Part shown: positions 1-64,000 of the stretch, in pieces
How positions within the stretch are numbered: position 1 is the stretch's first letter
Layout of the letters: each line of letters starts with the position of its first letter
Assembly: GCF_019967995.1 (NCBI RefSeq)
Contig: NZ_CP065377.1
Location: 2,852,001 to 2,916,000 of the forward strand
Origin: Faecalibacterium prausnitzii
GTDB lineage: Bacteria; Bacillota; Clostridia; Oscillospirales; Ruminococcaceae
Reading direction: 5' to 3'
Length of the DNA stretch: 64,000 nucleotides
Notes under the pieces: model-generated
The model's input: the letters and a program-made list of their open reading frames with translations, nothing else
Told to the model about the DNA's origin: nothing
Database searches by the model: none
Position numbers and translations under genes: made by a program

Positions 1-2
1 TC

Positions 3-1535
3 ATCGGCGGGTTCGACCCGTTCATCCAGGGCGATTATTCCCATCTGGGGCTTGACATCCCGCTGTGGGTGTACATCGTGTTCCAGACCGTGTTCTGCGC
101 CACGGCAGCCACCATCGTGTCCGGCTCCATGGCCGAGCGCACCAACTTCAAAGCCTACTGCGTCTACTCCGCCGCCATTTCGCTGGTGGTATACCCCATC
201 TGCGGCCACTGGATGTGGGGCGGCGGCTGGCTGCAGAGCATGGGCTTCCATGACTTTGCCGGTTCCGCAGCTGTTCATAACGTGGGCGGCGTCATCGCTC
301 TGCTGGGCGCTGCGATGCTTGGCCCCCGCATCGGCAAGTACGACAAGAACGGCAACCCCCACGCCATCCCCGGCCACAACCTGACTGCCGGTGCGCTGGG
401 CGTCTTCATCCTGTGGTTCTGCTGGTTCGGTTTCAACGGCGGCTCTTCCCTGAGCCTGGCCACCGATGAGGCCATGACCCTGACCGGTCTGGTCTGCTTC
501 AACACCAACCTGGCCGCTGCTGTGGCCACCTGCGTGACCATGATCTTCACCTGGCTGCGGTACGGCAAGCCCGATGTTTCCATGACCCTGAACGGTTCGC
601 TGGCCGGTCTGGTAGCCATCACGGCAGGCTGCGACGCCGTTTCTCCGTTCGGTGCCTTCATCATCGGCTTTGTGGCCGGTCTCCTGGTGGTCCTGAGCGT
701 TGAGTTCTTTGATAAGATTGCCAGGATCGACGACCCCGTCGGCGCAGTCTCCGTCCACTTTGCAAACGGCGTGTGGGGCACCATCGCAGTCGGCCTGTTC
801 TCCAACGGCGGCGACGGCGTGGGCAAGGGCCTGTTCTACGGCGGCGGCCTGAGCCAGCTGGGCATCCAGCTGCTGGGCCTCATCACGGTCGATGTCTATG
901 TCGTCGTCGTGATGTTCCTCATCTTCAAGATCATCGACAAGACCATCGGCCTGCGCGTCCCCGCTGAGGTGGAGATCGACGGCCTGGACATCCACGAGCA
1001 CGGTCTGGCTTCTGCCTACGCTGGCTTCTCCATCTCCGACGCCAACGCAGCCGCCATGACCCCCAACGAAAACACCGACCTCGGCGAGGACGACCCCGTC
1101 AAGGCTTCCGCAACGCAGATGTCTGCTGCGGTGCCGGTGGTGCGTGAGCCCGCCGTCATCCACGACGGCATCTACGACACCGGGATGCACAAGGTCTCCA
1201 TCATTGCAAAGCTGTCCAAGTTCGACCAGCTGAAGACCGCTCTGAACGATCTGGGCGTGACCGGCATGACCGTGACTCAGGTGATGGGCTGCGGCATCCA
1301 GAAGGGCACCAGCGAGAAATACCGCGGCGTCCCTGTGGATTCCACCCTGCTGCCCAAGATCAAGGTCGAGGTCATCGTGTCCAAAATCCCGGTCGATTTC
1401 GTGGTCGAAGCCGCCAAGAAGGCCCTTTACACCGGCCACATCGGCGACGGCAAGATCTTTGTTTACAACGTGACCCGCGTGGTCAAGATCCGCACCGGCG
1501 AGGAAGACTTCGCCGCCCTGCAGGATGTGGAGTAA
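3..1535 (+). CDS. amt: Ammonium transporter fused to a C-terminal P-II signalling domain (5' end outside window)
   Basis: The frame is open from the first bases of the window, so the start lies upstream. The N-terminal two thirds are an Amt/MEP ammonium channel: glycine-rich membrane helices, the SGSMAERTNF stretch and the HFANGVWGTIAVGLF segment typical of the family. After a linker of about 60 residues, the last 115 residues form a GlnB-like P-II domain (HKVSIIAKLSKFDQLKTAL, TGMTVTQVMGCG, LLPKIKVEVIVS, GKIFVYNV, IRTGEED). Stand-alone P-II proteins plug Amt trimers when nitrogen is sufficient; here the regulator is covalently attached. The T-loop reads KYRGVPVDSTLLPK, so the residue aligned with the uridylylated Tyr51 of E. 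coli GlnB is Val. Control by uridylylation is therefore unlikely; nucleotide and 2-oxoglutarate sensing is inferred. It is followed by a strong terminator. Confidence 0.95.
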   Translation: MGGFDPFIQGDYSHLGLDIPLWVYIVFQTVFCATAATIVSGSMAERTNFKAYCVYSAAISLVVYPICGHWMWGGGWLQSMGFHDFAGSAAVHNVGGVIALLGAAMLGPRIGKYDKNGNPHAIPGHNLTAGALGVFILWFCWFGFNGGSSLSLATDEAMTLTGLVCFNTNLAAAVATCVTMIFTWLRYGKPDVSMTLNGSLAGLVAITAGCDAVSPFGAFIIGFVAGLLVVLSVEFFDKIARIDDPVGAVSVHFANGVWGTIAVGLFSNGGDGVGKGLFYGGGLSQLGIQLLGLITVDVYVVVVMFLIFKIIDKTIGLRVPAEVEIDGLDIHEHGLASAYAGFSISDANAAAMTPNENTDLGEDDPVKASATQMSAAVPVVREPAVIHDGIYDTGMHKVSIIAKLSKFDQLKTALNDLGVTGMTVTQVMGCGIQKGTSEKYRGVPVDSTLLPKIKVEVIVSKIPVDFVVEAAKKALYTGHIGDGKIFVYNVTRVVKIRTGEEDFAALQDVE

Positions 1536-1627
1536 GTTCCACGATCTCTTTTCTCCGCTGTCCCCGCTTTTTGAAAGCGTGTGATAGATCATTTTTCTCC
1601 TTTTCCTTTTTTCTGATCCAAACAGCA

Positions 1628-1674
1628 AAAACGATCCCCGGTTCCTTCCGCACAAGGGAGCCGGGGACCGTTTT
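1628..1674 (+). terminator. Rho-independent terminator after amt
   Basis: An 18-bp stem with two G-T wobbles (1628-1645 with 1656-1673) and a 10-base loop ends in TTTT. It lies 93 bp after the amt stop and separates amt from the next gene's promoter. Confidence 0.8.
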
Positions 1675-1694
1675 CGTCTGCGCCGCTTTTTGGG

Positions 1695-1723
1695 TTGACA
1701 ACCCCGCCCCGCTGTGTTATGTT
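1695..1723 (+). promoter_or_regulatory. Sigma-70 promoter of the CLC gene
   Basis: Perfect TTGACA (1695-1700), 17-bp spacer, TATGTT (1718-1723). The predicted transcript start near 1730 supports the ATG at 1781 rather than in-frame codons upstream. Confidence 0.75.
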
Positions 1724-1780
1724 GGAGCGGTCTCGAAACACATCATGGACCGGACGTCAACGATACAGGAGTTTTCTTCT

Positions 1781-3058
1781 ATGAACAATTTTGATACGTT
1801 CCAACGCGAAGCCAAAGCCGCCCTCCGGGTGACGCTGCAATGGTTTTGTCTGGCGATCCCCACGGGCCTGGTCTGCGGACTGGTGGGCACCCTGTTCCAC
1901 CTTTCCGTCGAGTGCGTCACCGAGCTGCGGGCTGCACAGCCCTGGCTGCTCTTCCTGCTGCCCGCGGCGGGCCTGCTCATCACCGCACTGTACAAGATAA
2001 CGAAGTGCGAGGGCGTAGGCACCAACAATGTCATCCGCGCCGTGCAGAGCGGCGAACCGGTCAGCATCCTGCTGGTCCCGGCCATCTTCCTGGGCACTGT
2101 GCTCACCCACCTGTGCGGCGGCTCGGCCGGCCGCGAGGGTGCCGCGCTGCAGATGGGCGGCAGCATCGGCTGGAACCTCGGCACCCTGCTGCACCTCAAA
2201 GACTATGACCGCCGCACCGCCACCATCAGCGGCATGGCCGCGTTCTTCTCGGCCCTGTTCGGCACCCCGCTGGCCGCGGCCCTCTTTGCCATGACCATCG
2301 AGGATGTGGGCCTGACCTTTACCTCGGCTTTTGTCCCGGCCTTCACCTCGGCCCTCATCGCCTACGGCTGCTCGCTGACCTTCGGCATTGCGCCCACCCG
2401 CTTTGCGCTCACCGCACCGGAACTGACGGTCTGGAACGCTTTCCTCATCATCCTGCTGGGCGTGGCCTGCGCGGCCGTCTCCCGGCTCTTCTGCGGCACA
2501 CTCCACTTCATGGAACACACCGTGCCCAAGCGCATCCCGAACCCCTGGGTGCGGGTCCTGGCCGGCAGTGTGCTGGTCATCGGCTTCTCGTATCTCTTTG
2601 GCGTGGGGCGCTACAACGGTGCCGGCATGAACATCATCACCGCTGCTGTGGAGCAGGGCCAGGCCCTGCCCTGGGATTTTCTATGCAAAATCTTCCTCAC
2701 CGCGCTGACCCTCTCCTGCGGGTTCAAGGGCGGCGAAGTCGTGCCCAGCTTCTTTGTGGGTGCCACCTTCGGCTGCGCATTCGGCCCGCTGCTGGGCCTG
2801 CCCGCCGGGTTCGCGGCCGCCGTGGGCCTCGTGTCCGTCTTCTGCGGTGCCACCAACGCCCTCATCCCCTCCATCCTGCTGGGCTTTGAGCTGTTCGGCG
2901 GGGCCGGGCTGGAGCTCATCGCGCTGGGCTGCGGCATCTGCTACATGCTCTCCGGCCACCACGGTCTTTACAGCAGCCAGACCTTCGTCACCAACAAGCT
3001 GCGCGCGGAGTATATGTCCCATAAGTGGCGTGTACGAGTGAAAAAAGAGGAAGAATGA
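1781..3058 (+). CDS. CLC-family chloride/fluoride channel or antiporter
   Basis: A 425-residue polytopic membrane protein of the CLC family. The family's three ion-pathway segments are visible: GVGTNNVI in place of GSGIPE, GGSAGREGAALQMGG (the gating-glutamate segment, GREGP in chloride types) and GGEVVPSFFVGATFG (GxFxP type). GREGAA and the polar residues replacing the serine filter resemble the fluoride/proton CLC branch more than E. coli ClcA, so fluoride export is a serious alternative to chloride transport. I saw no crcB fluoride riboswitch in the leader. The start at 1781 has AGGAG ten bases upstream; the frame is open further 5', but that stretch precedes the promoter. The following gene has its own promoter, so this looks monocistronic. 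Confidence 0.9.
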   Translation: MNNFDTFQREAKAALRVTLQWFCLAIPTGLVCGLVGTLFHLSVECVTELRAAQPWLLFLLPAAGLLITALYKITKCEGVGTNNVIRAVQSGEPVSILLVPAIFLGTVLTHLCGGSAGREGAALQMGGSIGWNLGTLLHLKDYDRRTATISGMAAFFSALFGTPLAAALFAMTIEDVGLTFTSAFVPAFTSALIAYGCSLTFGIAPTRFALTAPELTVWNAFLIILLGVACAAVSRLFCGTLHFMEHTVPKRIPNPWVRVLAGSVLVIGFSYLFGVGRYNGAGMNIITAAVEQGQALPWDFLCKIFLTALTLSCGFKGGEVVPSFFVGATFGCAFGPLLGLPAGFAAAVGLVSVFCGATNALIPSILLGFELFGGAGLELIALGCGICYMLSGHHGLYSSQTFVTNKLRAEYMSHKWRVRVKKEEE

Positions 3059-3069
3059 GCTTCCAGCCC

Positions 3070-3098
3070 TTGATTTTTCCCGAACGTCGTGCTACAAT
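3070..3098 (+). promoter_or_regulatory. Promoter of the thrS T-box transcript
   Basis: TTGATT (3070-3075), 17-bp spacer, TACAAT (3093-3098), just before the T-box leader. Confidence 0.75.
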
Positions 3099-3109
3099 CA
3101 GCATAGTTT

Positions 3110-3381
3110 CATCCTGTTGAAAACGATGATGCGGACAAACCGAAGTCCCGACCCCTGCGTTGCAGAGAAGGCCGCCGCTCTGTTCAGAGTGTGCTGCAAG
3201 CGGCCCAGCGCACCCGGAGCTTCTACCACCGCAGAGTGCAGAGGCGAACCTCTGCCGGGTGCGCCCGTTACAGCACAGCGAGTGGTGCGGCCTGACCGCA
3301 CAATTCGGGTGGAACCGTGGAACGCTTCTGGATCTTTCAGGCGCTTCATCCCGTGTATTGCTGCGGGGTGAAGCGCTTTTT
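3110..3381 (+). promoter_or_regulatory. T-box riboswitch leader controlling thrS
   Basis: The T-box core GGGTGGAACCGTGG sits at 3307-3320, followed by a 12-bp terminator hairpin (3341-3352 with 3365-3376) and TTTTT. Part of the core can pair with the terminator's 5' side as antiterminator. Upstream is a perfect 10-bp stem (3209-3218 with 3255-3264) enclosing a bulge with two consecutive ACC threonine codons (3225-3230) and a small hairpin (GCAGAGG/CCTCTGC). Uncharged tRNA-Thr binding should allow read-through into thrS. The element boundary and the exact specifier codon are inferred; the class is clear from the core, terminator and downstream gene. Confidence 0.88.
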
Positions 3382-3418
3382 GTTTTTCATTCTTTTCAGG
3401 TTCAAAAGGAGATTCATT

Positions 3419-5209
3419 ATGAAGATCATTTACAAGGACGGCCATGTGGACGAGTGCCCGCAGGACCAGGAACTGCATGTTATCCGCCATACCGCTGCAC
3501 ACGTGATGGCACAGGCCATCAAGCGCCTGTATCCGGAGGCCGACTTCGCCTTCGGCCCTGCCACCGAGAACGGCTTCTACTACGATGTCGATCTGGGCGA
3601 CACCAAGCTCACCGACGAAGATCTGGCCAACATCGAAAAAGAGATGCACAAGATCACCAAGGAAAATCTCGCCATCAAGCCCTTCATCCTGCCCCGCGCC
3701 GAGGCCGTGAAGCTGATGGAAGAGCGCCACGAGAACTACAAGATCGAGCACATGGCCGACCTGGCCGATGAGACCGAGTTCAGCTTCTTCCAGCAGGGCG
3801 AGTACGTGGATATGTGCATCGGACCCCACCTGACCTACACCAAGGCGCTGAAGGCCTTCAAGATCACCCAGCAGTCCGGCGCATACTGGAAAAACGACAA
3901 AGAGAACAAGATGCTGACCCGTATCAATGGTGTGGCCTTCCACAACCAGGAAGAGCTGGACGCCTGGGAGAAGGAGCAGCAGGAGGCCCGCGAGCGCGAT
4001 CACCGCAAGATCGGCAAGGAGATGGGCCTGTTCATGACCGACGACCTGGTGGGCCGCGGCCTGCCCATGTTCCTGCCCGCAGGCTACACCGTCTGGCAGG
4101 AGCTGGAGAACTATATCAAGGCCAAGGAGCGCGCACGCGGCTATCTGCACGTCATGACGCCCTGCATCGGCACCGTGAACCTCTACAAGACCTCCGGCCA
4201 CTGGGACCACTACCGTGAGAACATGTTCCCCGCCATGGAGATGGAGGGTGAGAGCTACGTTCTGCGCCCGATGAACTGCCCCCACCACATGATGATCTAC
4301 GCAAATCATCCCCACTCCTACCGTGACCTGCCCATGCGCATTGGCGAGATCGCCCACGATTTCCGTTACGAGTCCTCCGGCACCCTGAAGGGCATCGAGC
4401 GCGGCCGTCACTTCTGCCAGAACGACGCCCACCTGTTCTGCACTCCGGAGCAGATCAAGAGCGAGGTCGCCGATGTCTGCAACCTGATCTTCGAGACCTA
4501 CAAGGACTTCAACATCACCGATTACCGCTGCGTTCTGTCCCTGCGCGACCCCGCCGACAAGAAGAAGTACCACGACGATGACGCCATGTGGAACCACGCC
4601 GAGAACGCTCTGCGTGAGGTGCTGACCGAGCTGGGCATCCACTTCACCGAGGAGATCGGCGAGGCTGCCTTCTACGGCCCGAAGCTGGACGTCAACGTCA
4701 AGCCCGCTGTTGGTGCAGAGTACACCCTCTCCACCTGCCAGCTGGACTTCTGCCTGCCCGCCAAGTTCCACCTGACCTATGTGGACAAGGACGGCACCGA
4801 GAAGACCCCCGTCGTGCTGCACCGCGCCATCCTGGGTTCTCTGGACCGCTTCATGGCCTACCTGATCGAGGAGACCAAGGGCAAGTTCCCCACCTGGCTG
4901 GCCCCTGTGCAGGTCAAGGTCCTGCCCGTCTCCGAGAAGACTCTCGACTACGCCGAGGCTGTCACCGAGAAGCTGGTTGAGGCCGGTGTCCGCGTGGCAC
5001 TGGACGACGACAACCAGAAGATCGGCTATAAGATCCGCGCTGCCCAGCAGGTGGACCGTGTGCCGTATATGCTGGTTCTGGGTGCCAAGGAGGCCGAGGC
5101 CGGCAACATCTCCGTCCGTGACCGCAAGGGCGAGACCACCACGATGGATCTCGACGCCTTCATCGCCAAGGTGACCGACGAGATCAAGAACCGCACCTAC
5201 AACAGCTAA
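3419..5209 (+). CDS. thrS: Threonyl-tRNA synthetase lacking the N-terminal TGS domain
   Basis: Class II synthetase charging tRNA-Thr in the cytoplasm. The 596 residues start about 22 residues before the editing domain, where HTAAH and CIGPH supply the zinc-type editing residues that clear Ser-tRNA. The catalytic core shows MNCPHHM (zinc Cys), FRYE (motif 2), RHFCQNDAHLFC, and HRAILGSLDRF (motif 3), followed by the anticodon-binding domain (FPTWLAPVQVKVLPV). Typical ThrRS is about 640 residues with a 60-residue TGS domain; here only KIIYKDGHVDE remains of it. The ATG follows AAAAGGAG by nine bases; in-frame codons upstream fall inside the terminator hairpin of the leader. Regulation is by the T-box just upstream. 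Confidence 0.97.
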   Translation: MKIIYKDGHVDECPQDQELHVIRHTAAHVMAQAIKRLYPEADFAFGPATENGFYYDVDLGDTKLTDEDLANIEKEMHKITKENLAIKPFILPRAEAVKLMEERHENYKIEHMADLADETEFSFFQQGEYVDMCIGPHLTYTKALKAFKITQQSGAYWKNDKENKMLTRINGVAFHNQEELDAWEKEQQEARERDHRKIGKEMGLFMTDDLVGRGLPMFLPAGYTVWQELENYIKAKERARGYLHVMTPCIGTVNLYKTSGHWDHYRENMFPAMEMEGESYVLRPMNCPHHMMIYANHPHSYRDLPMRIGEIAHDFRYESSGTLKGIERGRHFCQNDAHLFCTPEQIKSEVADVCNLIFETYKDFNITDYRCVLSLRDPADKKKYHDDDAMWNHAENALREVLTELGIHFTEEIGEAAFYGPKLDVNVKPAVGAEYTLSTCQLDFCLPAKFHLTYVDKDGTEKTPVVLHRAILGSLDRFMAYLIEETKGKFPTWLAPVQVKVLPVSEKTLDYAEAVTEKLVEAGVRVALDDDNQKIGYKIRAAQQVDRVPYMLVLGAKEAEAGNISVRDRKGETTTMDLDAFIAKVTDEIKNRTYNS

Positions 5210-5225
5210 ACATGCGCTAAAATAG

Positions 5226-5268
5226 CAGCGAGGCCCTCTTCCCGCACGGGAAGAGGGCCTCGCTGTTT
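5226..5268 (+). terminator. Terminator after thrS
   Basis: A perfect 18-bp stem (5226-5243 with 5248-5265), GCAC loop and TTT. It lies between thrS and the convergent gene ending at 5284 and may serve both strands. Confidence 0.85.
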
Positions 5269-5283
5269 ATTCTGTATGGATTT

Positions 5284-5664
5284 TCAGACCCCACTGCTGC
5301 CACGGGAGCTGATACTCATAGGTGGGGTGCCGCTGAACACCGCCTGCCCGTTCACGGTATGCTGCGTCAGACCGACAATATCCAACAGCTGACTTTCGCT
5401 GTATTTTGTTGAATAGTTCAGGAGTTTTGCATTCTGGCAGATGTAGTTCCCATTTACCTTTTTCACCGCTCCGACACGTTCCAGTTTGGCCAAAATTTTC
5501 CCCAGCTGTTTGCGGTCCAGTCGGATGCCTTTTTCGGTCAATGCCTCAGAAAGCTGTTGCACCGACAGCGGCTTTTCCCGCACCAGAAGCGCGAACGCCA
5601 GTTCCGAAGCGTTCAGGTGGTACAGGATAAGTCCCTTTTTCAACCAGATACCGTTCTGTTTCAT
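5284..5664 (-). CDS. Small winged-helix-like hypothetical protein
   Basis: I do not recognise a named family. The 126-residue product has a helical N-terminal two thirds (ASELAFALLVREKPLSVQQL, then RKQLGKILAKLERVGAVKK) that reads like a winged-helix DNA-binding domain: helices, a recognition helix, then a basic wing (VKKVNGNYIC). The last 40 residues are polar and look disordered. The gene is well supported by AAGGAGG eight bases before the ATG and by a good promoter further upstream. No transmembrane segment is visible. A transcriptional regulator is a guess from the fold pattern only. Confidence 0.75.
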   Translation of the reverse strand: MKQNGIWLKKGLILYHLNASELAFALLVREKPLSVQQLSEALTEKGIRLDRKQLGKILAKLERVGAVKKVNGNYICQNAKLLNYSTKYSESQLLDIVGLTQHTVNGQAVFSGTPPMSISSRGSSGV

Positions 5665-5695
5665 CGTTCTGCCCTCCTTGTGTGGCTTTGGCCTA

Positions 5696-5723
5696 AGTAT
5701 ACCATACTACCTTTGGATCGCAA
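5696..5723 (-). promoter_or_regulatory. Promoter of the winged-helix gene
   Basis: On the minus strand TTGCGA (5718-5723), 16-bp spacer, TATACT (5696-5701), about 32 bp before the start codon. Confidence 0.6.
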
Positions 5724-5750
5724 TGGATGAATTGTGAATTTGTGGGGGCT

Positions 5751-6740
5751 TTACCGATTTTTTCTGTCTGCCCACGCACGGACGGCAGAGTAGAGGGCGG
5801 CGAAGACAAGCCCGGCCACGGCCCAGATGATCCAGCTCTTTTCCCAGTTGTTGTTCCAGAAGCTGACAGCGAGGTACACCGCCGTCACAAGGCACCAGTA
5901 GGCCCCGGCAAACCAACCGACGCGGCGGTTCGTCCACTTTTCGCGGACGGTGTATTCCCCCGTTTGCAGCAGCTTATCAAAGCTGCCCTGGGTCATCCCG
6001 GCCCGGATGAACAACTGTACTGCACCGGCCACAATGGCCAGCAGCAGGCCGACTGCGGCAGCGACCCAGAAGTCTGGTACTCCCAGCATGGCCGTACCCA
6101 GGATCGGCACCACGGCCAGCACACAGAGCACCACGCCCTGGGTCATGCTGCGGCGGTAGGTGGGCGCATACTCCTGTTTCTGCCGCTCCACGATGCCCTC
6201 CACACCATAGGCAAGGGCGATCTGCTCTTTTTCCAGATATTCGAACGCTTCCAGCCGGATGGCGGCGGGCAGGATGAGCAGCAGCCCCAGCGCGACGAAG
6301 AGCAGCAGGAAGATGACACCGAGCCCTGCCATCCGCTCTTCGTTGGGTGTACCATCGCTCCATGCGCCCAGAACAAGCAGCGCGATGGGGCTGAGGATGC
6401 ACAAGCCCACACCCGCCGCCATCTTCCCATGCACGGCCTGCACCGTGCTGAGATATGCGTTTGCCTCGTCAAATGAGACGGTGCGGCAGGGTTCCGTCAC
6501 CCGCTCTTCCTTCGGCAGCGGGGCCGTGGCATCGGGCTGTTCCAGCTCATCTTTTAATAAGTAGTCGGTGCTCACTTCAAACAGAGCACTCAGCTTCAGA
6601 ATTTTATCCAAGTCGGGGATGGACGTTCCGCCCTCCCACTTCGAGACAGCCTGACGCGAAACGTTCAACTGATCGGCAAGCTCTTCCTGGCTCCATCCAT
6701 TCTGGCGGCGGAGAAGGGCAATTTTTTCGGCTAAGATCAT
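5751..6740 (-). CDS. Cro/CI-family HTH regulator with membrane-spanning C-terminal half
   Basis: Residues 1-65 form a classical XRE helix-turn-helix domain (LRRQNGWSQEELADQLNVS, RQAVSKWE, PDLDKILKLSALFEVSTDYLL). The rest of the 329-residue protein carries about six hydrophobic segments arranged in pairs (for example LCILSPIALLVLGA, IFLLLFVALGLLLIL, VVLCVLAVVPILGTA, AAAVGLLLAIVAGAV, SWIIWAVAGLVFAALYSAV). Membrane-linked XRE regulators of this design are common in Clostridia; the signal sensed is unknown. An inverted-repeat operator candidate lies just upstream of the promoter region (6824-6860) and could be its own target. Confidence 0.88.
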   Translation of the reverse strand: MILAEKIALLRRQNGWSQEELADQLNVSRQAVSKWEGGTSIPDLDKILKLSALFEVSTDYLLKDELEQPDATAPLPKEERVTEPCRTVSFDEANAYLSTVQAVHGKMAAGVGLCILSPIALLVLGAWSDGTPNEERMAGLGVIFLLLFVALGLLLILPAAIRLEAFEYLEKEQIALAYGVEGIVERQKQEYAPTYRRSMTQGVVLCVLAVVPILGTAMLGVPDFWVAAAVGLLLAIVAGAVQLFIRAGMTQGSFDKLLQTGEYTVREKWTNRRVGWFAGAYWCLVTAVYLAVSFWNNNWEKSWIIWAVAGLVFAALYSAVRAWADRKNR

Positions 6741-6823
6741 CGTGTTCTCTTTTCTGCCGCAGGGCGGCGTATCAATGGATTCCGGCGGACGTCCTCTATG
6801 CTGTTATCATAGCAGATTTTCCA

Positions 6824-6860
6824 GTTGACAACCACCAATTGCGGCTTGAAATTTGTCAAC
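6824..6860. promoter_or_regulatory. Inverted-repeat operator candidate upstream of the XRE gene
   Basis: GTTGACAAC (6824-6832) is itself a near palindrome (GTTG-N-CAAC). Its mirror TTGTCAAC lies at 6853-6860. The minus-strand -10-like TATGAT at about 6804-6809 faces the XRE gene. Two such sites about three helical turns apart suggest repressor binding; the protein involved is inferred. Confidence 0.4.
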
Positions 6861-6878
6861 CAGCGGTTGCAGCCACGC

Positions 6879-6924
6879 AAAAACCGCCTACCCCCAGCAT
6901 CATCGCATGGGCACAGGCGGTTTT
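6879..6924 (-). terminator. Terminator after trpS
   Basis: On the minus strand AAAACCGCCT (6915-6924) pairs with AGGCGGTTTTT (6879-6889), ending in T residues 15 bp past the trpS stop. Confidence 0.7.
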
Positions 6925-6938
6925 GTTTCTACTATCTG

Positions 6939-8000
6939 TTACTTCAGCAGATTGTTATCCGTAAAGTAGTCGATCCGCATGGACTTGCGGACATCGGCGA
7001 GGGTGGCGGCGGCGGTCTGTTCGGCCACGGCGCTGCCCTCCTTCAGGATCTCCACGACCTCCGGCAGACGCTGCTCCCACTCCTTGCGGCGGGTGCGGAT
7101 GGGCTCCAGTTCGGCCTGCATGACGGCGTTCAGGAACTTCTTGATCTTCACATCGCCCAGGCCGCCGCGCTGATAATGCGCCTTGAGCTCGTCGAGGTTC
7201 TGGTACTCCGGCAGGAACTCGGCGAAGTGCTCCGGGCGGCTGAACGCATCCAGATAGGTGAAGACGGGGTTGCCCTCCACCTTGCCGGGGTCCTGCACCC
7301 GCAGATGGCCGGGATCGGTGTACATGGACATGATCTTCTTCTTGATGTCCTCCGGTTCATCGGACAGGTAGATGCAGTTGCCCAGAGACTTGCTCATCTT
7401 GGCCTTGCCGTCAATGCCCGGCAGGCGCAGGCAGGCGTGGTTGGACGGCAGCAGGATCTCCGGCTCGGTCAGCGTCTCGCCGTAGACGGCGTTGAACTTG
7501 TGGACGATCTCGCGGCACTGCTCCAGCATGGGCATCTGGTCCTCGCCTGCCGGGACGGTGGTGGCGCGGAAGGCGGTGATGTCGGCTGCCTGGCTGATGG
7601 GATAGGTGAAGAAGCCGACCGGGATGCTGGTTTCAAAGTTCTTCTGCTGGATCTCGGCCTTGACGGTGGGGTTGCGCTGCAGGCGGGACACCGTGACAAG
7701 GTTCATATAATAGAAGCTCAGCTCGGTCAGTTCCGGCACCATGGACTGGATGAAGATGTGGGCCTTGGCGGGGTCGATGCCCACGGCCAGATAGTCCAGC
7801 GCCACCTGCAGGATGTTCTGGCGCACCTTCTCCGGGTTGTCGGCGTTGTCGGTCAGCGCCTGCGCATCGGCGATCATGATGTAGATCTCATCGAACTTGC
7901 CGGAATTCTGCAGGCGGACACGCTCTTTCAGGGAGCCGACGTAGTGGCCCACATGCAGGCGGCCTGTGGGGCGGTCGCCGGTCAAAATGATCTGTTTCAT
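6939..8000 (-). CDS. trpS: Tryptophanyl-tRNA synthetase
   Basis: Class I synthetase charging tRNA-Trp. The 353-residue length fits the family. The HIGH-type motif is GRLHVGHYVGS near residue 12-22 and the KMSKS loop is KAKMSKSLGN near residue 200. The tryptophan/ATP pocket segments SQAADITAFRATTVPAGEDQ and the start MKQIILTGDRPTGRLH are typical. The start has AAGGAG about nine bases upstream. It is followed by its own terminator, so it appears to be a single-gene unit. I saw no T-box or trp attenuator in the 260 bp upstream, which holds an interspersed repeat. Confidence 0.97.
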   Translation of the reverse strand: MKQIILTGDRPTGRLHVGHYVGSLKERVRLQNSGKFDEIYIMIADAQALTDNADNPEKVRQNILQVALDYLAVGIDPAKAHIFIQSMVPELTELSFYYMNLVTVSRLQRNPTVKAEIQQKNFETSIPVGFFTYPISQAADITAFRATTVPAGEDQMPMLEQCREIVHKFNAVYGETLTEPEILLPSNHACLRLPGIDGKAKMSKSLGNCIYLSDEPEDIKKKIMSMYTDPGHLRVQDPGKVEGNPVFTYLDAFSRPEHFAEFLPEYQNLDELKAHYQRGGLGDVKIKKFLNAVMQAELEPIRTRRKEWEQRLPEVVEILKEGSAVAEQTAAATLADVRKSMRIDYFTDNNLLK

Positions 8001-8033
8001 AACTATTCTCCTTCTTTTTCAGGCCCGCCTTTG

Positions 8034-8170
8034 TACAACCTCTCCGTCAATGCTTCGCATTGCCACCTCCCCTGGTAGGGGAGGCTCTGGCGTGTCCAGA
8101 TCGTTCCCGGTTTTGCCAAGGGCATCCCTGTCAGGAGCGGTGGACGCCGCAGGCGGCCTGAGCGGTTCAT
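8034..8170. repeat. Interspersed palindromic repeat (GACGGAGAGG family)
   Basis: The element opens with CCTCTCCGTCA, then a small hairpin (AATGCTTCGCATT), then CCACCTCCCCT with its inverted partner AGGGGAGG, then a TCTGGCG stretch. Related copies lie at 20279-20398 and 63038-63225. It fills the 260-bp gap between trpS and the tRNA pair. Confidence 0.6.
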
Positions 8171-8221
8171 CTTTTTATAAGTATATCCCCTGTGCATTTT
8201 TCTGTCAACAAAAGGGTCAAA

Positions 8222-8258
8222 ACAAAAAGAAAAAGCGATGGAAAACTTCCATCGCTTT
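8222..8258 (-). terminator. Terminator of the tRNA-Glu/tRNA-Asn transcript
   Basis: A perfect 12-bp stem (AAAGCGATGGAA with TTCCATCGCTTT, 8232-8258), 3-base loop, then a T-rich run on the minus strand. Confidence 0.85.
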
Positions 8259-8260
8259 GC

Positions 8261-8337
8261 TGGCGCCTCTTGCCTGACTCGAACAGGCGACACCCTGATT
8301 AACAGTCAGGTGCTCTAACCGACTGAGCTAAAGAGGC
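8261..8337 (-). tRNA. tRNA-Asn (GTT)
   Basis: A 77-nt gene with encoded CCA. The acceptor GCCTCTT pairs with AAGAGGC. The anticodon loop CTGTTAA gives GTT, which reads AAC/AAU. The T arm contains GTTCGAGTC. Second gene of a two-tRNA transcript. Confidence 0.95.
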
Positions 8338-8378
8338 ATCTATATAAAACGGCGTAGAGCCGTTTTACTACTATAAAA

Positions 8379-8453
8379 TGGTGACCCGTACCGGAATCGA
8401 ACCGATGTTAAAGGCGTGAGAGGCCTCTGTCTTAACCGCTTGACCAACGGGCC
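8379..8453 (-). tRNA. tRNA-Glu (CTC)
   Basis: A 75-nt gene with encoded CCA. The acceptor GGCCCGT pairs with ACGGGTC. The anticodon loop CTCTCAC gives CTC, which reads GAG, a common codon in this GC-rich genome. T arm GTTCGATTCC. Confidence 0.94.
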
Positions 8454-8494
8454 ATACGTCCATTTTGCATCGGGTGTTCGCTCCCGACTCGATT

Positions 8495-8523
8495 ATTTTA
8501 GCACAGCAGCCGCTCTTTGTCAA
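8495..8523 (-). promoter_or_regulatory. Promoter of the tRNA-Glu/tRNA-Asn pair
   Basis: On the minus strand perfect TTGACA (8518-8523), 17-bp spacer, TAAAAT (8495-8500), about 40 bp before tRNA-Glu. Confidence 0.8.
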
Positions 8524-8550
8524 CAGGAAATTTCAAGTTTTTTCAAAAAA

Positions 8551-9174
8551 TCAGAAAAACCTCCGGGCGCTCGTCTTCACGGCCCCCAACAGCACATCCA
8601 GATACAGCCCGACGACGCTTTCCACCTCGCCCATCTCCATGCTCTGGCGCTGGGGCAGACCGGCCAGCCGCCCGCTGTACAGACACTTGAGCTGGGGCAT
8701 GGCCGCGTAATCGTTGGGGCGCATGAGGGTGCTGTGCCGGGGCAGGTCCAGCGAGCCGCTCTTCTGCAGCACCTCACTGACGAACTGGGAGCAGAAATAG
8801 TGGCGGCGGCGGTTCCAGCGGATGTGCAGCGCGCAGAGCAGCAGCCCCACCGAGTTGAAGCGGTAAAGCTCGCCGTGGTTCATCATGTGGTCGGCGCGGC
8901 GCTTGGCGCGGGCATAGGCCTCATCCGTCACCTCCAGCGCATAGAGCGCACAGGGGATATTCTCCCGCAGCCGGAAGACGCCCCGGTTGAGGTATTCCCG
9001 GCTGGGCCCCGCCGGGAACATGGTGTAGCCGTTTTTCCGGGTGGAGCTGTACAGGGTGGTCAGGTCCTCATCAAAGGCGAGGGAGATATGGGTATACTCC
9101 GCCCCGGTCAGTGCGTACACCAGATTCGAAACCAGCGTTCCCGAACGGGTCAGAAAGATATAAAGCGTTTTCAT
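8551..9174 (-). CDS. Permuted papain-fold (YiiX/DUF830-like) hydrolase
   Basis: The 207-residue protein fits the circularly permuted NlpC/P60 papain-fold group. A histidine sits in TGAEYTHISLAFDEDL near residue 29 and the likely nucleophile Cys in RRHYFCSQFVSEVL near residue 128, in the order His then Cys expected for the permuted fold. Such proteins act on peptide, amide or lipid ester bonds; the substrate here is unknown. No signal peptide is evident: the N-terminus MKTLYIFLTRSGTLVSNLVY belongs to the fold. It is flanked by the tRNA promoter and a long gap before pckA, so it stands alone. Confidence 0.75.
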   Translation of the reverse strand: MKTLYIFLTRSGTLVSNLVYALTGAEYTHISLAFDEDLTTLYSSTRKNGYTMFPAGPSREYLNRGVFRLRENIPCALYALEVTDEAYARAKRRADHMMNHGELYRFNSVGLLLCALHIRWNRRRHYFCSQFVSEVLQKSGSLDLPRHSTLMRPNDYAAMPQLKCLYSGRLAGLPQRQSMEMGEVESVVGLYLDVLLGAVKTSARRFF

Positions 9175-9558
9175 AGATGTACCGGTTCTCCCCCAAAAAT
9201 TCCAAACTGTGGATGTGTTGATTTTGCGTTGTTTTTACAGTATAACATAAACTAAGTTTCTTTGCCAGTGAAAAACGCGAAAAATCGGCGAAAATTTTTC
9301 TTCCACCGTTTGGAGGAGCCTTTCTGTCTGGAATACGGTTCCGCGTTTGATTTTATTGCATTTACCGGCGCACGTTCCGGCGGCAGCCCCTGCCGCCCGG
9401 CTGCTTCCATTTGTTAAAGTTTTATCAAAATTTCGTTTTTGGAAAAATCTCTTTATTTTCTTTACCGGGAAGGGACGGTTTTTTCATGAAATGTCTGCAA
9501 TTCCATCCGATTCTTAATGAAATTTGTTGTTTCTAACCGAAGGATTTGTCCTATTTGG

Positions 9559-9586
9559 TTGATTTTGGAGTCATTTTATGTATAAT
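9559..9586 (+). promoter_or_regulatory. Promoter of pckA
   Basis: TTGATT (9559-9564), 16-bp spacer, TATAAT (9581-9586). It ends a 527-bp gap (9175-9701) that is AT-rich in its second half and otherwise holds no gene I can support. The transcript would have a leader of about 110 bases; I recognise no riboswitch in it. Confidence 0.7.
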
Positions 9587-9701
9587 GGTATACAGGAGAA
9601 TACGCATCTGTATTTCTTCATCGCCCGCGCTGCCTTTTGGCTGAGGTGCGCGCGACGCGCGATCAGAATTTGATCTGAACGAAAGAAGAGGTATAAGTAT
9701 C

Positions 9702-11306
9702 ATGGCAAAGGTAGATCTGAGCAAGTATGGTATCACCGGCACGACGGAGATCGTGTACAATCCCTCTTACGAGCAGCTGTTTGAAGAGGAGACCAAGCCC
9801 AGTCTGGAAGGCTTCGAGAAGGGCCAGGTCAGCGAACTGGGCGCTGTCAACGTCATGACCGGCATCTACACCGGCCGTTCCCCCAAGGATAAGTTCATCG
9901 TCATGGACGAGAACTCCAAGGACACCGTGTGGTGGACTAGCGACGCATACAAGAACGACAACCACCCCGCTTCTGAGGAAGCCTGGAATGCCGTCAAGGA
10001 GATCGCAAAGAAGGAGCTGTCCAACAAGCGCCTGTATGTGGTCGATGCCTTCTGCGGTGCCAACAAGGACACCCGCATGGCCGTTCGTTTCATCATGGAA
10101 GTGGCCTGGCAGGCACACTTCGTGACCAACATGTTCATCAAGCCCACCGCTGAGGAGCTGGCAAACTTCGAGCCGGATTTCGTTGTTTACAACGCATCCA
10201 AGGCCAAGGTCGAGAACTACAAGGAGCTGGGCCTGAACTCTGAGACTGCTGTTATGTTCAACATCACCAGCAAGGAGCAGGTCATCGTCAACACCTGGTA
10301 CGGCGGCGAGATGAAGAAGGGCATGTTCTCCATGATGAACTACTTCCTGCCGCTGAAGGGCATCGCTTCCATGCACTGCTCTGCCAACACCGATAAGGAG
10401 GGCAAGAACACCGCCATCTTCTTCGGTCTGTCCGGCACCGGCAAGACCACCCTGTCCACCGACCCCAAGCGCCTGCTGATCGGCGACGACGAGCACGGCT
10501 GGGATGACAACGGCGTCTTCAACTTCGAGGGCGGCTGCTACGCAAAGGTCATCAACCTGGACAAGGACTCCGAGCCTGATATCTACAACGCCATCAAGCG
10601 CAACGCTCTGCTGGAGAACGTTACTCTGGATGCTGAGGGCCACATCGACTTCGCAGACAAGAGCGTCACCGAGAACACCCGTGTGTCCTACCCCATCGAC
10701 CACATCCAGAACATCGTCCGCCCCATCTCCTCTGCACCCGCAGCCAAGAACGTCATCTTCCTGTCTGCTGACGCATTCGGCGTTCTGCCCCCGGTCTCCA
10801 TCCTGACCCCGGAGCAGACCCAGTACTACTTCCTGTCCGGCTTCACTGCAAAGCTGGCAGGCACCGAGCGCGGCATCACCGAGCCCACCCCCACCTTCTC
10901 CGCCTGCTTCGGCCAGGCCTTCCTGGAGCTGCACCCCACCAAGTATGCTGAGGAGCTGGTCAAGAAGATGCAGAAGAGCGGCGCCAAGGCTTATCTGGTC
11001 AACACCGGCTGGAACGGCACCGGCAAGCGCATCTCCATCAAGGATACCCGCGGCATCATCGATGCCATCCTGAGCGGCGCCATCAACGAGGCTCCCACCA
11101 AGAAGATTCCCTACTTCGACTTCGAGGTTCCCACCGAGCTGCCCGGCGTTGATCCCGCCATCCTGGACCCCCGCGACACCTATGCAGATGCTTCCCAGTG
11201 GGAAGAGAAGGCAAAGGACCTGGCTGGCCGCTTCGTCAAGAACTTCGCCAAGTACGAAGGCAACGAGCACGGCAAGGCTCTGGTCTCCGCAGGCCCCCAG
11301 CTGTAA
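9702..11306 (+). CDS. pckA: Phosphoenolpyruvate carboxykinase (ATP)
   Basis: Interconverts oxaloacetate plus ATP with phosphoenolpyruvate plus CO2. In fermenters it often runs toward oxaloacetate, conserving ATP. The 534-residue length is standard. Visible motifs are [10 protein letters not shown] near residue 55, the P-loop [11 protein letters not shown] near residue 245, the metal site [22 protein letters not shown] near residue 265 and [11 protein letters not shown] near the C-terminus. AAGAGG lies about ten bases before the ATG. Codon use is strongly biased to C-ending codons, as expected for a highly expressed gene. It has its own promoter and terminator. Confidence 0.98.
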
Positions 11307-11349
11307 GCTCTGACTCTCGCATTTTTCTTCTGAACTCCATATAAATGAG

Positions 11350-11394
11350 ACCCCCGCCGCGTGTTCATTGACCGAGCACACGGCGGGGGTTTTT
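11350..11394 (+). terminator. Terminator after pckA
   Basis: ACCCCCGCCG (11350-11359) pairs with CGGCGGGGGT (11381-11390), followed by TTTT. Confidence 0.85.
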
Positions 11395-11475
11395 GCGTTC
11401 CAGCGCGGGTAAACGAAGCGTCGGTTGCGTTTTGGAGCCGGGTATGCTATCCTGTCCTCAAAGGATGTGAACCGT

Positions 11476-12141
11476 ATGAACGCCAAAGATTTCGGGGCCT
11501 TTCTGGCCCGGACCCGCAAGGCCTGCGGGCTGACGCAGGCCGACCTGGCCGCACAGCTACATGTGACCGACAAGGCCGTCAGCCGCTGGGAACGGGGCGT
11601 CGGTCTGCCGGACATCAACACGCTGGAACCACTGGCGGACGCACTGGGCCTGACGCTCTCCGACCTGATGCACTGCCGCGACCCGCAGGAAGCTCCTCTG
11701 CCAAACGCCGAACCCACACTGGAAGATTTCCTGACCATGCTCCGCCGTCCGCACAGCATCGACTGGCACTCCGTCCGGGCCGCGCTGCTCTGCCTGAGCA
11801 TTCTGCTGGCCGTCTGGGGCGTATGCTTCCACCCCGGTGTTCTTGCCGTTCACTGGCACGGCCTTGGCAATGGAGATTTCCGAGCGGACGGCTGGATGCA
11901 GTCTATCCTGATCTTTCCGTTGCTTCTGGCGCTGGAGTGTTTCTTCCTGAACCTTTGGCGTCTCTTTGAGCAGACCGGATATTTTCGCCACTGGGGCGAG
12001 TCGGATACAGTCCTTACAAATTCGCTGGCTCTTCTCTCCCCCGGTGTCCGCCTTGTAAAGTTCGCACTGGATTATTTCTTCTTTTTCTGCTGTGGACTGA
12101 CGGTGCCGTTTTGCGAGTTTCTCCTGATCGTGATGAATTGA
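11476..12141 (+). CDS. Cro/CI-family HTH regulator with C-terminal membrane segments
   Basis: Residues 3-62 are an XRE helix-turn-helix (FLARTRKACGLTQADLAAQLHVTDKAVSRWERGVGLPDINTLEPLADALGLTLSDLM). The remaining part of the 221-residue protein has hydrophobic helices near residues 97-115, 138-158 and 190-215. It resembles the membrane-linked XRE regulator at 5751-6740 in design but not closely in sequence. AAAGGATG precedes the ATG at 11476; an in-frame codon 51 bases upstream lacks a ribosome site. A weak promoter TTGCGT-17-TATCCT lies just upstream. The sensed signal is unknown. Confidence 0.85.
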   Translation: MNAKDFGAFLARTRKACGLTQADLAAQLHVTDKAVSRWERGVGLPDINTLEPLADALGLTLSDLMHCRDPQEAPLPNAEPTLEDFLTMLRRPHSIDWHSVRAALLCLSILLAVWGVCFHPGVLAVHWHGLGNGDFRADGWMQSILIFPLLLALECFFLNLWRLFEQTGYFRHWGESDTVLTNSLALLSPGVRLVKFALDYFFFFCCGLTVPFCEFLLIVMN

Positions 12142-12154
12142 TCTTCCAGACACA

Positions 12155-12194
12155 AAATGAGCCTTTGCGTTTTCTGCAAAGGCTCATTTCTTAT
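12155..12194. terminator. Bidirectional terminator between convergent genes
   Basis: AAATGAGCCTTTGC (12155-12168) pairs with GCAAAGGCTCATTT (12176-12189). T-rich on the plus side and A-rich before it, so it can end both the XRE gene and putP. Confidence 0.8.
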
Positions 12195-12202
12195 TTTCCT
12201 CT

Positions 12203-13720
12203 TTACTTTGCCGCCTCGAACTCGGCTTCGATCTCCGCCGAGGGAGCCGGGGTGACCAGGCTGACGACAACGCAGACGACGAGCGAGGTCAGGAAGGCGG
12301 GCAGCAGCTCGTAGATGCCGAACACGCCGCCCAGCGGGCTGATGAGGTACTTCCAGACGAAGACCATCAGACCTCCGGCCAGCATCCCGGCCAGTGCGCC
12401 CTGCCAGTTGCAGCGCTTCCAGAACAGCGCACAGAGCATCACCGCGCCGAATGCGCCGCCGAACCCGGCCCACGCAAAGCTGACGATGCCAAAGACGCTG
12501 GAATCCGGGTCGCGGGCCAGCACCACGCCCACCACGCTGACGCACACGATGGTCAGGCGGGCGGCGAACAGGCTCTGCTTCTCGCTGAGCTTGAGGTGCG
12601 CGAACTCTTGCAAAATGTTCTGGGAGACGCTGGACGCCGCTGCGAGCATCTGGCTGTCGGCGGTGGACATGGTCGCGGCCAGGATACCGGCCAGGATGAG
12701 GCCCGCCAGCACGGCGGCCAGTGCGCCGTGGGCGCTGATGAGGCTGGCAATGCGGACGATGAGGGTCTCACTGGTCGAGCCGCTCAGGAACTCCAGAGCA
12801 CCCGCCCTGGTCATGCCGAGGCCCACCATGCCGATGACGATGGAAGCCGTCATGGCGATGACCACCCACACCGAGGCGATGCGGCGGCTGAGGACCAGCT
12901 TTTTCTCGTCCTCAATGGCCATGAAGCGGAGCAGGATGTGGGGCATCCCGAAGTAGCCCAGACCCCACGCCATGGTGGACACGATGTCCAGCAGGCTGTA
13001 CGAGGCAGCTGTGTTGGTGTCCGCATTGTGGCTGGCCAGCATGGTCAGGTAGCCGGGCAGGCTCTGCGCATTGGCGACCACAGCGTCCCAGCCGCCTGCC
13101 ACGCCCACGCCGTAGACCAGCACGGCGATGAGTGCCAGCGACATGACGATGGACTGGATGAGGTCGGTGGTGGTCACGGCGCGGAAACCGCCCAGGATGG
13201 TGTACCCCACGATGACGAGGGCCGAGACCAGCATCGCCGCCATGTAATCCACGCCGAACAGGCTGTGGAACAGCTTGCCGCAGGCCGCAAAGCCCGATGC
13301 CGTGTAGGGCACAAAGAAGACGATGATGATGACCGCGCCCAGTGCATTGAGCAGGTTGCGCTGGTCATGGAACCGCAGCGATAAGAACTGCGGCACCGTG
13401 ATGGCGTTCAGATCAGCCGAGTACCGCCGCAGCCGCCGGGCCACGATGAGCCAGTTCAGCCAGGTGCCCAGCGCCAGGCCGATGGCCGTCCAGCCGGGGG
13501 ACGCGATGCCGCTCAGGTACGCAAGGCCGGGCATTCCCATCAGCAGCCAGCTGGACATATCGCTGGCCTCGGCGCTCATGGCCGTGACCAGCGGGCCCAT
13601 CTTGCGGCCGCCCAGGTAAAAATCGGTGCTGTCGTTGTTGGACTTGCTGTAGGCAAATCCAACGAGCAGCATCGCCGCCAGATAACCAACGATGGTAACA
13701 ATGATACAGAGATCGCTCAT
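12203..13720 (-). CDS. putP: Sodium/proline symporter (SSS family)
   Basis: The 505-residue polytopic protein matches PutP of the sodium:solute symporter family, which imports proline with Na+. Diagnostic segments are FYLGGRKMGPLVTAMSAEASDMSSWLLMG near residue 35-63, the SSS signature region ILAGILAATMSTADSQMLAA near residue 335-355 and FGGAFGAVMLCALFWKRC near residue 420. The acidic C-terminal tail (AEIEAEFEAAK) is ordinary. It has its own minus-strand promoter (13763-13792) and shares a terminator with the convergent regulator. Proline specificity is inferred from overall similarity. Confidence 0.92.
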   Translation of the reverse strand: MSDLCIIVTIVGYLAAMLLVGFAYSKSNNDSTDFYLGGRKMGPLVTAMSAEASDMSSWLLMGMPGLAYLSGIASPGWTAIGLALGTWLNWLIVARRLRRYSADLNAITVPQFLSLRFHDQRNLLNALGAVIIIVFFVPYTASGFAACGKLFHSLFGVDYMAAMLVSALVIVGYTILGGFRAVTTTDLIQSIVMSLALIAVLVYGVGVAGGWDAVVANAQSLPGYLTMLASHNADTNTAASYSLLDIVSTMAWGLGYFGMPHILLRFMAIEDEKKLVLSRRIASVWVVIAMTASIVIGMVGLGMTRAGALEFLSGSTSETLIVRIASLISAHGALAAVLAGLILAGILAATMSTADSQMLAAASSVSQNILQEFAHLKLSEKQSLFAARLTIVCVSVVGVVLARDPDSSVFGIVSFAWAGFGGAFGAVMLCALFWKRCNWQGALAGMLAGGLMVFVWKYLISPLGGVFGIYELLPAFLTSLVVCVVVSLVTPAPSAEIEAEFEAAK

Positions 13721-13762
13721 ATTCCTTTCCTCCTCTACTTTCCCATTTGGAAGGATATTTTG

Positions 13763-13792
13763 ATTTTATCACAGTAAAGCATCAAAGTACAA
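13763..13792 (-). promoter_or_regulatory. Promoter of putP
   Basis: On the minus strand TTGTAC (13787-13792), 18-bp spacer, TAAAAT (13763-13768), 43 bp before the start. Confidence 0.55.
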
Positions 13793-13926
13793 GGTTTTTT
13801 GAAAACTTCGGCCCTATTGGCAAAAAGTCCGCATCCGGCGCACAGAAAACCCGCAAAACGACCACAAAGTGCCCGCCGTTCCCCTCTGCCCGCGCCGTCT
13901 CTTCTGCGGGGCGGAACGGCCCGGCA

Positions 13927-13965
13927 CAACAAAACGCCCGGTTCCTGTGCGGCACCGGGCGTTTT
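13927..13965 (-). terminator. Terminator after the GtrA gene
   Basis: AAAACGCCCGGT pairs with ACCGGGCGTTTT (13931-13942 and 13954-13965), followed by TTGTTG-type sequence on the minus strand. The rest of the gap 13721-14008 shows no gene. Confidence 0.65.
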
Positions 13966-14008
13966 GTCTTTATGGAGAAATGAAAATGATGAAGGTGGAT
14001 GGCTGTTT

Positions 14009-14563
14009 TCAGTTCTTCTTGGCTTCGCCTTCGGGGAAGATGATCTTGTTGACGAAGAAGAAGATGATCATCGAGATGCCGCCGTTGAGCACGGTGGTGC
14101 CGATGTTGTAGATGAAGTCGGGCACCAGCAGACCGGCCACCGCGACCCAGATGCAGTTGATGGAGTTGACGATGCAGGTGATGACGCAGAAGGCCAGCAC
14201 GTACCAGCCGATCTGCTTGGCCAGATTGCCCTTGCTGCGGAACACAAAGCTGCGCTGGATGGGGAAGTTGATGCACTCGCCCACGATCATGGCGACCATG
14301 TAGGCGCAGAAGTAGGGCAGGCCGCCGTGGGCGGCGTCATAGCCGAGGATGTTCCACTTGAAGGTCTCGCCGAAGAGGGTGATGTCGATGCCCGGCCAGC
14401 CGAAGTCCACCACCGGCAGGCTTGCAAAGGCCTTGGGCAGGAATTGCAGCAGCAGGTACTTGAACACTGTGATGAGATTGGAGACGATGACGAACAGACC
14501 GCCCTCACGCACCCACTTGGCAGCGGCGGGGTGCTTGGCCGCAAAGTTGTTCCAGAAATTCAT
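14009..14563 (-). CDS. GtrA-like four-helix membrane protein
   Basis: The 184-residue protein has four hydrophobic helices and the GtrA/DPMS-like pattern: an early FVIVSNLITVFKYLLL, AYMVAMIVGECINFPIQRSFVF (the conserved FxxxRxxVF-type end of helix 2), then WYVLAFCVITCIVNSINCIWVAV and TTVLNGGISMIIFFFVNKIIFP. GtrA proteins help flip or position lipid-linked sugars for surface polysaccharide decoration. It lies 15 bp after the GH3 gene on the same strand, so the two are probably co-transcribed. It is longer than minimal GtrA (about 120-140 residues) because of the insert between helices 1 and 2. Confidence 0.85.
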   Translation of the reverse strand: MNFWNNFAAKHPAAAKWVREGGLFVIVSNLITVFKYLLLQFLPKAFASLPVVDFGWPGIDITLFGETFKWNILGYDAAHGGLPYFCAYMVAMIVGECINFPIQRSFVFRSKGNLAKQIGWYVLAFCVITCIVNSINCIWVAVAGLLVPDFIYNIGTTVLNGGISMIIFFFVNKIIFPEGEAKKN

Positions 14564-14578
14564 AGCAGTTCTTCCCTT

Positions 14579-16996
14579 TCAGCTGTTTTTCAGGCGTTTT
14601 TCCATCGCGCCGTTCTGGGCGATGTTCTTCACAGCCTCCACGATGACCCGCAGCAGACCGATGATCCAGAAGCCCTGCGCTTCCATCACGATGCCGTCCA
14701 CCATGCCCATGCTGATGGCGCCGTTGGTCATCTTAGCCAGCGCGCGCAGCGGCATGTTGTACTGGAACAGGATGTTCAGGTCCGGCTTGCCGCGCTGGAT
14801 GCTCCGCTTGAGCAGCAGGCCCAGCACCGCCGCCACGAGCCAGCCCAGCGGGCTGCGGCCGTGGCCCAGCTCGCCCAGCGTCATGTTGCGGTCGATCCGG
14901 ATCTTGTCCTCCGGGATGGGACGGCCCAGCAGGGCGGCGAACTCGGCGTCCGGAACGCTGGTGATCTCGCCCGTCCTGTAATGGGGCAGATCCACGCTCT
15001 GGTAGGGGTCCGGCGCACCGGAACCCAGCACCACGACCTCCGCCGTCAGGCGGATATCGGCGCTGGAAGCGCCCACGCGGAGCTGATAGCTGCCGCCCTC
15101 GACCTCCCAGCTGTCGGTGGCCACGTTCCAGTAGCGGTAGGCCTTGTCGTCCAGCGGGATGGAGACGGTCTTGCTCTCGCCCGCTTCCAGCCAGACCTTG
15201 GCAAAGCCCTTGAGCTCCTGTGCGGGGCGGAAGACTTTGGCGTCGGGCTTGGCGACGTAGAGCTGGACGATCTCGGCACCGGCGCACCGGCCGGTGTTGG
15301 TCACGGTCAGGGTCACGCCCTCCGGTGCGGCCTTGAGGTCTTTGTAAGCAAAGGTGGTGTAGCTCAGGCCGTAGCCGAAGGGGAAGGCCACGGGCCTGCC
15401 CGCCGTCTCAAAGTAGCGGTAGCCCACATACAGGCCCTCGCGGTACTGGACGGTGCGGCCCTCGCCTGCGAAGTGGTCTTTCACCGGGGAATCGCTGTAA
15501 GCATTGGCCCAGGTCTCGGCCAGCTTGCCGCCGGGGCAGACCGTGCCGGTCAGCACGTCCACCAAAGCGCCCGCACCGGCCTGACCGCCCAGGCAGCCGT
15601 AGACCAGCGCCTTGCAGTCTTTGAGCCACGGGGTCTCCAGCGAGGAGCCTGCGCTGAGCAGGACGACCACGTTGGGGTTGACAGCAGCGACCGCAGCCAG
15701 CAGATCCAGCTGGTTCTGCGCCAGCTTCATGTCCATCCGGTCGAGGCCCTCGCTCTCCTTGATCTCGTCCAGACCCATGCAGAGCAGGACGACGTTGGCG
15801 TTCTGCGCCAGCGCGACGGCTTCTTTCTTCAGATCCTCGTCGGCCTTGCCCTGGCGGTCAAAGCCCTGGGCATAGCCGACATTGGTCAGGCCGCTCTCGG
15901 TCAGGCAGTCCAGGAAGGAATCCACCTGGATGGAGTTGACGGCGCTGGAACCGGCGCCCTGATAGCGGGGCGTCCTGGCAAAGTCACCGAGGACAGCGAT
16001 TTTCTCGCCTTTCTTCAGCGGCAGCAGCGCGCCCTCGTTCCGGAGCAGAACGATGCTCTGGGCGGCGGCGCGGCGGGCCAGCGCATGATGCGCAGCGGCG
16101 TCAAAGGTGCGGGGTGCCTTTTCGACGGCGGCCTTGGTGTCGAGCACCAGTTCCAGCAGCTCGTCCAGCCGGGTGTCCACATCGTGTTCCGAGATCTTGC
16201 CGCTCTCCACAGCCTTCATCAGTTCGCGGACGGAATCATCGCCGGGGAACGGCATCTCCAGCGTGGAGCCGTTCTTCACGCCCAGTGCATGGTCGTTGGA
16301 ACCGCCCCAGTCGGTGACGACTGCGCCGTCGAAGCCCCAGTCCCGGCGCAGGATATCCTGTAACAGGTGGGCGTTCTCGTTGGCGTAGGTGCCGTTGACG
16401 AGGTTGTAGGAGGACATGATGGTCTTGGGCTTTGCCTCTTTGACCACGATCTCAAAGCCGGTCAGGTACAGCTCGCGCAGGGTGCGCTCGTCCACGATGG
16501 AGTCGCTGGCCATGCGGCGCAGCTCCTGACTGTTGACGGCAAAGTGCTTGGGGCAGGCCGCGATGCCGTTCTTCTGGATGCCGCGGACGTAGCCTGCGGC
16601 CATCTTGCCCGCCAGATAGGGGTCCTCCGAGAAATACTCAAAGTTGCGGCCGCACAGCGGGCTGCGCTTGATGTTCAGGCCGGGGCCCAGCAGCACCGAG
16701 ACCTCCTGTGCTGCGGCCTCTTCGCCCATGGCCTCGCCGACGGCCTCGCCCAGGGCGGGGTCCCAGCTGTTGGCCACGGTGGCCGAAGTCGGGAAGCAGG
16801 TGGCCGGCACACTGGGGTTCAGGCCCAGGTGGTCTGCCGCACCGGCCTGCTTGCGCACACCGTTGGGGCCGTCCGACAGGGTGATGGACGGGATGCCCTT
16901 GCCCGGCAGGGCGCGGGTGTCGAACACCGTGCCGCCGGACAGCAGCGCACATTTCTGCTCCAGATCCAGTGTTTGAATGATGTCTGCGTGTTTCAT
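14579..16996 (-). CDS. Glycoside hydrolase family 3 (beta-glucosidase type), intracellular
   Basis: The 805-residue enzyme has normal GH3 order: an (alpha/beta)8 N-terminal domain, the nucleophile Asp near residue 229 in AVVTDWGGSNDHALG, an (alpha/beta)6 domain with KHFAVNSQE-type and GDFARTPRYQGAGSS segments, a fibronectin-III-like domain (FPFGYGLSYTTFAYKDL) and a 130-residue clostridial tail (LGELGHGRSPLGWLVAAVLG). No signal peptide is visible, so it should cleave imported beta-glucosides or oligosaccharides in the cytoplasm; exact linkage is unknown. GAGGAAA precedes the ATG at 16996. It is upstream of GtrA and downstream of the second GH3 gene, all on one strand. Confidence 0.93.
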   Translation of the reverse strand: MKHADIIQTLDLEQKCALLSGGTVFDTRALPGKGIPSITLSDGPNGVRKQAGAADHLGLNPSVPATCFPTSATVANSWDPALGEAVGEAMGEEAAAQEVSVLLGPGLNIKRSPLCGRNFEYFSEDPYLAGKMAAGYVRGIQKNGIAACPKHFAVNSQELRRMASDSIVDERTLRELYLTGFEIVVKEAKPKTIMSSYNLVNGTYANENAHLLQDILRRDWGFDGAVVTDWGGSNDHALGVKNGSTLEMPFPGDDSVRELMKAVESGKISEHDVDTRLDELLELVLDTKAAVEKAPRTFDAAAHHALARRAAAQSIVLLRNEGALLPLKKGEKIAVLGDFARTPRYQGAGSSAVNSIQVDSFLDCLTESGLTNVGYAQGFDRQGKADEDLKKEAVALAQNANVVLLCMGLDEIKESEGLDRMDMKLAQNQLDLLAAVAAVNPNVVVLLSAGSSLETPWLKDCKALVYGCLGGQAGAGALVDVLTGTVCPGGKLAETWANAYSDSPVKDHFAGEGRTVQYREGLYVGYRYFETAGRPVAFPFGYGLSYTTFAYKDLKAAPEGVTLTVTNTGRCAGAEIVQLYVAKPDAKVFRPAQELKGFAKVWLEAGESKTVSIPLDDKAYRYWNVATDSWEVEGGSYQLRVGASSADIRLTAEVVVLGSGAPDPYQSVDLPHYRTGEITSVPDAEFAALLGRPIPEDKIRIDRNMTLGELGHGRSPLGWLVAAVLGLLLKRSIQRGKPDLNILFQYNMPLRALAKMTNGAISMGMVDGIVMEAQGFWIIGLLRVIVEAVKNIAQNGAMEKRLKNS

Positions 16997-17024
16997 CGCA
17001 ATTTCCTCTTTGTTTCCTGAGCAG

Positions 17025-17062
17025 GGCAAAGGCCCGCTGTTTCTTTGCAGCGGGCCTTTGCC
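17025..17062. terminator. Strong hairpin between the two GH3 genes
   Basis: A perfect 15-bp stem GGCAAAGGCCCGCTG (17025-17039) with 17048-17062 and a T-rich 8-base loop. There is no T-run on the minus strand, so it may be a partial terminator or a processing/stability hairpin between the two genes. Confidence 0.5.
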
Positions 17063-17113
17063 GTTTGGTTCAGTTCAGGTGCTGCGTCGGTTCAAAAGCG
17101 AGAGGCCGTTTCA

Positions 17114-20065
17114 TCAGGCGTTCTCTTCTTCCTCTTCCTTGCGCTTCTTGTAGCTCTTGAAGGTCTTGATCTCCAGAGCAACGATCAGCAGTGCAACGAG
17201 CACGTCAGCGCCGATCATGATGATCTCCCACTTTGCCATACCGGGGTTCAGGTTCTCCGCAGCATAAGCGCGGCTGTTGACCACGGTATAGAGGATGTTC
17301 TTGGAAGCCTCGCGCAGGGCCTGCTTGCTGCTGTTGGTCAGCACGGTCACGGTGTTGAAGTCGTTGCCGGTGGTGCAGAGCATCAGGTCGCTGCCGTTGC
17401 GGACGCCCTGGTCCGCAGTCATGTAGCCGTAGACGCCGAAGTAGTCGGTCTCGACGAAGCCCACGAAGCCCCACTCGCCGCGCAGGACATTCTTCAGCAG
17501 CTCCTTGCAGCCGCCAGCCCAGCGGGTGCCGATGTAGTTGAAGGAAGACATGACCGCGTGGCAGTCTGCATCCTTGACGGAGATCTCGAAGGGCTTGAGG
17601 TAGATCTCACGGATGGCCTGCTCGTTGGACCAGGTCGCCGCCATGGAAGTACGGTTGCCTTCCTGATCGTTCAGAGCGAAGTGCTTCATGTAAGCATACA
17701 CACCGTGCTCCTGTGCGCCCAGGATTGCATTGGAAGCCATCCGGCCGGACAGGACGCCATCCTCCGAGTAGTACTCGAAGTTACGGCCTGCGAATGCAGT
17801 GCGGTGGATGTTCATAGCCGGGCCGTACCAGCCGGAGGTGTCCATCTCATTGGCCATCTCGCCGATGCTGTCGCCGAAGGCGTAGGCCAGATCCTTGTCC
17901 CAGGTCATGCCGATGAGGGTCGCAGCCGGGAAGCCGACGGAACCGACACCGGTGAAGTTGTTGTTGATGGAAGCCGGGCCGTCGCAGTCATTGGTGCGGA
18001 CCTTCTCGATGCTGGAGACCGCAGCGGTCTGGTAGCCGCCGAAGCCGATGGTCTGCTGCATCTCGTCGATGGTCATCTGGTCGAGCAGCTGATCCCACTT
18101 CGCGTCGTTGTAATCCACGCCGCGCAGGTCGACCAGCTTCAGGCCGTTCTTGGCACCGGTGGTGATGTCGGCGGCGTTGGCGTCGTCATCGTTCTGATAG
18201 CCAGCCTCGGTGTACGTATGGGCGTTGTCGAAAGCAGCCTTCTGCTCGTCGGTCATCTCATAGGTGGCGGGAGCAGCAGTCGCCTCGGCATAGTTTGCAA
18301 AGCCGTCGGCGCGGGACAGATAGGTGATCTCGCCTTCTGCGAAATCGAACTCGTTGGTCGCAGCCACAGCATCGCTGCCGCGCTTGTTGGACTCGTTGTA
18401 GACGATGTCGGATGCAACGGTGTAGGTCTGGGAATCGGCGACGTTGTGCGAGTCGTCGTTCGCGCTGATGACATAGTCGCCAGCTTCCAGCACATAGCAG
18501 CCGTTGGTCTGGTAATCATAGGAAGCCAGGTCCTCCACCGGGATGGAGAACTCAATGGTCTGAGACTCGCCGGGAGCCAGCTCACTGGTCTTGGCGAAGT
18601 CCAGCAGGTTTGCGGAAGACTTCTCGATGCCGCCGTTGGTGTACGGAGGATTGCTGTAGATCTCCACGACATCCTTGCCCGCAACGGAGCCGGTGTTGGT
18701 GACGGTCACGGTGAAGTTCAGGTTGGTGCCGTCGTTGGTGATGCCGCTCATCTCCTTGGTGAAGGAGGTGTAGCTCAGGCCGTAGCCGAAGGGGAAGACG
18801 ACCTCGTCGTCGTAGTTGATGAGGCCCTCGTCCGCAGCCGTCTCATAGAACTTGTAGCCGACGTAGATGCCTTCCACATAGTTGACGAAGGACGGGGTGG
18901 TGCCTTCCGGGTCAAAGAAGCTGGAATCGGAATTCAGCTCCTCGGTGTTGGTGTACTTGAAGTCGCCGAAGTTGTTCCACCAGGGCGCATTCTTCAGGTT
19001 GGAAACATAGGTATCCACGGTACGGCCGGAGGGGTTGACCTCGCCGGAAACGACCTTGCCAAAGCCCTCAAAGCCGGACTGGCCGGTGCCGGGGCAGAGC
19101 AGGACGCCCTTGATCTGGGGGTAATCCTTCAGGAAGTCCATCTGGAAGGCGTTGGCGCCGTTGTAGACCAGAATGACGTTGTCGAAGTTTGCGGTGACCA
19201 GGTCGAGCAGGTCTTCCTCACGGTTGGACAGCTGCAGGAAGTGGTCGCCCTTGTCCCAGTCGTTGCCCTCGTTCAGAGAGTCGTCGTAGGTGCCGTTGTA
19301 GTAAGCTGTGCCGCGCTCAGAGCCGTAAGCCTGTGCCACGCGGCGGATCCAGCTGCCGTCCACGACGGAAGCCATATCGGTGGGCAGGTCTGCGCCCTCG
19401 CCGCCGACACGGGTGATGACGACCATTGCGGTATCCGAGAATGCTTTTGCATTCTCCATCATCTCATCGGTGTACAGGCTGACGTTGGGTTCGGGCAGGG
19501 TCCAGTCCTGCGCCACCATGCCAACGCTGGGGCGGTCTGCCTTGTAGTCGGTGTAGAACTTGCTCAGTTCCTCGTTGGTCTCGATGCCGGCATCGTGCAG
19601 GCCGGTCAGCAGATCGGTGACGGGGTAAGCGGTGTTCAGCGCACCGGAACCGGTGCCGCCGTAGCAGGGGTTGGTGGAAGCCCAGCCAAAGACGTTCAGC
19701 TTGGAGCCGGAAGCCACCGGCAGGATGCCGTCTTCGTCCTTTGCCAGAACGACACCGTCTGCGGTGATCTCATTGACCAGCTCCGTGGCCTTTGCAGAGG
19801 TCTCCTCGGTGATGGTGCCGCTGCCGGAGACCAGGTCCAGCATGGTGGACATGGGGCCGGTGCAGATCAGGTTCACAACGATGGTCAGCGCCAGCAGAAT
19901 GGCCAGGCCAGCTTGTGCACGGATCATCTTCTTCTTTGCTTTGGGCAGCTTGCGCACAGCGATCATCACAACGATCGCCAGCAGCGCAACCACACCAAAC
20001 GCGATGAGGTAGCCGCGAACGTTCGTCAGCACCTGCATCACGTCATCCAGGTTAATGGACAGCAT
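17114..20065 (-). CDS. Membrane-anchored GH3 glycosidase with inverted domain order
   Basis: The 983-residue protein starts with two transmembrane helices (about residues 19-37 and 48-66). Next come the GH3 C-terminal (alpha/beta)6 domain (GVVLAKDEDGILPVA, LNVFGWASTNPCYGGTGSGA), then the fibronectin-III-like domain (FPFGYGLSYTSFTKEM), and only then the GH3 N-terminal catalytic domain with KHFALNDQEGNR and the nucleophile Asp near residue 874 in GFVETDYFGVYGYM. It closes with a C-terminal helix (IIMIGADVLVALLIVALEI) and a basic/acidic tail. The inverted order is known from Ruminococcus albus and Butyrivibrio beta-glucosidases. The catalytic part probably faces outside. AAGGAGG lies eight bases before the ATG. 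Confidence 0.93.
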   Translation of the reverse strand: MLSINLDDVMQVLTNVRGYLIAFGVVALLAIVVMIAVRKLPKAKKKMIRAQAGLAILLALTIVVNLICTGPMSTMLDLVSGSGTITEETSAKATELVNEITADGVVLAKDEDGILPVASGSKLNVFGWASTNPCYGGTGSGALNTAYPVTDLLTGLHDAGIETNEELSKFYTDYKADRPSVGMVAQDWTLPEPNVSLYTDEMMENAKAFSDTAMVVITRVGGEGADLPTDMASVVDGSWIRRVAQAYGSERGTAYYNGTYDDSLNEGNDWDKGDHFLQLSNREEDLLDLVTANFDNVILVYNGANAFQMDFLKDYPQIKGVLLCPGTGQSGFEGFGKVVSGEVNPSGRTVDTYVSNLKNAPWWNNFGDFKYTNTEELNSDSSFFDPEGTTPSFVNYVEGIYVGYKFYETAADEGLINYDDEVVFPFGYGLSYTSFTKEMSGITNDGTNLNFTVTVTNTGSVAGKDVVEIYSNPPYTNGGIEKSSANLLDFAKTSELAPGESQTIEFSIPVEDLASYDYQTNGCYVLEAGDYVISANDDSHNVADSQTYTVASDIVYNESNKRGSDAVAATNEFDFAEGEITYLSRADGFANYAEATAAPATYEMTDEQKAAFDNAHTYTEAGYQNDDDANAADITTGAKNGLKLVDLRGVDYNDAKWDQLLDQMTIDEMQQTIGFGGYQTAAVSSIEKVRTNDCDGPASINNNFTGVGSVGFPAATLIGMTWDKDLAYAFGDSIGEMANEMDTSGWYGPAMNIHRTAFAGRNFEYYSEDGVLSGRMASNAILGAQEHGVYAYMKHFALNDQEGNRTSMAATWSNEQAIREIYLKPFEISVKDADCHAVMSSFNYIGTRWAGGCKELLKNVLRGEWGFVGFVETDYFGVYGYMTADQGVRNGSDLMLCTTGNDFNTVTVLTNSSKQALREASKNILYTVVNSRAYAAENLNPGMAKWEIIMIGADVLVALLIVALEIKTFKSYKKRKEEEEENA

Positions 20066-20278
20066 AATTTTCCTCCTTCTGATAGGGTCAATCATGAATG
20101 CGGAGCGTACAACTCCGCCGAACTGATTGATATGATACCAAATGCACACAGAAAATTCTTGTTTTCTTCACAAACTGTCGTTTTTGGCGCACAATTTGCA
20201 AAAAGTTTCAAATCGGTTTCAATTTTTATTGTGCTAATACACAAACAAGAGGCAACCTTATTTGTGCAGGATGCCATA

Positions 20279-20398
20279 CCCTCTCCGTCAGCGCTGTGCG
20301 CTGTCACCTCTCCCGAAGGGCGAGATTTTATGCGTGCTTTCAGGCACAACAAAAGCTCCCCCTTTCGGGGGAGCTGTCGAACGAAGTGAGACGGAGCG
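20279..20398. repeat. Interspersed palindromic repeats upstream of the membrane GH3 gene
   Basis: CCTCTCCGTCA, a short hairpin (GCGCTGTGCGC) and CACCTCTCCC are followed by a second repeat type: ACAAAAGCTCCCCCTTTCGGGGGAGCTGTCGAACGAAGTGAGACGG-like sequence. This occupies much of the 338-bp gap 20066-20403. Related copies occur at 8034-8170, 38723-38775, about 41600-41640 and 63038-63225. Confidence 0.6.
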
Positions 20399-20403
20399 GG
20401 TCG

Positions 20404-21687
20404 TCATTTTTCTTTGGGCAGGGGCATCAGCACCCGCACCGTGAACCACCGGTTCTCCCAATGGACGGTCATGCTGCCACCGTGCTGCTGCGCCACCGAA
20501 CGCAGGCTCTTCAAATCGTAGCCGCCGTGGGCGCTCTGCGCGGGCAGACCGTCCGCCCCCAGCTCCACCGGCTGGGCGCAGTAGTTCTCGAAGCGGAACA
20601 TCACGAACCCGTTCTGGACATAGACCGCCGTCCGGATGAGCCGTTTTTCGGGGTCCGGCTCTGCGGCGCAGCTCTCGATGGCGTTGTCCAGCGCGGTGCC
20701 CACGATGGTGCAGATCTCCCGCGTGGTCAGAAACCCCAGCGCCCGGCCGTCGGCCACGCTGGTCATCCGGATGTTCTTCTCCTGACAGTCCATGCTTTTG
20801 GCCGTCAATAAGGTATCCAGCACCGGGTTGCCAGTCTTGTTCTCGGCCTCATACTGCAAAATACCGGACTCCATCCGGGCCAGCGCCGCGTCCTGCTTGG
20901 CGCGGTCCCGCTCGGCGCGGATGTCGGCGATCTGCACCTTCAGCTCATGATACCGCCGGTTGATGAGCTTGATGCCCTCTTTGCTCCGCTTGTACTGCTC
21001 ATATTGGCGGTGGAGCACACTGTCCATAGCGGTCAGCTCCTTGTGGAGCGCCTCTTCCCGCAGCTGCTCGTGCTCAACGGTCAGGATCAGAACGCCGCAG
21101 AAATCCACCAGCGTCCGGATGTAGAAAACGCTCATGGTCACTTCCCCGTTCAGGAAGTTCAGGTTGCTCACGGCAAAGGCCGTCGCCGCCATGACGACGG
21201 CCACCAGAGCCGCCGTATTGCTGACGTCCAGATGCCCGGTCGGGTGTGGGCGCTTGCGCTCCAGCCCATACATCACCCCGAACAGACCGCTGTAGACCAA
21301 CAACAGCAGGAACAGCGCCATCGGCTCTCCCCCGCCGTGCTGCGGAAAGATGGTGCAGTGCAGCTGCCACTCGACACTGGCCGCAAATTCGGCCAGAATG
21401 AAGCTGCGGGCGCAGTCGTAGGCTGCTTCCAGCCAGTTTTCTTCCCGCGTGATCCAGAGATAAAGGTACTGCATTCCCACTGCGATGCCCATGCAGGGGA
21501 CCCACCACGCAATGGGCACCTCGCCGGTCACTTCCAGAAAAACGCCCAGCATCACGGCCAGCAGCCCGCTGGCGGCCAGAGTGATCTTCCGCGCAAAGCG
21601 GGGCGGGCGGCTCTGGGCATACAGGACGACGGCCAGCCACTCGGCCAGCGCCGTGTACAGGCGCGGGATATCCGGCAGTGTCGTCAC
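20404..21687 (-). CDS. Membrane sensor histidine kinase, GHKL type
   Basis: The 427-residue protein has about six N-terminal transmembrane helices (to about residue 205), a charged coiled coil (residues 210-280, LINRRYHELKVQIADIRAERDRAKQDAAL) and a C-terminal GHKL ATPase domain. The N-box is EICTIVGTALDNAIESC and the G-box region is HGGYDLKSLRSVAQQHGG. This is the AgrC-like class that pairs with LytTR regulators. A canonical phospho-His motif is not obvious before the ATPase. It starts with GTG overlapping the stop of the response-regulator gene by four bases (GTGA), so the pair is translationally coupled. No AgrD-like peptide gene is visible nearby. Confidence 0.9.
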   Translation of the reverse strand: MTTLPDIPRLYTALAEWLAVVLYAQSRPPRFARKITLAASGLLAVMLGVFLEVTGEVPIAWWVPCMGIAVGMQYLYLWITREENWLEAAYDCARSFILAEFAASVEWQLHCTIFPQHGGGEPMALFLLLLVYSGLFGVMYGLERKRPHPTGHLDVSNTAALVAVVMAATAFAVSNLNFLNGEVTMSVFYIRTLVDFCGVLILTVEHEQLREEALHKELTAMDSVLHRQYEQYKRSKEGIKLINRRYHELKVQIADIRAERDRAKQDAALARMESGILQYEAENKTGNPVLDTLLTAKSMDCQEKNIRMTSVADGRALGFLTTREICTIVGTALDNAIESCAAEPDPEKRLIRTAVYVQNGFVMFRFENYCAQPVELGADGLPAQSAHGGYDLKSLRSVAQQHGGSMTVHWENRWFTVRVLMPLPKEK

Positions 21688-22394
21688 AGACCGTCACCCC
21701 CGATGTAGTCGGTCAGGGCTGCCAGAAAGCTCTTCCGCTTGGGGCGGCTGACCTGCAATTCATAAGGCCCCACCTCCACCGTGTTCTGCTGCACAGCCTG
21801 CACCTGGGCCAGATTGACCAGATACCCGCTGTTGCAGCGGGCAAAGGGCCGGTCGGCCAGTTTTTCTTCCAGCGCCTTGAGCGCGCCGGGGGCCGCAAAA
21901 TCGCCCTCCTCGGTGTAGAAATGTACCCGATGGCCTTCACTTTCGATGTAATAAATGCGCGAGGTATCCAGCCGCCGCAGGCCGCCCTCCACCGGCACCG
22001 CCAGATAGTGCCGGGTGCGGCGGCGCAGCTGTGCCTCTACCTTTTGCAGTTGCTGCGAAAACGCAAAGTACGGCACCGGCTTGAGGACGTAATCCAGCGC
22101 CCCCACCGCATAGCCCTTGATGGCATACTGCGCCATGTTGGTGATGAACACGAGCATCACATCCGGGTCCAGTTCCCGGATGCGCCGGGCCGTCTCCATG
22201 CCGTCCAGATGCTTCATCTCGATATCCAGAAGGATCAGGTCATAGGCCGGGCGGTAATCCTCCAGGATCTCCAATCCGTCCGCAAAGGTCTTCACCTCAA
22301 ACGCGGTCCCGTATTGCCGGGTGTACCGCTGAACGTATCCCATCAGCTGCTCCCGGATCTCCGCTTCATCCTCCACGATGGCTACCCGTATCAT
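21684..22394 (-). CDS. LytTR-family response regulator
   Basis: The 236-residue protein has a receiver domain (residues 1-120) with IVEDEAEIRE, the phospho-acceptor Asp in YDLILLDIEMKHLDG and the FITNMAQYAIKGYAVGALDYVLKP segment. A LytTR DNA-binding domain follows (residues 135-236) with IYYIESEGHRVHFYT, FARCNSGYLVNLAQVQ and LQVSRPKRKSFLAAL. Partner kinase overlaps its stop codon. GGGAGG precedes the ATG at 22394. LytTR regulators in gut Firmicutes control surface, bacteriocin or transport genes; no target is evident here. Confidence 0.93.
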   Translation of the reverse strand: MIRVAIVEDEAEIREQLMGYVQRYTRQYGTAFEVKTFADGLEILEDYRPAYDLILLDIEMKHLDGMETARRIRELDPDVMLVFITNMAQYAIKGYAVGALDYVLKPVPYFAFSQQLQKVEAQLRRRTRHYLAVPVEGGLRRLDTSRIYYIESEGHRVHFYTEEGDFAAPGALKALEEKLADRPFARCNSGYLVNLAQVQAVQQNTVEVGPYELQVSRPKRKSFLAALTDYIGGDGL

Positions 22395-22459
22395 TTGCCG
22401 CACCTCCCCGCTTCTGGTTCCCCGGCCGGGCATCCAGCTCCGGCCCGGCATCTCATTTT

Positions 22460-22488
22460 ATTATACAAAAGCGGAACCGTTTTTGCAA
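22460..22488 (-). promoter_or_regulatory. Promoter of the two-component operon
   Basis: On the minus strand TTGCAA (22483-22488), 17-bp spacer, perfect TATAAT (22460-22465). Confidence 0.75.
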
Positions 22489-22588
22489 CGTTTTTTGTTT
22501 TTAAGGAAAGCAGGCTGTGCAAGCCATGCGCAGAAAAGCCCCTGATTCAGGCAAATGTGCAAACGGTGTGCAACTGCTTTCTTATATA

Positions 22589-22673
22589 GAAAAAGAGCGT
22601 CGAATCTCACGATTCAACGCTCTTTTATTGGTGCACCTCCAGGGACTCGAACCCTGGGCCCACTGATTAAGAG
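22589..22673. repeat. Left attachment-site repeat of the mobile element
   Basis: An 85-bp sequence matches 33245-33329 with only two differences, both in a terminator hairpin. It contains that terminator and the 3' 45 bases of a tRNA-Lys gene. Bases 22609-22673 are identical in both copies. Confidence 0.9.
22629..22673 (-). pseudogene. 3' fragment of tRNA-Lys (attL side)
   Basis: CCA end, acceptor 3' strand, T arm and anticodon 3' half of tRNA-Lys(CTT), stopping at the anticodon loop. This is the original chromosomal 3' end, displaced by the integration that rebuilt the intact gene at 33285-33360. Confidence 0.9.
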
Positions 22674-22813
22674 AGCAAGCCGCCGGTTCGTCTCAATTTA
22701 TGGAAGTTTCGAGTCATCGTTATTTTTAATCAAGACAACGTGATTTTTCACCCAGTAATTTCTGCACCCTTTGTCGGATTTTGTAACGAAAAGCACCTTC
22801 TGCACGTTTTGAA

Positions 22814-22843
22814 ACCGTGCAAAATCCGTGCAGAAACCGTGCA
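22814..22843 (+). promoter_or_regulatory. Left array of integrase arm-type site candidates
   Basis: ACCGTGCA or TCCGTGCA at 22814-22821, 22825-22832 and 22836-22843, starts exactly 11 bp apart, same orientation. A fourth, inverted CGTGCA lies at about 22801-22806. The matching array is at 33188-33217. Confidence 0.7.
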
Positions 22844-22941
22844 CTTACTCCCCGACAAATAAAATCGCTCTATCCCCCACCGGCTTGACGGCATTGGTTT
22901 GAGTGGCCGAACATCAAAATCAAGTCATGGAGGACACGACT

Positions 22942-23190
22942 ATGAACAAACTGCTTTCTTGCCACTACAATATGGACACCAACCGGGTGGAAGCCCAGTT
23001 TGCGGACGGCTCTGCTGTTGCCATCGACTGCATTGCCATTGAGGACGAGTACGGCAACACCCCGGCACAGCGGGCAGAACTGGACTGGCTGCTCTACAAT
23101 AAGCCATTGGAGTACGCCCAGCTTATGCTGAGTGGTGAGATTGAACACTACCTTTCACTTGGCTGCGACCATGGCAGACTGGAAGATTGA
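22942..23190 (+). CDS. Small hypothetical protein of clostridial mobile elements (DUF6061-like)
   Basis: An 82-residue acidic protein (LLSCHYNMDTNRVEAQFADG, IAIEDEYGNTPAQRAELDWLLYNKPLEYAQLML). I believe it matches small proteins that recur in clostridial integrative elements (DUF6061), but the function is not known and the family call is from memory. GGAGG lies eight bases before the ATG. It is the only plus-strand gene in the left part of the element and sits between the left arm-site array and a terminator. Confidence 0.7.
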   Translation: MNKLLSCHYNMDTNRVEAQFADGSAVAIDCIAIEDEYGNTPAQRAELDWLLYNKPLEYAQLMLSGEIEHYLSLGCDHGRLED

Positions 23191-23221
23191 CCTTTAATTG
23201 AAATATTCCAAACAGATCAAC

Positions 23222-23260
23222 AGCCCTCTACTTGCAGTCGTTACAAATAGAGGGCTCTTA
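23222..23260 (+). terminator. Terminator between convergent small genes
   Basis: AGCCCTCTA (23222-23230) pairs with TAGAGGGCT (23248-23256), followed by CTTAGTT. Confidence 0.6.
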
Positions 23261-23269
23261 GTTAGTAGT

Positions 23270-23809
23270 TCAATCTATTATGGTGACCATCTGAAAATAC
23301 TGATACTGGTATTCGTCTTCTAATACCGCCTGCATTTCTTCCATGTATAACGGGTCTTTCAACAATTTGGGATGAAATGCTCGCTCTCTCCAGAGTCGGA
23401 CTCCACTTTTGGGAAAAATATATTCCGTCCCAAGTTGCAAGTCCTTTTCGTTGCAAATAACTTTGTCCTTTTTCATTAAGCTATCAATAATACACTCGGC
23501 GGTTGTATTAAACATGTCCATTCCGAACAGTTTTATTGACGCAACTTTAGACAGATCTCTCTGGATGCCGATTTCAGTAGCTTTTCCGTTCCGATACTGC
23601 ACTAGAAAGAACGAATCATTATCCATATATCGTCCGGTTATCAAATTAGGGTCATCGGTTTCCGCACAACGTTCCATTTGCATTGCTTCATTAGAAGAAT
23701 TCGACCATTGTCTCTTCATTTGCAGAAGAGTTTTTTCTAGCTCATCTGGTGCCATACCTAATTTTAATTGTCCAATTCCAATATGTGGTATAATAATTAT
23801 CTCTTTCAT
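23270..23809 (-). CDS. Immunity-like hypothetical protein, 179 residues
   Basis: Not recognised as a named family. The opening IPHIGIGQLKLGMAPDELEKTL resembles the GxGPxxLGMT-type start of many small immunity-like proteins in polymorphic-toxin clusters. No signal peptide or membrane segment is visible; it is predicted cytosolic and acidic at the C-terminus (EDEYQYQYFQ). The AAGG site is close to the ATG. It starts nine bases after the stop of the membrane-protein gene on the same strand, so both are probably co-transcribed. Immunity function is an inference from size, sequence style and context. Confidence 0.7.
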   Translation of the reverse strand: MKEIIIIPHIGIGQLKLGMAPDELEKTLLQMKRQWSNSSNEAMQMERCAETDDPNLITGRYMDNDSFFLVQYRNGKATEIGIQRDLSKVASIKLFGMDMFNTTAECIIDSLMKKDKVICNEKDLQLGTEYIFPKSGVRLWRERAFHPKLLKDPLYMEEMQAVLEDEYQYQYFQMVTIID

Positions 23810-23818
23810 AACAAAACC

Positions 23819-24205
23819 TTATACCAAAAAGGTAAACCACACAAATGCAGCAGTTGCACATATCATCAGAACCAGTAGTATCGTACTTGCAAGTTTCTTC
23901 TCAATGGAAACTTTCTGATTTTCGCATAGGACAATCTGCTGAAGATTGTGAAATTCGGCTTCGCTGACATTTCCATTTAATGCTTTCCATGCAGTGCAGC
24001 GATCTGTAACCAGCAAAAAATCGGACAGCATTTCCATAAAGATGACAGCGAAAAATGCCAGAGAAAAGAACCACATCCCATTCCATTGAAGTTCTGTCAA
24101 CACCCTCTGAAGGCTTGAAGGCTTTAATGACACTAACGAAATAATGTAAATCAACGTGTTGCAGAATTCTCTTGCTAATGGCCCTTTTTGTTTAAGAAAA
24201 TCCAT
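23819..24205 (-). CDS. Small membrane protein, possible immunity protein
   Basis: A 128-residue protein with hydrophobic segments near residues 18-32, 47-67 and 105-126 (LASTILLVLMICATAAFVWF) and a charged loop between them. I do not recognise the family. Membrane proteins of this size often neutralise pore-forming or envelope-targeting toxins. It lies 30 bases after a fragment that looks like a toxin C-terminal tip (24236-24367) and upstream of the 179-residue gene. The ATG at 24205 has AGGAAAGGG just before it; a TTG two codons earlier is possible. Confidence 0.65.
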   Translation of the reverse strand: MDFLKQKGPLAREFCNTLIYIISLVSLKPSSLQRVLTELQWNGMWFFSLAFFAVIFMEMLSDFLLVTDRCTAWKALNGNVSEAEFHNLQQIVLCENQKVSIEKKLASTILLVLMICATAAFVWFTFLV

Positions 24206-24235
24206 TTTCAACCCTTTCCTTACAAACGGAGTGAC

Positions 24236-24367
24236 TTAACCACCAATAGCCTGATAGTAATCCGTTTTAGAACGAATCAAAGAACCGTTTGACTTGTATT
24301 CTTTGACAGTTTGATGGTAGCAATATTTTCGAAATATGTGTTCTATTTTTTCTGCATTGGAATCACC
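24236..24367 (-). pseudogene. Possible displaced toxin C-terminal tip, 43 codons
   Basis: An open stretch with no start codon runs GDSNAEKIEHIFRK... to ...DYYQAIGG and a stop, preceded at once by an in-frame TGA. Its first 19 bases are identical to those of the fragment at 25669-25764, after which the two diverge completely. This pattern fits orphan C-terminal cassettes of a polymorphic toxin. An alternative is a shared ribosome site (GAGGTGATTCC before ATG) with very short peptides. Confidence 0.4.
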
Positions 24368-24437
24368 TCATATCAAGTTTGAATTCATATTCTATGCGTC
24401 AAATTGTGACTGATTTCAATGATTTTTTTGGTGATGA

Positions 24438-24644
24438 CTAAGATGTTTTATTTAGCTCATTTCGTCCGATGCGGTAAATCTTCTTGTCTTGTTCTCCTAC
24501 TTCAACAATAAGTTCATTTTTATTGTGATGAACTATTACTGGAATATAGCTATCGGAATTTTCCACCATCAAACATGTGACTCCATTCGTCCATTCACTG
24601 TTCAATTCCTTTGATAGCATGGAAATGATTTCTTCTTTCGTCAT
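24438..24644 (-). CDS. Small hypothetical protein, 68 residues
   Basis: A soluble, mostly beta-rich product (TCLMVENSDSYIPVIVHHNKNELIVEVGEQDKKIYRIGRNEL) after an N-terminal helix (KEEIISMLSKELNSEW). No family recognised. GGAGG lies about 15 bases before the ATG, which is long, so expression is uncertain. It belongs to the run of small minus-strand genes in the AT-rich part of the element. Confidence 0.5.
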   Translation of the reverse strand: MTKEEIISMLSKELNSEWTNGVTCLMVENSDSYIPVIVHHNKNELIVEVGEQDKKIYRIGRNELNKTS

Positions 24645-24833
24645 TTTGATTAATGAATAACCTCCATTTTGTACACTCCCCCAGGAGCTTTTGCTTAGTC
24701 AACGTTGCTCACACTGCGTTTGTGACAGCTTTTTTGAAAAAAGTTCAAAATCTTGTCAGCTTTGGACGCTTCAACGAAAAAGTGTCCACACATTTGTAAA
24801 TAATTACAAGCGTGTGGGCAAAAATTCAGCCAG

Positions 24834-24983
24834 TTAGGAAATGCTCTCTGCAATTTTTAGAATCTCTTCACGCGGTATCTTTCCAATGATCGTATGTGAT
24901 ATGCCATCTTTCTCCCATACTAGCACATATCTTGTACGGCCTCCGCTATTGTTTGTTCCGAGTGTGGCATCGGCTGTTCCAAC
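24834..24983 (-). pseudogene. 3' gene fragment (DUF4367-like end)
   Basis: An open stretch without start reads VGTADATLGTNNSGG..., RYVLVWEKDGISHTIIGKI, PREEILKIAESIS and a stop, with an in-frame TAA directly upstream. The ending resembles the C-terminus of DUF4367-type proteins. It lies in a 488-bp gap (24645-25132) that also has an imperfect hairpin at about 24787-24821 and no complete gene. Confidence 0.45.
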
Positions 24984-25132
24984 TTAACCTCGTTCTAAAT
25001 AAACCGTCTGGCGGTATCTAACTGATTAACATTTCAACAAAGAAGCTGTGGTTGGAGCCTCCAATATTGAGCAATCCATTTTCTTTCCACTGCATCATAG
25101 GGATAACCGGGATTCCCCAGCATCTCTTTTAT

Positions 25133-25573
25133 TCAGGATTTTTCTACTGAAATCCGGATTCCAAATCCTCCCTCTGAGTATGCAATGCTTATCCATGTTT
25201 CATCTTTTCTTAGCAAAACGCCTGTCGAAACGCTTTCTGAAGCCGATGCCTCTTCAGCGTATCCTAAGGTTTTCAATTGGTCAATATATTTTTGTATTTC
25301 TTCTTCAGAGATATTATTATAAAAGATTGCATAATACCCAGCATTAGAACCATCCAATATATATTCTATCGTTCCACTTTCCGGCTCACAAATAAGCCTA
25401 GTGTATTCATTATCCGGCCAAACTGAAGTATAAATACATTTTACATCAGACGGATTGGTTCCTCCATGTGTAGCAAATTTTCCCTGACCTGAAAAACGAA
25501 TGCAAAGAAAGACCAATATCAAAACTATAAAGGCAACCGCCATACTGCTAAAAAATTCCAATTTCTTATTCAT
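25133..25573 (-). CDS. Membrane-anchored hypothetical protein, possible immunity protein
   Basis: A 146-residue protein with one N-terminal transmembrane helix (MAVAFIVLILVFLCIRF) and an exported-looking domain of about 115 residues (CIYTSVWPDNEYTRLICEPESG, ISEEEIQKYIDQLKTLGYAEEA). Family not recognised. GGAG precedes the ATG at 25573. It lies 95 bases after the fragment at 25669-25764, repeating the fragment-then-small-gene layout seen at 23819-24367. Confidence 0.65.
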   Translation of the reverse strand: MNKKLEFFSSMAVAFIVLILVFLCIRFSGQGKFATHGGTNPSDVKCIYTSVWPDNEYTRLICEPESGTIEYILDGSNAGYYAIFYNNISEEEIQKYIDQLKTLGYAEEASASESVSTGVLLRKDETWISIAYSEGGFGIRISVEKS

Positions 25574-25600
25574 TTGGTTTGCTCCATAATTCAAACGTAC

Positions 25601-25644
25601 AAAGCCACGATTCTTTTCTTTCGACTCTAAAGAATCGTGGCTTT
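25601..25644. terminator. Hairpin terminator in the small-gene region
   Basis: AAAGCCACGATTCTT (25601-25615) pairs with the sequence ending CGTGGCTTTT (to 25644). It lies between the toxin-tip-like fragment and the 146-residue gene. Confidence 0.55.
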
Positions 25645-25668
25645 TATACCCATTATCTAATGCTTTTA

Positions 25669-25764
25669 TTACGGAATCGTGATGTCGTAGGAAATGGAGA
25701 ACTGGCCACCGTTTGCCAAAGCATTCAATTTGTTTTCAAGGAAATTATCTGCATTGGAATCACC
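25669..25764 (-). pseudogene. Second possible displaced toxin tip, about 32 codons
   Basis: Reads GDSNADNFLENKLNALANG..., FSISYDITIP, stop. It is open a few codons further (NENRDG) to a TAA and has no start. The 19 bases GAGGTGATTCCAATGCAGA at 25748-25766 (minus strand) match 24351-24369. The gap 25574-26012 holds nothing else I can support. Confidence 0.4.
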
Positions 25765-26012
25765 TCCATCACGGTTTTCATTTTAGATGTTGATAATAGC
25801 AAAGCACAAATAGAAAAAAACCCACAATATTGTAGCAAGACGGAGAAAAAATGTCACCAAAACGGTGTAAGCGCAAAGCAGGGATTGGTTCTTGATCTCT
25901 GTTGTGAGAGTTCACAAACGTCCGGGGTGCTGTTGCCGGAAGGATGCTTTCTTCAATTTTCTTCCAGAATTCTCTGCAAATAGCGGGCTGTTTATGCTTC
26001 TTGAGAATCCAT

Positions 26013-26423
26013 CTAGTGAATACCGACACCCTCCATGATCTTTTCTATCCAATTTGTGGAAGAATCATTTTTCTCACTAAATGACCCCAAATAATGTGAC
26101 GAACTCTCAACCTCTATTATTACACCATCCGGCATTCTGTATTTTTCTAAACTGAGATTCAAACCTTTAAGTGGGATTGTTCTAGCCAGTTGAGGGATAG
26201 AAACTGTATGGAGAATATCAATTTTTGATAAACCTCTATACGTTTCTGTCTTTTCGGCTTCACTTAGCAACCGTTCTGCATACTGATTTGAAATAACCTG
26301 TATGCGAAATTGTTCTTTTTCATCCTCGGTCATCTCAAGTGGAACGCCGTGCAATGTGTCCACAATATAGGACGAAATTTTAGCGAAGTGCTCGTCAAAA
26401 TCAGTGGTATCTTCGTTGGTCAT
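26013..26423 (-). CDS. Immunity-like hypothetical protein, 136 residues
   Basis: A soluble acidic protein (DTTDFDEHFAKISSYIVDTLHGVPLEMTEDEKEQFRIQVISNQYAERLLSEAEK in its N-terminal helical half, a beta-rich second half with RTIPLKGLNLSLEKYRMPDGVIIEVESS). No named family recognised. GAGGG lies about 11 bases before the ATG. Its position within the run of orphan small genes suggests an immunity or accessory role, which is inference only. Confidence 0.6.
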   Translation of the reverse strand: MTNEDTTDFDEHFAKISSYIVDTLHGVPLEMTEDEKEQFRIQVISNQYAERLLSEAEKTETYRGLSKIDILHTVSIPQLARTIPLKGLNLSLEKYRMPDGVIIEVESSSHYLGSFSEKNDSSTNWIEKIMEGVGIH

Positions 26424-26476
26424 ATTTCTGTTCTACCCTCATTATAAGCTTTCCGGTCTGCTTAAAGTTACAGCTT

Positions 26477-26587
26477 TCAGCGTAAAGCTTCCGTAGTTTT
26501 TAATGCTAAACGATAGTTATCGAACTTTTCCACAGCTTTTGCAAAATCGTCGAGAAAAAGTTCTGTATCTTTTTCATTCGTACCACT
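26477..26587 (-). pseudogene. 3' gene fragment, about 34 codons
   Basis: Open but start-less stretch TNEKDTELFLDDFAKAVEKF then DNYRLALKTTEALR and stop, with TAA just upstream. Looks like the helical C-terminal end of a lost gene. Confidence 0.35.
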
Positions 26588-26611
26588 TTACCCCATTATT
26601 AGAATTGAAAA

Positions 26612-27001
26612 TTAGTAGCCCTTTGATATAAATAAGTAAACGATGAATCCACCCCACAAAACAACTTCAGCAATTATCAAACACTTCAAGTGTTGCTGCA
26701 ATTTTTCGGGGTCAATTTCGCCTTTTTTCAGAAAATCATAAATTGAATTTCGCAATTTATCTATGTCTTCCTGCTTGATTTCCAGTTTCAAATAAAAATT
26801 TTTCCCGAAAAGGAGCTGGTGCATCCCATAATATATTGAAAGCAATATTAAAAATGAAGTAATACTTACAAGCGCTGGCTGGGTCCAGCTTATTGTCATA
26901 CCTTCTACCGATGTAAGATTTCTATAAAAAACAATATCACTTAAACCAGCTACAAACAACAGAAAATTCCAAACCAAAAATGTATATAAAGTTTTCTTCA
27001 T
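26612..27001 (-). CDS. Small three-helix membrane protein
   Basis: A 129-residue protein with transmembrane segments near residues 5-25 (FLVWNFLLFVAGLSDIVFY), 43-62 (ALVSITSFLILLSIYYGM) and 106-125 (LIIAEVVLWGGFIVYLFI). Between them is a charged loop (KLEIKQEDIDKLRNSIYDFLKKGEIDPEKLQQHLK). Family not recognised. AGAAGG lies ten bases before the ATG. It resembles the 128-residue membrane protein at 23819-24205 in layout only. Confidence 0.6.
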   Translation of the reverse strand: MKKTLYTFLVWNFLLFVAGLSDIVFYRNLTSVEGMTISWTQPALVSITSFLILLSIYYGMHQLLFGKNFYLKLEIKQEDIDKLRNSIYDFLKKGEIDPEKLQQHLKCLIIAEVVLWGGFIVYLFISKGY

Positions 27002-27139
27002 TTTCTATACCTTCTTTTACTACTGCCCACATTGCTGGAAATATCAAACGCCTACTTTATTTTTATGCCCTCATTTTTTACAAATCATCAAACCTTCCCG
27101 CCTTGCTTTTTTGTTTAGATAACGAAATTTAAGCCTGAT

Positions 27140-27235
27140 TTATTTCGTTTGTCCACAAAATTTTTCAAAATCGTATAGATGCACATAAACTTCCTGAAAA
27201 TTTGTAGCACAATCGCAATCTTCTTTTAAATAAAC
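27140..27235 (-). pseudogene. Degenerate copy of the small gene at 27763-27957
   Basis: VYLKEDCDCATNFQEVYVHL then YDFEKFCGQTK and stop, no start. It matches VYLSEKKNRDCATSFLEIYV / YDFEEFC of the gene at 27763-27957 in protein and DNA. The gap 27002-27282 contains only this. Confidence 0.5.
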
Positions 27236-27282
27236 ACGCTATAAGGATAAACTTTTTGTTTTACCTCGATTGAAAGCCATCT

Positions 27283-27747
27283 TTAGCTTTCTGGTTTGAG
27301 AACTGTACTTCGGGCCGGATTCTTTGGGTCTACTAGAATTTTTATTGGTGCCCCTTTCGGACTACATGGATTGAACCAAAACCACTGCGACTTTCCATTA
27401 TAGGTTTCACCTTTAACTTTATACTGATAATGTACCACATATGGATAGATTACATCTTCATCGGCAAGGTGGTAGGTACTCATATGAAATTTTATATGTA
27501 CTCGTTTTGTTGCTGTAACCTTTCCGATGATTCTTGTTCCATTTTTCAAAAGTTCTGCCTTTTTATAGTCGGAAATAATCGCCAATCCGATAATTATACC
27601 TGCTACAATCCATGCTAATATCGCAGCCACCCAAATACCAGACTTACACGCTTCAACCGATATAATTGCCGCCACGAACATTCCGACATATGCCAGTGTA
27701 TGAATAAGATCTTTTGAAAAAAACATTTTATCTCGTGTAATTTTCAT
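27283..27747 (-). CDS. DUF3592-like membrane protein
   Basis: A 154-residue protein with two adjacent transmembrane helices (residues about 14-28 and 35-55, WVAAILAWIVAGIIIGLAII). A beta-rich domain of DUF3592 type follows (NGTRIIGKVTATKRVHI, YPYVVHYQYKVKGETYNGKS, GAPIKILVDPKNPARSTVL). DUF3592 proteins are common next to toxin/immunity loci and in Firmicute accessory regions; function unknown. GAGGAGG lies ten bases before the ATG. Confidence 0.75.
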   Translation of the reverse strand: MKITRDKMFFSKDLIHTLAYVGMFVAAIISVEACKSGIWVAAILAWIVAGIIIGLAIISDYKKAELLKNGTRIIGKVTATKRVHIKFHMSTYHLADEDVIYPYVVHYQYKVKGETYNGKSQWFWFNPCSPKGAPIKILVDPKNPARSTVLKPES

Positions 27748-27762
27748 AAAACGGCATCCTCC

Positions 27763-27957
27763 TCAAATCCTACAGTCGGTAATCAGCAGCTTCGTGAAAT
27801 CAACATTCCTTAGATACTTAGATTTAATCCTATTTTGTTTCATCCGTCTACAAAATTCCTCAAAATCGTATAGCTGCACATAAATTTCCAGAAAACTTGT
27901 AGCACAATCACGATTTTTCTTTTCACTCAGATAAACCACCACGGCAATTCCAGCCAC
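27763..27957 (-). CDS. Small orphan reading frame, possibly a fragment
   Basis: 64 codons from a GTG inside the end of the sigma-factor gene, without its own ribosome site. The part from VYLSEKKNRDCATSFLEIYV onward has a degenerate homologue at 27140-27235, showing it was once a real coding sequence. The first codons may be chance extension into the sigma gene after recombination. I cannot name the family. Confidence 0.35.
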   Translation of the reverse strand: MAGIAVVVYLSEKKNRDCATSFLEIYVQLYDFEEFCRRMKQNRIKSKYLRNVDFTKLLITDCRI

Positions 27958-28592
27958 AGGTTATCCATAGCCTGTTCCTCGGTCTTTTGGGCGCGGCCTT
28001 TTGTCAGGTGGAAATATATCGCCGTACCAATCAAAGGATGTTCCTTGCCATCAGTAAAGCCATAGCGGTACAGCAGATAGGTCTGCTCCCGTTGGGTCAA
28101 CCGTTTCAGGCCATCGTACAGTTCCCGGCGCGATTCCTGATCCTCCATAATGCTCTGCGGCTGCATGGCGTAGGGGTCGGCTATGGCTTCGATGCGCTGC
28201 AGTTGTTCCTCTCCCGGCAGAACATCATCCAGCGAAACGCGCTGGTAACAGATACCATCCTTGTCCTCTGTCACCATCCGCTGCTCAAAAGCGGCAAAGG
28301 CATCCCGAACCATATCCATCATGGCGTTGCGGATGGCCGGAGCCGCGTAGGTCAGGAACTTCATGCCACGCGCTGCATCGAACTTCGGCACGGTCTTCCA
28401 CAAGCCCAGATTGCCCGCCTGTTTCAAATCGTCCGTGTCAAGGTTCAGGCCGGACTGTGCCAGATTCATGCTGCGGAAAAGGTCATTTGCCACCTTGCCA
28501 ATAAAGGACTTGTTGTTGTCGATCAGGCTGTCCAGTGCTGCGGCATCGCCTTTCTGCGCCAGCGCACAAAGCCGTTCATTCGTCTGCTTCAT
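27927..28592 (-). CDS. Sigma-70-like factor of the mobile element
   Basis: The 221-residue protein has sigma region 2: GKVANDLFRSMNLAQSGLNLDTDDLKQAGNLGLWKTVPKFDAARGMKFLTYAAPAIRNAMMDMVR (core binding and -10 recognition helices). Region 4 follows (RELYDGLKRLTQREQTYLLYRYGFTDGKEHPLIGTAIYFHLTKGRAQKTEEQAM). The start at 28592 overlaps the end of the upstream HTH gene by 17 bases, so the two are coupled. Such sigma factors are frequent in clostridial integrative elements and probably drive element genes; the target promoters are unknown. Confidence 0.85.
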   Translation of the reverse strand: MKQTNERLCALAQKGDAAALDSLIDNNKSFIGKVANDLFRSMNLAQSGLNLDTDDLKQAGNLGLWKTVPKFDAARGMKFLTYAAPAIRNAMMDMVRDAFAAFEQRMVTEDKDGICYQRVSLDDVLPGEEQLQRIEAIADPYAMQPQSIMEDQESRRELYDGLKRLTQREQTYLLYRYGFTDGKEHPLIGTAIYFHLTKGRAQKTEEQAMDNLWLELPWWFI

Positions 28593-29406
28593 GGGCGTTT
28601 TCCTGCTCTGCGGCAGACTGCAAGATTCCCAGCAGACCGCTTCGCAGCTGTTCCAGTGCTTCCGGCGTAGCTCCTTCCATACCCGAAACGCTGTCCAACA
28701 TTGCATCTGTCAACTGCTCTGCCGTGATCGTTGGGTGCTGCACATCCTGCCCCTTGGTCAGTTCATTGAACATCTTCTCGGCCACTTTCTTGCTCATGGC
28801 TTCCTGTTCGGCGTAATGGCTCCCGATACCCTTTTTGATTTCCTTGACCGCCGCCATGAAGTACATTTCAATGTCATCAAGGTCGCCTTGATACACTGGC
28901 TTTCTCCGAAGGCTGATGTCCTTTGCGGCTTTGGCTGCTTCCGGGGTCTTGACCTTTGTGCGCAGCAGGGTGCTCAATGTCGTGAGCATGGCATTCTGTG
29001 CTGCGATGCCGGACGCAAAGGTGTCATCAAAATACTGCGATATGCGGTAAGTAAGCTCTGCAAAGCGGGCGTTTTCCAGCAGCAGGTTGACTACCTCTGC
29101 ATTGACGCGCCCTGTGTAGAGGTTCTTTGCGGCTTCTACGGACAAGCCAAGTTCAGCAATGTCGTAGTTCTTGCGGTCGGGGATGTTGGTTTCTCCCAGC
29201 AGAAAATCCGTGGACACGTTGAACAGCCTTGCAATCCTCAGCACCTGCTCATGGGTCAGGGTTCCCTTTGCACCGCTGATAAAGCGGCTGATGGTACTCT
29301 TGGAGCAGCCGATTTCCTTGGCAAGCTCCGGTTGGCTTATGTTGTGCTCTTTCATCAAGTCCGCAAGACGGACGTTGGATGGTGCGGGCAGATATTCCTG
29401 TGCCAT
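28576..29406 (-). CDS. Cro/CI-family HTH regulator of the mobile element
   Basis: A 276-residue protein with an N-terminal XRE domain (residues 10-70: RLADLMKEHNISQPELAKEIGCSKSTISRFISG, TLTHEQVLRIARLFNVSTDFLLGE). A long helical C-terminal part rich in Ala, Glu and Leu follows. It reads leftward away from the GTAC-rich region and the relaxase gene. It is the likely switch of the element, acting with the overlapping sigma gene. The ATG is preceded by AAGGAGGGC about ten bases upstream. Confidence 0.88.
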   Translation of the reverse strand: MAQEYLPAPSNVRLADLMKEHNISQPELAKEIGCSKSTISRFISGAKGTLTHEQVLRIARLFNVSTDFLLGETNIPDRKNYDIAELGLSVEAAKNLYTGRVNAEVVNLLLENARFAELTYRISQYFDDTFASGIAAQNAMLTTLSTLLRTKVKTPEAAKAAKDISLRRKPVYQGDLDDIEMYFMAAVKEIKKGIGSHYAEQEAMSKKVAEKMFNELTKGQDVQHPTITAEQLTDAMLDSVSGMEGATPEALEQLRSGLLGILQSAAEQENAHEADE

Positions 29407-29595
29407 GTGGTCGGCCCTCCTTTTTGAGCTTTTTCCTCATTATAATACGCTCTGCCGTTTTGTTCAATATAAGGTTTCCTCTCTGCCCTTGCTGTTGCAG
29501 CCCTGCAACCAGTGAGGGCATTTTTCTTTTTCCGTTGCAGTTCTGCCGCTTTTTCGCCTTTCCTGCAAAATTTTCCGTATATTCAGGCACAAGGC

Positions 29596-29633
29596 AAAAA
29601 ACACCAGAGTTCCCACTTTGGGGTACTCTGGTG
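29596..29633 (-). terminator. Terminator upstream of the HTH regulator gene
   Basis: On the minus strand CACCAGAGT (29625-29633 complement) pairs with ACTCTGGTG (29602-29610) and is followed by six T. A minus-strand transcript from the GTAC-rich region would stop here, before the HTH gene. Confidence 0.65.
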
Positions 29634-29744
29634 CAACACATAACACCGCCCCGCCCGGTGGCCGCAGGGTGCGGGGTTTTGTAGGCATCGAGCCGCTTGT
29701 CCACCCCTGTCCGTAAAAAGTGCATTTTTTCACGGAAGAAGTTC

Positions 29745-29893
29745 GTACAACCTGTACGGTCTGTACTTGTACGCACCCGTACGGCAAATCGAGATAAATT
29801 AAGGCGTGTTATCGTTTATATTTCGGGTTTCCGTACACCGTACGAACCGTACAGGTTATTTGAACTCTGTACGCGATTTTTTCGGATGCGTAC
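29745..29893. promoter_or_regulatory. Cluster of ten GTAC sites upstream of the relaxase gene
   Basis: GTAC occurs at 29745, 29754, 29763, 29769, 29779, 29833, 29840, 29849, 29869 and 29890, often as CGTACGG, TGTACG or CGTACA. The first three are 9 bp apart. This looks like an iteron-type binding array for a regulator, relaxase or replication protein. Confidence 0.5.
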
Positions 29894-29928
29894 GGAGCAA
29901 TCAAGTTCGCATTGTGCGAACTTGATTG
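29793..29928 (+). other. Candidate origin of transfer (oriT)
   Basis: A GATAA/TTATC inverted pair encloses ATTAAGGCGTG (29793-29813), giving GTGTTAT, similar to the pMV158-type nick region (GTGTG then TTAT). A perfect 14-bp hairpin follows (CAATCAAGTTCGCA, 29898-29911 with 29915-29928). Both lie 165-300 bp upstream of the MobV relaxase, the usual place for oriT in this family. The gap 29407-30092 has no supported gene. Confidence 0.4.
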
Positions 29929-30092
29929 TAACTCTCCCGCAGGAGACGTTCCCCCTCGGAGAGTCCTCGAAGAGCCCACTACACTTTGCAGCCCATAGGG
30001 ATGAAAGTGTCATAGTGGGTTATTACACTTCCGCAGAAGTGCATCTCCGTTACCCGTCACCTCTCGATGAACCTTGAAAGGAGGGATGCCCT

Positions 30093-31358
30093 TTGGCAAG
30101 AAATGATGGCATTGACCGCACCAGTGTTCGAAATCTCGCCGTTTCGGACAAGGCCGTTGGCAACACCCAGCAGCACAACGAGCGCGAAAAGGACAGCTAC
30201 CGGAACCCCGACATCATCCCCCAGCGCACTGCATGGAACATCCACTTCAAAAAGCCAACCGCCAGCTACACCGACCTATTCGCCCAACTGGAAACCGCTG
30301 GCACGATTTCAACGCGCGGCTTGAAGCCGGATGCCACCCATTACTGCGAGCTTGTCTTTGATGTCAACTCGGCCTACTTTGACAACCACGGCGGCTACGA
30401 GTTCGCCAAGCAGTTCTATGAGGATGCCTACCAAGCTGCCGTTCAAATCGTGGGCGGTGAGCAGTATATCCTCTCGGCAGTCATGCACGCCGATGAGATC
30501 AACCGTGCCATGACCGAAGCATTAGGCCGTGAAGTCTACCACTATCATCTCCATGTGGTCTATGTGCCTGTGGTGGAAAAGCAGATCCTCTGGTCGAAAC
30601 GCTGCAAGGACAAGGCACTGGTCGGCACAGTCAAGGAGACCGTCATGCAGGTCAGCCGAAGCAAGAAGTGGGCTTCCAAGCCCCTGCTGGACGATGCCGG
30701 AAAGCCTGTCCTGCAAAAGAGCGGCAAGCCAGTCCTGAAGAAGTCGTACAGTGTCCTGCAAGACGATTTCTTCCACTATATGCGCAACGCCGGGTATACG
30801 GATGTAGAGCGCGGTGAGCGTGGCAGCACTGAAGAACACCTGACCGTCACCCAGTTCAAAGTCCAGCGGGAGCAGGAGCGACTGGACACTCTGACCGCCC
30901 AGATTGACCAGAAAGAGCAGCACCTCACCCAAACCAACAAAACCCTCTCCAAGACCGAAAAGGAACTTGCCGCTGTGCAGAAAAAGGTCACGCTCACAAA
31001 AGAAGCCCTCATTCATGCGCGCGATCTGGATTATATTGGTAAGCGCACCTTTCTCGGCAACTATTCGCTGACCGAAGAAGAGTTTTCCAAGCTGAAAAAG
31101 CAAGCCGACCACGGCTATATGATGGATGTGGAGAACCGCCGCCTGAAAGAAGAACTTTCCACCGCCAAGAAAGAGGCCGTTCGTTGGAGCAACAAGTACC
31201 ACGACCTGTGGTACGACGTAAAACCCTATCTGGATGCTCTCCACCGTGCGCCCGAACTGGTGTGCGGCTTTCTGGAAAAGATTCTTGCCCCCAAGCAGGA
31301 GCTCACCATGAATGTGCAGCAGCGAAACCGCAGGCGTGGGCAAGATGTAGAACTTTAA
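30093..31358 (+). CDS. MobV-family relaxase (plasmid recombination/mobilization protein)
   Basis: The 421-residue protein matches Pre/Mob relaxases that nick oriT and pilot single-stranded DNA. The N-terminus has the family's RTSVRNLAVSDKAVGNTQQHNERE opening, then ELVFDVNSAYFD, and the metal-binding His cluster YHYHLHVVYVPVV near residues 148-158. The C-terminal half is a long coiled coil (residues 245-300, QIDQKEQHLTQTNKTLSKTEKELAAVQKK), typical of MobV. The start is TTG at 30093 with AAGGAGG eight bases before it; the later ATG is less well placed. No secretion genes accompany it, so transfer would depend on a helper. Confidence 0.9.
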   Translation: MARNDGIDRTSVRNLAVSDKAVGNTQQHNEREKDSYRNPDIIPQRTAWNIHFKKPTASYTDLFAQLETAGTISTRGLKPDATHYCELVFDVNSAYFDNHGGYEFAKQFYEDAYQAAVQIVGGEQYILSAVMHADEINRAMTEALGREVYHYHLHVVYVPVVEKQILWSKRCKDKALVGTVKETVMQVSRSKKWASKPLLDDAGKPVLQKSGKPVLKKSYSVLQDDFFHYMRNAGYTDVERGERGSTEEHLTVTQFKVQREQERLDTLTAQIDQKEQHLTQTNKTLSKTEKELAAVQKKVTLTKEALIHARDLDYIGKRTFLGNYSLTEEEFSKLKKQADHGYMMDVENRRLKEELSTAKKEAVRWSNKYHDLWYDVKPYLDALHRAPELVCGFLEKILAPKQELTMNVQQRNRRRGQDVEL

Positions 31359-31400
31359 GCTGAATTTTTAGATGATATGACAATATAAGGAGAAATGCTT

Positions 31401-31715
31401 ATGGATTTTGACCGTAATTCTATGACCGTCCCTGTGCAATCTTCCGATTATACGAATAAGTTCTTGCAAAAGGACTCGAATCCCACTACAATGGAAGTGG
31501 TCACTCAAACCAATGCCGTCAAGTCTCCGACTGACAGCCCGGCAACTACAAAGCTGGTGTACACGGTGGAAGAGATCGCACGAATGCTGGCCATCAGTCT
31601 GCGCTCTGCTTACAACCTGTGCAACAGCACCACCGAATTCCGTGTCCTGCGGGTAGGCGGAAGCATCCGTGTGCCGAAGGACAGCTTCGATGCGTGGCTC
31701 TACCGGGCAGCTTGA
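31401..31715 (+). CDS. xis: Excisionase-type helix-turn-helix protein
   Basis: A 104-residue protein. The first 50 residues are polar and unconserved-looking. The C-terminal half is a MerR-like excisionase/HTH_17 domain (LVYTVEEIARMLAISLRSAY, NLCNSTTEFRVLRVGGSIRV, PKDSFDAWL). It should direct the integrase toward excision. AAGGAG lies eight bases before the ATG at 31401; an ATG two codons earlier is too close to it. It ends 18 bp before the integrase gene, the usual xis-int pairing. Confidence 0.88.
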   Translation: MDFDRNSMTVPVQSSDYTNKFLQKDSNPTTMEVVTQTNAVKSPTDSPATTKLVYTVEEIARMLAISLRSAYNLCNSTTEFRVLRVGGSIRVPKDSFDAWLYRAA

Positions 31716-31733
31716 TAAGAGGAGGCAAACAGT

Positions 31734-33122
31734 ATGGCATATATTACGAAGCGCGGCAACTCTTACAGCGTCCGCTACACCTACGAAGATGAACACGGCA
31801 AGAGCTGCGACAAATGGGAAAGTTTTCCTACAAAAGAGGAGGCAACGAACCGAAAGAAGCAGATCGAACATGAACTGGCAGCTGGCACATTCCTGATTCC
31901 GTCCTCGGTGACGGTGGCAGAGTTCCTCATGGATTGGCTGCCCAAGCAGTGCAGCAAGCACAAGTGGGCCCCCAAAACCTACGAATCCAATCTTTCCACC
32001 ATCCAGAATCTGATTATCCCCTATATCGGCAGCATGGAGATGCAGAAACTCAAGCCCTACCACATGGAAAACCTCTATACGACCCTGAGCAAAACGCCCT
32101 GCGGTTCGTATATCGAGGGAAAGAAGCAGGAATTGACCGAAAAGCAGAAGCAGCGATTCCTTTCCGGCACGACGATCCATGAGGTGCATCGGCTGCTGGG
32201 CACAGCGTTCCAGTACGCCGTGGAATGGGGCATTCTTGTCAAAAGTCCTGTTCCTGTGGACAGCCCCAAGAAGTCCACGCAGGAGCGCACCATCTGGACG
32301 GTAGAGGAAATGCGGGCGGCTCTGGACAGCATGGAGGACCCCATCCTGCATCTGGCAGTCCATCTCACACTGGTGGGCGCGCTGCGAGAAGGCGAGATCG
32401 TTGGTCTGACCCCAGAAGATCTTGATTTTGACGCAGCAGATGGTATCGGAACCTTCCGTATCAACAAATCCATGCAGCGGGTGCGAAAAGAAGCCCTGAA
32501 CCAAGTGGACGATGGCTGCATCATCAAGGTATTCCCGGACAAGCTGGAGCGCAGCACCACTTCCCTCATCCTGAAAAGCACCAAAACCGCATCCTCCTGC
32601 CGCACCATCTTCATGACCTCTGCACTAAAAGAAGAATTGAAGAAGTGGCTGAATCAGCTGGCGACAGACGAGAGAAAAGACCCGACACGCTACCATGACA
32701 GTGGGATGCTGTTCCGTCTGCCCAACGGTCTGGCGGTGGAGCCGGTGCTCATCCGCAAAAAGTTCCTCAAGTGGCAGGATGCCCACCCGGAGTTCCCCCG
32801 CATTGTCTTTCACGGTTTGCGGCATTCCAGTGCGACTTATCAGCTGATGATCTCCGGCGGCGATGTGAAGGCCGTTCAGGGAACCACTGGACACGCTACG
32901 GCAGATATGCTGGTGAACACCTACGCCCATATCCAGCAGTCCTCTCGTGTTGAACTGGGGAAGAAGTTCGAGGAAGGGTTCTATGCTAAGTCCGAAAGCC
33001 CCAGCCCACAGGCTGTACCCGCCGCAGGCGAACCGACCATCTCTATGACTGCTCTGCTGGAACTTCTGAAGAACGCAGACCCCGAAGTAAAGGCGCAGCT
33101 CCGTCTGGCTCTTCTGACCTGA
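31734..33122 (+). CDS. int: Tyrosine site-specific integrase
   Basis: A 462-residue phage/Tn916-type integrase. The N-terminal arm-binding domain (YITKRGNSYSVRYTYEDEHG, residues 3-22) is followed by a SAM-like core-binding domain (VAEFLMDWLPKQCSKHKWAP). In the catalytic domain, Arg is in GALREGEIVGL near 218, HGLRH near 360-364, His in TTGHAT near 387 and nucleophile Tyr in VNTYAHIQ near 397. GAGGAGG precedes the ATG. It reads toward the intact tRNA-Lys at the right end, and the phased repeats next to it are likely its arm sites. Confidence 0.96.
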   Translation: MAYITKRGNSYSVRYTYEDEHGKSCDKWESFPTKEEATNRKKQIEHELAAGTFLIPSSVTVAEFLMDWLPKQCSKHKWAPKTYESNLSTIQNLIIPYIGSMEMQKLKPYHMENLYTTLSKTPCGSYIEGKKQELTEKQKQRFLSGTTIHEVHRLLGTAFQYAVEWGILVKSPVPVDSPKKSTQERTIWTVEEMRAALDSMEDPILHLAVHLTLVGALREGEIVGLTPEDLDFDAADGIGTFRINKSMQRVRKEALNQVDDGCIIKVFPDKLERSTTSLILKSTKTASSCRTIFMTSALKEELKKWLNQLATDERKDPTRYHDSGMLFRLPNGLAVEPVLIRKKFLKWQDAHPEFPRIVFHGLRHSSATYQLMISGGDVKAVQGTTGHATADMLVNTYAHIQQSSRVELGKKFEEGFYAKSESPSPQAVPAAGEPTISMTALLELLKNADPEVKAQLRLALLT

Positions 33123-33187
33123 TGCAAAATTTACCACGCATTTCAAAGCAATTCCAGCCCATGCAGAGGATTCCCACGAAAAAGCCG

Positions 33188-33217
33188 ACCGTGCAAAAAC
33201 CGTGCATTGACCGTGCA
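33188..33217 (+). promoter_or_regulatory. Right array of integrase arm-type site candidates
   Basis: ACCGTGCA at 33188-33195, 33199-33206 and 33210-33217, starts exactly 11 bp apart. Same motif, spacing and orientation as at 22814-22843. A small CCCCGAA/TTCGGGG hairpin (33220-33235) follows and may terminate int. Confidence 0.7.
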
Positions 33218-33244
33218 AGCCCCGAATTTTCGGGGTTACATAAC

Positions 33245-33329
33245 GAAAAAGAGCGTCAAATCTTACGATTCAACGCTCTTTTATTGGTGCACCTCCAGGG
33301 ACTCGAACCCTGGGCCCACTGATTAAGAG
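33245..33329. repeat. Right attachment-site repeat of the mobile element
   Basis: Matches 22589-22673 over 85 bp with two differences. It supplies the 3' half of tRNA-Lys and the terminator behind it, so both are restored after integration. Confidence 0.9.
33246..33278 (-). terminator. Terminator of the rRNA/tRNA-Lys transcript
   Basis: GAGCGT (33251-33256) pairs with ACGCTC (33273-33278), with a further AATC/GATT stem, then TTTTT on the minus strand. This copy belongs to the mobile element; the older chromosomal copy is at 22590-22624. Confidence 0.75.
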
Positions 33330-33360
33330 TCAGTTGCTCTACCAACTGAGCTAGAGGTGC
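33285..33360 (-). tRNA. tRNA-Lys (CTT), integration target
   Basis: A 76-nt gene with encoded CCA. The acceptor GCACCTC pairs with GAGGTGC. The anticodon loop CTCTTAA gives CTT, reading AAG. The 3' 45 bases belong to the att repeat, so the intact gene is a chromosome/element hybrid. It is the last gene of the rRNA transcript. Confidence 0.96.
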
Positions 33361-33401
33361 ATATTATCAAGATGCGGTTTCAAACATCTTGATAACTATG
33401 A

Positions 33402-33518
33402 GTCGGCGACTACCTATTTTCACAAGCCGTTTCCAGCTAACTATCTTGGGCACGAGTGAGCTTAACTACTGTGTTCGGAATGGGAACAGGTGGGACCTCA
33501 CCGTCATCGTCACCGACC
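33402..33518 (-). rRNA. 5S ribosomal RNA
   Basis: On the minus strand it begins near GGTCGGTGACGATGACGGTGA and has the conserved TTCCGAACACAGTAGTTAAGC core. A hairpin (TTATCAAGATG/CATCTTGATAA, 33365-33396) lies between it and tRNA-Lys. Confidence 0.92.
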
Positions 33519-33642
33519 ATATGACTGAATCAGTATAACATAATTGTTTTACTGTGTCCAGTGTTTTTAGAAGGACGTGCCTTCAAAACTGAATAATCAC
33601 TGCTAACATTTTTTCGTTGACTCTTTGAGTCTCAAGCGAATT

Positions 33643-36480
<2,838 letters not shown>

Positions 36481-36737
36481 CAAACGTTCTTTCAAGAACA
36501 TTTGGTATCCTCTTGATTCTCTCTTGCCAACGAAGATTATGTTACCCTTCCTTTTGAAATTGTAATATTTCTTAAAAAGAACTTACTATAATCTTTGTTT
36601 CGCAGTTATTATTCAGTTTTCAAGGTACGTCTTTGAGTTCCCTTTTCAGGGCCCTCAAAATCGAACAATATCTACTCTACTTGTCTCTGTCACCTGTTCC
36701 AGGAAGAAACCATCTTCGATGCTTCCTTCCTGCCTGA

Positions 36738-38255
<1,518 letters not shown>

Positions 38256-38450
38256 ATGATATTTATCACTTAAAAAGTGTTAAATCTTTTTTCGCTCAGC
38301 ACGCAATCGCTTGCGTCCTGTGTGAATTACTTTGTTTGGAATTGTTTACCGTGTTTTTCCAACACGAAAATAGGTTCCGTTACAAGTTTTTCGATATTGT
38401 TCAATTTTCAAGGTCCTGTGCGCCTCAGCCGACTGGCTGACGACTTGATT

Positions 38451-38479
38451 ATTTTATCACAGAAGTGATTTTTTGTCAA
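38451..38479 (-). promoter_or_regulatory. rRNA promoter P2
   Basis: On the minus strand TTGACA (38474-38479), 17-bp spacer, TAAAAT (38451-38456), about 195 bp before the 16S gene. Confidence 0.8.
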
Positions 38480-38634
38480 GCACTTTTTTCGAAGCGTTTC
38501 AACATTCTGAACTTGGATCGCTTCCGATTTCTCAGAACTGACTGGAATCTTTCAGCGTCTATTGGTTCTTTTCTTTCGCTTCTCAGCTGGGACTTCGGAA
38601 GTCATTCTTTTGTCTCAGCGCTTGGCGCTCAAGT

Positions 38635-38663
38635 ATAATACCATACACCGGGGTGGATGTCAA
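38635..38663 (-). promoter_or_regulatory. rRNA promoter P1
   Basis: On the minus strand TTGACA (38658-38663), 17-bp spacer, TATTAT (38635-38640). Tandem with P2, 184 bp apart. The 38256-38838 gap holds these promoters, a repeat and the coaX promoter. Confidence 0.8.
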
Positions 38664-38722
38664 CACTTTTTTACAAGTTTTTTCAAAAAACTTCAAATTG
38701 CTGCGTCCGGGCAGAAAATTGA

Positions 38723-38775
38723 ACCCCTCCGGGACGGCCACGGCCGTCCCGGCTCCCCTTTTCCAAGGGGAGCTT
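38723..38775. repeat. Palindromic intergenic repeat between rrn and coaX
   Basis: Two adjacent hairpins: GGGACGGCC/GGCCGTCCC and GCTCCCCTTTTCCAAGGGGAGC. The second belongs to the GCTCCCC...GGGGAGC family also seen near 20350 and 41605. Confidence 0.5.
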
Positions 38776-38802
38776 GCAGTTTTGCGGACGCGGTTGTATT
38801 AT
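38774..38802 (+). promoter_or_regulatory. Promoter of coaX
   Basis: TTGCAG (38774-38779), 17-bp spacer, TATTAT (38797-38802), 36 bp before the start codon. Confidence 0.65.
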
Positions 38803-38838
38803 ATAATTACATTATAGAGGCAGAGGAGGCCCCCGACC

Positions 38839-39615
38839 ATGATCCTGACGGTCAACATCGGCAACACACACATCACCATCGCCGGATACGAACACGACGC
38901 CCTGCAATTCAGCGGGCGTCTGCACTCCGACGCAGCAGCGACCATTGACGAATATGCCATAGCTCTGCTGAATCTGCTCTCTCTGTACCGCGTCCAGACC
39001 GAGCGCATCGAGGGAGGCATTCTGGGCAGTGTCGTGCCCGCGCTGACGGGCCGCGTCCTGGCGGCGCTGCGGATGCTCTGCTCCGCCCGCTTTCTGACCG
39101 TTGGGCCGGGCCTGAAGAGCGGCATCAAGCTGCGGCTGGACAATCCGGCCCAGCTGGGTGCAGAGCTTTTATGCGGTGCCGTTGCCGCGCTGGCCGAGAC
39201 GCCCGGCCCGCTGGCCGTCATCTCCGCCGACACAGCTATCTCCATCATGGCCGTGAACGAGAAGCAGGAGCTTGTGGGCGGCGTCATCCTGCCCGGCCCG
39301 CAGCTGTCGCAGGCAGCGCTGGTCCAGAAGACCGCCCAGCTGCCCCAGATCGACCTTTCGGCACCGGCTTCGGCCTCCATTCTGGGCAAGAACACCGCTG
39401 CCTGCCTGCAAAACGGCTTCGTGCTGGGCACCGCCAGCCTGCTGGACGGACTGGCTGAGCGCTTCCGCGCCGAACTCGGTCCGGAGCTCAAATTCTACGC
39501 CACCGGCAATCTGCCCCGCACCATCCGCGAAGCCTGCCACACGGACATTCTTTACCGCGAGACCCTCATCACCGATGGCTTGTACCGCATCTGGCAGAAA
39601 AATCGGAAAGGGTAA
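38839..39615 (+). CDS. coaX: Type III pantothenate kinase
   Basis: Phosphorylates pantothenate with ATP, the first step of coenzyme A synthesis. The 258-residue protein has the ASKHA-fold phosphate motifs of type III PanK: LTVNIGNTHITIAGY at the N-terminus (residues 3-17, DxGNT class but with Asn for Asp), the central GPGLKSGIKLRLDNPAQLGAEL (residues 94-115), ISADTAISIMAV (residues 133-144) and GGVILPGPQLS (residues 152-162). The usual start DxGNTN reads NIGNTH, so the first Asp is replaced by Asn, and DRxxN-type reads QLGAEL. It starts after GGAGG and has its own promoter. Confidence 0.9.
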   Translation: MILTVNIGNTHITIAGYEHDALQFSGRLHSDAAATIDEYAIALLNLLSLYRVQTERIEGGILGSVVPALTGRVLAALRMLCSARFLTVGPGLKSGIKLRLDNPAQLGAELLCGAVAALAETPGPLAVISADTAISIMAVNEKQELVGGVILPGPQLSQAALVQKTAQLPQIDLSAPASASILGKNTAACLQNGFVLGTASLLDGLAERFRAELGPELKFYATGNLPRTIREACHTDILYRETLITDGLYRIWQKNRKG

Positions 39616-39642
39616 ATCTGCGGCGGGGCCGTGCTGTTCGAA

Positions 39643-39696
39643 TCCTCCCGGCCGCAAATATCCTCCCGGCCGCAAATATCCTCCCGGCCGCAAATA
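39643..39696 (+). repeat. Three tandem copies of an 18-bp tRNA-tail-like unit
   Basis: TCCTCCCGGCCGCAAATA occurs at 39643-39660, 39661-39678 and 39679-39696. Just before it, GTTCGAA extends the first copy into a T-arm/acceptor 3' end like that of tRNA-Arg, but on the plus strand. Confidence 0.85.
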
Positions 39697-39732
39697 AAAA
39701 TCCCCAGCACACGAAAGTGTACTGGGGATTTT
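39696..39732 (-). terminator. Terminator after tRNA-Arg
   Basis: AAATCCCCAG pairs with CTGGGGATTT around an inner CACAC/GTGT pairing, followed by TTATTT on the minus strand. Confidence 0.75.
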
Positions 39733-39733
39733 A

Positions 39734-39807
39734 TGCGACCGGGAGGATTCGAACCTCTGGCCTTCCGGGTCGGAGCCGAACGCTCTATCCAGCTGAGCTA
39801 CGATCGC
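39734..39807 (-). tRNA. tRNA-Arg (CCG)
   Basis: A 74-nt gene without encoded CCA. The acceptor GCGATCG pairs with CGGTCGC. The anticodon loop CTCCGAC gives CCG, reading CGG. T arm GGTTCGAATCC. Confidence 0.93.
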
Positions 39808-39836
39808 ACATCTTCTGAACGGATTCAGTATAAGGT

Positions 39837-39865
39837 AGTATAGCACAGCCGGGCAGAAATTGCAA
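39837..39865 (-). promoter_or_regulatory. Promoter of tRNA-Arg
   Basis: On the minus strand TTGCAA (39860-39865), 17-bp spacer, TATACT (39837-39842). Confidence 0.7.
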
Positions 39866-39973
39866 ATAGAAATCTTCGCCCTTGTCGGCCCAATTTCTGC
39901 ATCCGAAGCATCCTTCTGAAAAATCATCGGGCGGCGCGTAAAAATTTCACCTCTGCTTTTTGGGTTTTCCGTC

Positions 39974-40001
39974 TTGCAAAAGCGCCGCCTGGCCTTATAA
40001 T
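39974..40001 (+). promoter_or_regulatory. Promoter of the MATE exporter at 40063
   Basis: TTGCAA (39974-39979), 16-bp spacer, perfect TATAAT (39996-40001). Confidence 0.7.
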
Positions 40002-40062
40002 AGAGCTTGTGCCCCGGTGTGCGCGGGCACAGTTTCGGATCAGGAAAAGGAATCATCAAGTT

Positions 40063-41430
40063 ATGAAGTCAAACACCAAATCGCTGACGGAAGGCCCTCT
40101 GGCCAAGCAGATCCTTCTGGTCAGCCTGCCGCTGGCACTGTCCAACCTGCTGCAGGTGCTGTTCAACATGTCGGACGTCGCGGTCGTGGGCCGGTTCGCC
40201 GGCTCCACGGCGCTGGGTGCAGTGGGCTCCACGAGCATCTTCGTCACCCTGTTCACCGGTTTTCTCATCGGCCTGAGCAACGGCATCAACGTGCTGGTGG
40301 CCCGCTTCTATGGGGCCAGGCACACCGATGACGTCCGCCGCACCGTTCACTCGGCGCTGGTGGTCAGCCTCATCGCCGGTGTGGTACTGCTGTTCGTAGG
40401 CCTGCTGGGCTCCCCCGCCCTGCTGCGGCTGCTGAACACCAAGGAAGACCTGCTGCCCGGTGCCATCCTCTATCTGCGGGTCTACTTCCTCGGTATGCCC
40501 GCACTGGCGCTCTATAACTTTGGCAACGCCATCTTCAGCGCCATCGGCGACACCAAAAAGCCGCTGTACTTCCTGAGCATCGCGGGTGTGCTGAACATCC
40601 TGCTCAACCTCTTCTTCGTCATCGTCTGCAAGCTGGATGTCATGGGCGTGGCGCTGGCCAGTGCCATTTCGCAATGCGTTTCCGCCGGGCTCATCCTCCA
40701 CGCGCTGACTCAGGTGCAGGACTGCTACACCCTGCATTTCCGGGAAGCCCGGCTCGACCCGGCCATGACCCGAAGCATTCTGGCGCTGGGCCTGCCCGCC
40801 GGGTTCCAGAACGCCGTCTTCGCCATCGCCAACCTCTTCATTCAGGCGGGCGTCAACTCCTTCGACTCCCTCATGGTCAAGGGCAACTCCGCCGCCGCCA
40901 ACGCCGACAACCTCATCTACGACTGCATGGCCGCCTTCTACATGGCCTGTGCCAGCTTCATGAGCCAGAACTACGGCGCAGGCAAGCCGGACCGCGTGAA
41001 GAAGAGCTACTTCATCGCGCTGGGCTATTCCTTTGGCGCGGGCCTGCTGCTGGGCGGCAGCCTGTTCGTGTTCGGCCGCGAGTTCCTGGCCCTCTTCACC
41101 ACCGAGCCGGCCGTCATCGACGCTGGCATGAAGCGTGTGGGCGTCATGGGTCTGGCCTACTGCATCTCGGCCTTTATGGACTGCACCATCGCCGCCTCCC
41201 GCGGCCTGGGCAAGACCGTCGTGCCCACCGTCATCGTCATCCTGGGCTCCTGCGTCTTCCGCGTCATCTGGGTGTACACCATCTTTGCCCACTTCCACAC
41301 CATCCCCTCGCTTTATCTGCTCTACCCCTGCTCCTGGACGCTGACCGCTCTGGCGGAGATCGTCTACTTCGTCCACTGCTACAAGCAGGCCATGAAGATC
41401 TTCCGGGAGCCGGTCCCTGCGTCGCTGTAA
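40063..41430 (+). CDS. MATE-family multidrug/metabolite exporter
   Basis: A 455-residue, 12-helix MATE transporter, exchanging Na+ or H+ for organic cations or metabolites. It has the two-fold repeat with the start TEGPLAKQILLVSLPLALSNLLQVLFNMSDVAVVGRFAG and the second-half counterpart ALGLPAGFQNAVFAIANLFIQAGVN. AAAAGGAA precedes the ATG at 40063; codons upstream lack a ribosome site. It is one of three MATE genes here, which are not close copies of one another. Substrate unknown. It ends in a strong terminator. Confidence 0.92.
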   Translation: MKSNTKSLTEGPLAKQILLVSLPLALSNLLQVLFNMSDVAVVGRFAGSTALGAVGSTSIFVTLFTGFLIGLSNGINVLVARFYGARHTDDVRRTVHSALVVSLIAGVVLLFVGLLGSPALLRLLNTKEDLLPGAILYLRVYFLGMPALALYNFGNAIFSAIGDTKKPLYFLSIAGVLNILLNLFFVIVCKLDVMGVALASAISQCVSAGLILHALTQVQDCYTLHFREARLDPAMTRSILALGLPAGFQNAVFAIANLFIQAGVNSFDSLMVKGNSAAANADNLIYDCMAAFYMACASFMSQNYGAGKPDRVKKSYFIALGYSFGAGLLLGGSLFVFGREFLALFTTEPAVIDAGMKRVGVMGLAYCISAFMDCTIAASRGLGKTVVPTVIVILGSCVFRVIWVYTIFAHFHTIPSLYLLYPCSWTLTALAEIVYFVHCYKQAMKIFREPVPASL

Positions 41431-41447
41431 ACCGTTCAGACATAAGA

Positions 41448-41485
41448 AAAGGCAGATGCCGTTCGATGCGGCATCTGCCTTTTTT
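41448..41485 (+). terminator. Terminator after the MATE gene
   Basis: AAAGGCAGATGCCG (41448-41461) pairs with CGGCATCTGCCTTT, ending in TTTTTT. About 41600-41640 a short GCTCCCC.../GAGGAGC palindrome follows. Confidence 0.85.
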
Positions 41486-41644
41486 GTGGTTCGTTATACC
41501 TTTACTTCTCCCGCCAGCACCCGCTGATAGTCCTCGTGTTTTCAAACCTGCTCTCTGTCCTCATTATAAACCGACCTTCTGCGCAGTGCAAGAAGTTTGG
41601 CACAACAAAAGCTCCCCGGAAACGAGGAGCTTTCGTTGGTTCTC

Positions 41645-42661
41645 TTATGCGTATTGGTGGTTCAGGAACATCGCCTTGATGAGGACGACCTCGTCGTATT
41701 CCTCCTGCTCGACCTGAACGTCGGCGTTCAGCGCCTTCAGGCGGGCCTTGACAGCCTCCAGCGCCTCCGGCACGGTGACGGCGCGGCCCTCTTCGATGGC
41801 GTCCATCATCTGCTTGAGGACGGTCGGGTGTGCGTAATAGCTCGGCACCGGGAACGCACCGTTCGGATAGCGCTTCACATAGTCCGCTGCGGCCTGCTCG
41901 GCCCGGTCGGCCCGCTTCATGATGGCGCTGTGGTTGTTGCGGGCGGTGGGCAGCATGTTGTAGCTGGAAAAGAGGAAGATGGCCGCAAAGCCGAACAGCG
42001 CAAAGTAGATGCCGTAATTGCCCACATGGTTCGTGATGGCATAGAGGCCGTAGGCTGCGGCCACAAGGCCGAACAGGAAGATGGCCAATGCGACATAGCG
42101 GTACACCGGCTTGCTCTGCAGCTGGGCGCGCTTGCGGCGCTCGGCGGCGCTCAGCTCATCCGAGATCTCCGGCTTGGCTTCCAGATACTCTTTTGCCCGG
42201 CGCAGCACCGTCAGGCTGTGCTCGGCGTCTTTCGTCAGCTCCGGCAGCTTGCGGGCGGCCTTTTCGGCCTCCTTCTTCTGCACGGTCTGCTCACCTGCCG
42301 CGCTCAGCCGCTTGATCTGCGGCTGCTCTTTGGCCAGAACGTCCAGCAGGGCGTCCACGTCCCGCTCATCCTTGAAGTTGCACTGCTTCTGCTTGCCGCC
42401 GTCGTACTCCACCACCAGATAGGCCATGGAGGCAAACATCCCTTTGCCGGTAAAGCCGCCCTGGCTCATGGCGACCCGCTTGAACGCGCGGGTGATGCTG
42501 CCGTAAGGCAGATAATAGCAGCGGTCGATGTAAAAGCTGTTGAGGTACAGCGCCTTTTTGCCGACGCCGCAGGGGCCGATCTTTTTGCAGGCTTTTTTGT
42601 CTGCTTCCAGCTCGGCAGCGCCGAGTTTTGCCAGACCCAGTTGTGCAGGTTTGAACAGCAT
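41645..42661 (-). CDS. Hypothetical membrane protein with PH-like and coiled-coil parts
   Basis: A 338-residue protein. The N-terminal 100 residues are beta-rich (KKALYLNSFYIDRCYYLPYG, ASMAYLVVEYDGGKQKQC), like a PH-type domain. A charged helical stretch follows (residues 110-175), then two transmembrane helices (about 186-205 and 212-232) and a C-terminal helical tail. I do not recognise the family. The ATG at 42661 follows AAAGAGGG by eight bases. It is downstream of cstA on the same strand but separated by a terminator, so it is probably independent. Confidence 0.75.
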   Translation of the reverse strand: MLFKPAQLGLAKLGAAELEADKKACKKIGPCGVGKKALYLNSFYIDRCYYLPYGSITRAFKRVAMSQGGFTGKGMFASMAYLVVEYDGGKQKQCNFKDERDVDALLDVLAKEQPQIKRLSAAGEQTVQKKEAEKAARKLPELTKDAEHSLTVLRRAKEYLEAKPEISDELSAAERRKRAQLQSKPVYRYVALAIFLFGLVAAAYGLYAITNHVGNYGIYFALFGFAAIFLFSSYNMLPTARNNHSAIMKRADRAEQAAADYVKRYPNGAFPVPSYYAHPTVLKQMMDAIEEGRAVTVPEALEAVKARLKALNADVQVEQEEYDEVVLIKAMFLNHQYA

Positions 42662-42749
42662 AGTGTATCCCTCTTTTGCGTTTTGTTTGTACCCATTGTC
42701 CCACTGTCTTTCGCAAAATGCAAGAGTCTTTTCCACTCTTAGCCAAAAG

Positions 42750-42786
42750 CAAGACCGGCCGCTGGTGTGGGCAGCGGCCGGTCTTG
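42750..42786 (-). terminator. Terminator after the first cstA copy
   Basis: CAAGACCGGCCGCTG pairs with CAGCGGCCGGTCTTG (15 bp), followed by CTTTTGG on the minus strand. Confidence 0.75.
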
Positions 42787-42818
42787 AGATCACAGGGGGT
42801 TATGCCGCCTTGAATGGG

Positions 42819-44324
42819 TTATGCGGCTTTCTTCTCCGTGTGCTTCTTGGTAGCGTGGATAAACAGGGCCAGCATTGCAACGGCGAAGACGATACCCACA
42901 GGGTATGCGACCGCCGTATTGTAGATGGTGGCACCCTCAGCAGTCTTGCTGTTCAGCAGGCCGCCCAGGCACTCCGGAGCCAGCACGAAGTAGGTGCAGG
43001 ACACGGCGCTCATGAAGGTAGCGGGCACAGCGGTGATCCAGTAGTTCTTCTTCTCCTTGAACAGGTACATGGAAGCAGCCCACAGGACGATCATGGCCAG
43101 CGTCTGGTTGGTCCAGCTGAAGTAACGCCAGATGACCGTGTAGTTGATGAAGCCCAGCGCGTTGCCGATGCCCAGGAAGGCGCCGACACCCAGAACGGGG
43201 ACGCAGAGCTTCAGGCGGTTCCCGTAGCTGTCCTGATCCAGCTTCAGCCAGTCGGCCAGAGTCAGACGAGCGGAACGGAAGGCGGTATCACCAGAGGTGA
43301 TGGGGCAGATGACGACGCCGATCATTGCCAGGGCAATGCCGATACCGCCCATGGTCTTGGAGCAGACGTCGTAGATGGCGGCGGACTGACCTTCGGCCAG
43401 AGCAGCGGCCAGACCGGTGTTCAGACCACCGGTGACTTCGTACAGAGAGCAGCCGGCAGCAGCCCAGATCAGAGCGATGATGCCTTCGCAGACCATTGCG
43501 CCGTAGAAGACGAAGTGGCCCTGCTTCTCACTCTTCATGCAGCGCGCCATCAGAGGCGACTGGGTGGAATGGAAGCCGGAAATAGCGCCGCAGGCGACCG
43601 TGATGAACATGAAGCTCCAGATCGGGGTGCCCGACGGGTGCATGCTGCCGAAGTGATCCCACAGTTCGGGGATGGTGTAGGCGGGGTTGGTGAAGATGCC
43701 AAAGATAACGCCCACTGCCATGATGATCAGGCAGATGCCGAAGACCGGGTAGATCTTGCCGATGATGGCATCAATGGAGATAAAGGTCGCGATGAAGTAA
43801 TAGACCAGAATGATGATCAGCCAGAACAGGGTGGTGGTGAGCACACCGCTCATCCCGCTGTTCTTGCACAGGGTCACGATCAGGCCAGCAGGGCCGACTG
43901 CGAACACCGTGCCGACCATGATCAGCAGCACGACAGAGAACACACGCATGATGTTCTGCATCACAGGTCCCAGATACTTGCCGGTAACTTCTGCGATGGA
44001 AGCGCCTTCGTTGCGCTCGCTCATCATACCGGAGAAGTAGTCGTGGACGCCGCCTGCAAAGATGGTGCCGAAGGTGATCCACAGGAACACCACAGGGCCC
44101 CACAGAGCACCCTGCAGTGCACCAAAGATGGGGCCGAGGCCCGCAATGTTCAGCAGCTGGACGAGGAACAGCTTCCACTGCGGCATCACGACGTAGTCAA
44201 CGCCATCGTTGATGCGCACAGCGGGAGTTTCACGGTCGTCCGGTCCAAACGTGTTGTCCACGATCTTGCCATAGACAAAATAGCCTATGATCAGGAGCGC
44301 CAGACAGAGTAAGAAACTAATCAT
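42819..44324 (-). CDS. cstA: CstA-family peptide/pyruvate carrier, copy 1
   Basis: A 501-residue polytopic protein of the CstA family, known from E. coli as carbon-starvation protein A and as BtsT/CstA pyruvate uptake systems. Characteristic segments are FGPDDRETPAVRINDGVDYV, GPIFGALQGALWGPVVFLWI, GGVHDYFSGMMSERN and SGFHSTQSPLMARCMKSEKQ. The start MISFLLCLALLIIGYFVYG has AGGAGG eight bases upstream. An almost identical second gene lies directly upstream on the same strand and differs mainly in the last ten residues (HTEKKAA here). Substrate (peptide or pyruvate) is inferred from the family. Confidence 0.93.
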   Translation of the reverse strand: MISFLLCLALLIIGYFVYGKIVDNTFGPDDRETPAVRINDGVDYVVMPQWKLFLVQLLNIAGLGPIFGALQGALWGPVVFLWITFGTIFAGGVHDYFSGMMSERNEGASIAEVTGKYLGPVMQNIMRVFSVVLLIMVGTVFAVGPAGLIVTLCKNSGMSGVLTTTLFWLIIILVYYFIATFISIDAIIGKIYPVFGICLIIMAVGVIFGIFTNPAYTIPELWDHFGSMHPSGTPIWSFMFITVACGAISGFHSTQSPLMARCMKSEKQGHFVFYGAMVCEGIIALIWAAAGCSLYEVTGGLNTGLAAALAEGQSAAIYDVCSKTMGGIGIALAMIGVVICPITSGDTAFRSARLTLADWLKLDQDSYGNRLKLCVPVLGVGAFLGIGNALGFINYTVIWRYFSWTNQTLAMIVLWAASMYLFKEKKNYWITAVPATFMSAVSCTYFVLAPECLGGLLNSKTAEGATIYNTAVAYPVGIVFAVAMLALFIHATKKHTEKKAA

Positions 44325-44677
44325 ACCAGAAACCTCCTTTTTCAGATCCACGCCCACGGCCCCATTCTGCCGTGCGTGGTCCATGTCTGGCTTCATGTTA
44401 ACACATTTTTCATAACTCGAATAATATCTTTCCTGCATAGCCCTCATATCAAAAAGTATATGGTGGGGTTTCAGGCGTTTCTTTTGGCAAAGATTTTCAG
44501 CGTTTTCTCGGCAAATTTTCTTTTCCGAAAACGTTCTCTGTGCGATGTTGACCGACGAAAGTTGCGGCTCCCAAACTTTCCGCCTGTTTTTTGTGCAGTT
44601 TGACCACACCTGCAATTTTTGCGCGATTTTCAGTTCTTTTTTCGTGTTATTCAGCCGAGTTCCTCCCGTTGCAAACG

Positions 44678-44716
44678 AAGACCGGCCGTCCGGGGACTTC
44701 CCGGCGGCCGGTCTTC
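44678..44716 (-). terminator. Terminator between the two cstA copies
   Basis: GAAGACCGGCCG (44678-44689) pairs with CGGCCGGTCTTC (44705-44716), followed by GTTTGC on the minus strand. The stem sequence closely resembles that of the copy-1 terminator. The 44325-44761 gap otherwise contains a leader shared with copy 2. Confidence 0.7.
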
Positions 44717-44761
44717 TGTGAATGGGCAAATATTAGAAGAGGAACTCAGGATCTCATCGGA

Positions 44762-46267
44762 TCATGCGGCTTTCCTAACGCCAGCCTTTTTGGTGGCGTG
44801 GATAAACAGGGCCAGCATCGCAGCGGCAAAGAGGATACCCACGGGGTATGCGACCGCCGTATTGTAGATGGTCGCGCCTTCCGCAGTCTTGCTGTTCAGC
44901 AGGCCGCCCAGGCACTCCGGAGCCAGCACGAAGTAGGTGCAGGACACGGCGCTCATGAAGGTAGCGGGCACAGCGGTGATCCAGTAGTTCTTCTTTTCCT
45001 TGAAGAGGTACATGGAAGCGGCCCACAGAACGATCATGGCCAGCGTCTGGTTGGTCCAGCTGAAGTAACGCCAGATGACCGTGTAATTGATGAAGCCCAG
45101 CGCGTTGCCGATGCCCAGGAAAGCACCCACGCCCAGAACGGGGATGCAGAGCTTCAGGCGGTTCGCGTAGCCGTCCTGGTCGATCTTGAACCAGTCGGCC
45201 AGCGTCAGACGCGCGGAACGGAAGGCGGTATCACCAGAGGTGATGGGGCAGACGACGACGCCCACCATGGCCAGGGCAATGCCCACGCCGCCCATGGTCT
45301 TGGAGCAGACATCGTAGATGGCCTTGGACTGGCCCATGGCCAGCGCCTGTGCCAGACCGGTGTTCAGGCCGCCGGTGACTTCGTACAGAGAGCAGCCGGC
45401 TGCGGCCCAGATCAGAGCAATGATGCCTTCGCAGACCATGGCACCGTAGAAGACGAAGTGGCCCTGCTTCTCGCTCTTCATGCAGCGCGCCATCAGAGGC
45501 GACTGGGTGGAGTGGAAGCCGGAAATCGCGCCGCAGGCGACCGTGATGAACATGAAGCTCCAGATCGGGGTGCCCGACGGGTGCATGCTGCCGAAGTGAT
45601 CCCAGATCTCCGGGATCGTATAGGCAGGGTTGGTGAAGATACCGAAGATGACGCCGATGGCCATGATGATGAGGCAGATGCCGAAGATGGGGTAGATCTT
45701 GCCGATGACCGCGTCAATGGAGATAAAGGTCGCGATGAAGTAATATACCAGGATGAGGATGAGCCAGAACAGCAGCGAAGTGAACACGCCGGATGCACCG
45801 CTCTGGCTGCACAGCTCCACGATCAGGCCCGCAGGGCCGACCGCAAACACCGTGCCCACCATGATGAGCAGGACCACGGAGAAGACGCGCATCACGTTCT
45901 GCATCACCGGGCCAAGGTATTTGCCGGTGATCTCGGCGATGGAAGCGCCGTCGTTGCGCTCGCTCATCATGCCGGAGAAGTAGTCATGGACACCGCCCGC
46001 AAAGATCGTGCCGAAGGTGATCCACAGGAAGACCACCGGCCCCCACAGAGCGCCCTGCATGGCGCCGAAGATGGGGCCGAGGCCCGCGATGTTCAGCAGC
46101 TGGACGAGGAACAATTTCCACTGCGGCATCACGACATAGTCCACGCCATCGTTGATGCGCACAGCCGGAGTTTCGCGGTCGTCCGGGCCGAAGGTGTTGT
46201 CTACGATCTTACCGTAGACGAAGTAGCCCACGATCAAGAGCGCCAGACAGAGCAAGAAACTGATCAT
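44762..46267 (-). CDS. cstA: CstA-family peptide/pyruvate carrier, copy 2
   Basis: 501 residues, the same length as copy 1 and nearly identical through the membrane part (WDHFGSMHPSGTPIWSFMFI, FSWTNQTLAMIVLWAASMYL). Differences cluster in loops and at the C-terminus (AGVRKAA). AGGAGG precedes the ATG. The two genes, their terminators and their upstream leaders are all alike, so this is a tandem duplication that has since diverged. A LysR regulator lies upstream on the same strand, separated by a terminator. A 9-bp palindrome in the promoter area may be an operator. Confidence 0.93.
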   Translation of the reverse strand: MISFLLCLALLIVGYFVYGKIVDNTFGPDDRETPAVRINDGVDYVVMPQWKLFLVQLLNIAGLGPIFGAMQGALWGPVVFLWITFGTIFAGGVHDYFSGMMSERNDGASIAEITGKYLGPVMQNVMRVFSVVLLIMVGTVFAVGPAGLIVELCSQSGASGVFTSLLFWLILILVYYFIATFISIDAVIGKIYPIFGICLIIMAIGVIFGIFTNPAYTIPEIWDHFGSMHPSGTPIWSFMFITVACGAISGFHSTQSPLMARCMKSEKQGHFVFYGAMVCEGIIALIWAAAGCSLYEVTGGLNTGLAQALAMGQSKAIYDVCSKTMGGVGIALAMVGVVVCPITSGDTAFRSARLTLADWFKIDQDGYANRLKLCIPVLGVGAFLGIGNALGFINYTVIWRYFSWTNQTLAMIVLWAASMYLFKEKKNYWITAVPATFMSAVSCTYFVLAPECLGGLLNSKTAEGATIYNTAVAYPVGILFAAAMLALFIHATKKAGVRKAA

Positions 46268-46387
46268 ACCAGAAACCTCCTTTTTTCGGTGCTGTCCGCG
46301 GCCCCATTCCGCCGCCGGGCAGCTCCCAATCTCTGGCTTCATGGTAACATATTTTTCATCATCTGCACAATATTTTTCCAGCATAGG

Positions 46388-46409
46388 GGTATATCGTATC
46401 CGATATACC
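46388..46409. promoter_or_regulatory. Palindromic operator candidate upstream of cstA copy 2
   Basis: GGTATATCG (46388-46396), TATC spacer, CGATATACC (46401-46409): a perfect 9-bp inverted repeat about 120 bp before the start. A weaker CATAT...ATATG pair is at the same relative place upstream of copy 1. Confidence 0.5.
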
Positions 46410-46462
46410 TGCTAAGAATTTTTACCGTTGTCCGGTCCGTTTTTTGTCGAAAAGCCAGCAAA

Positions 46463-46498
46463 AAAGAAACGAAACCGAATTTTCGGTTTCGTTTCTTT
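46463..46498. terminator. Terminator after the LysR gene
   Basis: AAAGAAACGAAACCGA pairs with TCGGTTTCGTTTCTTT (16 bp), flanked by A and T runs, so active on both strands. It separates the regulator from cstA. Confidence 0.85.
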
Positions 46499-46564
46499 GC
46501 CACATTTCTCTATTTTTATCAATTCCGGAGCCAAAACTTTAGCCGCTTCTTTGCCGGCGGCTTC

Positions 46565-47485
46565 TCATTTCATGGTCTGGGCCGCCTGTTTGTGGAGCAG
46601 ATCGACAAACGCCTGTTCCTCCGCCCGCAGGCCACCCTTGTCCGGATAGACCAGGATATCCCGCATCTGCTGGCGCTGGGCCGGGCATTTCTTCAGCACC
46701 AGATGATACTGTTCCAGCGCCTTGCGGGGCATGGGTGACGCCCACATATACGCAGACGGGAGCCGCTGCAAGATCGAAAACTGGCTGCACCGCTCATACA
46801 CATGGATACGCCGGGCTTGGTTCACATGCCAGCGCACACCGTCGCCGCCCTCCTCGCCGGGCAGCTGAAAGTCGTCGTGCCGGATCTCCATATACTGGTT
46901 CAGTTCGGTCAGGTCGCGCACCTCGTGCCGGGCCAGCGGGCCGTCCCGGTTGGTGAGCAGCTGATATTCGAAGTCCATCACCGGCTCCATCTTCAGCCCC
47001 CGCCGGGCGCAGTAGTGGGTGTAGTGTTCATCGTCCTCCACCGCATAGCGCAGCAGCGCCAGGTGATAGCCCCGCCGCAGCACGAAATCCAGCGCCTCCA
47101 TCGAGCCGCCCTCCCGGATGTGGATGTGCACCCGCTCCAGATGCACCGCCTGTTCCAGATAATCCACCGCCGCATAGGACGCATAGGTCGCATGGGGCAG
47201 CATCACCCGCAGCTCCGCGCAGCGCTCCTGCTCTTCCTCGACGCTCCGGCTCAGGCGGTCCACATCTTCCAGCACCCGCTCGGCCTGCTCGATGAACCGC
47301 CGCCCCTGCTCGGTGGGGATCATGCCGGTGGAGGAGCGCTCAAAGATGCGGATGTGATACTCCTCTTCCAGATTTTTCAGCGCCTTGCTGATGTTGGGCT
47401 GGGCCGCATACAGCTGCTTTGCCGCAGCGCTCACCGACCCCCACTGCATGATGGCGACCAGATAGCGCAATTCTGTAATGTTCAA
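46565..47485 (-). CDS. LysR-family transcriptional regulator
   Basis: A 306-residue protein with the LysR winged helix-turn-helix at the N-terminus (ELRYLVAIMQWGSVSAAAKQLYAAQPNISKALKNLEEEYHIRIFERSSTGMIPTEQG). A linker helix and a substrate-binding-like domain follow; the latter is poorly conserved, which is common. It lies upstream of the two cstA genes in the same direction, so control of pyruvate or peptide uptake is plausible but inferred. The effector is unknown. The start has AGGAGAGAAG about eight bases upstream. Confidence 0.9.
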   Translation of the reverse strand: MNITELRYLVAIMQWGSVSAAAKQLYAAQPNISKALKNLEEEYHIRIFERSSTGMIPTEQGRRFIEQAERVLEDVDRLSRSVEEEQERCAELRVMLPHATYASYAAVDYLEQAVHLERVHIHIREGGSMEALDFVLRRGYHLALLRYAVEDDEHYTHYCARRGLKMEPVMDFEYQLLTNRDGPLARHEVRDLTELNQYMEIRHDDFQLPGEEGGDGVRWHVNQARRIHVYERCSQFSILQRLPSAYMWASPMPRKALEQYHLVLKKCPAQRQQMRDILVYPDKGGLRAEEQAFVDLLHKQAAQTMK

Positions 47486-47558
47486 GCTCTTCTCTCCTTT
47501 TGGCGTCGTGTGGAACCATTTTGTCCTATTGTATCAGCCCCGGCGCCGGGCTGTCAAG

Positions 47559-47587
47559 TTGACGGCAGCGCATCGGGGCTTTATAAT
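47559..47587 (+). promoter_or_regulatory. Promoter of the 47662-48418 operon
   Basis: TTGACG (47559-47564), 17-bp spacer, perfect TATAAT (47582-47587). Confidence 0.75.
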
Positions 47588-47661
47588 AAGAATACCACGT
47601 TCTCCCCTGCCGGGAGAACCATCTGTAAAACGAGAACATTGTATTTTTCGAGGAAGATCGT

Positions 47662-47868
47662 ATGACATACCGCGTTTTGCGCATCGACGAGCAGCTGTAC
47701 GGCTGCGAGGAGCTGCCGGAAGGGCAGCCCGTCTGCTGCGATGTCTTATTGGAGGACGAGACCGGTGAACGCCGGGTCATCGCCTATCCGGACGCTGAGC
47801 TGACCCGCCTTGGCATCGACGAGGGCGACACCGTCCGGCTCGACCACCATACCCTCATCAAACTCTGA
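47662..47868 (+). CDS. Small hypothetical protein, 68 residues
   Basis: An acidic, beta-rich small protein (MTYRVLRIDEQLYGCEELPE, CCDVLLEDETGERRVIAYPD). No family recognised. GAGGAAG precedes the ATG, a strong promoter lies upstream, and the phosphatase gene starts 11 bp after its stop with a good ribosome site, so the two form an operon. Its role may be linked to the phosphatase. Confidence 0.75.
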   Translation: MTYRVLRIDEQLYGCEELPEGQPVCCDVLLEDETGERRVIAYPDAELTRLGIDEGDTVRLDHHTLIKL

Positions 47869-47878
47869 AGGAGCCTCT

Positions 47879-48418
47879 ATGCACAGCTTATATTTTACCC
47901 GCCACGGCGAGACCGTCTGGAACGTTGAAAACAAGATCTGCGGCATGACCGACAGCCCGCTGACCGCCCGCGGCCGGGCGCAGGCCGCTGCGCTGGGGGC
48001 CCATGTCCGGGACAGCGGAGTCCACATTGACGAAATCCTGTATTCTCCCCTGTCCCGCGCTGCCGACACCGCTCTGGCTATCGCCGAGGCCACCGGCATC
48101 CCGGCCCGCCCGGAACCCCGCCTGCGGGAGCAGTGCTTTGGCCGCTACGAGGGGACGCCCCGCGATGGGGCCGAGTTCAAAGTCTCCAAGACCCACTTCG
48201 CCGACCGCTACTCCGGCGGCGAGAGTATGCTGCAATTGGCCCAGCGCATCTACGACCTGCTGGACGAGCTGCGGGCCGATGAGAGCAAGACCTATCTGCT
48301 GGTCGCCCACAATGGCATCGCCCGCGTGGTGCGGTCTTACTTTTACGATATGACCAACGAGGAGTATGCCGCCTTCGGCATCCGGAACTGCGAGTTCGTC
48401 GAGTATACATTTGAATGA
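47879..48418 (+). CDS. Histidine phosphatase (phosphoglycerate-mutase-like)
   Basis: The 179-residue protein has the RHG motif LYFTRHGETVWN near residues 4-15, with the phospho-accepting His. The second-His segment is LVAHNGIARVVRSYF near residue 140. EQCFGRYEG supplies the conserved acidic region. Length fits bacterial PhoE/CobC-type phosphatases that act on small phosphorylated metabolites rather than true glycolytic mutases. AAGGAG lies seven bases before the ATG at 47879. Substrate unknown. Confidence 0.9.
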   Translation: MHSLYFTRHGETVWNVENKICGMTDSPLTARGRAQAAALGAHVRDSGVHIDEILYSPLSRAADTALAIAEATGIPARPEPRLREQCFGRYEGTPRDGAEFKVSKTHFADRYSGGESMLQLAQRIYDLLDELRADESKTYLLVAHNGIARVVRSYFYDMTNEEYAAFGIRNCEFVEYTFE

Positions 48419-48454
48419 CAACGAAAGCCGCCGGGGTCCCGGCGGCTTTCGTTG
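48419..48454. terminator. Bidirectional terminator between phosphatase and MATE genes
   Basis: A 17-bp stem CAACGAAAGCCGCCGGG with its complement, two-base loop. It lies between convergent genes. Confidence 0.75.
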
Positions 48455-48464
48455 TCCTGGCGCG

Positions 48465-49814
48465 TCACACATGACGGTAATGGAATTTCCGATCTTTGGT
48501 CACGAACATATACACGCTCACCCCCAGCGCGGCAAGCTCGGCGGCCGTGACGGCCAGCCAGATGCCATCCATCCCCATGAGCGCCGGCAGTGCGAAGACC
48601 GCCGCCACCTGAAACAACAGAGTGCGCAGAAAAGAGATGAGGGCGCTCGTCACACCGTCGCCCAGCGCGGTAAAGAAGGACGACGCATAGACATTGAAGC
48701 CCATGATGAGGAAGCTCAGCGCATAGAGCCGGAAGGCGTGGGTGGTCAGTGTCAGCAGTCCGGCATCGTAGCCCACGAAGATGCGGGCCACCTGCGGGAT
48801 GAGGAACATCGAACCGATGGTCATGACGACGGCCACCACGCCGATAAGGCGAAAGCTCATGGAATAAAGGTTGTGGACCTCCCGGTGATTGCGGGCACCG
48901 TAGTGGTAGCTGACGATGGGGGCGCTGCCAACGGCATAGCCCACGAAGACGGCCACAAAGAGGAAGGCCGCATACATGATGACGCCGTAAGCCGCCACGC
49001 CGTCCTCGCCCGCAAAGCGGAGGAGCTGGTAGTTGTAGAGGATATTGACCAGCGACATGGAGAGGTTGGTCATCAGCTCCGACGAGCCATTGATGCAGGC
49101 ATTCCGCAGGACGCGGCCATGGAACTTCGTCCGGCTCAGGTGCAGGCGGCTGGTGTTGTTCCGGTCCAGGAAATAGAACACCGGCAGCAGGCCGCCGACG
49201 ATCTGGCTGAGGAAGGTCGCGACCGCGGCACCCTCAACGCCCCAGCGGAGCACCCCCACCAGCACGACGTCCAGCACCATGTTGGTGCAGCCCGCGCCCA
49301 CGGTGAAAGCAAAGCCCAGGTGGGGCTTTTCGGCTGTGACGAAGAAACTCTGGAACATGTTCTGCAAGATAAAGGTCGGCAGGCTAACCAGCAGGATGCG
49401 GCCATACCGCAGCGCATAGTCCAGCATCTCTCCCTTTGCGCCCAGCAGCTCCGCCACCGGCTCAAGGATGACCAGACCAACGGCGCTGAACACGATGCCC
49501 GCTGCAAGGGCCGAACTGAGGAAGAGGCTGAAAAGTTCGTCCGCCTTTTTCCCATCGCCCTCGCCCAGCGTGATGCCCACGATGGCGCTGCCGCCGGTGC
49601 CCAGCATAAAGCCGACGCTGCCGATGAGCATGGGCAGCGGCATGATGAGGTTGACCGCCGCAAAGGCCGTCTTACCCACGAAGTTCGAGACGCACAGGCC
49701 GTCCACGATGCCGTAGATGGAGGTGAACAGCATCGTGCCGATGCAGGGCAACACGAACCGGATCAGCCGGGAATCGGTAAAGTGATCGGACAATTGGATG
49801 GGGTGCTTTGGCAT
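48465..49814 (-). CDS. MATE-family exporter, second
   Basis: A 449-residue, 12-helix MATE transporter. The start DSRLIRFVLPCIGTMLFTSIYGIVDGLCVSNFVGKTAFAAVNLIMP is typical of the MepA/DinF-like branch. It begins 12 bp after the 79-residue gene that ends the jet operon and may be co-transcribed with it, since no terminator separates them. GGAGAA lies before the ATG. Substrate unknown; association with the jet genes may be only positional. Confidence 0.9.
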   Translation of the reverse strand: MPKHPIQLSDHFTDSRLIRFVLPCIGTMLFTSIYGIVDGLCVSNFVGKTAFAAVNLIMPLPMLIGSVGFMLGTGGSAIVGITLGEGDGKKADELFSLFLSSALAAGIVFSAVGLVILEPVAELLGAKGEMLDYALRYGRILLVSLPTFILQNMFQSFFVTAEKPHLGFAFTVGAGCTNMVLDVVLVGVLRWGVEGAAVATFLSQIVGGLLPVFYFLDRNNTSRLHLSRTKFHGRVLRNACINGSSELMTNLSMSLVNILYNYQLLRFAGEDGVAAYGVIMYAAFLFVAVFVGYAVGSAPIVSYHYGARNHREVHNLYSMSFRLIGVVAVVMTIGSMFLIPQVARIFVGYDAGLLTLTTHAFRLYALSFLIMGFNVYASSFFTALGDGVTSALISFLRTLLFQVAAVFALPALMGMDGIWLAVTAAELAALGVSVYMFVTKDRKFHYRHV

Positions 49815-49826
49815 AAATTCTCCTTT

Positions 49827-50066
49827 TTACATCATCCCGCCGGGGCGCCAGCCGGTGCAGTAGCGGGCATAATCGCGGTCAGCCTGCTTGACGTAGAGGA
49901 CGAGTTCTTCCTTCCCCTCTTTGTTTTTCATCGTGCGGACCTTGGTGGGCAGGCTCTGGCGCTGGAGCAGCTCCAGTTCGTCGTTCAGCTCGTCCTCGTT
50001 GTCAAAGGTGTCGAGCCTGGTCCAGTGGGTGGCAAACAGCCAGAATTTTGCAAGGGTATCGCTCAT
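49827..50066 (-). CDS. 79-residue unknown protein in the jet operon
   Basis: A small acidic protein, not recognised: MSDTLAKFWLFATHWTRLDT, then an acidic run DNEDELNDELELL, and a lysine-rich middle (KVRTMKNKEGKEEL). No membrane segment. Its ATG overlaps the jetC stop by four bases (ATGA), so it is translationally coupled to the SMC gene. It occupies the position where Wadjet operons usually carry jetD, but is far too short to be a JetD nuclease and has no Toprim motif. Confidence 0.8.
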   Translation of the reverse strand: MSDTLAKFWLFATHWTRLDTFDNEDELNDELELLQRQSLPTKVRTMKNKEGKEELVLYVKQADRDYARYCTGWRPGGMM

Positions 50067-53000
50067 GGTTCAGTCTCCTTCTCCGGCGCGGGCTGCGGGG
50101 CCGTCAGCCGGTAAAACGGCGCGATGGCGTTGGCGTCGCCATGGCGCACGATGGAATAGGTGATGTCGCAATAGGGCTGGATGGCCGTGCTCTTCTCGAC
50201 GGTGGAGATGAGCAGGACCTGCAATTGCAAGCGGCGGAACAGCTCCATCATGGGGCGGATGCGGTCGCTGGTCATCTTGCTGAAGGCCTCGTCCAGCAGG
50301 ACCAGACGGATGCTGTTCTCGCTCTTCTGATAAATTTGCAGCAGCGAAGCGCAGATGGCCACATAGAACGGGGCCTGATTCTCGCCGCCGGAGGAATCGC
50401 GGCTGACACGGGACAGATACGCCTGCTGGCCGGAGACCGTGTTCGTGACCTTGATGTCGTAGTCCAGATAGGTGCGGTAATCCACATAGTCGGACAGGGT
50501 GGCACCGGAGGTGCTGCGGCCCTCCTGCCGGGCGCGGGTGTTCTCGTCCACGTCGGCCATGATCTTTTCCATCAGCTCATCCACCTGCCGCTCATAGACG
50601 GGGTCGGCCGTGGCGGCGAGGTTGTCCAGCGAGTCGGTGTCGGTCATCTGCTGGTTGCCCTTGTCCACGATGACCTGATAGAACGCGGCCAGCTGCGGGT
50701 CGCGGCTGGGTTCCAGCTCGAAGCGGTAGACCTCTTCGCCGTAGGTCAGCTGCTCCATCACCTTGTTCAGCTCCCGGAACTGGCGGCGGGCGTTGAAGAT
50801 GTCGTCCTTCATCCGGAAGAGGATGTCTTTCCGGAAGCGGTCCTTGCAGTCGCGCTGGGCCTGGTCCAGGCGGGCGGCGTAGCGCTCCAGGTCGATGCGG
50901 ACGAGGCTCTCGTGCTGGGCGCGGTACTGCTCGATGCCCGCAAGGCCCAGCGGATAATCGCAGACGTACCGCTCGTTGTACGCCTTCTGGGCCGGTTCCA
51001 GCGTGGCGGTGAGGTAGCTTTGCAGGGTGTCGTCCAGCTTGGTCTGCGCCTTTTCGGCCGTCTGGGCAGCGGCGCGGGCTGTGCGGCCCCCGGTCATGAG
51101 GCCCTTTTTGCGCTCCTGCGCCAGCGGCTCCAGCAGCGGATATTTTTCAAAGAAGGTCTGGGCCGCCCCGGCGCTCTGCTGCGCTGCGGCCACGGCCCGG
51201 CCCTGCTCTGCCGCGCAGGAAGCCAGCTGCTTTTCGCAGACACGGATATCGCCGCCTGCCTGTTCCACTGCCTTGCGGGCCGCTTCCCAGGCAGCTTCGC
51301 GGGTCTCCTCTTCCCGATACAGCTCCTGCAGCAGCGGGTTCTCCCGGCAGTCGGCCAGCTTCTGGGCCTGTGCCGCATAGTCGGCTTTGGCGGCAGCAAG
51401 GGCGTCCCGGCCCTCCCACAGGTCGGCCAGCGTTTCCAGTGCGCGGCCGCGCAGGATGTTCTGGTACTGGTCGTAGGCCGTCTTCAGCGACCGTTCGGCC
51501 TGCACGGCCTCGCGGCGGCGTTCACCGAGGGCCGTCAGTTCCTCTTCCAGCGCACCGGCGCGGGCGCGGCGGGCGTCCAGACCGATATACCGCTGGGGTC
51601 GGCGCAGGCGTTCCAGCCGGAACGGATGGTGGCGCAGCAGGTCACGGGTGGCGCTGTCCGGGAAATGTTCCAGCGTGTCCGGCGTCTCACAGCAGACGAT
51701 GCGGCGGAGGATGGTGTCCGCATACTGTGCGGCCAGCGGGTTCTCGCTCTCCACCTGAGCGGCAAGGCTGTCAGCCGGGCGGGTCTCCGCGCGGCGGTTG
51801 GCGGTGCGGATGCCCGGCGTATCCAGCAGGCTGATGGGCCCGACCGTTTCGCCCAGCGCCACAAAGGCGCTCTTGGCGGCGGCGTAGTGGTTGGGCGGGA
51901 CGAGGATATCGAACCGGCGGTCGCCGAGGCAGGCTTCCACGCAGTCCTGCCAGCTCTCGTCGGCCACGTTCAGCAGCTCACAGAAGATCTTTGCGTCCGG
52001 CGTCATGCCCCGGCTCTTCAGCTCGGCGTTGACAGCATCGCGGACTCTGGTGGCGGCATCGCCGTGGGGGTAGACCCACTTGCCGCCCGAAACCGCGTCC
52101 AGCTCGGCGCGCTTTTCTTCCTGCGCGCGGGCCAGGTCGGCGGCGTTCTGCCGCGCGGCAAAATACTGCTCTTCCAGCGGCTTTTCGAGCCGGTCCAGCG
52201 CTTCGGTCAGCGCGGGCAGCTGTTCCGCGGTCAGAGCGACCGGCCAGAGCGCCTTTTCGACCCCGAAGCCGCTGCGGGCCAGCACCGTCAGCAGGTTCGT
52301 GACGGCATCCGCCGTCTGTTCCAGCGCCGCCACCTTCCGGGCGGCGGCATCCAGTGCGGTCTTCCTGCGGGCCAGTTCCTCGGTCATGGCGTCCAGCGCA
52401 CGGCCCTCGCCGCTGGCCGAAGCTGCCCCATGGGCGGCCAGATAGGCCCGGCGGGCCTCGGCCTCGGCGTTCTTGGCCGCTTCATAGGCGGCGTTCCGCT
52501 CGGCCAGCTGGCGGCGTCCGGCGTCGAGATGCCCCTGCCAGACGGCGTCTTCTCCGGCGTCGGCCTCGGCGCGGGCCAGCAGGGCCGCGCCCCGGTTGAC
52601 CAGGGCGTCTGTCTCTCTGGATGCGGCTTCCCGGCCGTATTCCACGATCTGTTCCAGCGCGGCGGCGCGGGTCTGCGCCTCGGCCAGCACGGCGTGGAGG
52701 TTTTCCAGCTCCACCCGGTCGCCCTGCAGCGCGTCCAGATCCAGCTCCGGCTGGGGCAGGATGTATTGATACAGAAATTCCCGGAAGTTCGGGATCTCGT
52801 CCATGCTGGTGCCCATCTGGAACACCTCATTGAACTTTTTGCCCAGCGGGCTGGATGCGCGGCCGATGCCCAGCGCACGGCAGATGCGGTCCCGCGCCTC
52901 GCTGGGGCTGCGGGTATAGGAGAGCCGGCCCACAGCGGGCTTGAAATCCTCTCTGGCGCTGGGGGCCCCGGTGCGCGGGTCGAGGAAGGGCAGCTTTTCC

Positions 53001-53398
53001 AGCGTGATGCCGTCCTCGGAGATGTACCAGGTCTGGTCGCCGGGGTGAAGCTCCTGCATGGGCCCCTCGGACTCGACGCGCACCGCGATGACGAAGGGCG
53101 TCCGCTTGGCGCTGTCCCAGAACTCGGCACCGATATAGGCCACCGTCCGGCCGGGGCGGCGGTAGGCGTTCTCGCCGCGCTGCTTGGCGTGGACGGAGCC
53201 TTGCAGGGTGCGGCCGCTTTTTTTATTGCCCAGGGCATTGAAATTGCGGTTGGTGGTCAGGCAGTAGCGGATGGCGTCCAGGATGGTGGTCTTGCCCACG
53301 GCATTGACGCCGATCATATAGGTCAGGCGGGCACAGTCGAAGGTGACGTTCTCAAAGTTGTGCCAGTTGATGAGTTTCAGGCGTTTTAATTCGATCAT
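50063..53398 (-). CDS. jetC: JetC/MksB-like SMC ATPase
   Basis: A 1111-residue SMC-type protein, the motor of Wadjet/MksBEF condensins. Walker A is GVNAVGKTT at residues 30-38, the ABC signature SSGGENQ near residue 1001 and Walker B LVLLDEAF near residue 1034. The middle is long Ala/Glu/Arg-rich coiled coil, with a hinge-like globular part near residues 500-560 (FDILVPPNHYAAAKSAFVAL). In Wadjet it extrudes DNA loops and recognises small circular plasmids. Its ATG overlaps the jetB stop and its stop overlaps the 79-residue gene, four bases each. Confidence 0.93.
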   Translation of the reverse strand: MIELKRLKLINWHNFENVTFDCARLTYMIGVNAVGKTTILDAIRYCLTTNRNFNALGNKKSGRTLQGSVHAKQRGENAYRRPGRTVAYIGAEFWDSAKRTPFVIAVRVESEGPMQELHPGDQTWYISEDGITLEKLPFLDPRTGAPSAREDFKPAVGRLSYTRSPSEARDRICRALGIGRASSPLGKKFNEVFQMGTSMDEIPNFREFLYQYILPQPELDLDALQGDRVELENLHAVLAEAQTRAAALEQIVEYGREAASRETDALVNRGAALLARAEADAGEDAVWQGHLDAGRRQLAERNAAYEAAKNAEAEARRAYLAAHGAASASGEGRALDAMTEELARRKTALDAAARKVAALEQTADAVTNLLTVLARSGFGVEKALWPVALTAEQLPALTEALDRLEKPLEEQYFAARQNAADLARAQEEKRAELDAVSGGKWVYPHGDAATRVRDAVNAELKSRGMTPDAKIFCELLNVADESWQDCVEACLGDRRFDILVPPNHYAAAKSAFVALGETVGPISLLDTPGIRTANRRAETRPADSLAAQVESENPLAAQYADTILRRIVCCETPDTLEHFPDSATRDLLRHHPFRLERLRRPQRYIGLDARRARAGALEEELTALGERRREAVQAERSLKTAYDQYQNILRGRALETLADLWEGRDALAAAKADYAAQAQKLADCRENPLLQELYREEETREAAWEAARKAVEQAGGDIRVCEKQLASCAAEQGRAVAAAQQSAGAAQTFFEKYPLLEPLAQERKKGLMTGGRTARAAAQTAEKAQTKLDDTLQSYLTATLEPAQKAYNERYVCDYPLGLAGIEQYRAQHESLVRIDLERYAARLDQAQRDCKDRFRKDILFRMKDDIFNARRQFRELNKVMEQLTYGEEVYRFELEPSRDPQLAAFYQVIVDKGNQQMTDTDSLDNLAATADPVYERQVDELMEKIMADVDENTRARQEGRSTSGATLSDYVDYRTYLDYDIKVTNTVSGQQAYLSRVSRDSSGGENQAPFYVAICASLLQIYQKSENSIRLVLLDEAFSKMTSDRIRPMMELFRRLQLQVLLISTVEKSTAIQPYCDITYSIVRHGDANAIAPFYRLTAPQPAPEKETEP

Positions 53399-54000
53399 TC
53401 TTCATCCTCCGCACTGGATTCGCCCTCCGGGCGTTCGTACAGGGCCAGCTCGTTCCGGGTGCGGCTGCTCTCGGCAGCGGCATCGGCGAGGTCGGCATCC
53501 GGCAGCGCCAGCAGCACGGTCGGGAAGACCTCGATGCGGCTGTCCAGCCCGGTCAGACGGCCCACGGGCCGGGCCAGATTGTACCGGCGCAGGGTGCGCA
53601 GCAGCTTTTCCAGCGTGAGCTGGTCCAGCCGCCGGGGCAGGTTCATTTTTTGCAGTTCGGCCTGCACTTCTTCCACCGTGACCAGAACCTGGTCTGCACT
53701 GGCCGAGAGGCTCTCCCGCTTTTGCAGGTAGAGCAGGCGCAGCACCAGCAGCAGGATGCTCTCGTATTTCAGCAGCCGGGCCTGGCTGCCCTCGTGCTCG
53801 TTGACGAGCGCCGCCGCCTGCAGCGGGGCCGGGTAGAGCAGGACCGCATAGCCCAGCGGCGCGAACACGGCCCGCACCTCGTTCAGGTGGTCCTGCACAT
53901 AGAGATACTTCGACCGCTGGTCCTCCACACTGCCCAGCAGAAAGCAGTGGTTGAGCAGATAGTTTGCGGTCTCTTCCAGCAGTTTATTCGTTTCGGCCAT
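53395..54000 (-). CDS. jetB: JetB/MksE-like subunit (DUF4194)
   Basis: A 201-residue DUF4194 protein, the MukE/MksE-like kite subunit that binds the kleisin JetA. Seen: KLLEETANYLLNHCFLLGSV at the start, LKYESILLLVLRLLYLQKRE, a winged-helix-like EVQAELQKMNLPRRLDQLTLEKLLRTLRRYNLARPVG, and an acidic tail (ESSAEDEE). It overlaps jetA by 17 bases and jetC by four. The family and operon position make the call firm. Confidence 0.9.
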   Translation of the reverse strand: MAETNKLLEETANYLLNHCFLLGSVEDQRSKYLYVQDHLNEVRAVFAPLGYAVLLYPAPLQAAALVNEHEGSQARLLKYESILLLVLRLLYLQKRESLSASADQVLVTVEEVQAELQKMNLPRRLDQLTLEKLLRTLRRYNLARPVGRLTGLDSRIEVFPTVLLALPDADLADAAAESSRTRNELALYERPEGESSAEDEE

Positions 54001-55414
54001 GGGGTTCCTCCTTGCGGGGCATCAGGATAAATTCTTCGAACCGGAAGCCGCCCCGCTCGACCCACTTCCCGGTCCGTTCGATGTCATAGTCCCGCCGCGG
54101 CGACTGCGAGTAGGTGTGCAGGCCGATGATGCGGGCAAAGTCGCTGGGATATTCGTCGGCCAGCGTGGACGCCGCCACCTGCCTGCGGGCGGCAAGGGCC
54201 TGCTGCGCCAGCAGGGCCACGTTCTCTTCGGTCACAGCCATCCGGGCGTATTCCAGCAGGAGCTGCTGCTCCTTTTGCAGCTGTTCCGGGTCCAGCGTTC
54301 CGGTCTCCACCGGCCTGAGCGGCACCTCGCTGCGGGGCGCGGCGGGCGGGTAGAGCGGCTTTTCGCCGAAGACCTGCACCGGGTAAAGGTGCAGATGCTT
54401 TGCCACCGGGCCGTCATCCGGTTCGAACAGCTGGTCCGGCGTCTTGATCTCCTCGGCATAGCGGCGGAGCAGCGCCGTGACGCTGCCCTGCGCCGAGCGG
54501 TCGCTCAGCAGCAGAAACTGCGCCCGCTGCACGGCACGCTTGCGGTAGCGGATGTGGCTGGCGTCGATCTGCTTCATCAGGCCGCTCATCTCTTCCAGCG
54601 CATCCCGCTGCTTCTGGATGAGAGCCCGCACCGCCGGGGCGGCCTCGTTCGGCGCACAGCGCTCCACGCGGGCATAATCCAGCGCCAGCTGCGGCAGATA
54701 GTTTGCCTCGCAGTCGTCCAGCCCCTCTTCGAGGTAGGCGCGGTAGTTGAACAGGTTGTCGCTGGTCTTGAACCGGTGGTATGCCGCCGCAACGACCTTT
54801 TCCTCGTACTGGTCGAACAGTTCCAGCACCTCCTGCGGGGTGCGGTTGCGGGTGAGCCGGTCGATGTAGTGGCCGATGGAGGCATTGAGCGCACGGAGCG
54901 ACTTGTTCAGCGCTTCGAGGTCGGACGCGACCTCCCGCAGGACGTTCTCGTAGGGGCTCTTCTCCTCCCCGATGCCTCGCAGCAGCTGCCAGGCCTTGTA
55001 CAGCTTGCCGGTATAGGTGACGACGCGCGGGTTCAGGATCTCTTCCAGCGCTTCCAGCAGAGGCGTCACCTCCGGCACAAAGGCCAGCGAAGGTTCCTCC
55101 TCATAGCTGCCGGGCTGCTCTTCCAGCCAGCCGGTGCGCCGCAGCCGCAGCAGAAAGCCCAGCGCCAGCAGATGCGGGTCGCGGGTGGGCTGCTCGGCTT
55201 CGTCTCCGGCGTCGTCGGCGTCCAGCGCCAGCGGCTTTGCCAGCGCCGCAAAGTAATCCTCCGCGCGGGAGACGGCTTCGGCGCGGGAGATGCTGTAATC
55301 CGCCGTGTGGCGGCACTCCTCCCACAGCAGCAGGAGCAGCTCGGCATAAAACGCCCGGTTCGGCCCCGCCAGCGGGCGGAACAGACGCGGGGAGACCAGT
55401 TCAAACAGCTGCAT
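53984..55414 (-). CDS. jetA: JetA/MksF-like kleisin subunit
   Basis: A 476-residue protein of the JetA (DUF5716) type: MQLFELVSPRLFRPLAGPNR at the start, a long helical region (VASDLEALNKSLRALNASIG) and a C-terminal winged-helix-like part. It is the kleisin bridging the SMC heads. First gene of a tightly overlapping jetA-jetB-jetC-79-residue operon. The ATG at 55414 follows AAAGGA; codons upstream are in the promoter region. No jetD follows, which is unusual for a defence-type Wadjet locus. Confidence 0.9.
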   Translation of the reverse strand: MQLFELVSPRLFRPLAGPNRAFYAELLLLLWEECRHTADYSISRAEAVSRAEDYFAALAKPLALDADDAGDEAEQPTRDPHLLALGFLLRLRRTGWLEEQPGSYEEEPSLAFVPEVTPLLEALEEILNPRVVTYTGKLYKAWQLLRGIGEEKSPYENVLREVASDLEALNKSLRALNASIGHYIDRLTRNRTPQEVLELFDQYEEKVVAAAYHRFKTSDNLFNYRAYLEEGLDDCEANYLPQLALDYARVERCAPNEAAPAVRALIQKQRDALEEMSGLMKQIDASHIRYRKRAVQRAQFLLLSDRSAQGSVTALLRRYAEEIKTPDQLFEPDDGPVAKHLHLYPVQVFGEKPLYPPAAPRSEVPLRPVETGTLDPEQLQKEQQLLLEYARMAVTEENVALLAQQALAARRQVAASTLADEYPSDFARIIGLHTYSQSPRRDYDIERTGKWVERGGFRFEEFILMPRKEEPHGRNE

Positions 55415-55448
55415 CAAAAGATCCTTTCTTTCGCAAATTTCCGCCTCT

Positions 55449-55477
55449 ATTGTACCACAAAAAACAGGCCCTCTCAA
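55449..55477 (-). promoter_or_regulatory. Promoter of the jet operon
   Basis: On the minus strand TTGAGA (55472-55477), 17-bp spacer, TACAAT (55449-55454), 35 bp before jetA. Confidence 0.7.
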
Positions 55478-55634
55478 CCGGTGGCCGGGCGCATCTTCCG
55501 GAACGATCTGCACACGTGCCGCCGCAGGCTGTGAAAATTCATCCCGAATTTACACAATTTCACCACGATTTTGTGTTATGCTTCTTATAAAGAAATGGAA
55601 AAGGCATCGCAGGCTGAACTCCCACTCAACACAA

Positions 55635-55664
55635 TGCCCCCCGGAATGCAGGCTTCCGGGGGGC
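55635..55664. terminator. Hairpin after the pyrophosphatase gene
   Basis: GCCCCCCGGAA pairs with TTCCGGGGGGC (11 bp). The T-run is weak on both strands. Confidence 0.5.
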
Positions 55665-55683
55665 TTCGTGTTTATTCGGGGCT

Positions 55684-57339
55684 TTACAGTTCCTGATATG
55701 CGCTCATCATGGCGGGGATGAACTGCTTTTTGCGGCTGACGACGCCGGGCAGGGTCCAGCTGCCGTCTTCGGCGGGCTGGGTCTCAAAACCGTCCGACAG
55801 CACCTCGGCGGCATAGCGGCCTTCGCAGATGACGACGCTCTCCTCCTTGGGCACATCGGTCAGCAGCATATAGATATCCTCCACATTCTGCTTGTTGCGG
55901 GCCTCTTCGAGGTAGGGTTTGAGCAATTTTTCGGCGGCCAGCAGGTTCTTGCGGGTCATGTAGCTGCCCTGCGCCACGCCGAAGCGGATATCGCCGCACA
56001 TGAAGACCTTGAAGTCCTGCAAAAAGACCTCTTCGGGGGTCTTGCCGTCCAGTTTTTCACCGGCTTCGAACATTTCTGTGGAAAACTCGTCGATGTCCAC
56101 ACCGGCGATCTGGGCCAGACGCTTGGCCGCCGCCACATCCACCGGGGTGCAGGTGGGGCTGCGGAAGACCAGCGTATCCGACAGGATGGCCGCCAGCAGC
56201 AGACCGGCGGTCTGGGCCGGGATCTCCACGCCGTTCTCGTCGTACATCTGGGTGATGATGGTGGCAGTGCAGCCCACCGGCTGATTGCGGAAGTAGACCG
56301 GGCCGCTGGTCTCCAGACTGCCGATGCGGTGGTGGTCGATAATCTCCAGGATCTCCGCCTGGTCGAAGCCCTCCACGGCCTGGGTGGCCTCGTTGTGGTC
56401 CACCAGGATGATGCGGCGCTTGCGCAGGGCGATGATGTTGCGGCGGCTGACCATACCGCAGTATTTGCCCTCTTCATCGAGGATGGGGAAATAGCGGTGG
56501 CGCACCTTGGCCATGACGCGCATGACATCCGCCACCGGCGTGACGAGGGTGAACTTCAGGATGTCTTCGCGGGTCATATAATAGGAGATGGGGGCGCACT
56601 GGCTGATGAGCTTGCCAGCCGCGTAGGTATCGTAGGGGGTCGTCATGATGGCGACGCCCATTTCGTCGGCGATGCGCTGGATGGTGTGGCCTACCTTGGA
56701 GCCGTTGCAGATGATGAGGAGGGAGGCCTCCTTCTCAATGGCGCACAGCTGGCTCTCGTACCGGTTGGTCAGGATGACGATGTCGCCCTTTTCCACATTG
56801 CTTTCCAGCATTTCGGGGGTGGCGGTGCCGATCTTGATGTGGCCGGTGGTGCAGACGGCGTTCTCGTCGCCCACCACCATGGTGCCGCCCAGCGTTTCGA
56901 GGATGTTCCGGAAGCTGGTCTGGCTCTTGGCCAGAACGCCGGTGTCGAAGACGTCCATGTTGGCGGTCGCGATGTCCTTGACCGTGATGATGCCCTCCAG
57001 ATCGTTTTCTGCGCTGGTGATGGGCAGGGTGTCGATCTTCTGGTCGCGCATGATCTCCCACGCACGGCGCAGGCTGGTGGCACCGGGGATGCCGGGCATC
57101 TCGCGGTAATCCACATCCCGGATCTTCGGGTTGACGTCGGTGCACATGCGGGGCGGGGTCACGCCGAACTTTTTCAGGACGAACTCGGTCTCCTGGTTCA
57201 TCCGGCCCGCGCGGCGCGCCTCACAGACAAGGTCGCTGGTCTTGTTTTTCAACTCCGCATACGCAATGGCGGAGCAGATGGAGTCGGTGTCCGGGTTGCG
57301 GTGCCCGATGACCACGACTTTATGGGCTGCCTTTGGCAT
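55684..57339 (-). CDS. ppaC: Manganese-dependent (family II) pyrophosphatase with CBS and DRTGG domains
   Basis: Hydrolyses pyrophosphate to drive biosynthesis. The 551-residue enzyme has a split DHH catalytic domain: VIGHRNPDTDSICSAIAY near residue 11 and, after a large insert, VDHNEATQAVEGF and IDHHRIG near residue 345, then the DHHA2 domain. The insert (residues about 70-300) is a regulatory CBS-DRTGG-CBS module (IDTLPITSAENDLEGIITVK ... YFPILDEEGKYCGMVSRRN), which in related enzymes inhibits with AMP/ADP and activates with ATP or diadenosine polyphosphates. GAGAGG precedes the ATG at 57339. Confidence 0.95.
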   Translation of the reverse strand: MPKAAHKVVVIGHRNPDTDSICSAIAYAELKNKTSDLVCEARRAGRMNQETEFVLKKFGVTPPRMCTDVNPKIRDVDYREMPGIPGATSLRRAWEIMRDQKIDTLPITSAENDLEGIITVKDIATANMDVFDTGVLAKSQTSFRNILETLGGTMVVGDENAVCTTGHIKIGTATPEMLESNVEKGDIVILTNRYESQLCAIEKEASLLIICNGSKVGHTIQRIADEMGVAIMTTPYDTYAAGKLISQCAPISYYMTREDILKFTLVTPVADVMRVMAKVRHRYFPILDEEGKYCGMVSRRNIIALRKRRIILVDHNEATQAVEGFDQAEILEIIDHHRIGSLETSGPVYFRNQPVGCTATIITQMYDENGVEIPAQTAGLLLAAILSDTLVFRSPTCTPVDVAAAKRLAQIAGVDIDEFSTEMFEAGEKLDGKTPEEVFLQDFKVFMCGDIRFGVAQGSYMTRKNLLAAEKLLKPYLEEARNKQNVEDIYMLLTDVPKEESVVICEGRYAAEVLSDGFETQPAEDGSWTLPGVVSRKKQFIPAMMSAYQEL

Positions 57340-57495
57340 AATCTTTCCTCTCTCTATGGAATCGTTCATTCATTTACCTTCTTCTGTGCTGCACACAGAA
57401 GTCCGGTTTCATTCTATCACATCCCACCGCAGGGGTAAAGGGAACCGACGGCACTTTGTTTCTTAAAATTTTGCGAGAATCTTGGATACAACATC

Positions 57496-57524
57496 TTGAT
57501 TTTCCTGCGATTCCGCGTTATGCT
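57496..57524 (+). promoter_or_regulatory. Promoter of the third MATE gene
   Basis: TTGATT (57496-57501), 17-bp spacer, TATGCT (57519-57524), 35 bp before the start. Confidence 0.65.
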
Positions 57525-57559
57525 TAGTTCCATGACATCCCAGAGCAAGAGGAGGAACT

Positions 57560-58915
57560 ATGACAACCACAACAACCAAGCCGCTGTTTACCCGCAAACA
57601 GCTCATCGCCCTGCTGCTGCCGCTGATCGCCGAGCAGGCGCTCAGCGTGACCATCGGTCTGGCCGATACCCTGATGGTCTCCTCGGTCGGCGAAGCGGCC
57701 GTGTCGGGCGTCAGCCTGGTGGACTCATTCAATGTCCTGATGATCCAGCTGCTCAGCGCGCTTGCCACCGGCGGTGCCGTCGTCGCCAGCCAGTACATCG
57801 GCCACCGGGAACCGAAGAACGCCAAGGCCGCCGCCGCCCAGATCCTGTTCATCATGATCTCGCTCAGCACCGTGGTCGCCGCCGTGGTAGCGGTGGGGCG
57901 GCACGGCATCCTGCGGGGCATCTTCGGCTCCATTGACGCCGACGTCATGCGCTACGCCGAGACGTATTTCCTGCTCTCGGCGCTGAGCTATCCCTTCATC
58001 GGTGTGTACAACGCCGGTGCTGCGCTCTTCCGCGCACAGGGCAACAGCAAGATCAGCATGCTGTCCAGTCTGGTGATGAACGTGGTGAACATCGGCGGCA
58101 ACGCCGTGCTCATCTTCTACTTTAAAATGGGCGTCATGGGTGCCGCGCTGGCCAGCCTTGTCTCCCGGATGATCGCCTGCTTTGCGGTCATCTACCTGCT
58201 GGAAAAGCCCGGCTGCCTGCTCCGCATCGAGCACCTGACCGACCTGAAGCCCGACCTGCCCCTCATCCGCCGCATCCTGCGGGTGGGCATCCCGGCCGGC
58301 ATCGAGAACGGCATGTTCCAGATCGGCAAACTGTCGGTCTCCAGCCTGACGTCCACCCTCGGCACCTCGGCCATTGCGGCCAACGCCGTGGCGGGCAACA
58401 TCACCACCATCCTGAATGTTCCGGCCATCGCGGTCGGCATGGCGGTGCTCACCGTCATCGGCCAGTGCCTGGGTGCAGGCGAAAAAGAGCAGGCCAAACA
58501 CTACGCCCGCCGCTTCCTGCTGGTGGCCTACGCCGGTGCCTGGATCATGAACCTGTCGGCCTGCTTCTTCCTGAACCGCATCACCCTGTCCTGGTTCAAC
58601 CTCTCCCCGGAGTCCAACGCCATGGCGCTGCAGGTGATGGTCTGGTTCAACATCATCTCGTTGTTCATCTGGCCGTCCAGCTTCACCCTGCCCAACATCC
58701 TCCGCGCCGCCGGCGACGCCACCTTCACGATGACAGTCAGCGTCTTCTCCATGTGGGTGTTCCGGGTGGGCTTCTGCTACCTGATGGTCCTGGGCCTGCA
58801 CCAGGGCAATCTGCTCAGCATCTGGGGCGGCATGTTCCTAGACTGGCTGTTCCGCTCCCTCTTCTTTGCCATCCGCTTCTTCAAGGGGAGCTGGCTGGAA
58901 AAGAAAGTCATCTGA
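57560..58915 (+). CDS. MATE-family exporter, third
   Basis: A 451-residue, 12-helix MATE transporter (FTRKQLIALLLPLIAEQALSVTIGLADTLMVSSVGEAAVSGVSLVDS at the start and VGIPAGIENGMFQIGKLSVSSL at the start of the second half). AGGAGG lies six bases before the ATG. Single-gene unit with its own promoter. Substrate unknown. Confidence 0.92.
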   Translation: MTTTTTKPLFTRKQLIALLLPLIAEQALSVTIGLADTLMVSSVGEAAVSGVSLVDSFNVLMIQLLSALATGGAVVASQYIGHREPKNAKAAAAQILFIMISLSTVVAAVVAVGRHGILRGIFGSIDADVMRYAETYFLLSALSYPFIGVYNAGAALFRAQGNSKISMLSSLVMNVVNIGGNAVLIFYFKMGVMGAALASLVSRMIACFAVIYLLEKPGCLLRIEHLTDLKPDLPLIRRILRVGIPAGIENGMFQIGKLSVSSLTSTLGTSAIAANAVAGNITTILNVPAIAVGMAVLTVIGQCLGAGEKEQAKHYARRFLLVAYAGAWIMNLSACFFLNRITLSWFNLSPESNAMALQVMVWFNIISLFIWPSSFTLPNILRAAGDATFTMTVSVFSMWVFRVGFCYLMVLGLHQGNLLSIWGGMFLDWLFRSLFFAIRFFKGSWLEKKVI

Positions 58916-58930
58916 GCCTGTGCTTCCGGA

Positions 58931-58959
58931 TTGCTTTCCGGCCCGAAAACGTGTAGAAT
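58931..58959 (+). promoter_or_regulatory. Promoter of the lipoprotein gene
   Basis: TTGCTT (58931-58936), 17-bp spacer, TAGAAT (58954-58959). Confidence 0.6.
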
Positions 58960-58998
58960 AGAAAGCAGGAAACGATCGGATGAAAAGGAGGCGCTCTG

Positions 58999-59775
58999 AT
59001 GAAACATTCTCTGACCGCACTTTTGCTCACGCTGGCACTGTTCTGCTGCCTGCTGACCGGCTGCGGCCCGACGCCCGATGTTCCGGGCGGCAGCGAAGGC
59101 AGCAACGGCTCTTCTTCGGGCAGCACCAACTCCGGCACCGAACCCGATGATTCAAACGGCGGCGGAGTCTCCGCCCCGAAATTGCAGCCGTCCATTATGA
59201 TGGAATCGTTCAGTGCCTATCACGATGCAGCCGGTGAGGACGTTGCGCGCTGTGTTTTCCGGGCGACCAACCCCAATACGGCATACAGCGTTTCCCGTGC
59301 ACGTGTCGACCTCACCCTGAAGGATGCTGCCGGAAATGTGCAGGAGACCACGTATTTCATGCTTCAGACCATCGCACCGGGCGATACGGTCCGCTTTGCC
59401 TATACCTACAAATGCAAGAAGGGCGTTCCGGCCAGTGCGGCACACACACAGCCCAGCACGACCGCTTCCAGCTTCCAGCCTTCTGCGGAGGCTGTCCGTT
59501 CTTCCGACCTTCATGCTGTCGTAACGGGCCATTCCACGACTTCCGGGCTGAATTATACGGTCATTTCCGGCACGGTGCGCAATCTGAGCAAATACACCTG
59601 CAACCGCACCCGTGTATCGGTCATTCTGAAAAAGAACGGCAAAGTCGTTTCCTCTGACTTTGTCCTGCTTACGACTCCCATTCCATCCGGAAAGGAAAGC
59701 TCTTTCTTCATTTCCCACGCCAGCGATATCGGGTTCGACCCCGCTGAGACCGAAGTCGTTGCCATCCCCTGGTAA
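58999..59775 (+). CDS. Secreted lipoprotein of unknown function
   Basis: A 258-residue protein with a lipoprotein signal peptide (TALLLTLALFCCLLTGC, lipid-attached Cys near residue 22). A low-complexity Gly/Ser/Asn linker follows (GGSEGSNGSSSGSTNSG). The mature part has two similar beta-sandwich-like halves: RCVFRATNPNTAYSVSRARV and YTVISGTVRNLSKYTCNRTRVSVILKKNGKV, the second resembling FxLYD-type domains. It is anchored outside the membrane. AAGGAGG lies before the ATG. Ligand unknown. Confidence 0.85.
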   Translation: MKHSLTALLLTLALFCCLLTGCGPTPDVPGGSEGSNGSSSGSTNSGTEPDDSNGGGVSAPKLQPSIMMESFSAYHDAAGEDVARCVFRATNPNTAYSVSRARVDLTLKDAAGNVQETTYFMLQTIAPGDTVRFAYTYKCKKGVPASAAHTQPSTTASSFQPSAEAVRSSDLHAVVTGHSTTSGLNYTVISGTVRNLSKYTCNRTRVSVILKKNGKVVSSDFVLLTTPIPSGKESSFFISHASDIGFDPAETEVVAIPW

Positions 59776-59790
59776 TATCTGTTTTCCCAG

Positions 59791-59817
59791 CCAGCCGCGC
59801 AAGCGGCTGGTTTTTTT
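59791..59817 (+). terminator. Terminator after the lipoprotein gene
   Basis: CCAGCCGC pairs with GCGGCTGG, followed by seven T. Confidence 0.85.
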
Positions 59818-59956
59818 GTACCCTTTTGCAGGAAGATCCGATTCTGGATCGTATTCCTTTCAGAGAGGGCGGTTCCGGAGCCGTTCTCTCTCCCTGAAAT
59901 TCCCATGTCGCACAAATTTTTCACAGATATTTTAGAGAAGTTGTCCTGTTTAGGGC

Positions 59957-59985
59957 TTGTTTTTGCGCGATGACCGGCGTATAAT
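59957..59985 (+). promoter_or_regulatory. Promoter of the PAP2 gene
   Basis: TTGTTT (59957-59962), 17-bp spacer, perfect TATAAT (59980-59985). Confidence 0.75.
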
Positions 59986-60049
59986 GATACGCTGCTAAGA
60001 ACTTTAAGAAGGCTCTGCCTTCCAACTCCAAGCAAAGGAAGTGTGTTCC

Positions 60050-60703
60050 ATGCGAAACTGGTTTTCCCGCCATCCCATCTGGTTCATGGCGTTCTATCTT
60101 GTGTTTTATCTCTCGGTGTTCCACTGGCTCGAAGTCAACATCACCGTGCCGGAAGTCTGGGTCCACTGCCATCTGGATGACCTCATCCCCTTCTGCAAGT
60201 ATGCCGTCATCCCCTATCTGGCGTGGTTCATCTGGATCCCGTTCACCCTGTTCTATCTGCTGTGGAAGGCCCCGCGCGCGGACTTCTGGCGGCTCTGCCT
60301 GCCGCTCTTTGCGGGCATGACCATCGCGCTGGCGGTCTATGTCATCCTCCCCAACGGGCTGGACCTCCGCCCCTACCGCGTCTACGGTTCGGACATCTTC
60401 GCCCGGATCGTCCGTCAGCTCTACTCCACCGACACTGCCACCAATGTCTGCCCGTCCATCCATGTCTTCAACTCGGTCACTTTGATGATGGCCTACTACC
60501 GCAGCCGCATCTTTGAGGAGCCCCGCCGCCGCTGGATGCGCCCGGCGTCTGCGGTGCTGTGCCTGTCCATCATCGCCTCCACCGTGCTGCTCAAACAGCA
60601 CAGCTGCATTGATGTGGTCATGGGCATCCTGCTGGCCATGGCAGTGGACAGCGCCGCCTCCTCGCTGGAGCGGAGCGAGTACCGCATTTTGCAGAATCCC
60701 TGA
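60050..60703 (+). CDS. PAP2-superfamily membrane phosphatase/transferase
   Basis: A 217-residue, six-helix membrane protein of the PAP2 superfamily. The phosphatase motifs appear as CPSIHVFNSVTLMMAYYRS (PSxH type) and STVLLKQHSCIDVVMGILLAM (SxxxKQHSxxD, catalytic His). The form resembles the inositol-phosphorylceramide-synthase-like PAP2_3 group rather than undecaprenyl-PP phosphatase. It may act on lipid phosphates or transfer head groups; substrate unknown. AAAGGAAG precedes the ATG at 60050. Confidence 0.85.
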   Translation: MRNWFSRHPIWFMAFYLVFYLSVFHWLEVNITVPEVWVHCHLDDLIPFCKYAVIPYLAWFIWIPFTLFYLLWKAPRADFWRLCLPLFAGMTIALAVYVILPNGLDLRPYRVYGSDIFARIVRQLYSTDTATNVCPSIHVFNSVTLMMAYYRSRIFEEPRRRWMRPASAVLCLSIIASTVLLKQHSCIDVVMGILLAMAVDSAASSLERSEYRILQNP

Positions 60704-60716
60704 GCTTCATACAGCA

Positions 60717-60747
60717 AAAAAAGCACCTGCGGCGCAGGTGCTTTTTT
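60717..60747. terminator. Bidirectional terminator
   Basis: AAAAAAGCACCTGC pairs with GCAGGTGCTTTTTT, 3-base loop, between convergent genes. Confidence 0.9.
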
Positions 60748-60752
60748 GCTGC

Positions 60753-61712
60753 TTAAAACAATCCTTCCGGCAGGCAGATGTCGTGCCGGGGGACTTTTTC
60801 CCATGAAAAGTCTGCCACGAGGCTCTCCGGTGTGCGGGGGGCAGGTTCTTCCTGCAAGCCGTAGGCGTAGGCCAGTTTTCCCACGATCTCTTCGGCGGTG
60901 TATTTTGCCCGGAGGTTCTCCAGGCTCTGGTCGCCGTCCCGCTTGGACAGCCGCCGCCCATCCGGGGCCAGCAGCAGCGGGCAGTGGGCAAACTGCGGGG
61001 CCGTCAGGCCCAGCAGACGGTACAGATAGAGCTGCCGCGCCGTGGAGGAGAGCAGGTCTGCCCCGCGCACGACTTCGGTGACGCCCATCCGGGCATCGTC
61101 CACGACGACGGCCAGCTGGTAGGCGAAGACGCCGTCCGCCCGGCGAAGGTAGAAGTCGCCGCAGTCCCGCAGCAGGTTCTCGCTGTGGAGGCCCATGCAG
61201 CCATCCCGGAAGGTGATGACCTCATCGGGCACTCTGAGCCGGTAGGCCGGTGCCTTGACCCGGCGCTTTTCCGCGATCTGGGCAGGCGTCAGGTCCCGGC
61301 AGGTGCCGGGATAGATGACATTGCCGTCCGAGGTGTGGGGCGCACTGGCCGCATGGAGCTGTGCGCGGGAGCAGAAGCAGGGGTAGACCAGCCCCTGCGC
61401 TTCGAGCATCTGATACGCGCGGGTGTAGATCTCTGCGCATTCGCTCTGGTAATAGGGGCCGTGGGGGCCGCCCCGGCTCCCGCCCTCGTCCCAGACGAGG
61501 CCCAGCCAGGCCAGGTCTTCTTCCAGCAGGTCTGCGTATTTCCGGGGGCAGCGCTCTGCGTCCAGATCCTCGATGCGGAGGACGATGCGCCCGCCCGCAT
61601 GTCTGGCGCTCAGCCAGGCCAGCAGGCTGCACGCAAGGTTGCCCAGATGCAGCCGCCCGCTGGGGCTGGGGGCAAACCGCCCGACGACCGGGCTCACAGG
61701 CCCAGCTTCCAC
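60753..61712 (-). CDS. gluQ: Glutamyl-Q tRNA(Asp) synthetase
   Basis: A 319-residue GluRS paralogue without an anticodon-binding domain; it attaches glutamate to the queuosine at the wobble position of tRNA-Asp. HIGH-type motif is RFAPSPSGRLHLGNLA near residues 12-27. The zinc site shows YPCFCSR with a later YPGTC near residues 108-137. KMSKS-type is RRLSKRDG near residue 253. It overlaps the end of the aminopeptidase gene by 19 bases, so the two are coupled. Confidence 0.92.
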   Translation of the reverse strand: MEAGPVSPVVGRFAPSPSGRLHLGNLACSLLAWLSARHAGGRIVLRIEDLDAERCPRKYADLLEEDLAWLGLVWDEGGSRGGPHGPYYQSECAEIYTRAYQMLEAQGLVYPCFCSRAQLHAASAPHTSDGNVIYPGTCRDLTPAQIAEKRRVKAPAYRLRVPDEVITFRDGCMGLHSENLLRDCGDFYLRRADGVFAYQLAVVVDDARMGVTEVVRGADLLSSTARQLYLYRLLGLTAPQFAHCPLLLAPDGRRLSKRDGDQSLENLRAKYTAEEIVGKLAYAYGLQEEPAPRTPESLVADFSWEKVPRHDICLPEGLF

Positions 61713-63004
61713 TCGCCATCCTTCGGCTGAGAGATGGGGGTGTTATAGAATTCGGCCACGGCCTTGGCCATGTACTCGGCGTCGATGCAGCTGGCGGTCT
61801 CCATGGAAGAGTGCATCGCCAGCTGGGCCAGACCGATGTCCACCATCGGGATCAGGATCTGGTGGCCCAGCAGGTTGCCCAGCGTGGAGCCGCCGGGAAC
61901 ATCGGCGCGGTTGGACGCGAACTGCACCGGCACACCGGCCTTCTGGCAGATGGCGCTGAAGGCCGCACCGGTCAGGCCGCTGGTGGTGTAGGTCTGGCGG
62001 GCGTTGGATTTCAGCAGGACGCCGCCGCCCAGCGTGGCCGGATGGGCCGGGTCGCTCTTTTCGGGGTGGTTGGGATGGGTGGCGTGGCCGTTGTCGGCGC
62101 TCAGCAGCAGGCTGTTGGTGCAGGCGCGGATGCTCTGCTCACGGGTGACGCCCAGCTTTTCTTCGATGCGGGCCAGCACATCGCCCATGAGGGTGCCCTG
62201 TGCACCCTGACGGCTGGAAGAACCGACCTCTTCGTTGTCGAACATGACCCAGATGTCGCCGCGGCCTTCCTCTTCGCCGCGGCCCTGCAAAAAGCCCCAC
62301 AGAGTGGTGTAGGCACACTCCAGGTCGTCGATGCGGCCGGACATGAAATACTCGCCCTTCAGGCCCACGCGCACGGCCTGCTCACAGGTGCAGAGCATGA
62401 GGTCGCTGTCGAGGATGTCTTCGGCCTGGACGCCGGCCTCCTCGGCCAGCACCTGCCGCAGGGTGGTGCCCGCCGCACCGAAGATGGGCTGCAGATCGAC
62501 CTGCGGGTTGTAGTTCTTCCCCTTGTTGACCTCGTGGTCAAAGTGGATGCAGAGGTTCGGGATGCAGGCCAGCGCACGGTCCGGATGGACGAGAATGCTC
62601 TTCACGCCGTTCTCCGTCCGGACAAGGATGCGGCCCGCCACGCTCAGGGGACGGTCCAGCCAGGTGGGCATGATCATGCCGCCGTAGCCCTCGGTCTCGG
62701 CGCGGGCAAACACGGCATCCTTGCCGCCGTCCAGCTCCTTGATCTTCCAGGCGGGGGAATCGCTGTGGCTGGCCGTGACATGCCAGCCGGTCAGCTCCCC
62801 TTTGGGCATCCGCCAGGCCAGCACCGCCGAACCGTTGCGGGTGGTGTAGTATTTTCCGCCGGGCACCAGCTCCCAGGCTGCGCTTTCGGGGCGCTCCTCA
62901 TAGCCGTTGGCCTCCAGAATGGCCGCTGCGGCGGCGGCAGAGTGAAAGGCGCTGACGCCTTTGTTCAAAAAATCAAACAGACCCTCTAGTTCAAACTTCT
63001 GCAT
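61694..63004 (-). CDS. M18-family aminopeptidase
   Basis: A 436-residue zinc aminopeptidase of the M18 (aspartyl/leucine aminopeptidase) family, releasing N-terminal residues from cytoplasmic peptides. Metal and catalytic segments seen: WHVTASHSDSPAWKIK (first metal His), IWVMFDNEEVGSSSRQGAQG (catalytic Glu pair), LSADNGHATHPNHPEKSDPA and the C-terminal MHSSMETASCIDAEYM. GGAGAACCC precedes the ATG. First gene of an operon with gluQ. Confidence 0.93.
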   Translation of the reverse strand: MQKFELEGLFDFLNKGVSAFHSAAAAAAILEANGYEERPESAAWELVPGGKYYTTRNGSAVLAWRMPKGELTGWHVTASHSDSPAWKIKELDGGKDAVFARAETEGYGGMIMPTWLDRPLSVAGRILVRTENGVKSILVHPDRALACIPNLCIHFDHEVNKGKNYNPQVDLQPIFGAAGTTLRQVLAEEAGVQAEDILDSDLMLCTCEQAVRVGLKGEYFMSGRIDDLECAYTTLWGFLQGRGEEEGRGDIWVMFDNEEVGSSSRQGAQGTLMGDVLARIEEKLGVTREQSIRACTNSLLLSADNGHATHPNHPEKSDPAHPATLGGGVLLKSNARQTYTTSGLTGAAFSAICQKAGVPVQFASNRADVPGGSTLGNLLGHQILIPMVDIGLAQLAMHSSMETASCIDAEYMAKAVAEFYNTPISQPKDGEWKLGL

Positions 63005-63037
63005 CTTGGGTTCTCCTTCTGTTTATTTTGTTCTCAA

Positions 63038-63225
63038 CCTCTCAGCCGAGCCTTCGGCCCGCCAGCCATTCCCCTTCTGGCGTTTACACGCCACCTCCCC
63101 CGGCCGGGGGAGTCTTTCCTAATAGGGGAGCCTCTGGCGTATCCAGCAAGTTTCATCCGACTGCCAATGCCTCCCCTATCAGGGGAGGTGGCATCGCGCA
63201 GCGATGACGGAGAGGTTCGTTCCAA
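63038..63225. repeat. Interspersed palindromic repeats
   Basis: CCTCTCAGCC, hairpins such as CTCCCCCGGCCGGGGGAG, a TCTGGCGTATCCAG stretch, then CCTCCCCTATCAGGGGAGG and GCATCGCGCAGCGATGACGGAGAGG. Two elements of the family appear in opposite orientation, filling the 250-bp gap between the PTS and aminopeptidase genes. Confidence 0.65.
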
Positions 63226-63254
63226 TTATATCCCTTGCATTTCCAAAAAGCAAC

Positions 63255-64000
63255 TCAGACCGCCGCACACTGTTCCAGCTCCTGCTCCACGGCCCGGCGC
63301 ACCTGTGCTGCCTGCAAGCCGCAGACCAGCTGCAAATAGGGGCCGTCCTGCACCAGCCCTTTATGGGGCATGGCCAGCAGCGCCGCCGTATCCAGCCGGT
63401 CGGGATCTTTCACGGTGATGCGCAGCCGGGTGAAGCAGTTGTCCACCGTGCAGATGTTCCCCGGCCCGCCCAGCGCCGCCAGGAGCCGCCGGATGCCTTC
63501 CGGGTCGATCTGCCGCGCGGCTGTTTCCCTCTCCGGTGCCCGGCCGGGCGTGGGCAGGTCGAACACACGGATGATGGCCGAAAAGACCACCGCATAGGTC
63601 AGGATCTCCAGAACGCCCAGCAGGTAGAGCAGCGGGACGCGATGCGTCTGCTGCGGGGCGGCGCTCAGGTTGAACACCAACGAACCCAGCAGGTTGGAGG
63701 TGAACGCCCGGACCTGCAGCGCATTCAGCAGGACCATAAAGCCGCCTGCAAGGGCCGCATGGAGCACCCACAGCACGGGCGAGACGAAGCAGAACAGGAA
63801 ATCGACCGGTTCGGTGATGGACGCCAGCGACGCCGTGACCGCCAGCGGCAGGATGGCCGCAACCGTGCGCTTCCGGCGCTCCTTTTTGGCAGTGAGGATG
63901 AACGCCGCCGCGATGCCCAGATAGCCGAACGTTTTGGTGAATCCGGTGTACATCCAGACGACGTCATCGGTCAGGGGCAGGCCGTAGGAGTATTCCGCCA
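63255..64000 (-). CDS. Glucose/maltose-type PTS permease, C-terminal part (IIC end plus IIB)
   Basis: Open to the window end, so the N-terminus is missing. The visible 248 residues have the end of the IIC channel domain (TEPVDFLFCFVSPVLWVLHAALAGG, LLYLLGVLEILTYAVVFSAII). A linker and an IIB domain with the phosphorylated Cys in CTVDNCFTRLRITVKDP follow (about 70 residues before the C-terminus). It imports and phosphorylates a sugar of the glucose/maltose/N-acetylglucosamine superfamily; the exact sugar cannot be told. No IIA domain is fused at the C-terminus. Confidence 0.9.
   Translation of the reverse strand, partial: AEYSYGLPLTDDVVWMYTGFTKTFGYLGIAAAFILTAKKERRKRTVAAILPLAVTASLASITEPVDFLFCFVSPVLWVLHAALAGGFMVLLNALQVRAFTSNLLGSLVFNLSAAPQQTHRVPLLYLLGVLEILTYAVVFSAIIRVFDLPTPGRAPERETAARQIDPEGIRRLLAALGGPGNICTVDNCFTRLRITVKDPDRLDTAALLAMPHKGLVQDGPYLQLVCGLQAAQVRRAVEQELEQCAAV

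Follow-up and report, generated by a model that had tools for sequence, protein, structure and literature searches.

The jetABC operon of Faecalibacterium prausnitzii described here encodes the motor of a type I Wadjet system, with no JetD nuclease found beside it or elsewhere in the closed 2.94-Mb host genome, and we lean, slightly beyond an even balance, towards reading it as a Wadjet motor that lost JetD and was kept as a nuclease-free SMC complex, most likely a second chromosome condensin like MksBEF. Under this proposal, a motor made of the kleisin JetA, the KITE protein JetB and the SMC ATPase JetC would have lost its nuclease and been retained as a nuclease-free SMC complex. Like Wadjet and MukBEF, it would still use ATP to extrude DNA loops. 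The step that cuts would be missing, its output would be something other than DNA cleavage, and it would act on the chromosome as a second condensin, as Pseudomonas aeruginosa MksBEF does beside SMC. We rate the chromosomal role itself at about an even chance. A more specific scenario, which we hold tentatively and with somewhat less than even confidence, is that one traceable event within a single gut genus converted a defence machine into a housekeeping condensin, and that JetD-less JetABC became fixed in the management of the chromosome or of circular DNA, possibly restraining the latter without cutting it. Sequences from this one genus cover a relative that has JetD, the clade that lacks it and near species both with and without the complex, so the change from plasmid killer to condensin is testable by comparison and deletion. 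For annotators, the case is a caution that JetABC matches alone do not equal a plasmid-defence system.

The window, by which we mean the whole 64,000-nucleotide stretch of DNA analysed, carries the three genes as described in the initial annotation, overlapping and intact (Table 1). The overlaps measure 17 bp between jetA and jetB and 4 bp between jetB and jetC, and each product has Pfam and PADLOC matches, so that JetA, JetB and JetC form one predicted operon, as in Wadjet type I, the subtype indicated by the PADLOC models. The open frame of jetA extends upstream of the ATG at 55414, which we took as the start since alignment with the orthologues begins at residue 1. JetC has its Walker A motif (GVNAVGKT) at residue 30, its signature (SSGGEN) at 1002 and its Walker B motif (LVLLDEAF) at 1032, all three identical across the 15 orthologous JetC proteins introduced below. 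Solved structures gave no sequence match to JetC at 1e-5 or to JetA at 0.01. A putative promoter precedes jetA, and GTGGTACAAT was found 5' of this gene in all 14 loci compared (G030 lay outside the comparison).

Table 1 Features of the jetABC locus and its neighbours, in window coordinates.
Feature	Position	Strand	Evidence or remark
MATE-family transporter, neighbour outside the system	48465..49814	minus, downstream	Pfam MatE 6.2e-40
79-aa ORF, genus-only; neighbour, probably not a subunit	49827..50066	minus	overlaps jetC stop by ATGA (4 bp)
jetC (SMC ATPase), 1111 aa	50063..53398	minus	Pfam SbcC_Walker_B 3.9e-22, AAA_29, SMC_hinge; PADLOC JetC1, 1900 bits
jetB (KITE), 201 aa	53395..54000	minus	Pfam DUF4194 4.1e-17 (62.8 bits); PADLOC JetB1, 224 bits
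jetA (kleisin), 476 aa	53984..55414	minus	Pfam JetA PF18982 2.2e-82; PADLOC JetA1 PDLC00458, 801 bits
Putative -10 element of putative jetABC promoter	55449..55454	minus	TACAAT within TGTGGTACAAT; motif reading by eye
DHH/DHHA2 protein with CBS and DRTGG domains, neighbour and synteny anchor	55684..57369	minus, upstream	Pfam DHH, DHHA2, CBS, DRTGG

That no jetD lies near the locus had been noted at the outset, and the observation extends to the closed genome, in which Pfam JetD_C produced three matches that all fell short of the 22-bit cut-off (17.3 bits for the best), and a profile from an alignment of 16 JetD proteins produced none at E <= 0.1, the threshold used for the genome searches. The best JetD_C match (locus L001) was rejected as a JetD; it sits in a short Toprim-like ORF of 205 aa, which we take to be an RNase M5-like Toprim protein.

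We searched for JetC in 100 relatives; the genus Faecalibacterium accounts for 31 genomes. Orthologous jetABC is present in 15 of these (the host and 14 others), with JetC 66-93% identical to that of the host. The best JetC match outside the genus reached 34% over part of the protein in 396 genomes of the family, and the best in 391 genomes of the class 41% (G592). As the remaining 16 genus genomes, several of them incomplete MAGs and G027 counted among them, are without the orthologous complex, jetABC is not essential in the genus.

Judged with JetD profiles, each of the 26 other JetC loci examined has a JetD ORF next to jetC, against none of the 15 orthologous loci, where the locus of G011 (L042) stops just past the small gene and absence for that genome rests on the genome search (79% complete). 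These 26 loci comprise 10 (L043-L052), 12 (L119-L130) and 4 (L164-L167), of which L043 and L045 have a PADLOC-determined type and the remainder are named JetC loci by similarity. A search of the 15 loci for remnants with the 16 JetD proteins (tblastn) returned five matches at E <= 1, which we rejected as chance, the best having values of 0.018 (L035) and 0.030 (L033, at the same spot as in L035, just before jetA; and L036). An N-terminal JetB motif reported to touch JetD was not seen in the host JetB, nor in that of JetD-bearing G027, and is therefore uninformative on JetD loss.

In a tree of 32 JetC proteins, built by a quick method with a chosen root and with a long-branch warning for its deeper part, a branch with an SH-aLRT of 100 separates the 15 JetD-less rows from all others. 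Their neighbours are G027 and then G592, both JetD-bearing. The jetABCD locus of G027, whose JetC is the nearest found outside the clade (45% identical to that of the host), differs in having a 394-aa JetD directly after jetC and in carrying neither the DHH nor the MATE gene of the host locus in its 20-kb stretch.

Inheritance of jetABC follows rpoB. An rpoB tree comprises 26 of the 31 genus genomes, and all 14 placed species of its clade A carry jetABC; the sister clade of nine species has it only in G011. The five genomes outside the tree (G002, G008, G017, G019 and G025) are all without jetABC, and four of them encode a dhh product with 80-82% identity to that of the host, as does most of the sister clade, with G019 unplaced. 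The main groups of a jetC DNA tree (15 sequences) are the same as those of the rpoB tree. JetD-bearing loci are patchier than JetD-less jetABC, being found with the 16-JetD profile in 8 of 31 genus genomes and in 4 of 14 in clade A. On the simplest reading, JetD was lost in or before the common ancestor of the two sister clades, most simply once, where the direction (loss rather than gain) is inferred, and jetABC was later lost from most of the sister clade; the jetABC of G011 may represent a second gain by transfer, and JetD may have been lost before the genes reached Faecalibacterium.

Purifying selection acts on the three genes, at a strength similar to that on the neighbouring enzyme gene dhh or somewhat below it. 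For jetC, dN/dS ranges from 0.015 to 0.193 over 15 clade A pairs and is 0.344 against G011; within clade A it is 0.021-0.162 for jetA and 0-0.148 for jetB. Comparison genes gave 0-0.129 (dhh, 13 pairs), 0.079-0.583 (mate, 15 pairs) and 0.017-0.094 (rpoB, 16 pairs). The constraint on jetC is about that on dhh among near species and somewhat weaker among distant ones, for which the values are rough owing to saturation. All 15 orthologous loci have full-length jetB and jetC, and 14 have full-length jetA, the gene of G030 being broken into two frames. The JetD-less clade, the rpoB-like inheritance, the 14/14 retention and the purifying selection are together consistent with a motor retained to work without the nuclease, as has also been proposed for Pseudomonas MksBEF. 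Of the two readings in the initial annotation, the nuclease-free, MksBEF-like complex is favoured, by these lines of evidence, by the JetD-bearing neighbours in the tree and by the intact motifs, and its role may lie on the chromosome.

The closest known systems frame this reading. Wadjet type I (JetABCD; MksBEFG in Corynebacterium) shares the kleisin, KITE and SMC genes, their A-B-C order and their overlapping ends, whereas JetD was found in neither the host locus nor the host genome. P. aeruginosa has both SMC and MksBEF condensins (PMC7485682, PMC10586767), and, like its nuclease-free MksBEF, jetABC encodes SMC, kleisin and KITE proteins but no nuclease, in a host genome that also has a full-length canonical Smc (1001 bits). 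The host JetB stays below the cut-off of the MksE model (PF21980; 22.3 bits, cut-off 27), with 62.8 bits for DUF4194. A review speculates that loss of JetD gave rise to MksBEF of P. aeruginosa, and that Wadjet is the ancestor of MukBEF and probably of MksBEF too (PMC10586767). That the nearest JetC relatives found bear JetD, in a tree without Pseudomonas MksB, suggests that the predicted loss here was separate from that of MksBEF. A trio without nuclease is biochemically plausible, since in Corynebacterium, where the nuclease MksG binds the kleisin, MksBEF without MksG is described as having DNA-stimulated ATPase activity; in the same account, deletion of mksB or mksF has the same plasmid effect as deletion of mksG (PMC10123090). 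By title, we found no earlier description of a JetD-less Wadjet in Faecalibacterium in the open-licence literature.

The main rival, which we consider unlikely but the strongest of the alternatives, is that JetABC still acts on plasmids or other circular DNA without JetD, either by entrapping, compacting or silencing it, a mode of action proposed for Smc5/6, or with the help of a recruited nuclease that is unrelated to JetD and whose gene lies elsewhere. It draws on the intact motor motifs, on the JetD carried by every one of the 26 other JetC loci, as plasmid-defence systems do, and on Smc5/6, a eukaryotic SMC complex that a review describes as compacting circular DNA and thereby probably restricting it (PMC10586767). 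Weighing against it are the distribution across clade A, where jetABC occurs in all 14 placed species and JetD-bearing loci in only four, and the surroundings of the operon, where no common substitute nuclease was seen when the neighbouring ORFs were read by eye, without a Pfam scan of each (upstream in 13 of 15 loci, downstream in 14 loci and the window).

The second alternative concerns the 79-aa ORF, which does overlap jetC by ATGA as first reported and which had been put forward as the new small partner of a Wadjet variant; that it is a subunit or effector replacing JetD strikes us as quite improbable. Judging by 390 database proteins at E <= 0.001 and a dN/dS of 0.12-0.36 (6 pairs), the ORF is a real gene, and its relatives occur in 18 of the 31 genus genomes; among 297 sampled genomes of the family, four had a match, and all four belong to Faecalibacterium, one of the 126 genera covered. 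Besides the overlap in the window, the partner idea is favoured by the small gene following jetC in 7 of the 15 jetABC genomes and by the confinement, among placed genomes, of the small gene and JetD-less jetABC to the same two sister clades, which may reflect a common origin in one ancestor. The expected four-gene order is thus conserved in just those seven genomes. In the other eight the small gene was not found, and jetC there has a dN/dS of 0.015-0.13 (8 pairs). Conversely, 11 of the 16 genomes that lack orthologous jetABC have the small gene (G027 does not), with a median dN/dS of 0.18 (0.07-0.61) for 65 of the 66 pairs; the remaining one was too close. Twelve loci from these 11 genomes were read: dhh is on the same contig in 10 of them, none showed a match to jetA, jetB or jetC, and, read by eye, a TACAAT- or TATAAT-like element precedes the gene in 10, with G020 and G008 as the exceptions. 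As the small gene and jetABC are each kept without the other, the notion of a new small partner largely fails, and the 79-aa protein is probably a genus-specific neighbour rather than an obligate fourth subunit conserved with jetABC. AlphaFold predicts for it an N-terminal helix followed by beta-alpha-beta-beta-alpha (mean pLDDT 74); structural matches to ferredoxin-like small proteins (PII, T3SS ring proteins, 2hfv) are not telling, and its profile had one sequence match among solved structures (E 0.8).

We regard it as very unlikely that a complete Wadjet at another place in the genome provides JetABC with JetD in trans. A jetD at another locus, which would have counted against the nuclease-free reading, is absent from the host genome by the searches above, and four of the 15 genomes (G012, G021, G023 and G026) do have a second, complete JetABCD at another locus. 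However, the two JetC proteins of these four align just in pieces, at 24-36% identity, and the other 11 genomes, the closed one of the host included, have no JetD match at E <= 0.1, so the idea fails for the host unless it has a JetD too divergent for the 16-row profile to recognise. Equally remote is a decaying Wadjet remnant, which the missing JetD, the split jetA of G030 and the absence of the complex from most of the sister clade would suit but against which the full-length genes and low dN/dS speak.

The preferred reading, a retained nuclease-free complex, also draws on the surroundings of the operon. The DHH/DHHA2 gene upstream, presumably encoding a pyrophosphatase, and the MATE gene both flank jetABC in 13 of the 15 loci; L036 has the MATE gene alone and L042, a stretch of 8.3 kb, neither. 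The MATE gene lies near jetC in 14 of the 15 loci and is reversed in five of them (L035, L036, L037, L038 and L041).

We found a distant JetABCD that is complete, its jetD being 418–421 residues long, in seven Faecalibacterium genomes (L044–L050), four of which also carry the JetD-less operon, that is, jetABC without the nuclease gene.

At the orthologous jetABC loci (L029–L041), the gap between jetA and its upstream neighbour, the DHH gene used as synteny anchor, is not constant, ranging between roughly 0.3 and 4 kb, and the ORFs it contains differ between loci. Ahead of jetA at four of the 13 loci read (L030, L036, L038 and L039), on the same strand and within about 0.9 kb of it, lie ORFs of 172–193 residues with what, judging from their sequences, would be a lipoprotein-like start, a stretch whose last residue is a C at about position 25; no such ORF precedes jetA in the window. 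The element GTGGTACAAT was present ahead of jetA at all 14 loci inspected, which comprise the window and related loci but not G030. Similar elements precede 10 of the 12 solo copies of the small gene (the 79-residue ORF where it occurs in genomes without JetD-less jetABC), and one of the two elements may derive from the other.

Coordinates of the jetA-upstream element and of the two-frame jetA
Feature	Location	Positions
GTGGTACAAT ahead of jetA	window	55440-55460
jetA in two frames	G030, L037	about 12055-13478

The two-frame jetA, from a single-contig genome, reflects either a real split or a sequencing error. The small gene occurs twice in G017, on two contigs (L094 and L095), the copies being 66% and 64% identical to that of the window; this reflects either a paralogue or contamination. 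G013 has two rpoB loci (L133 and L159), which may indicate a mixed assembly.
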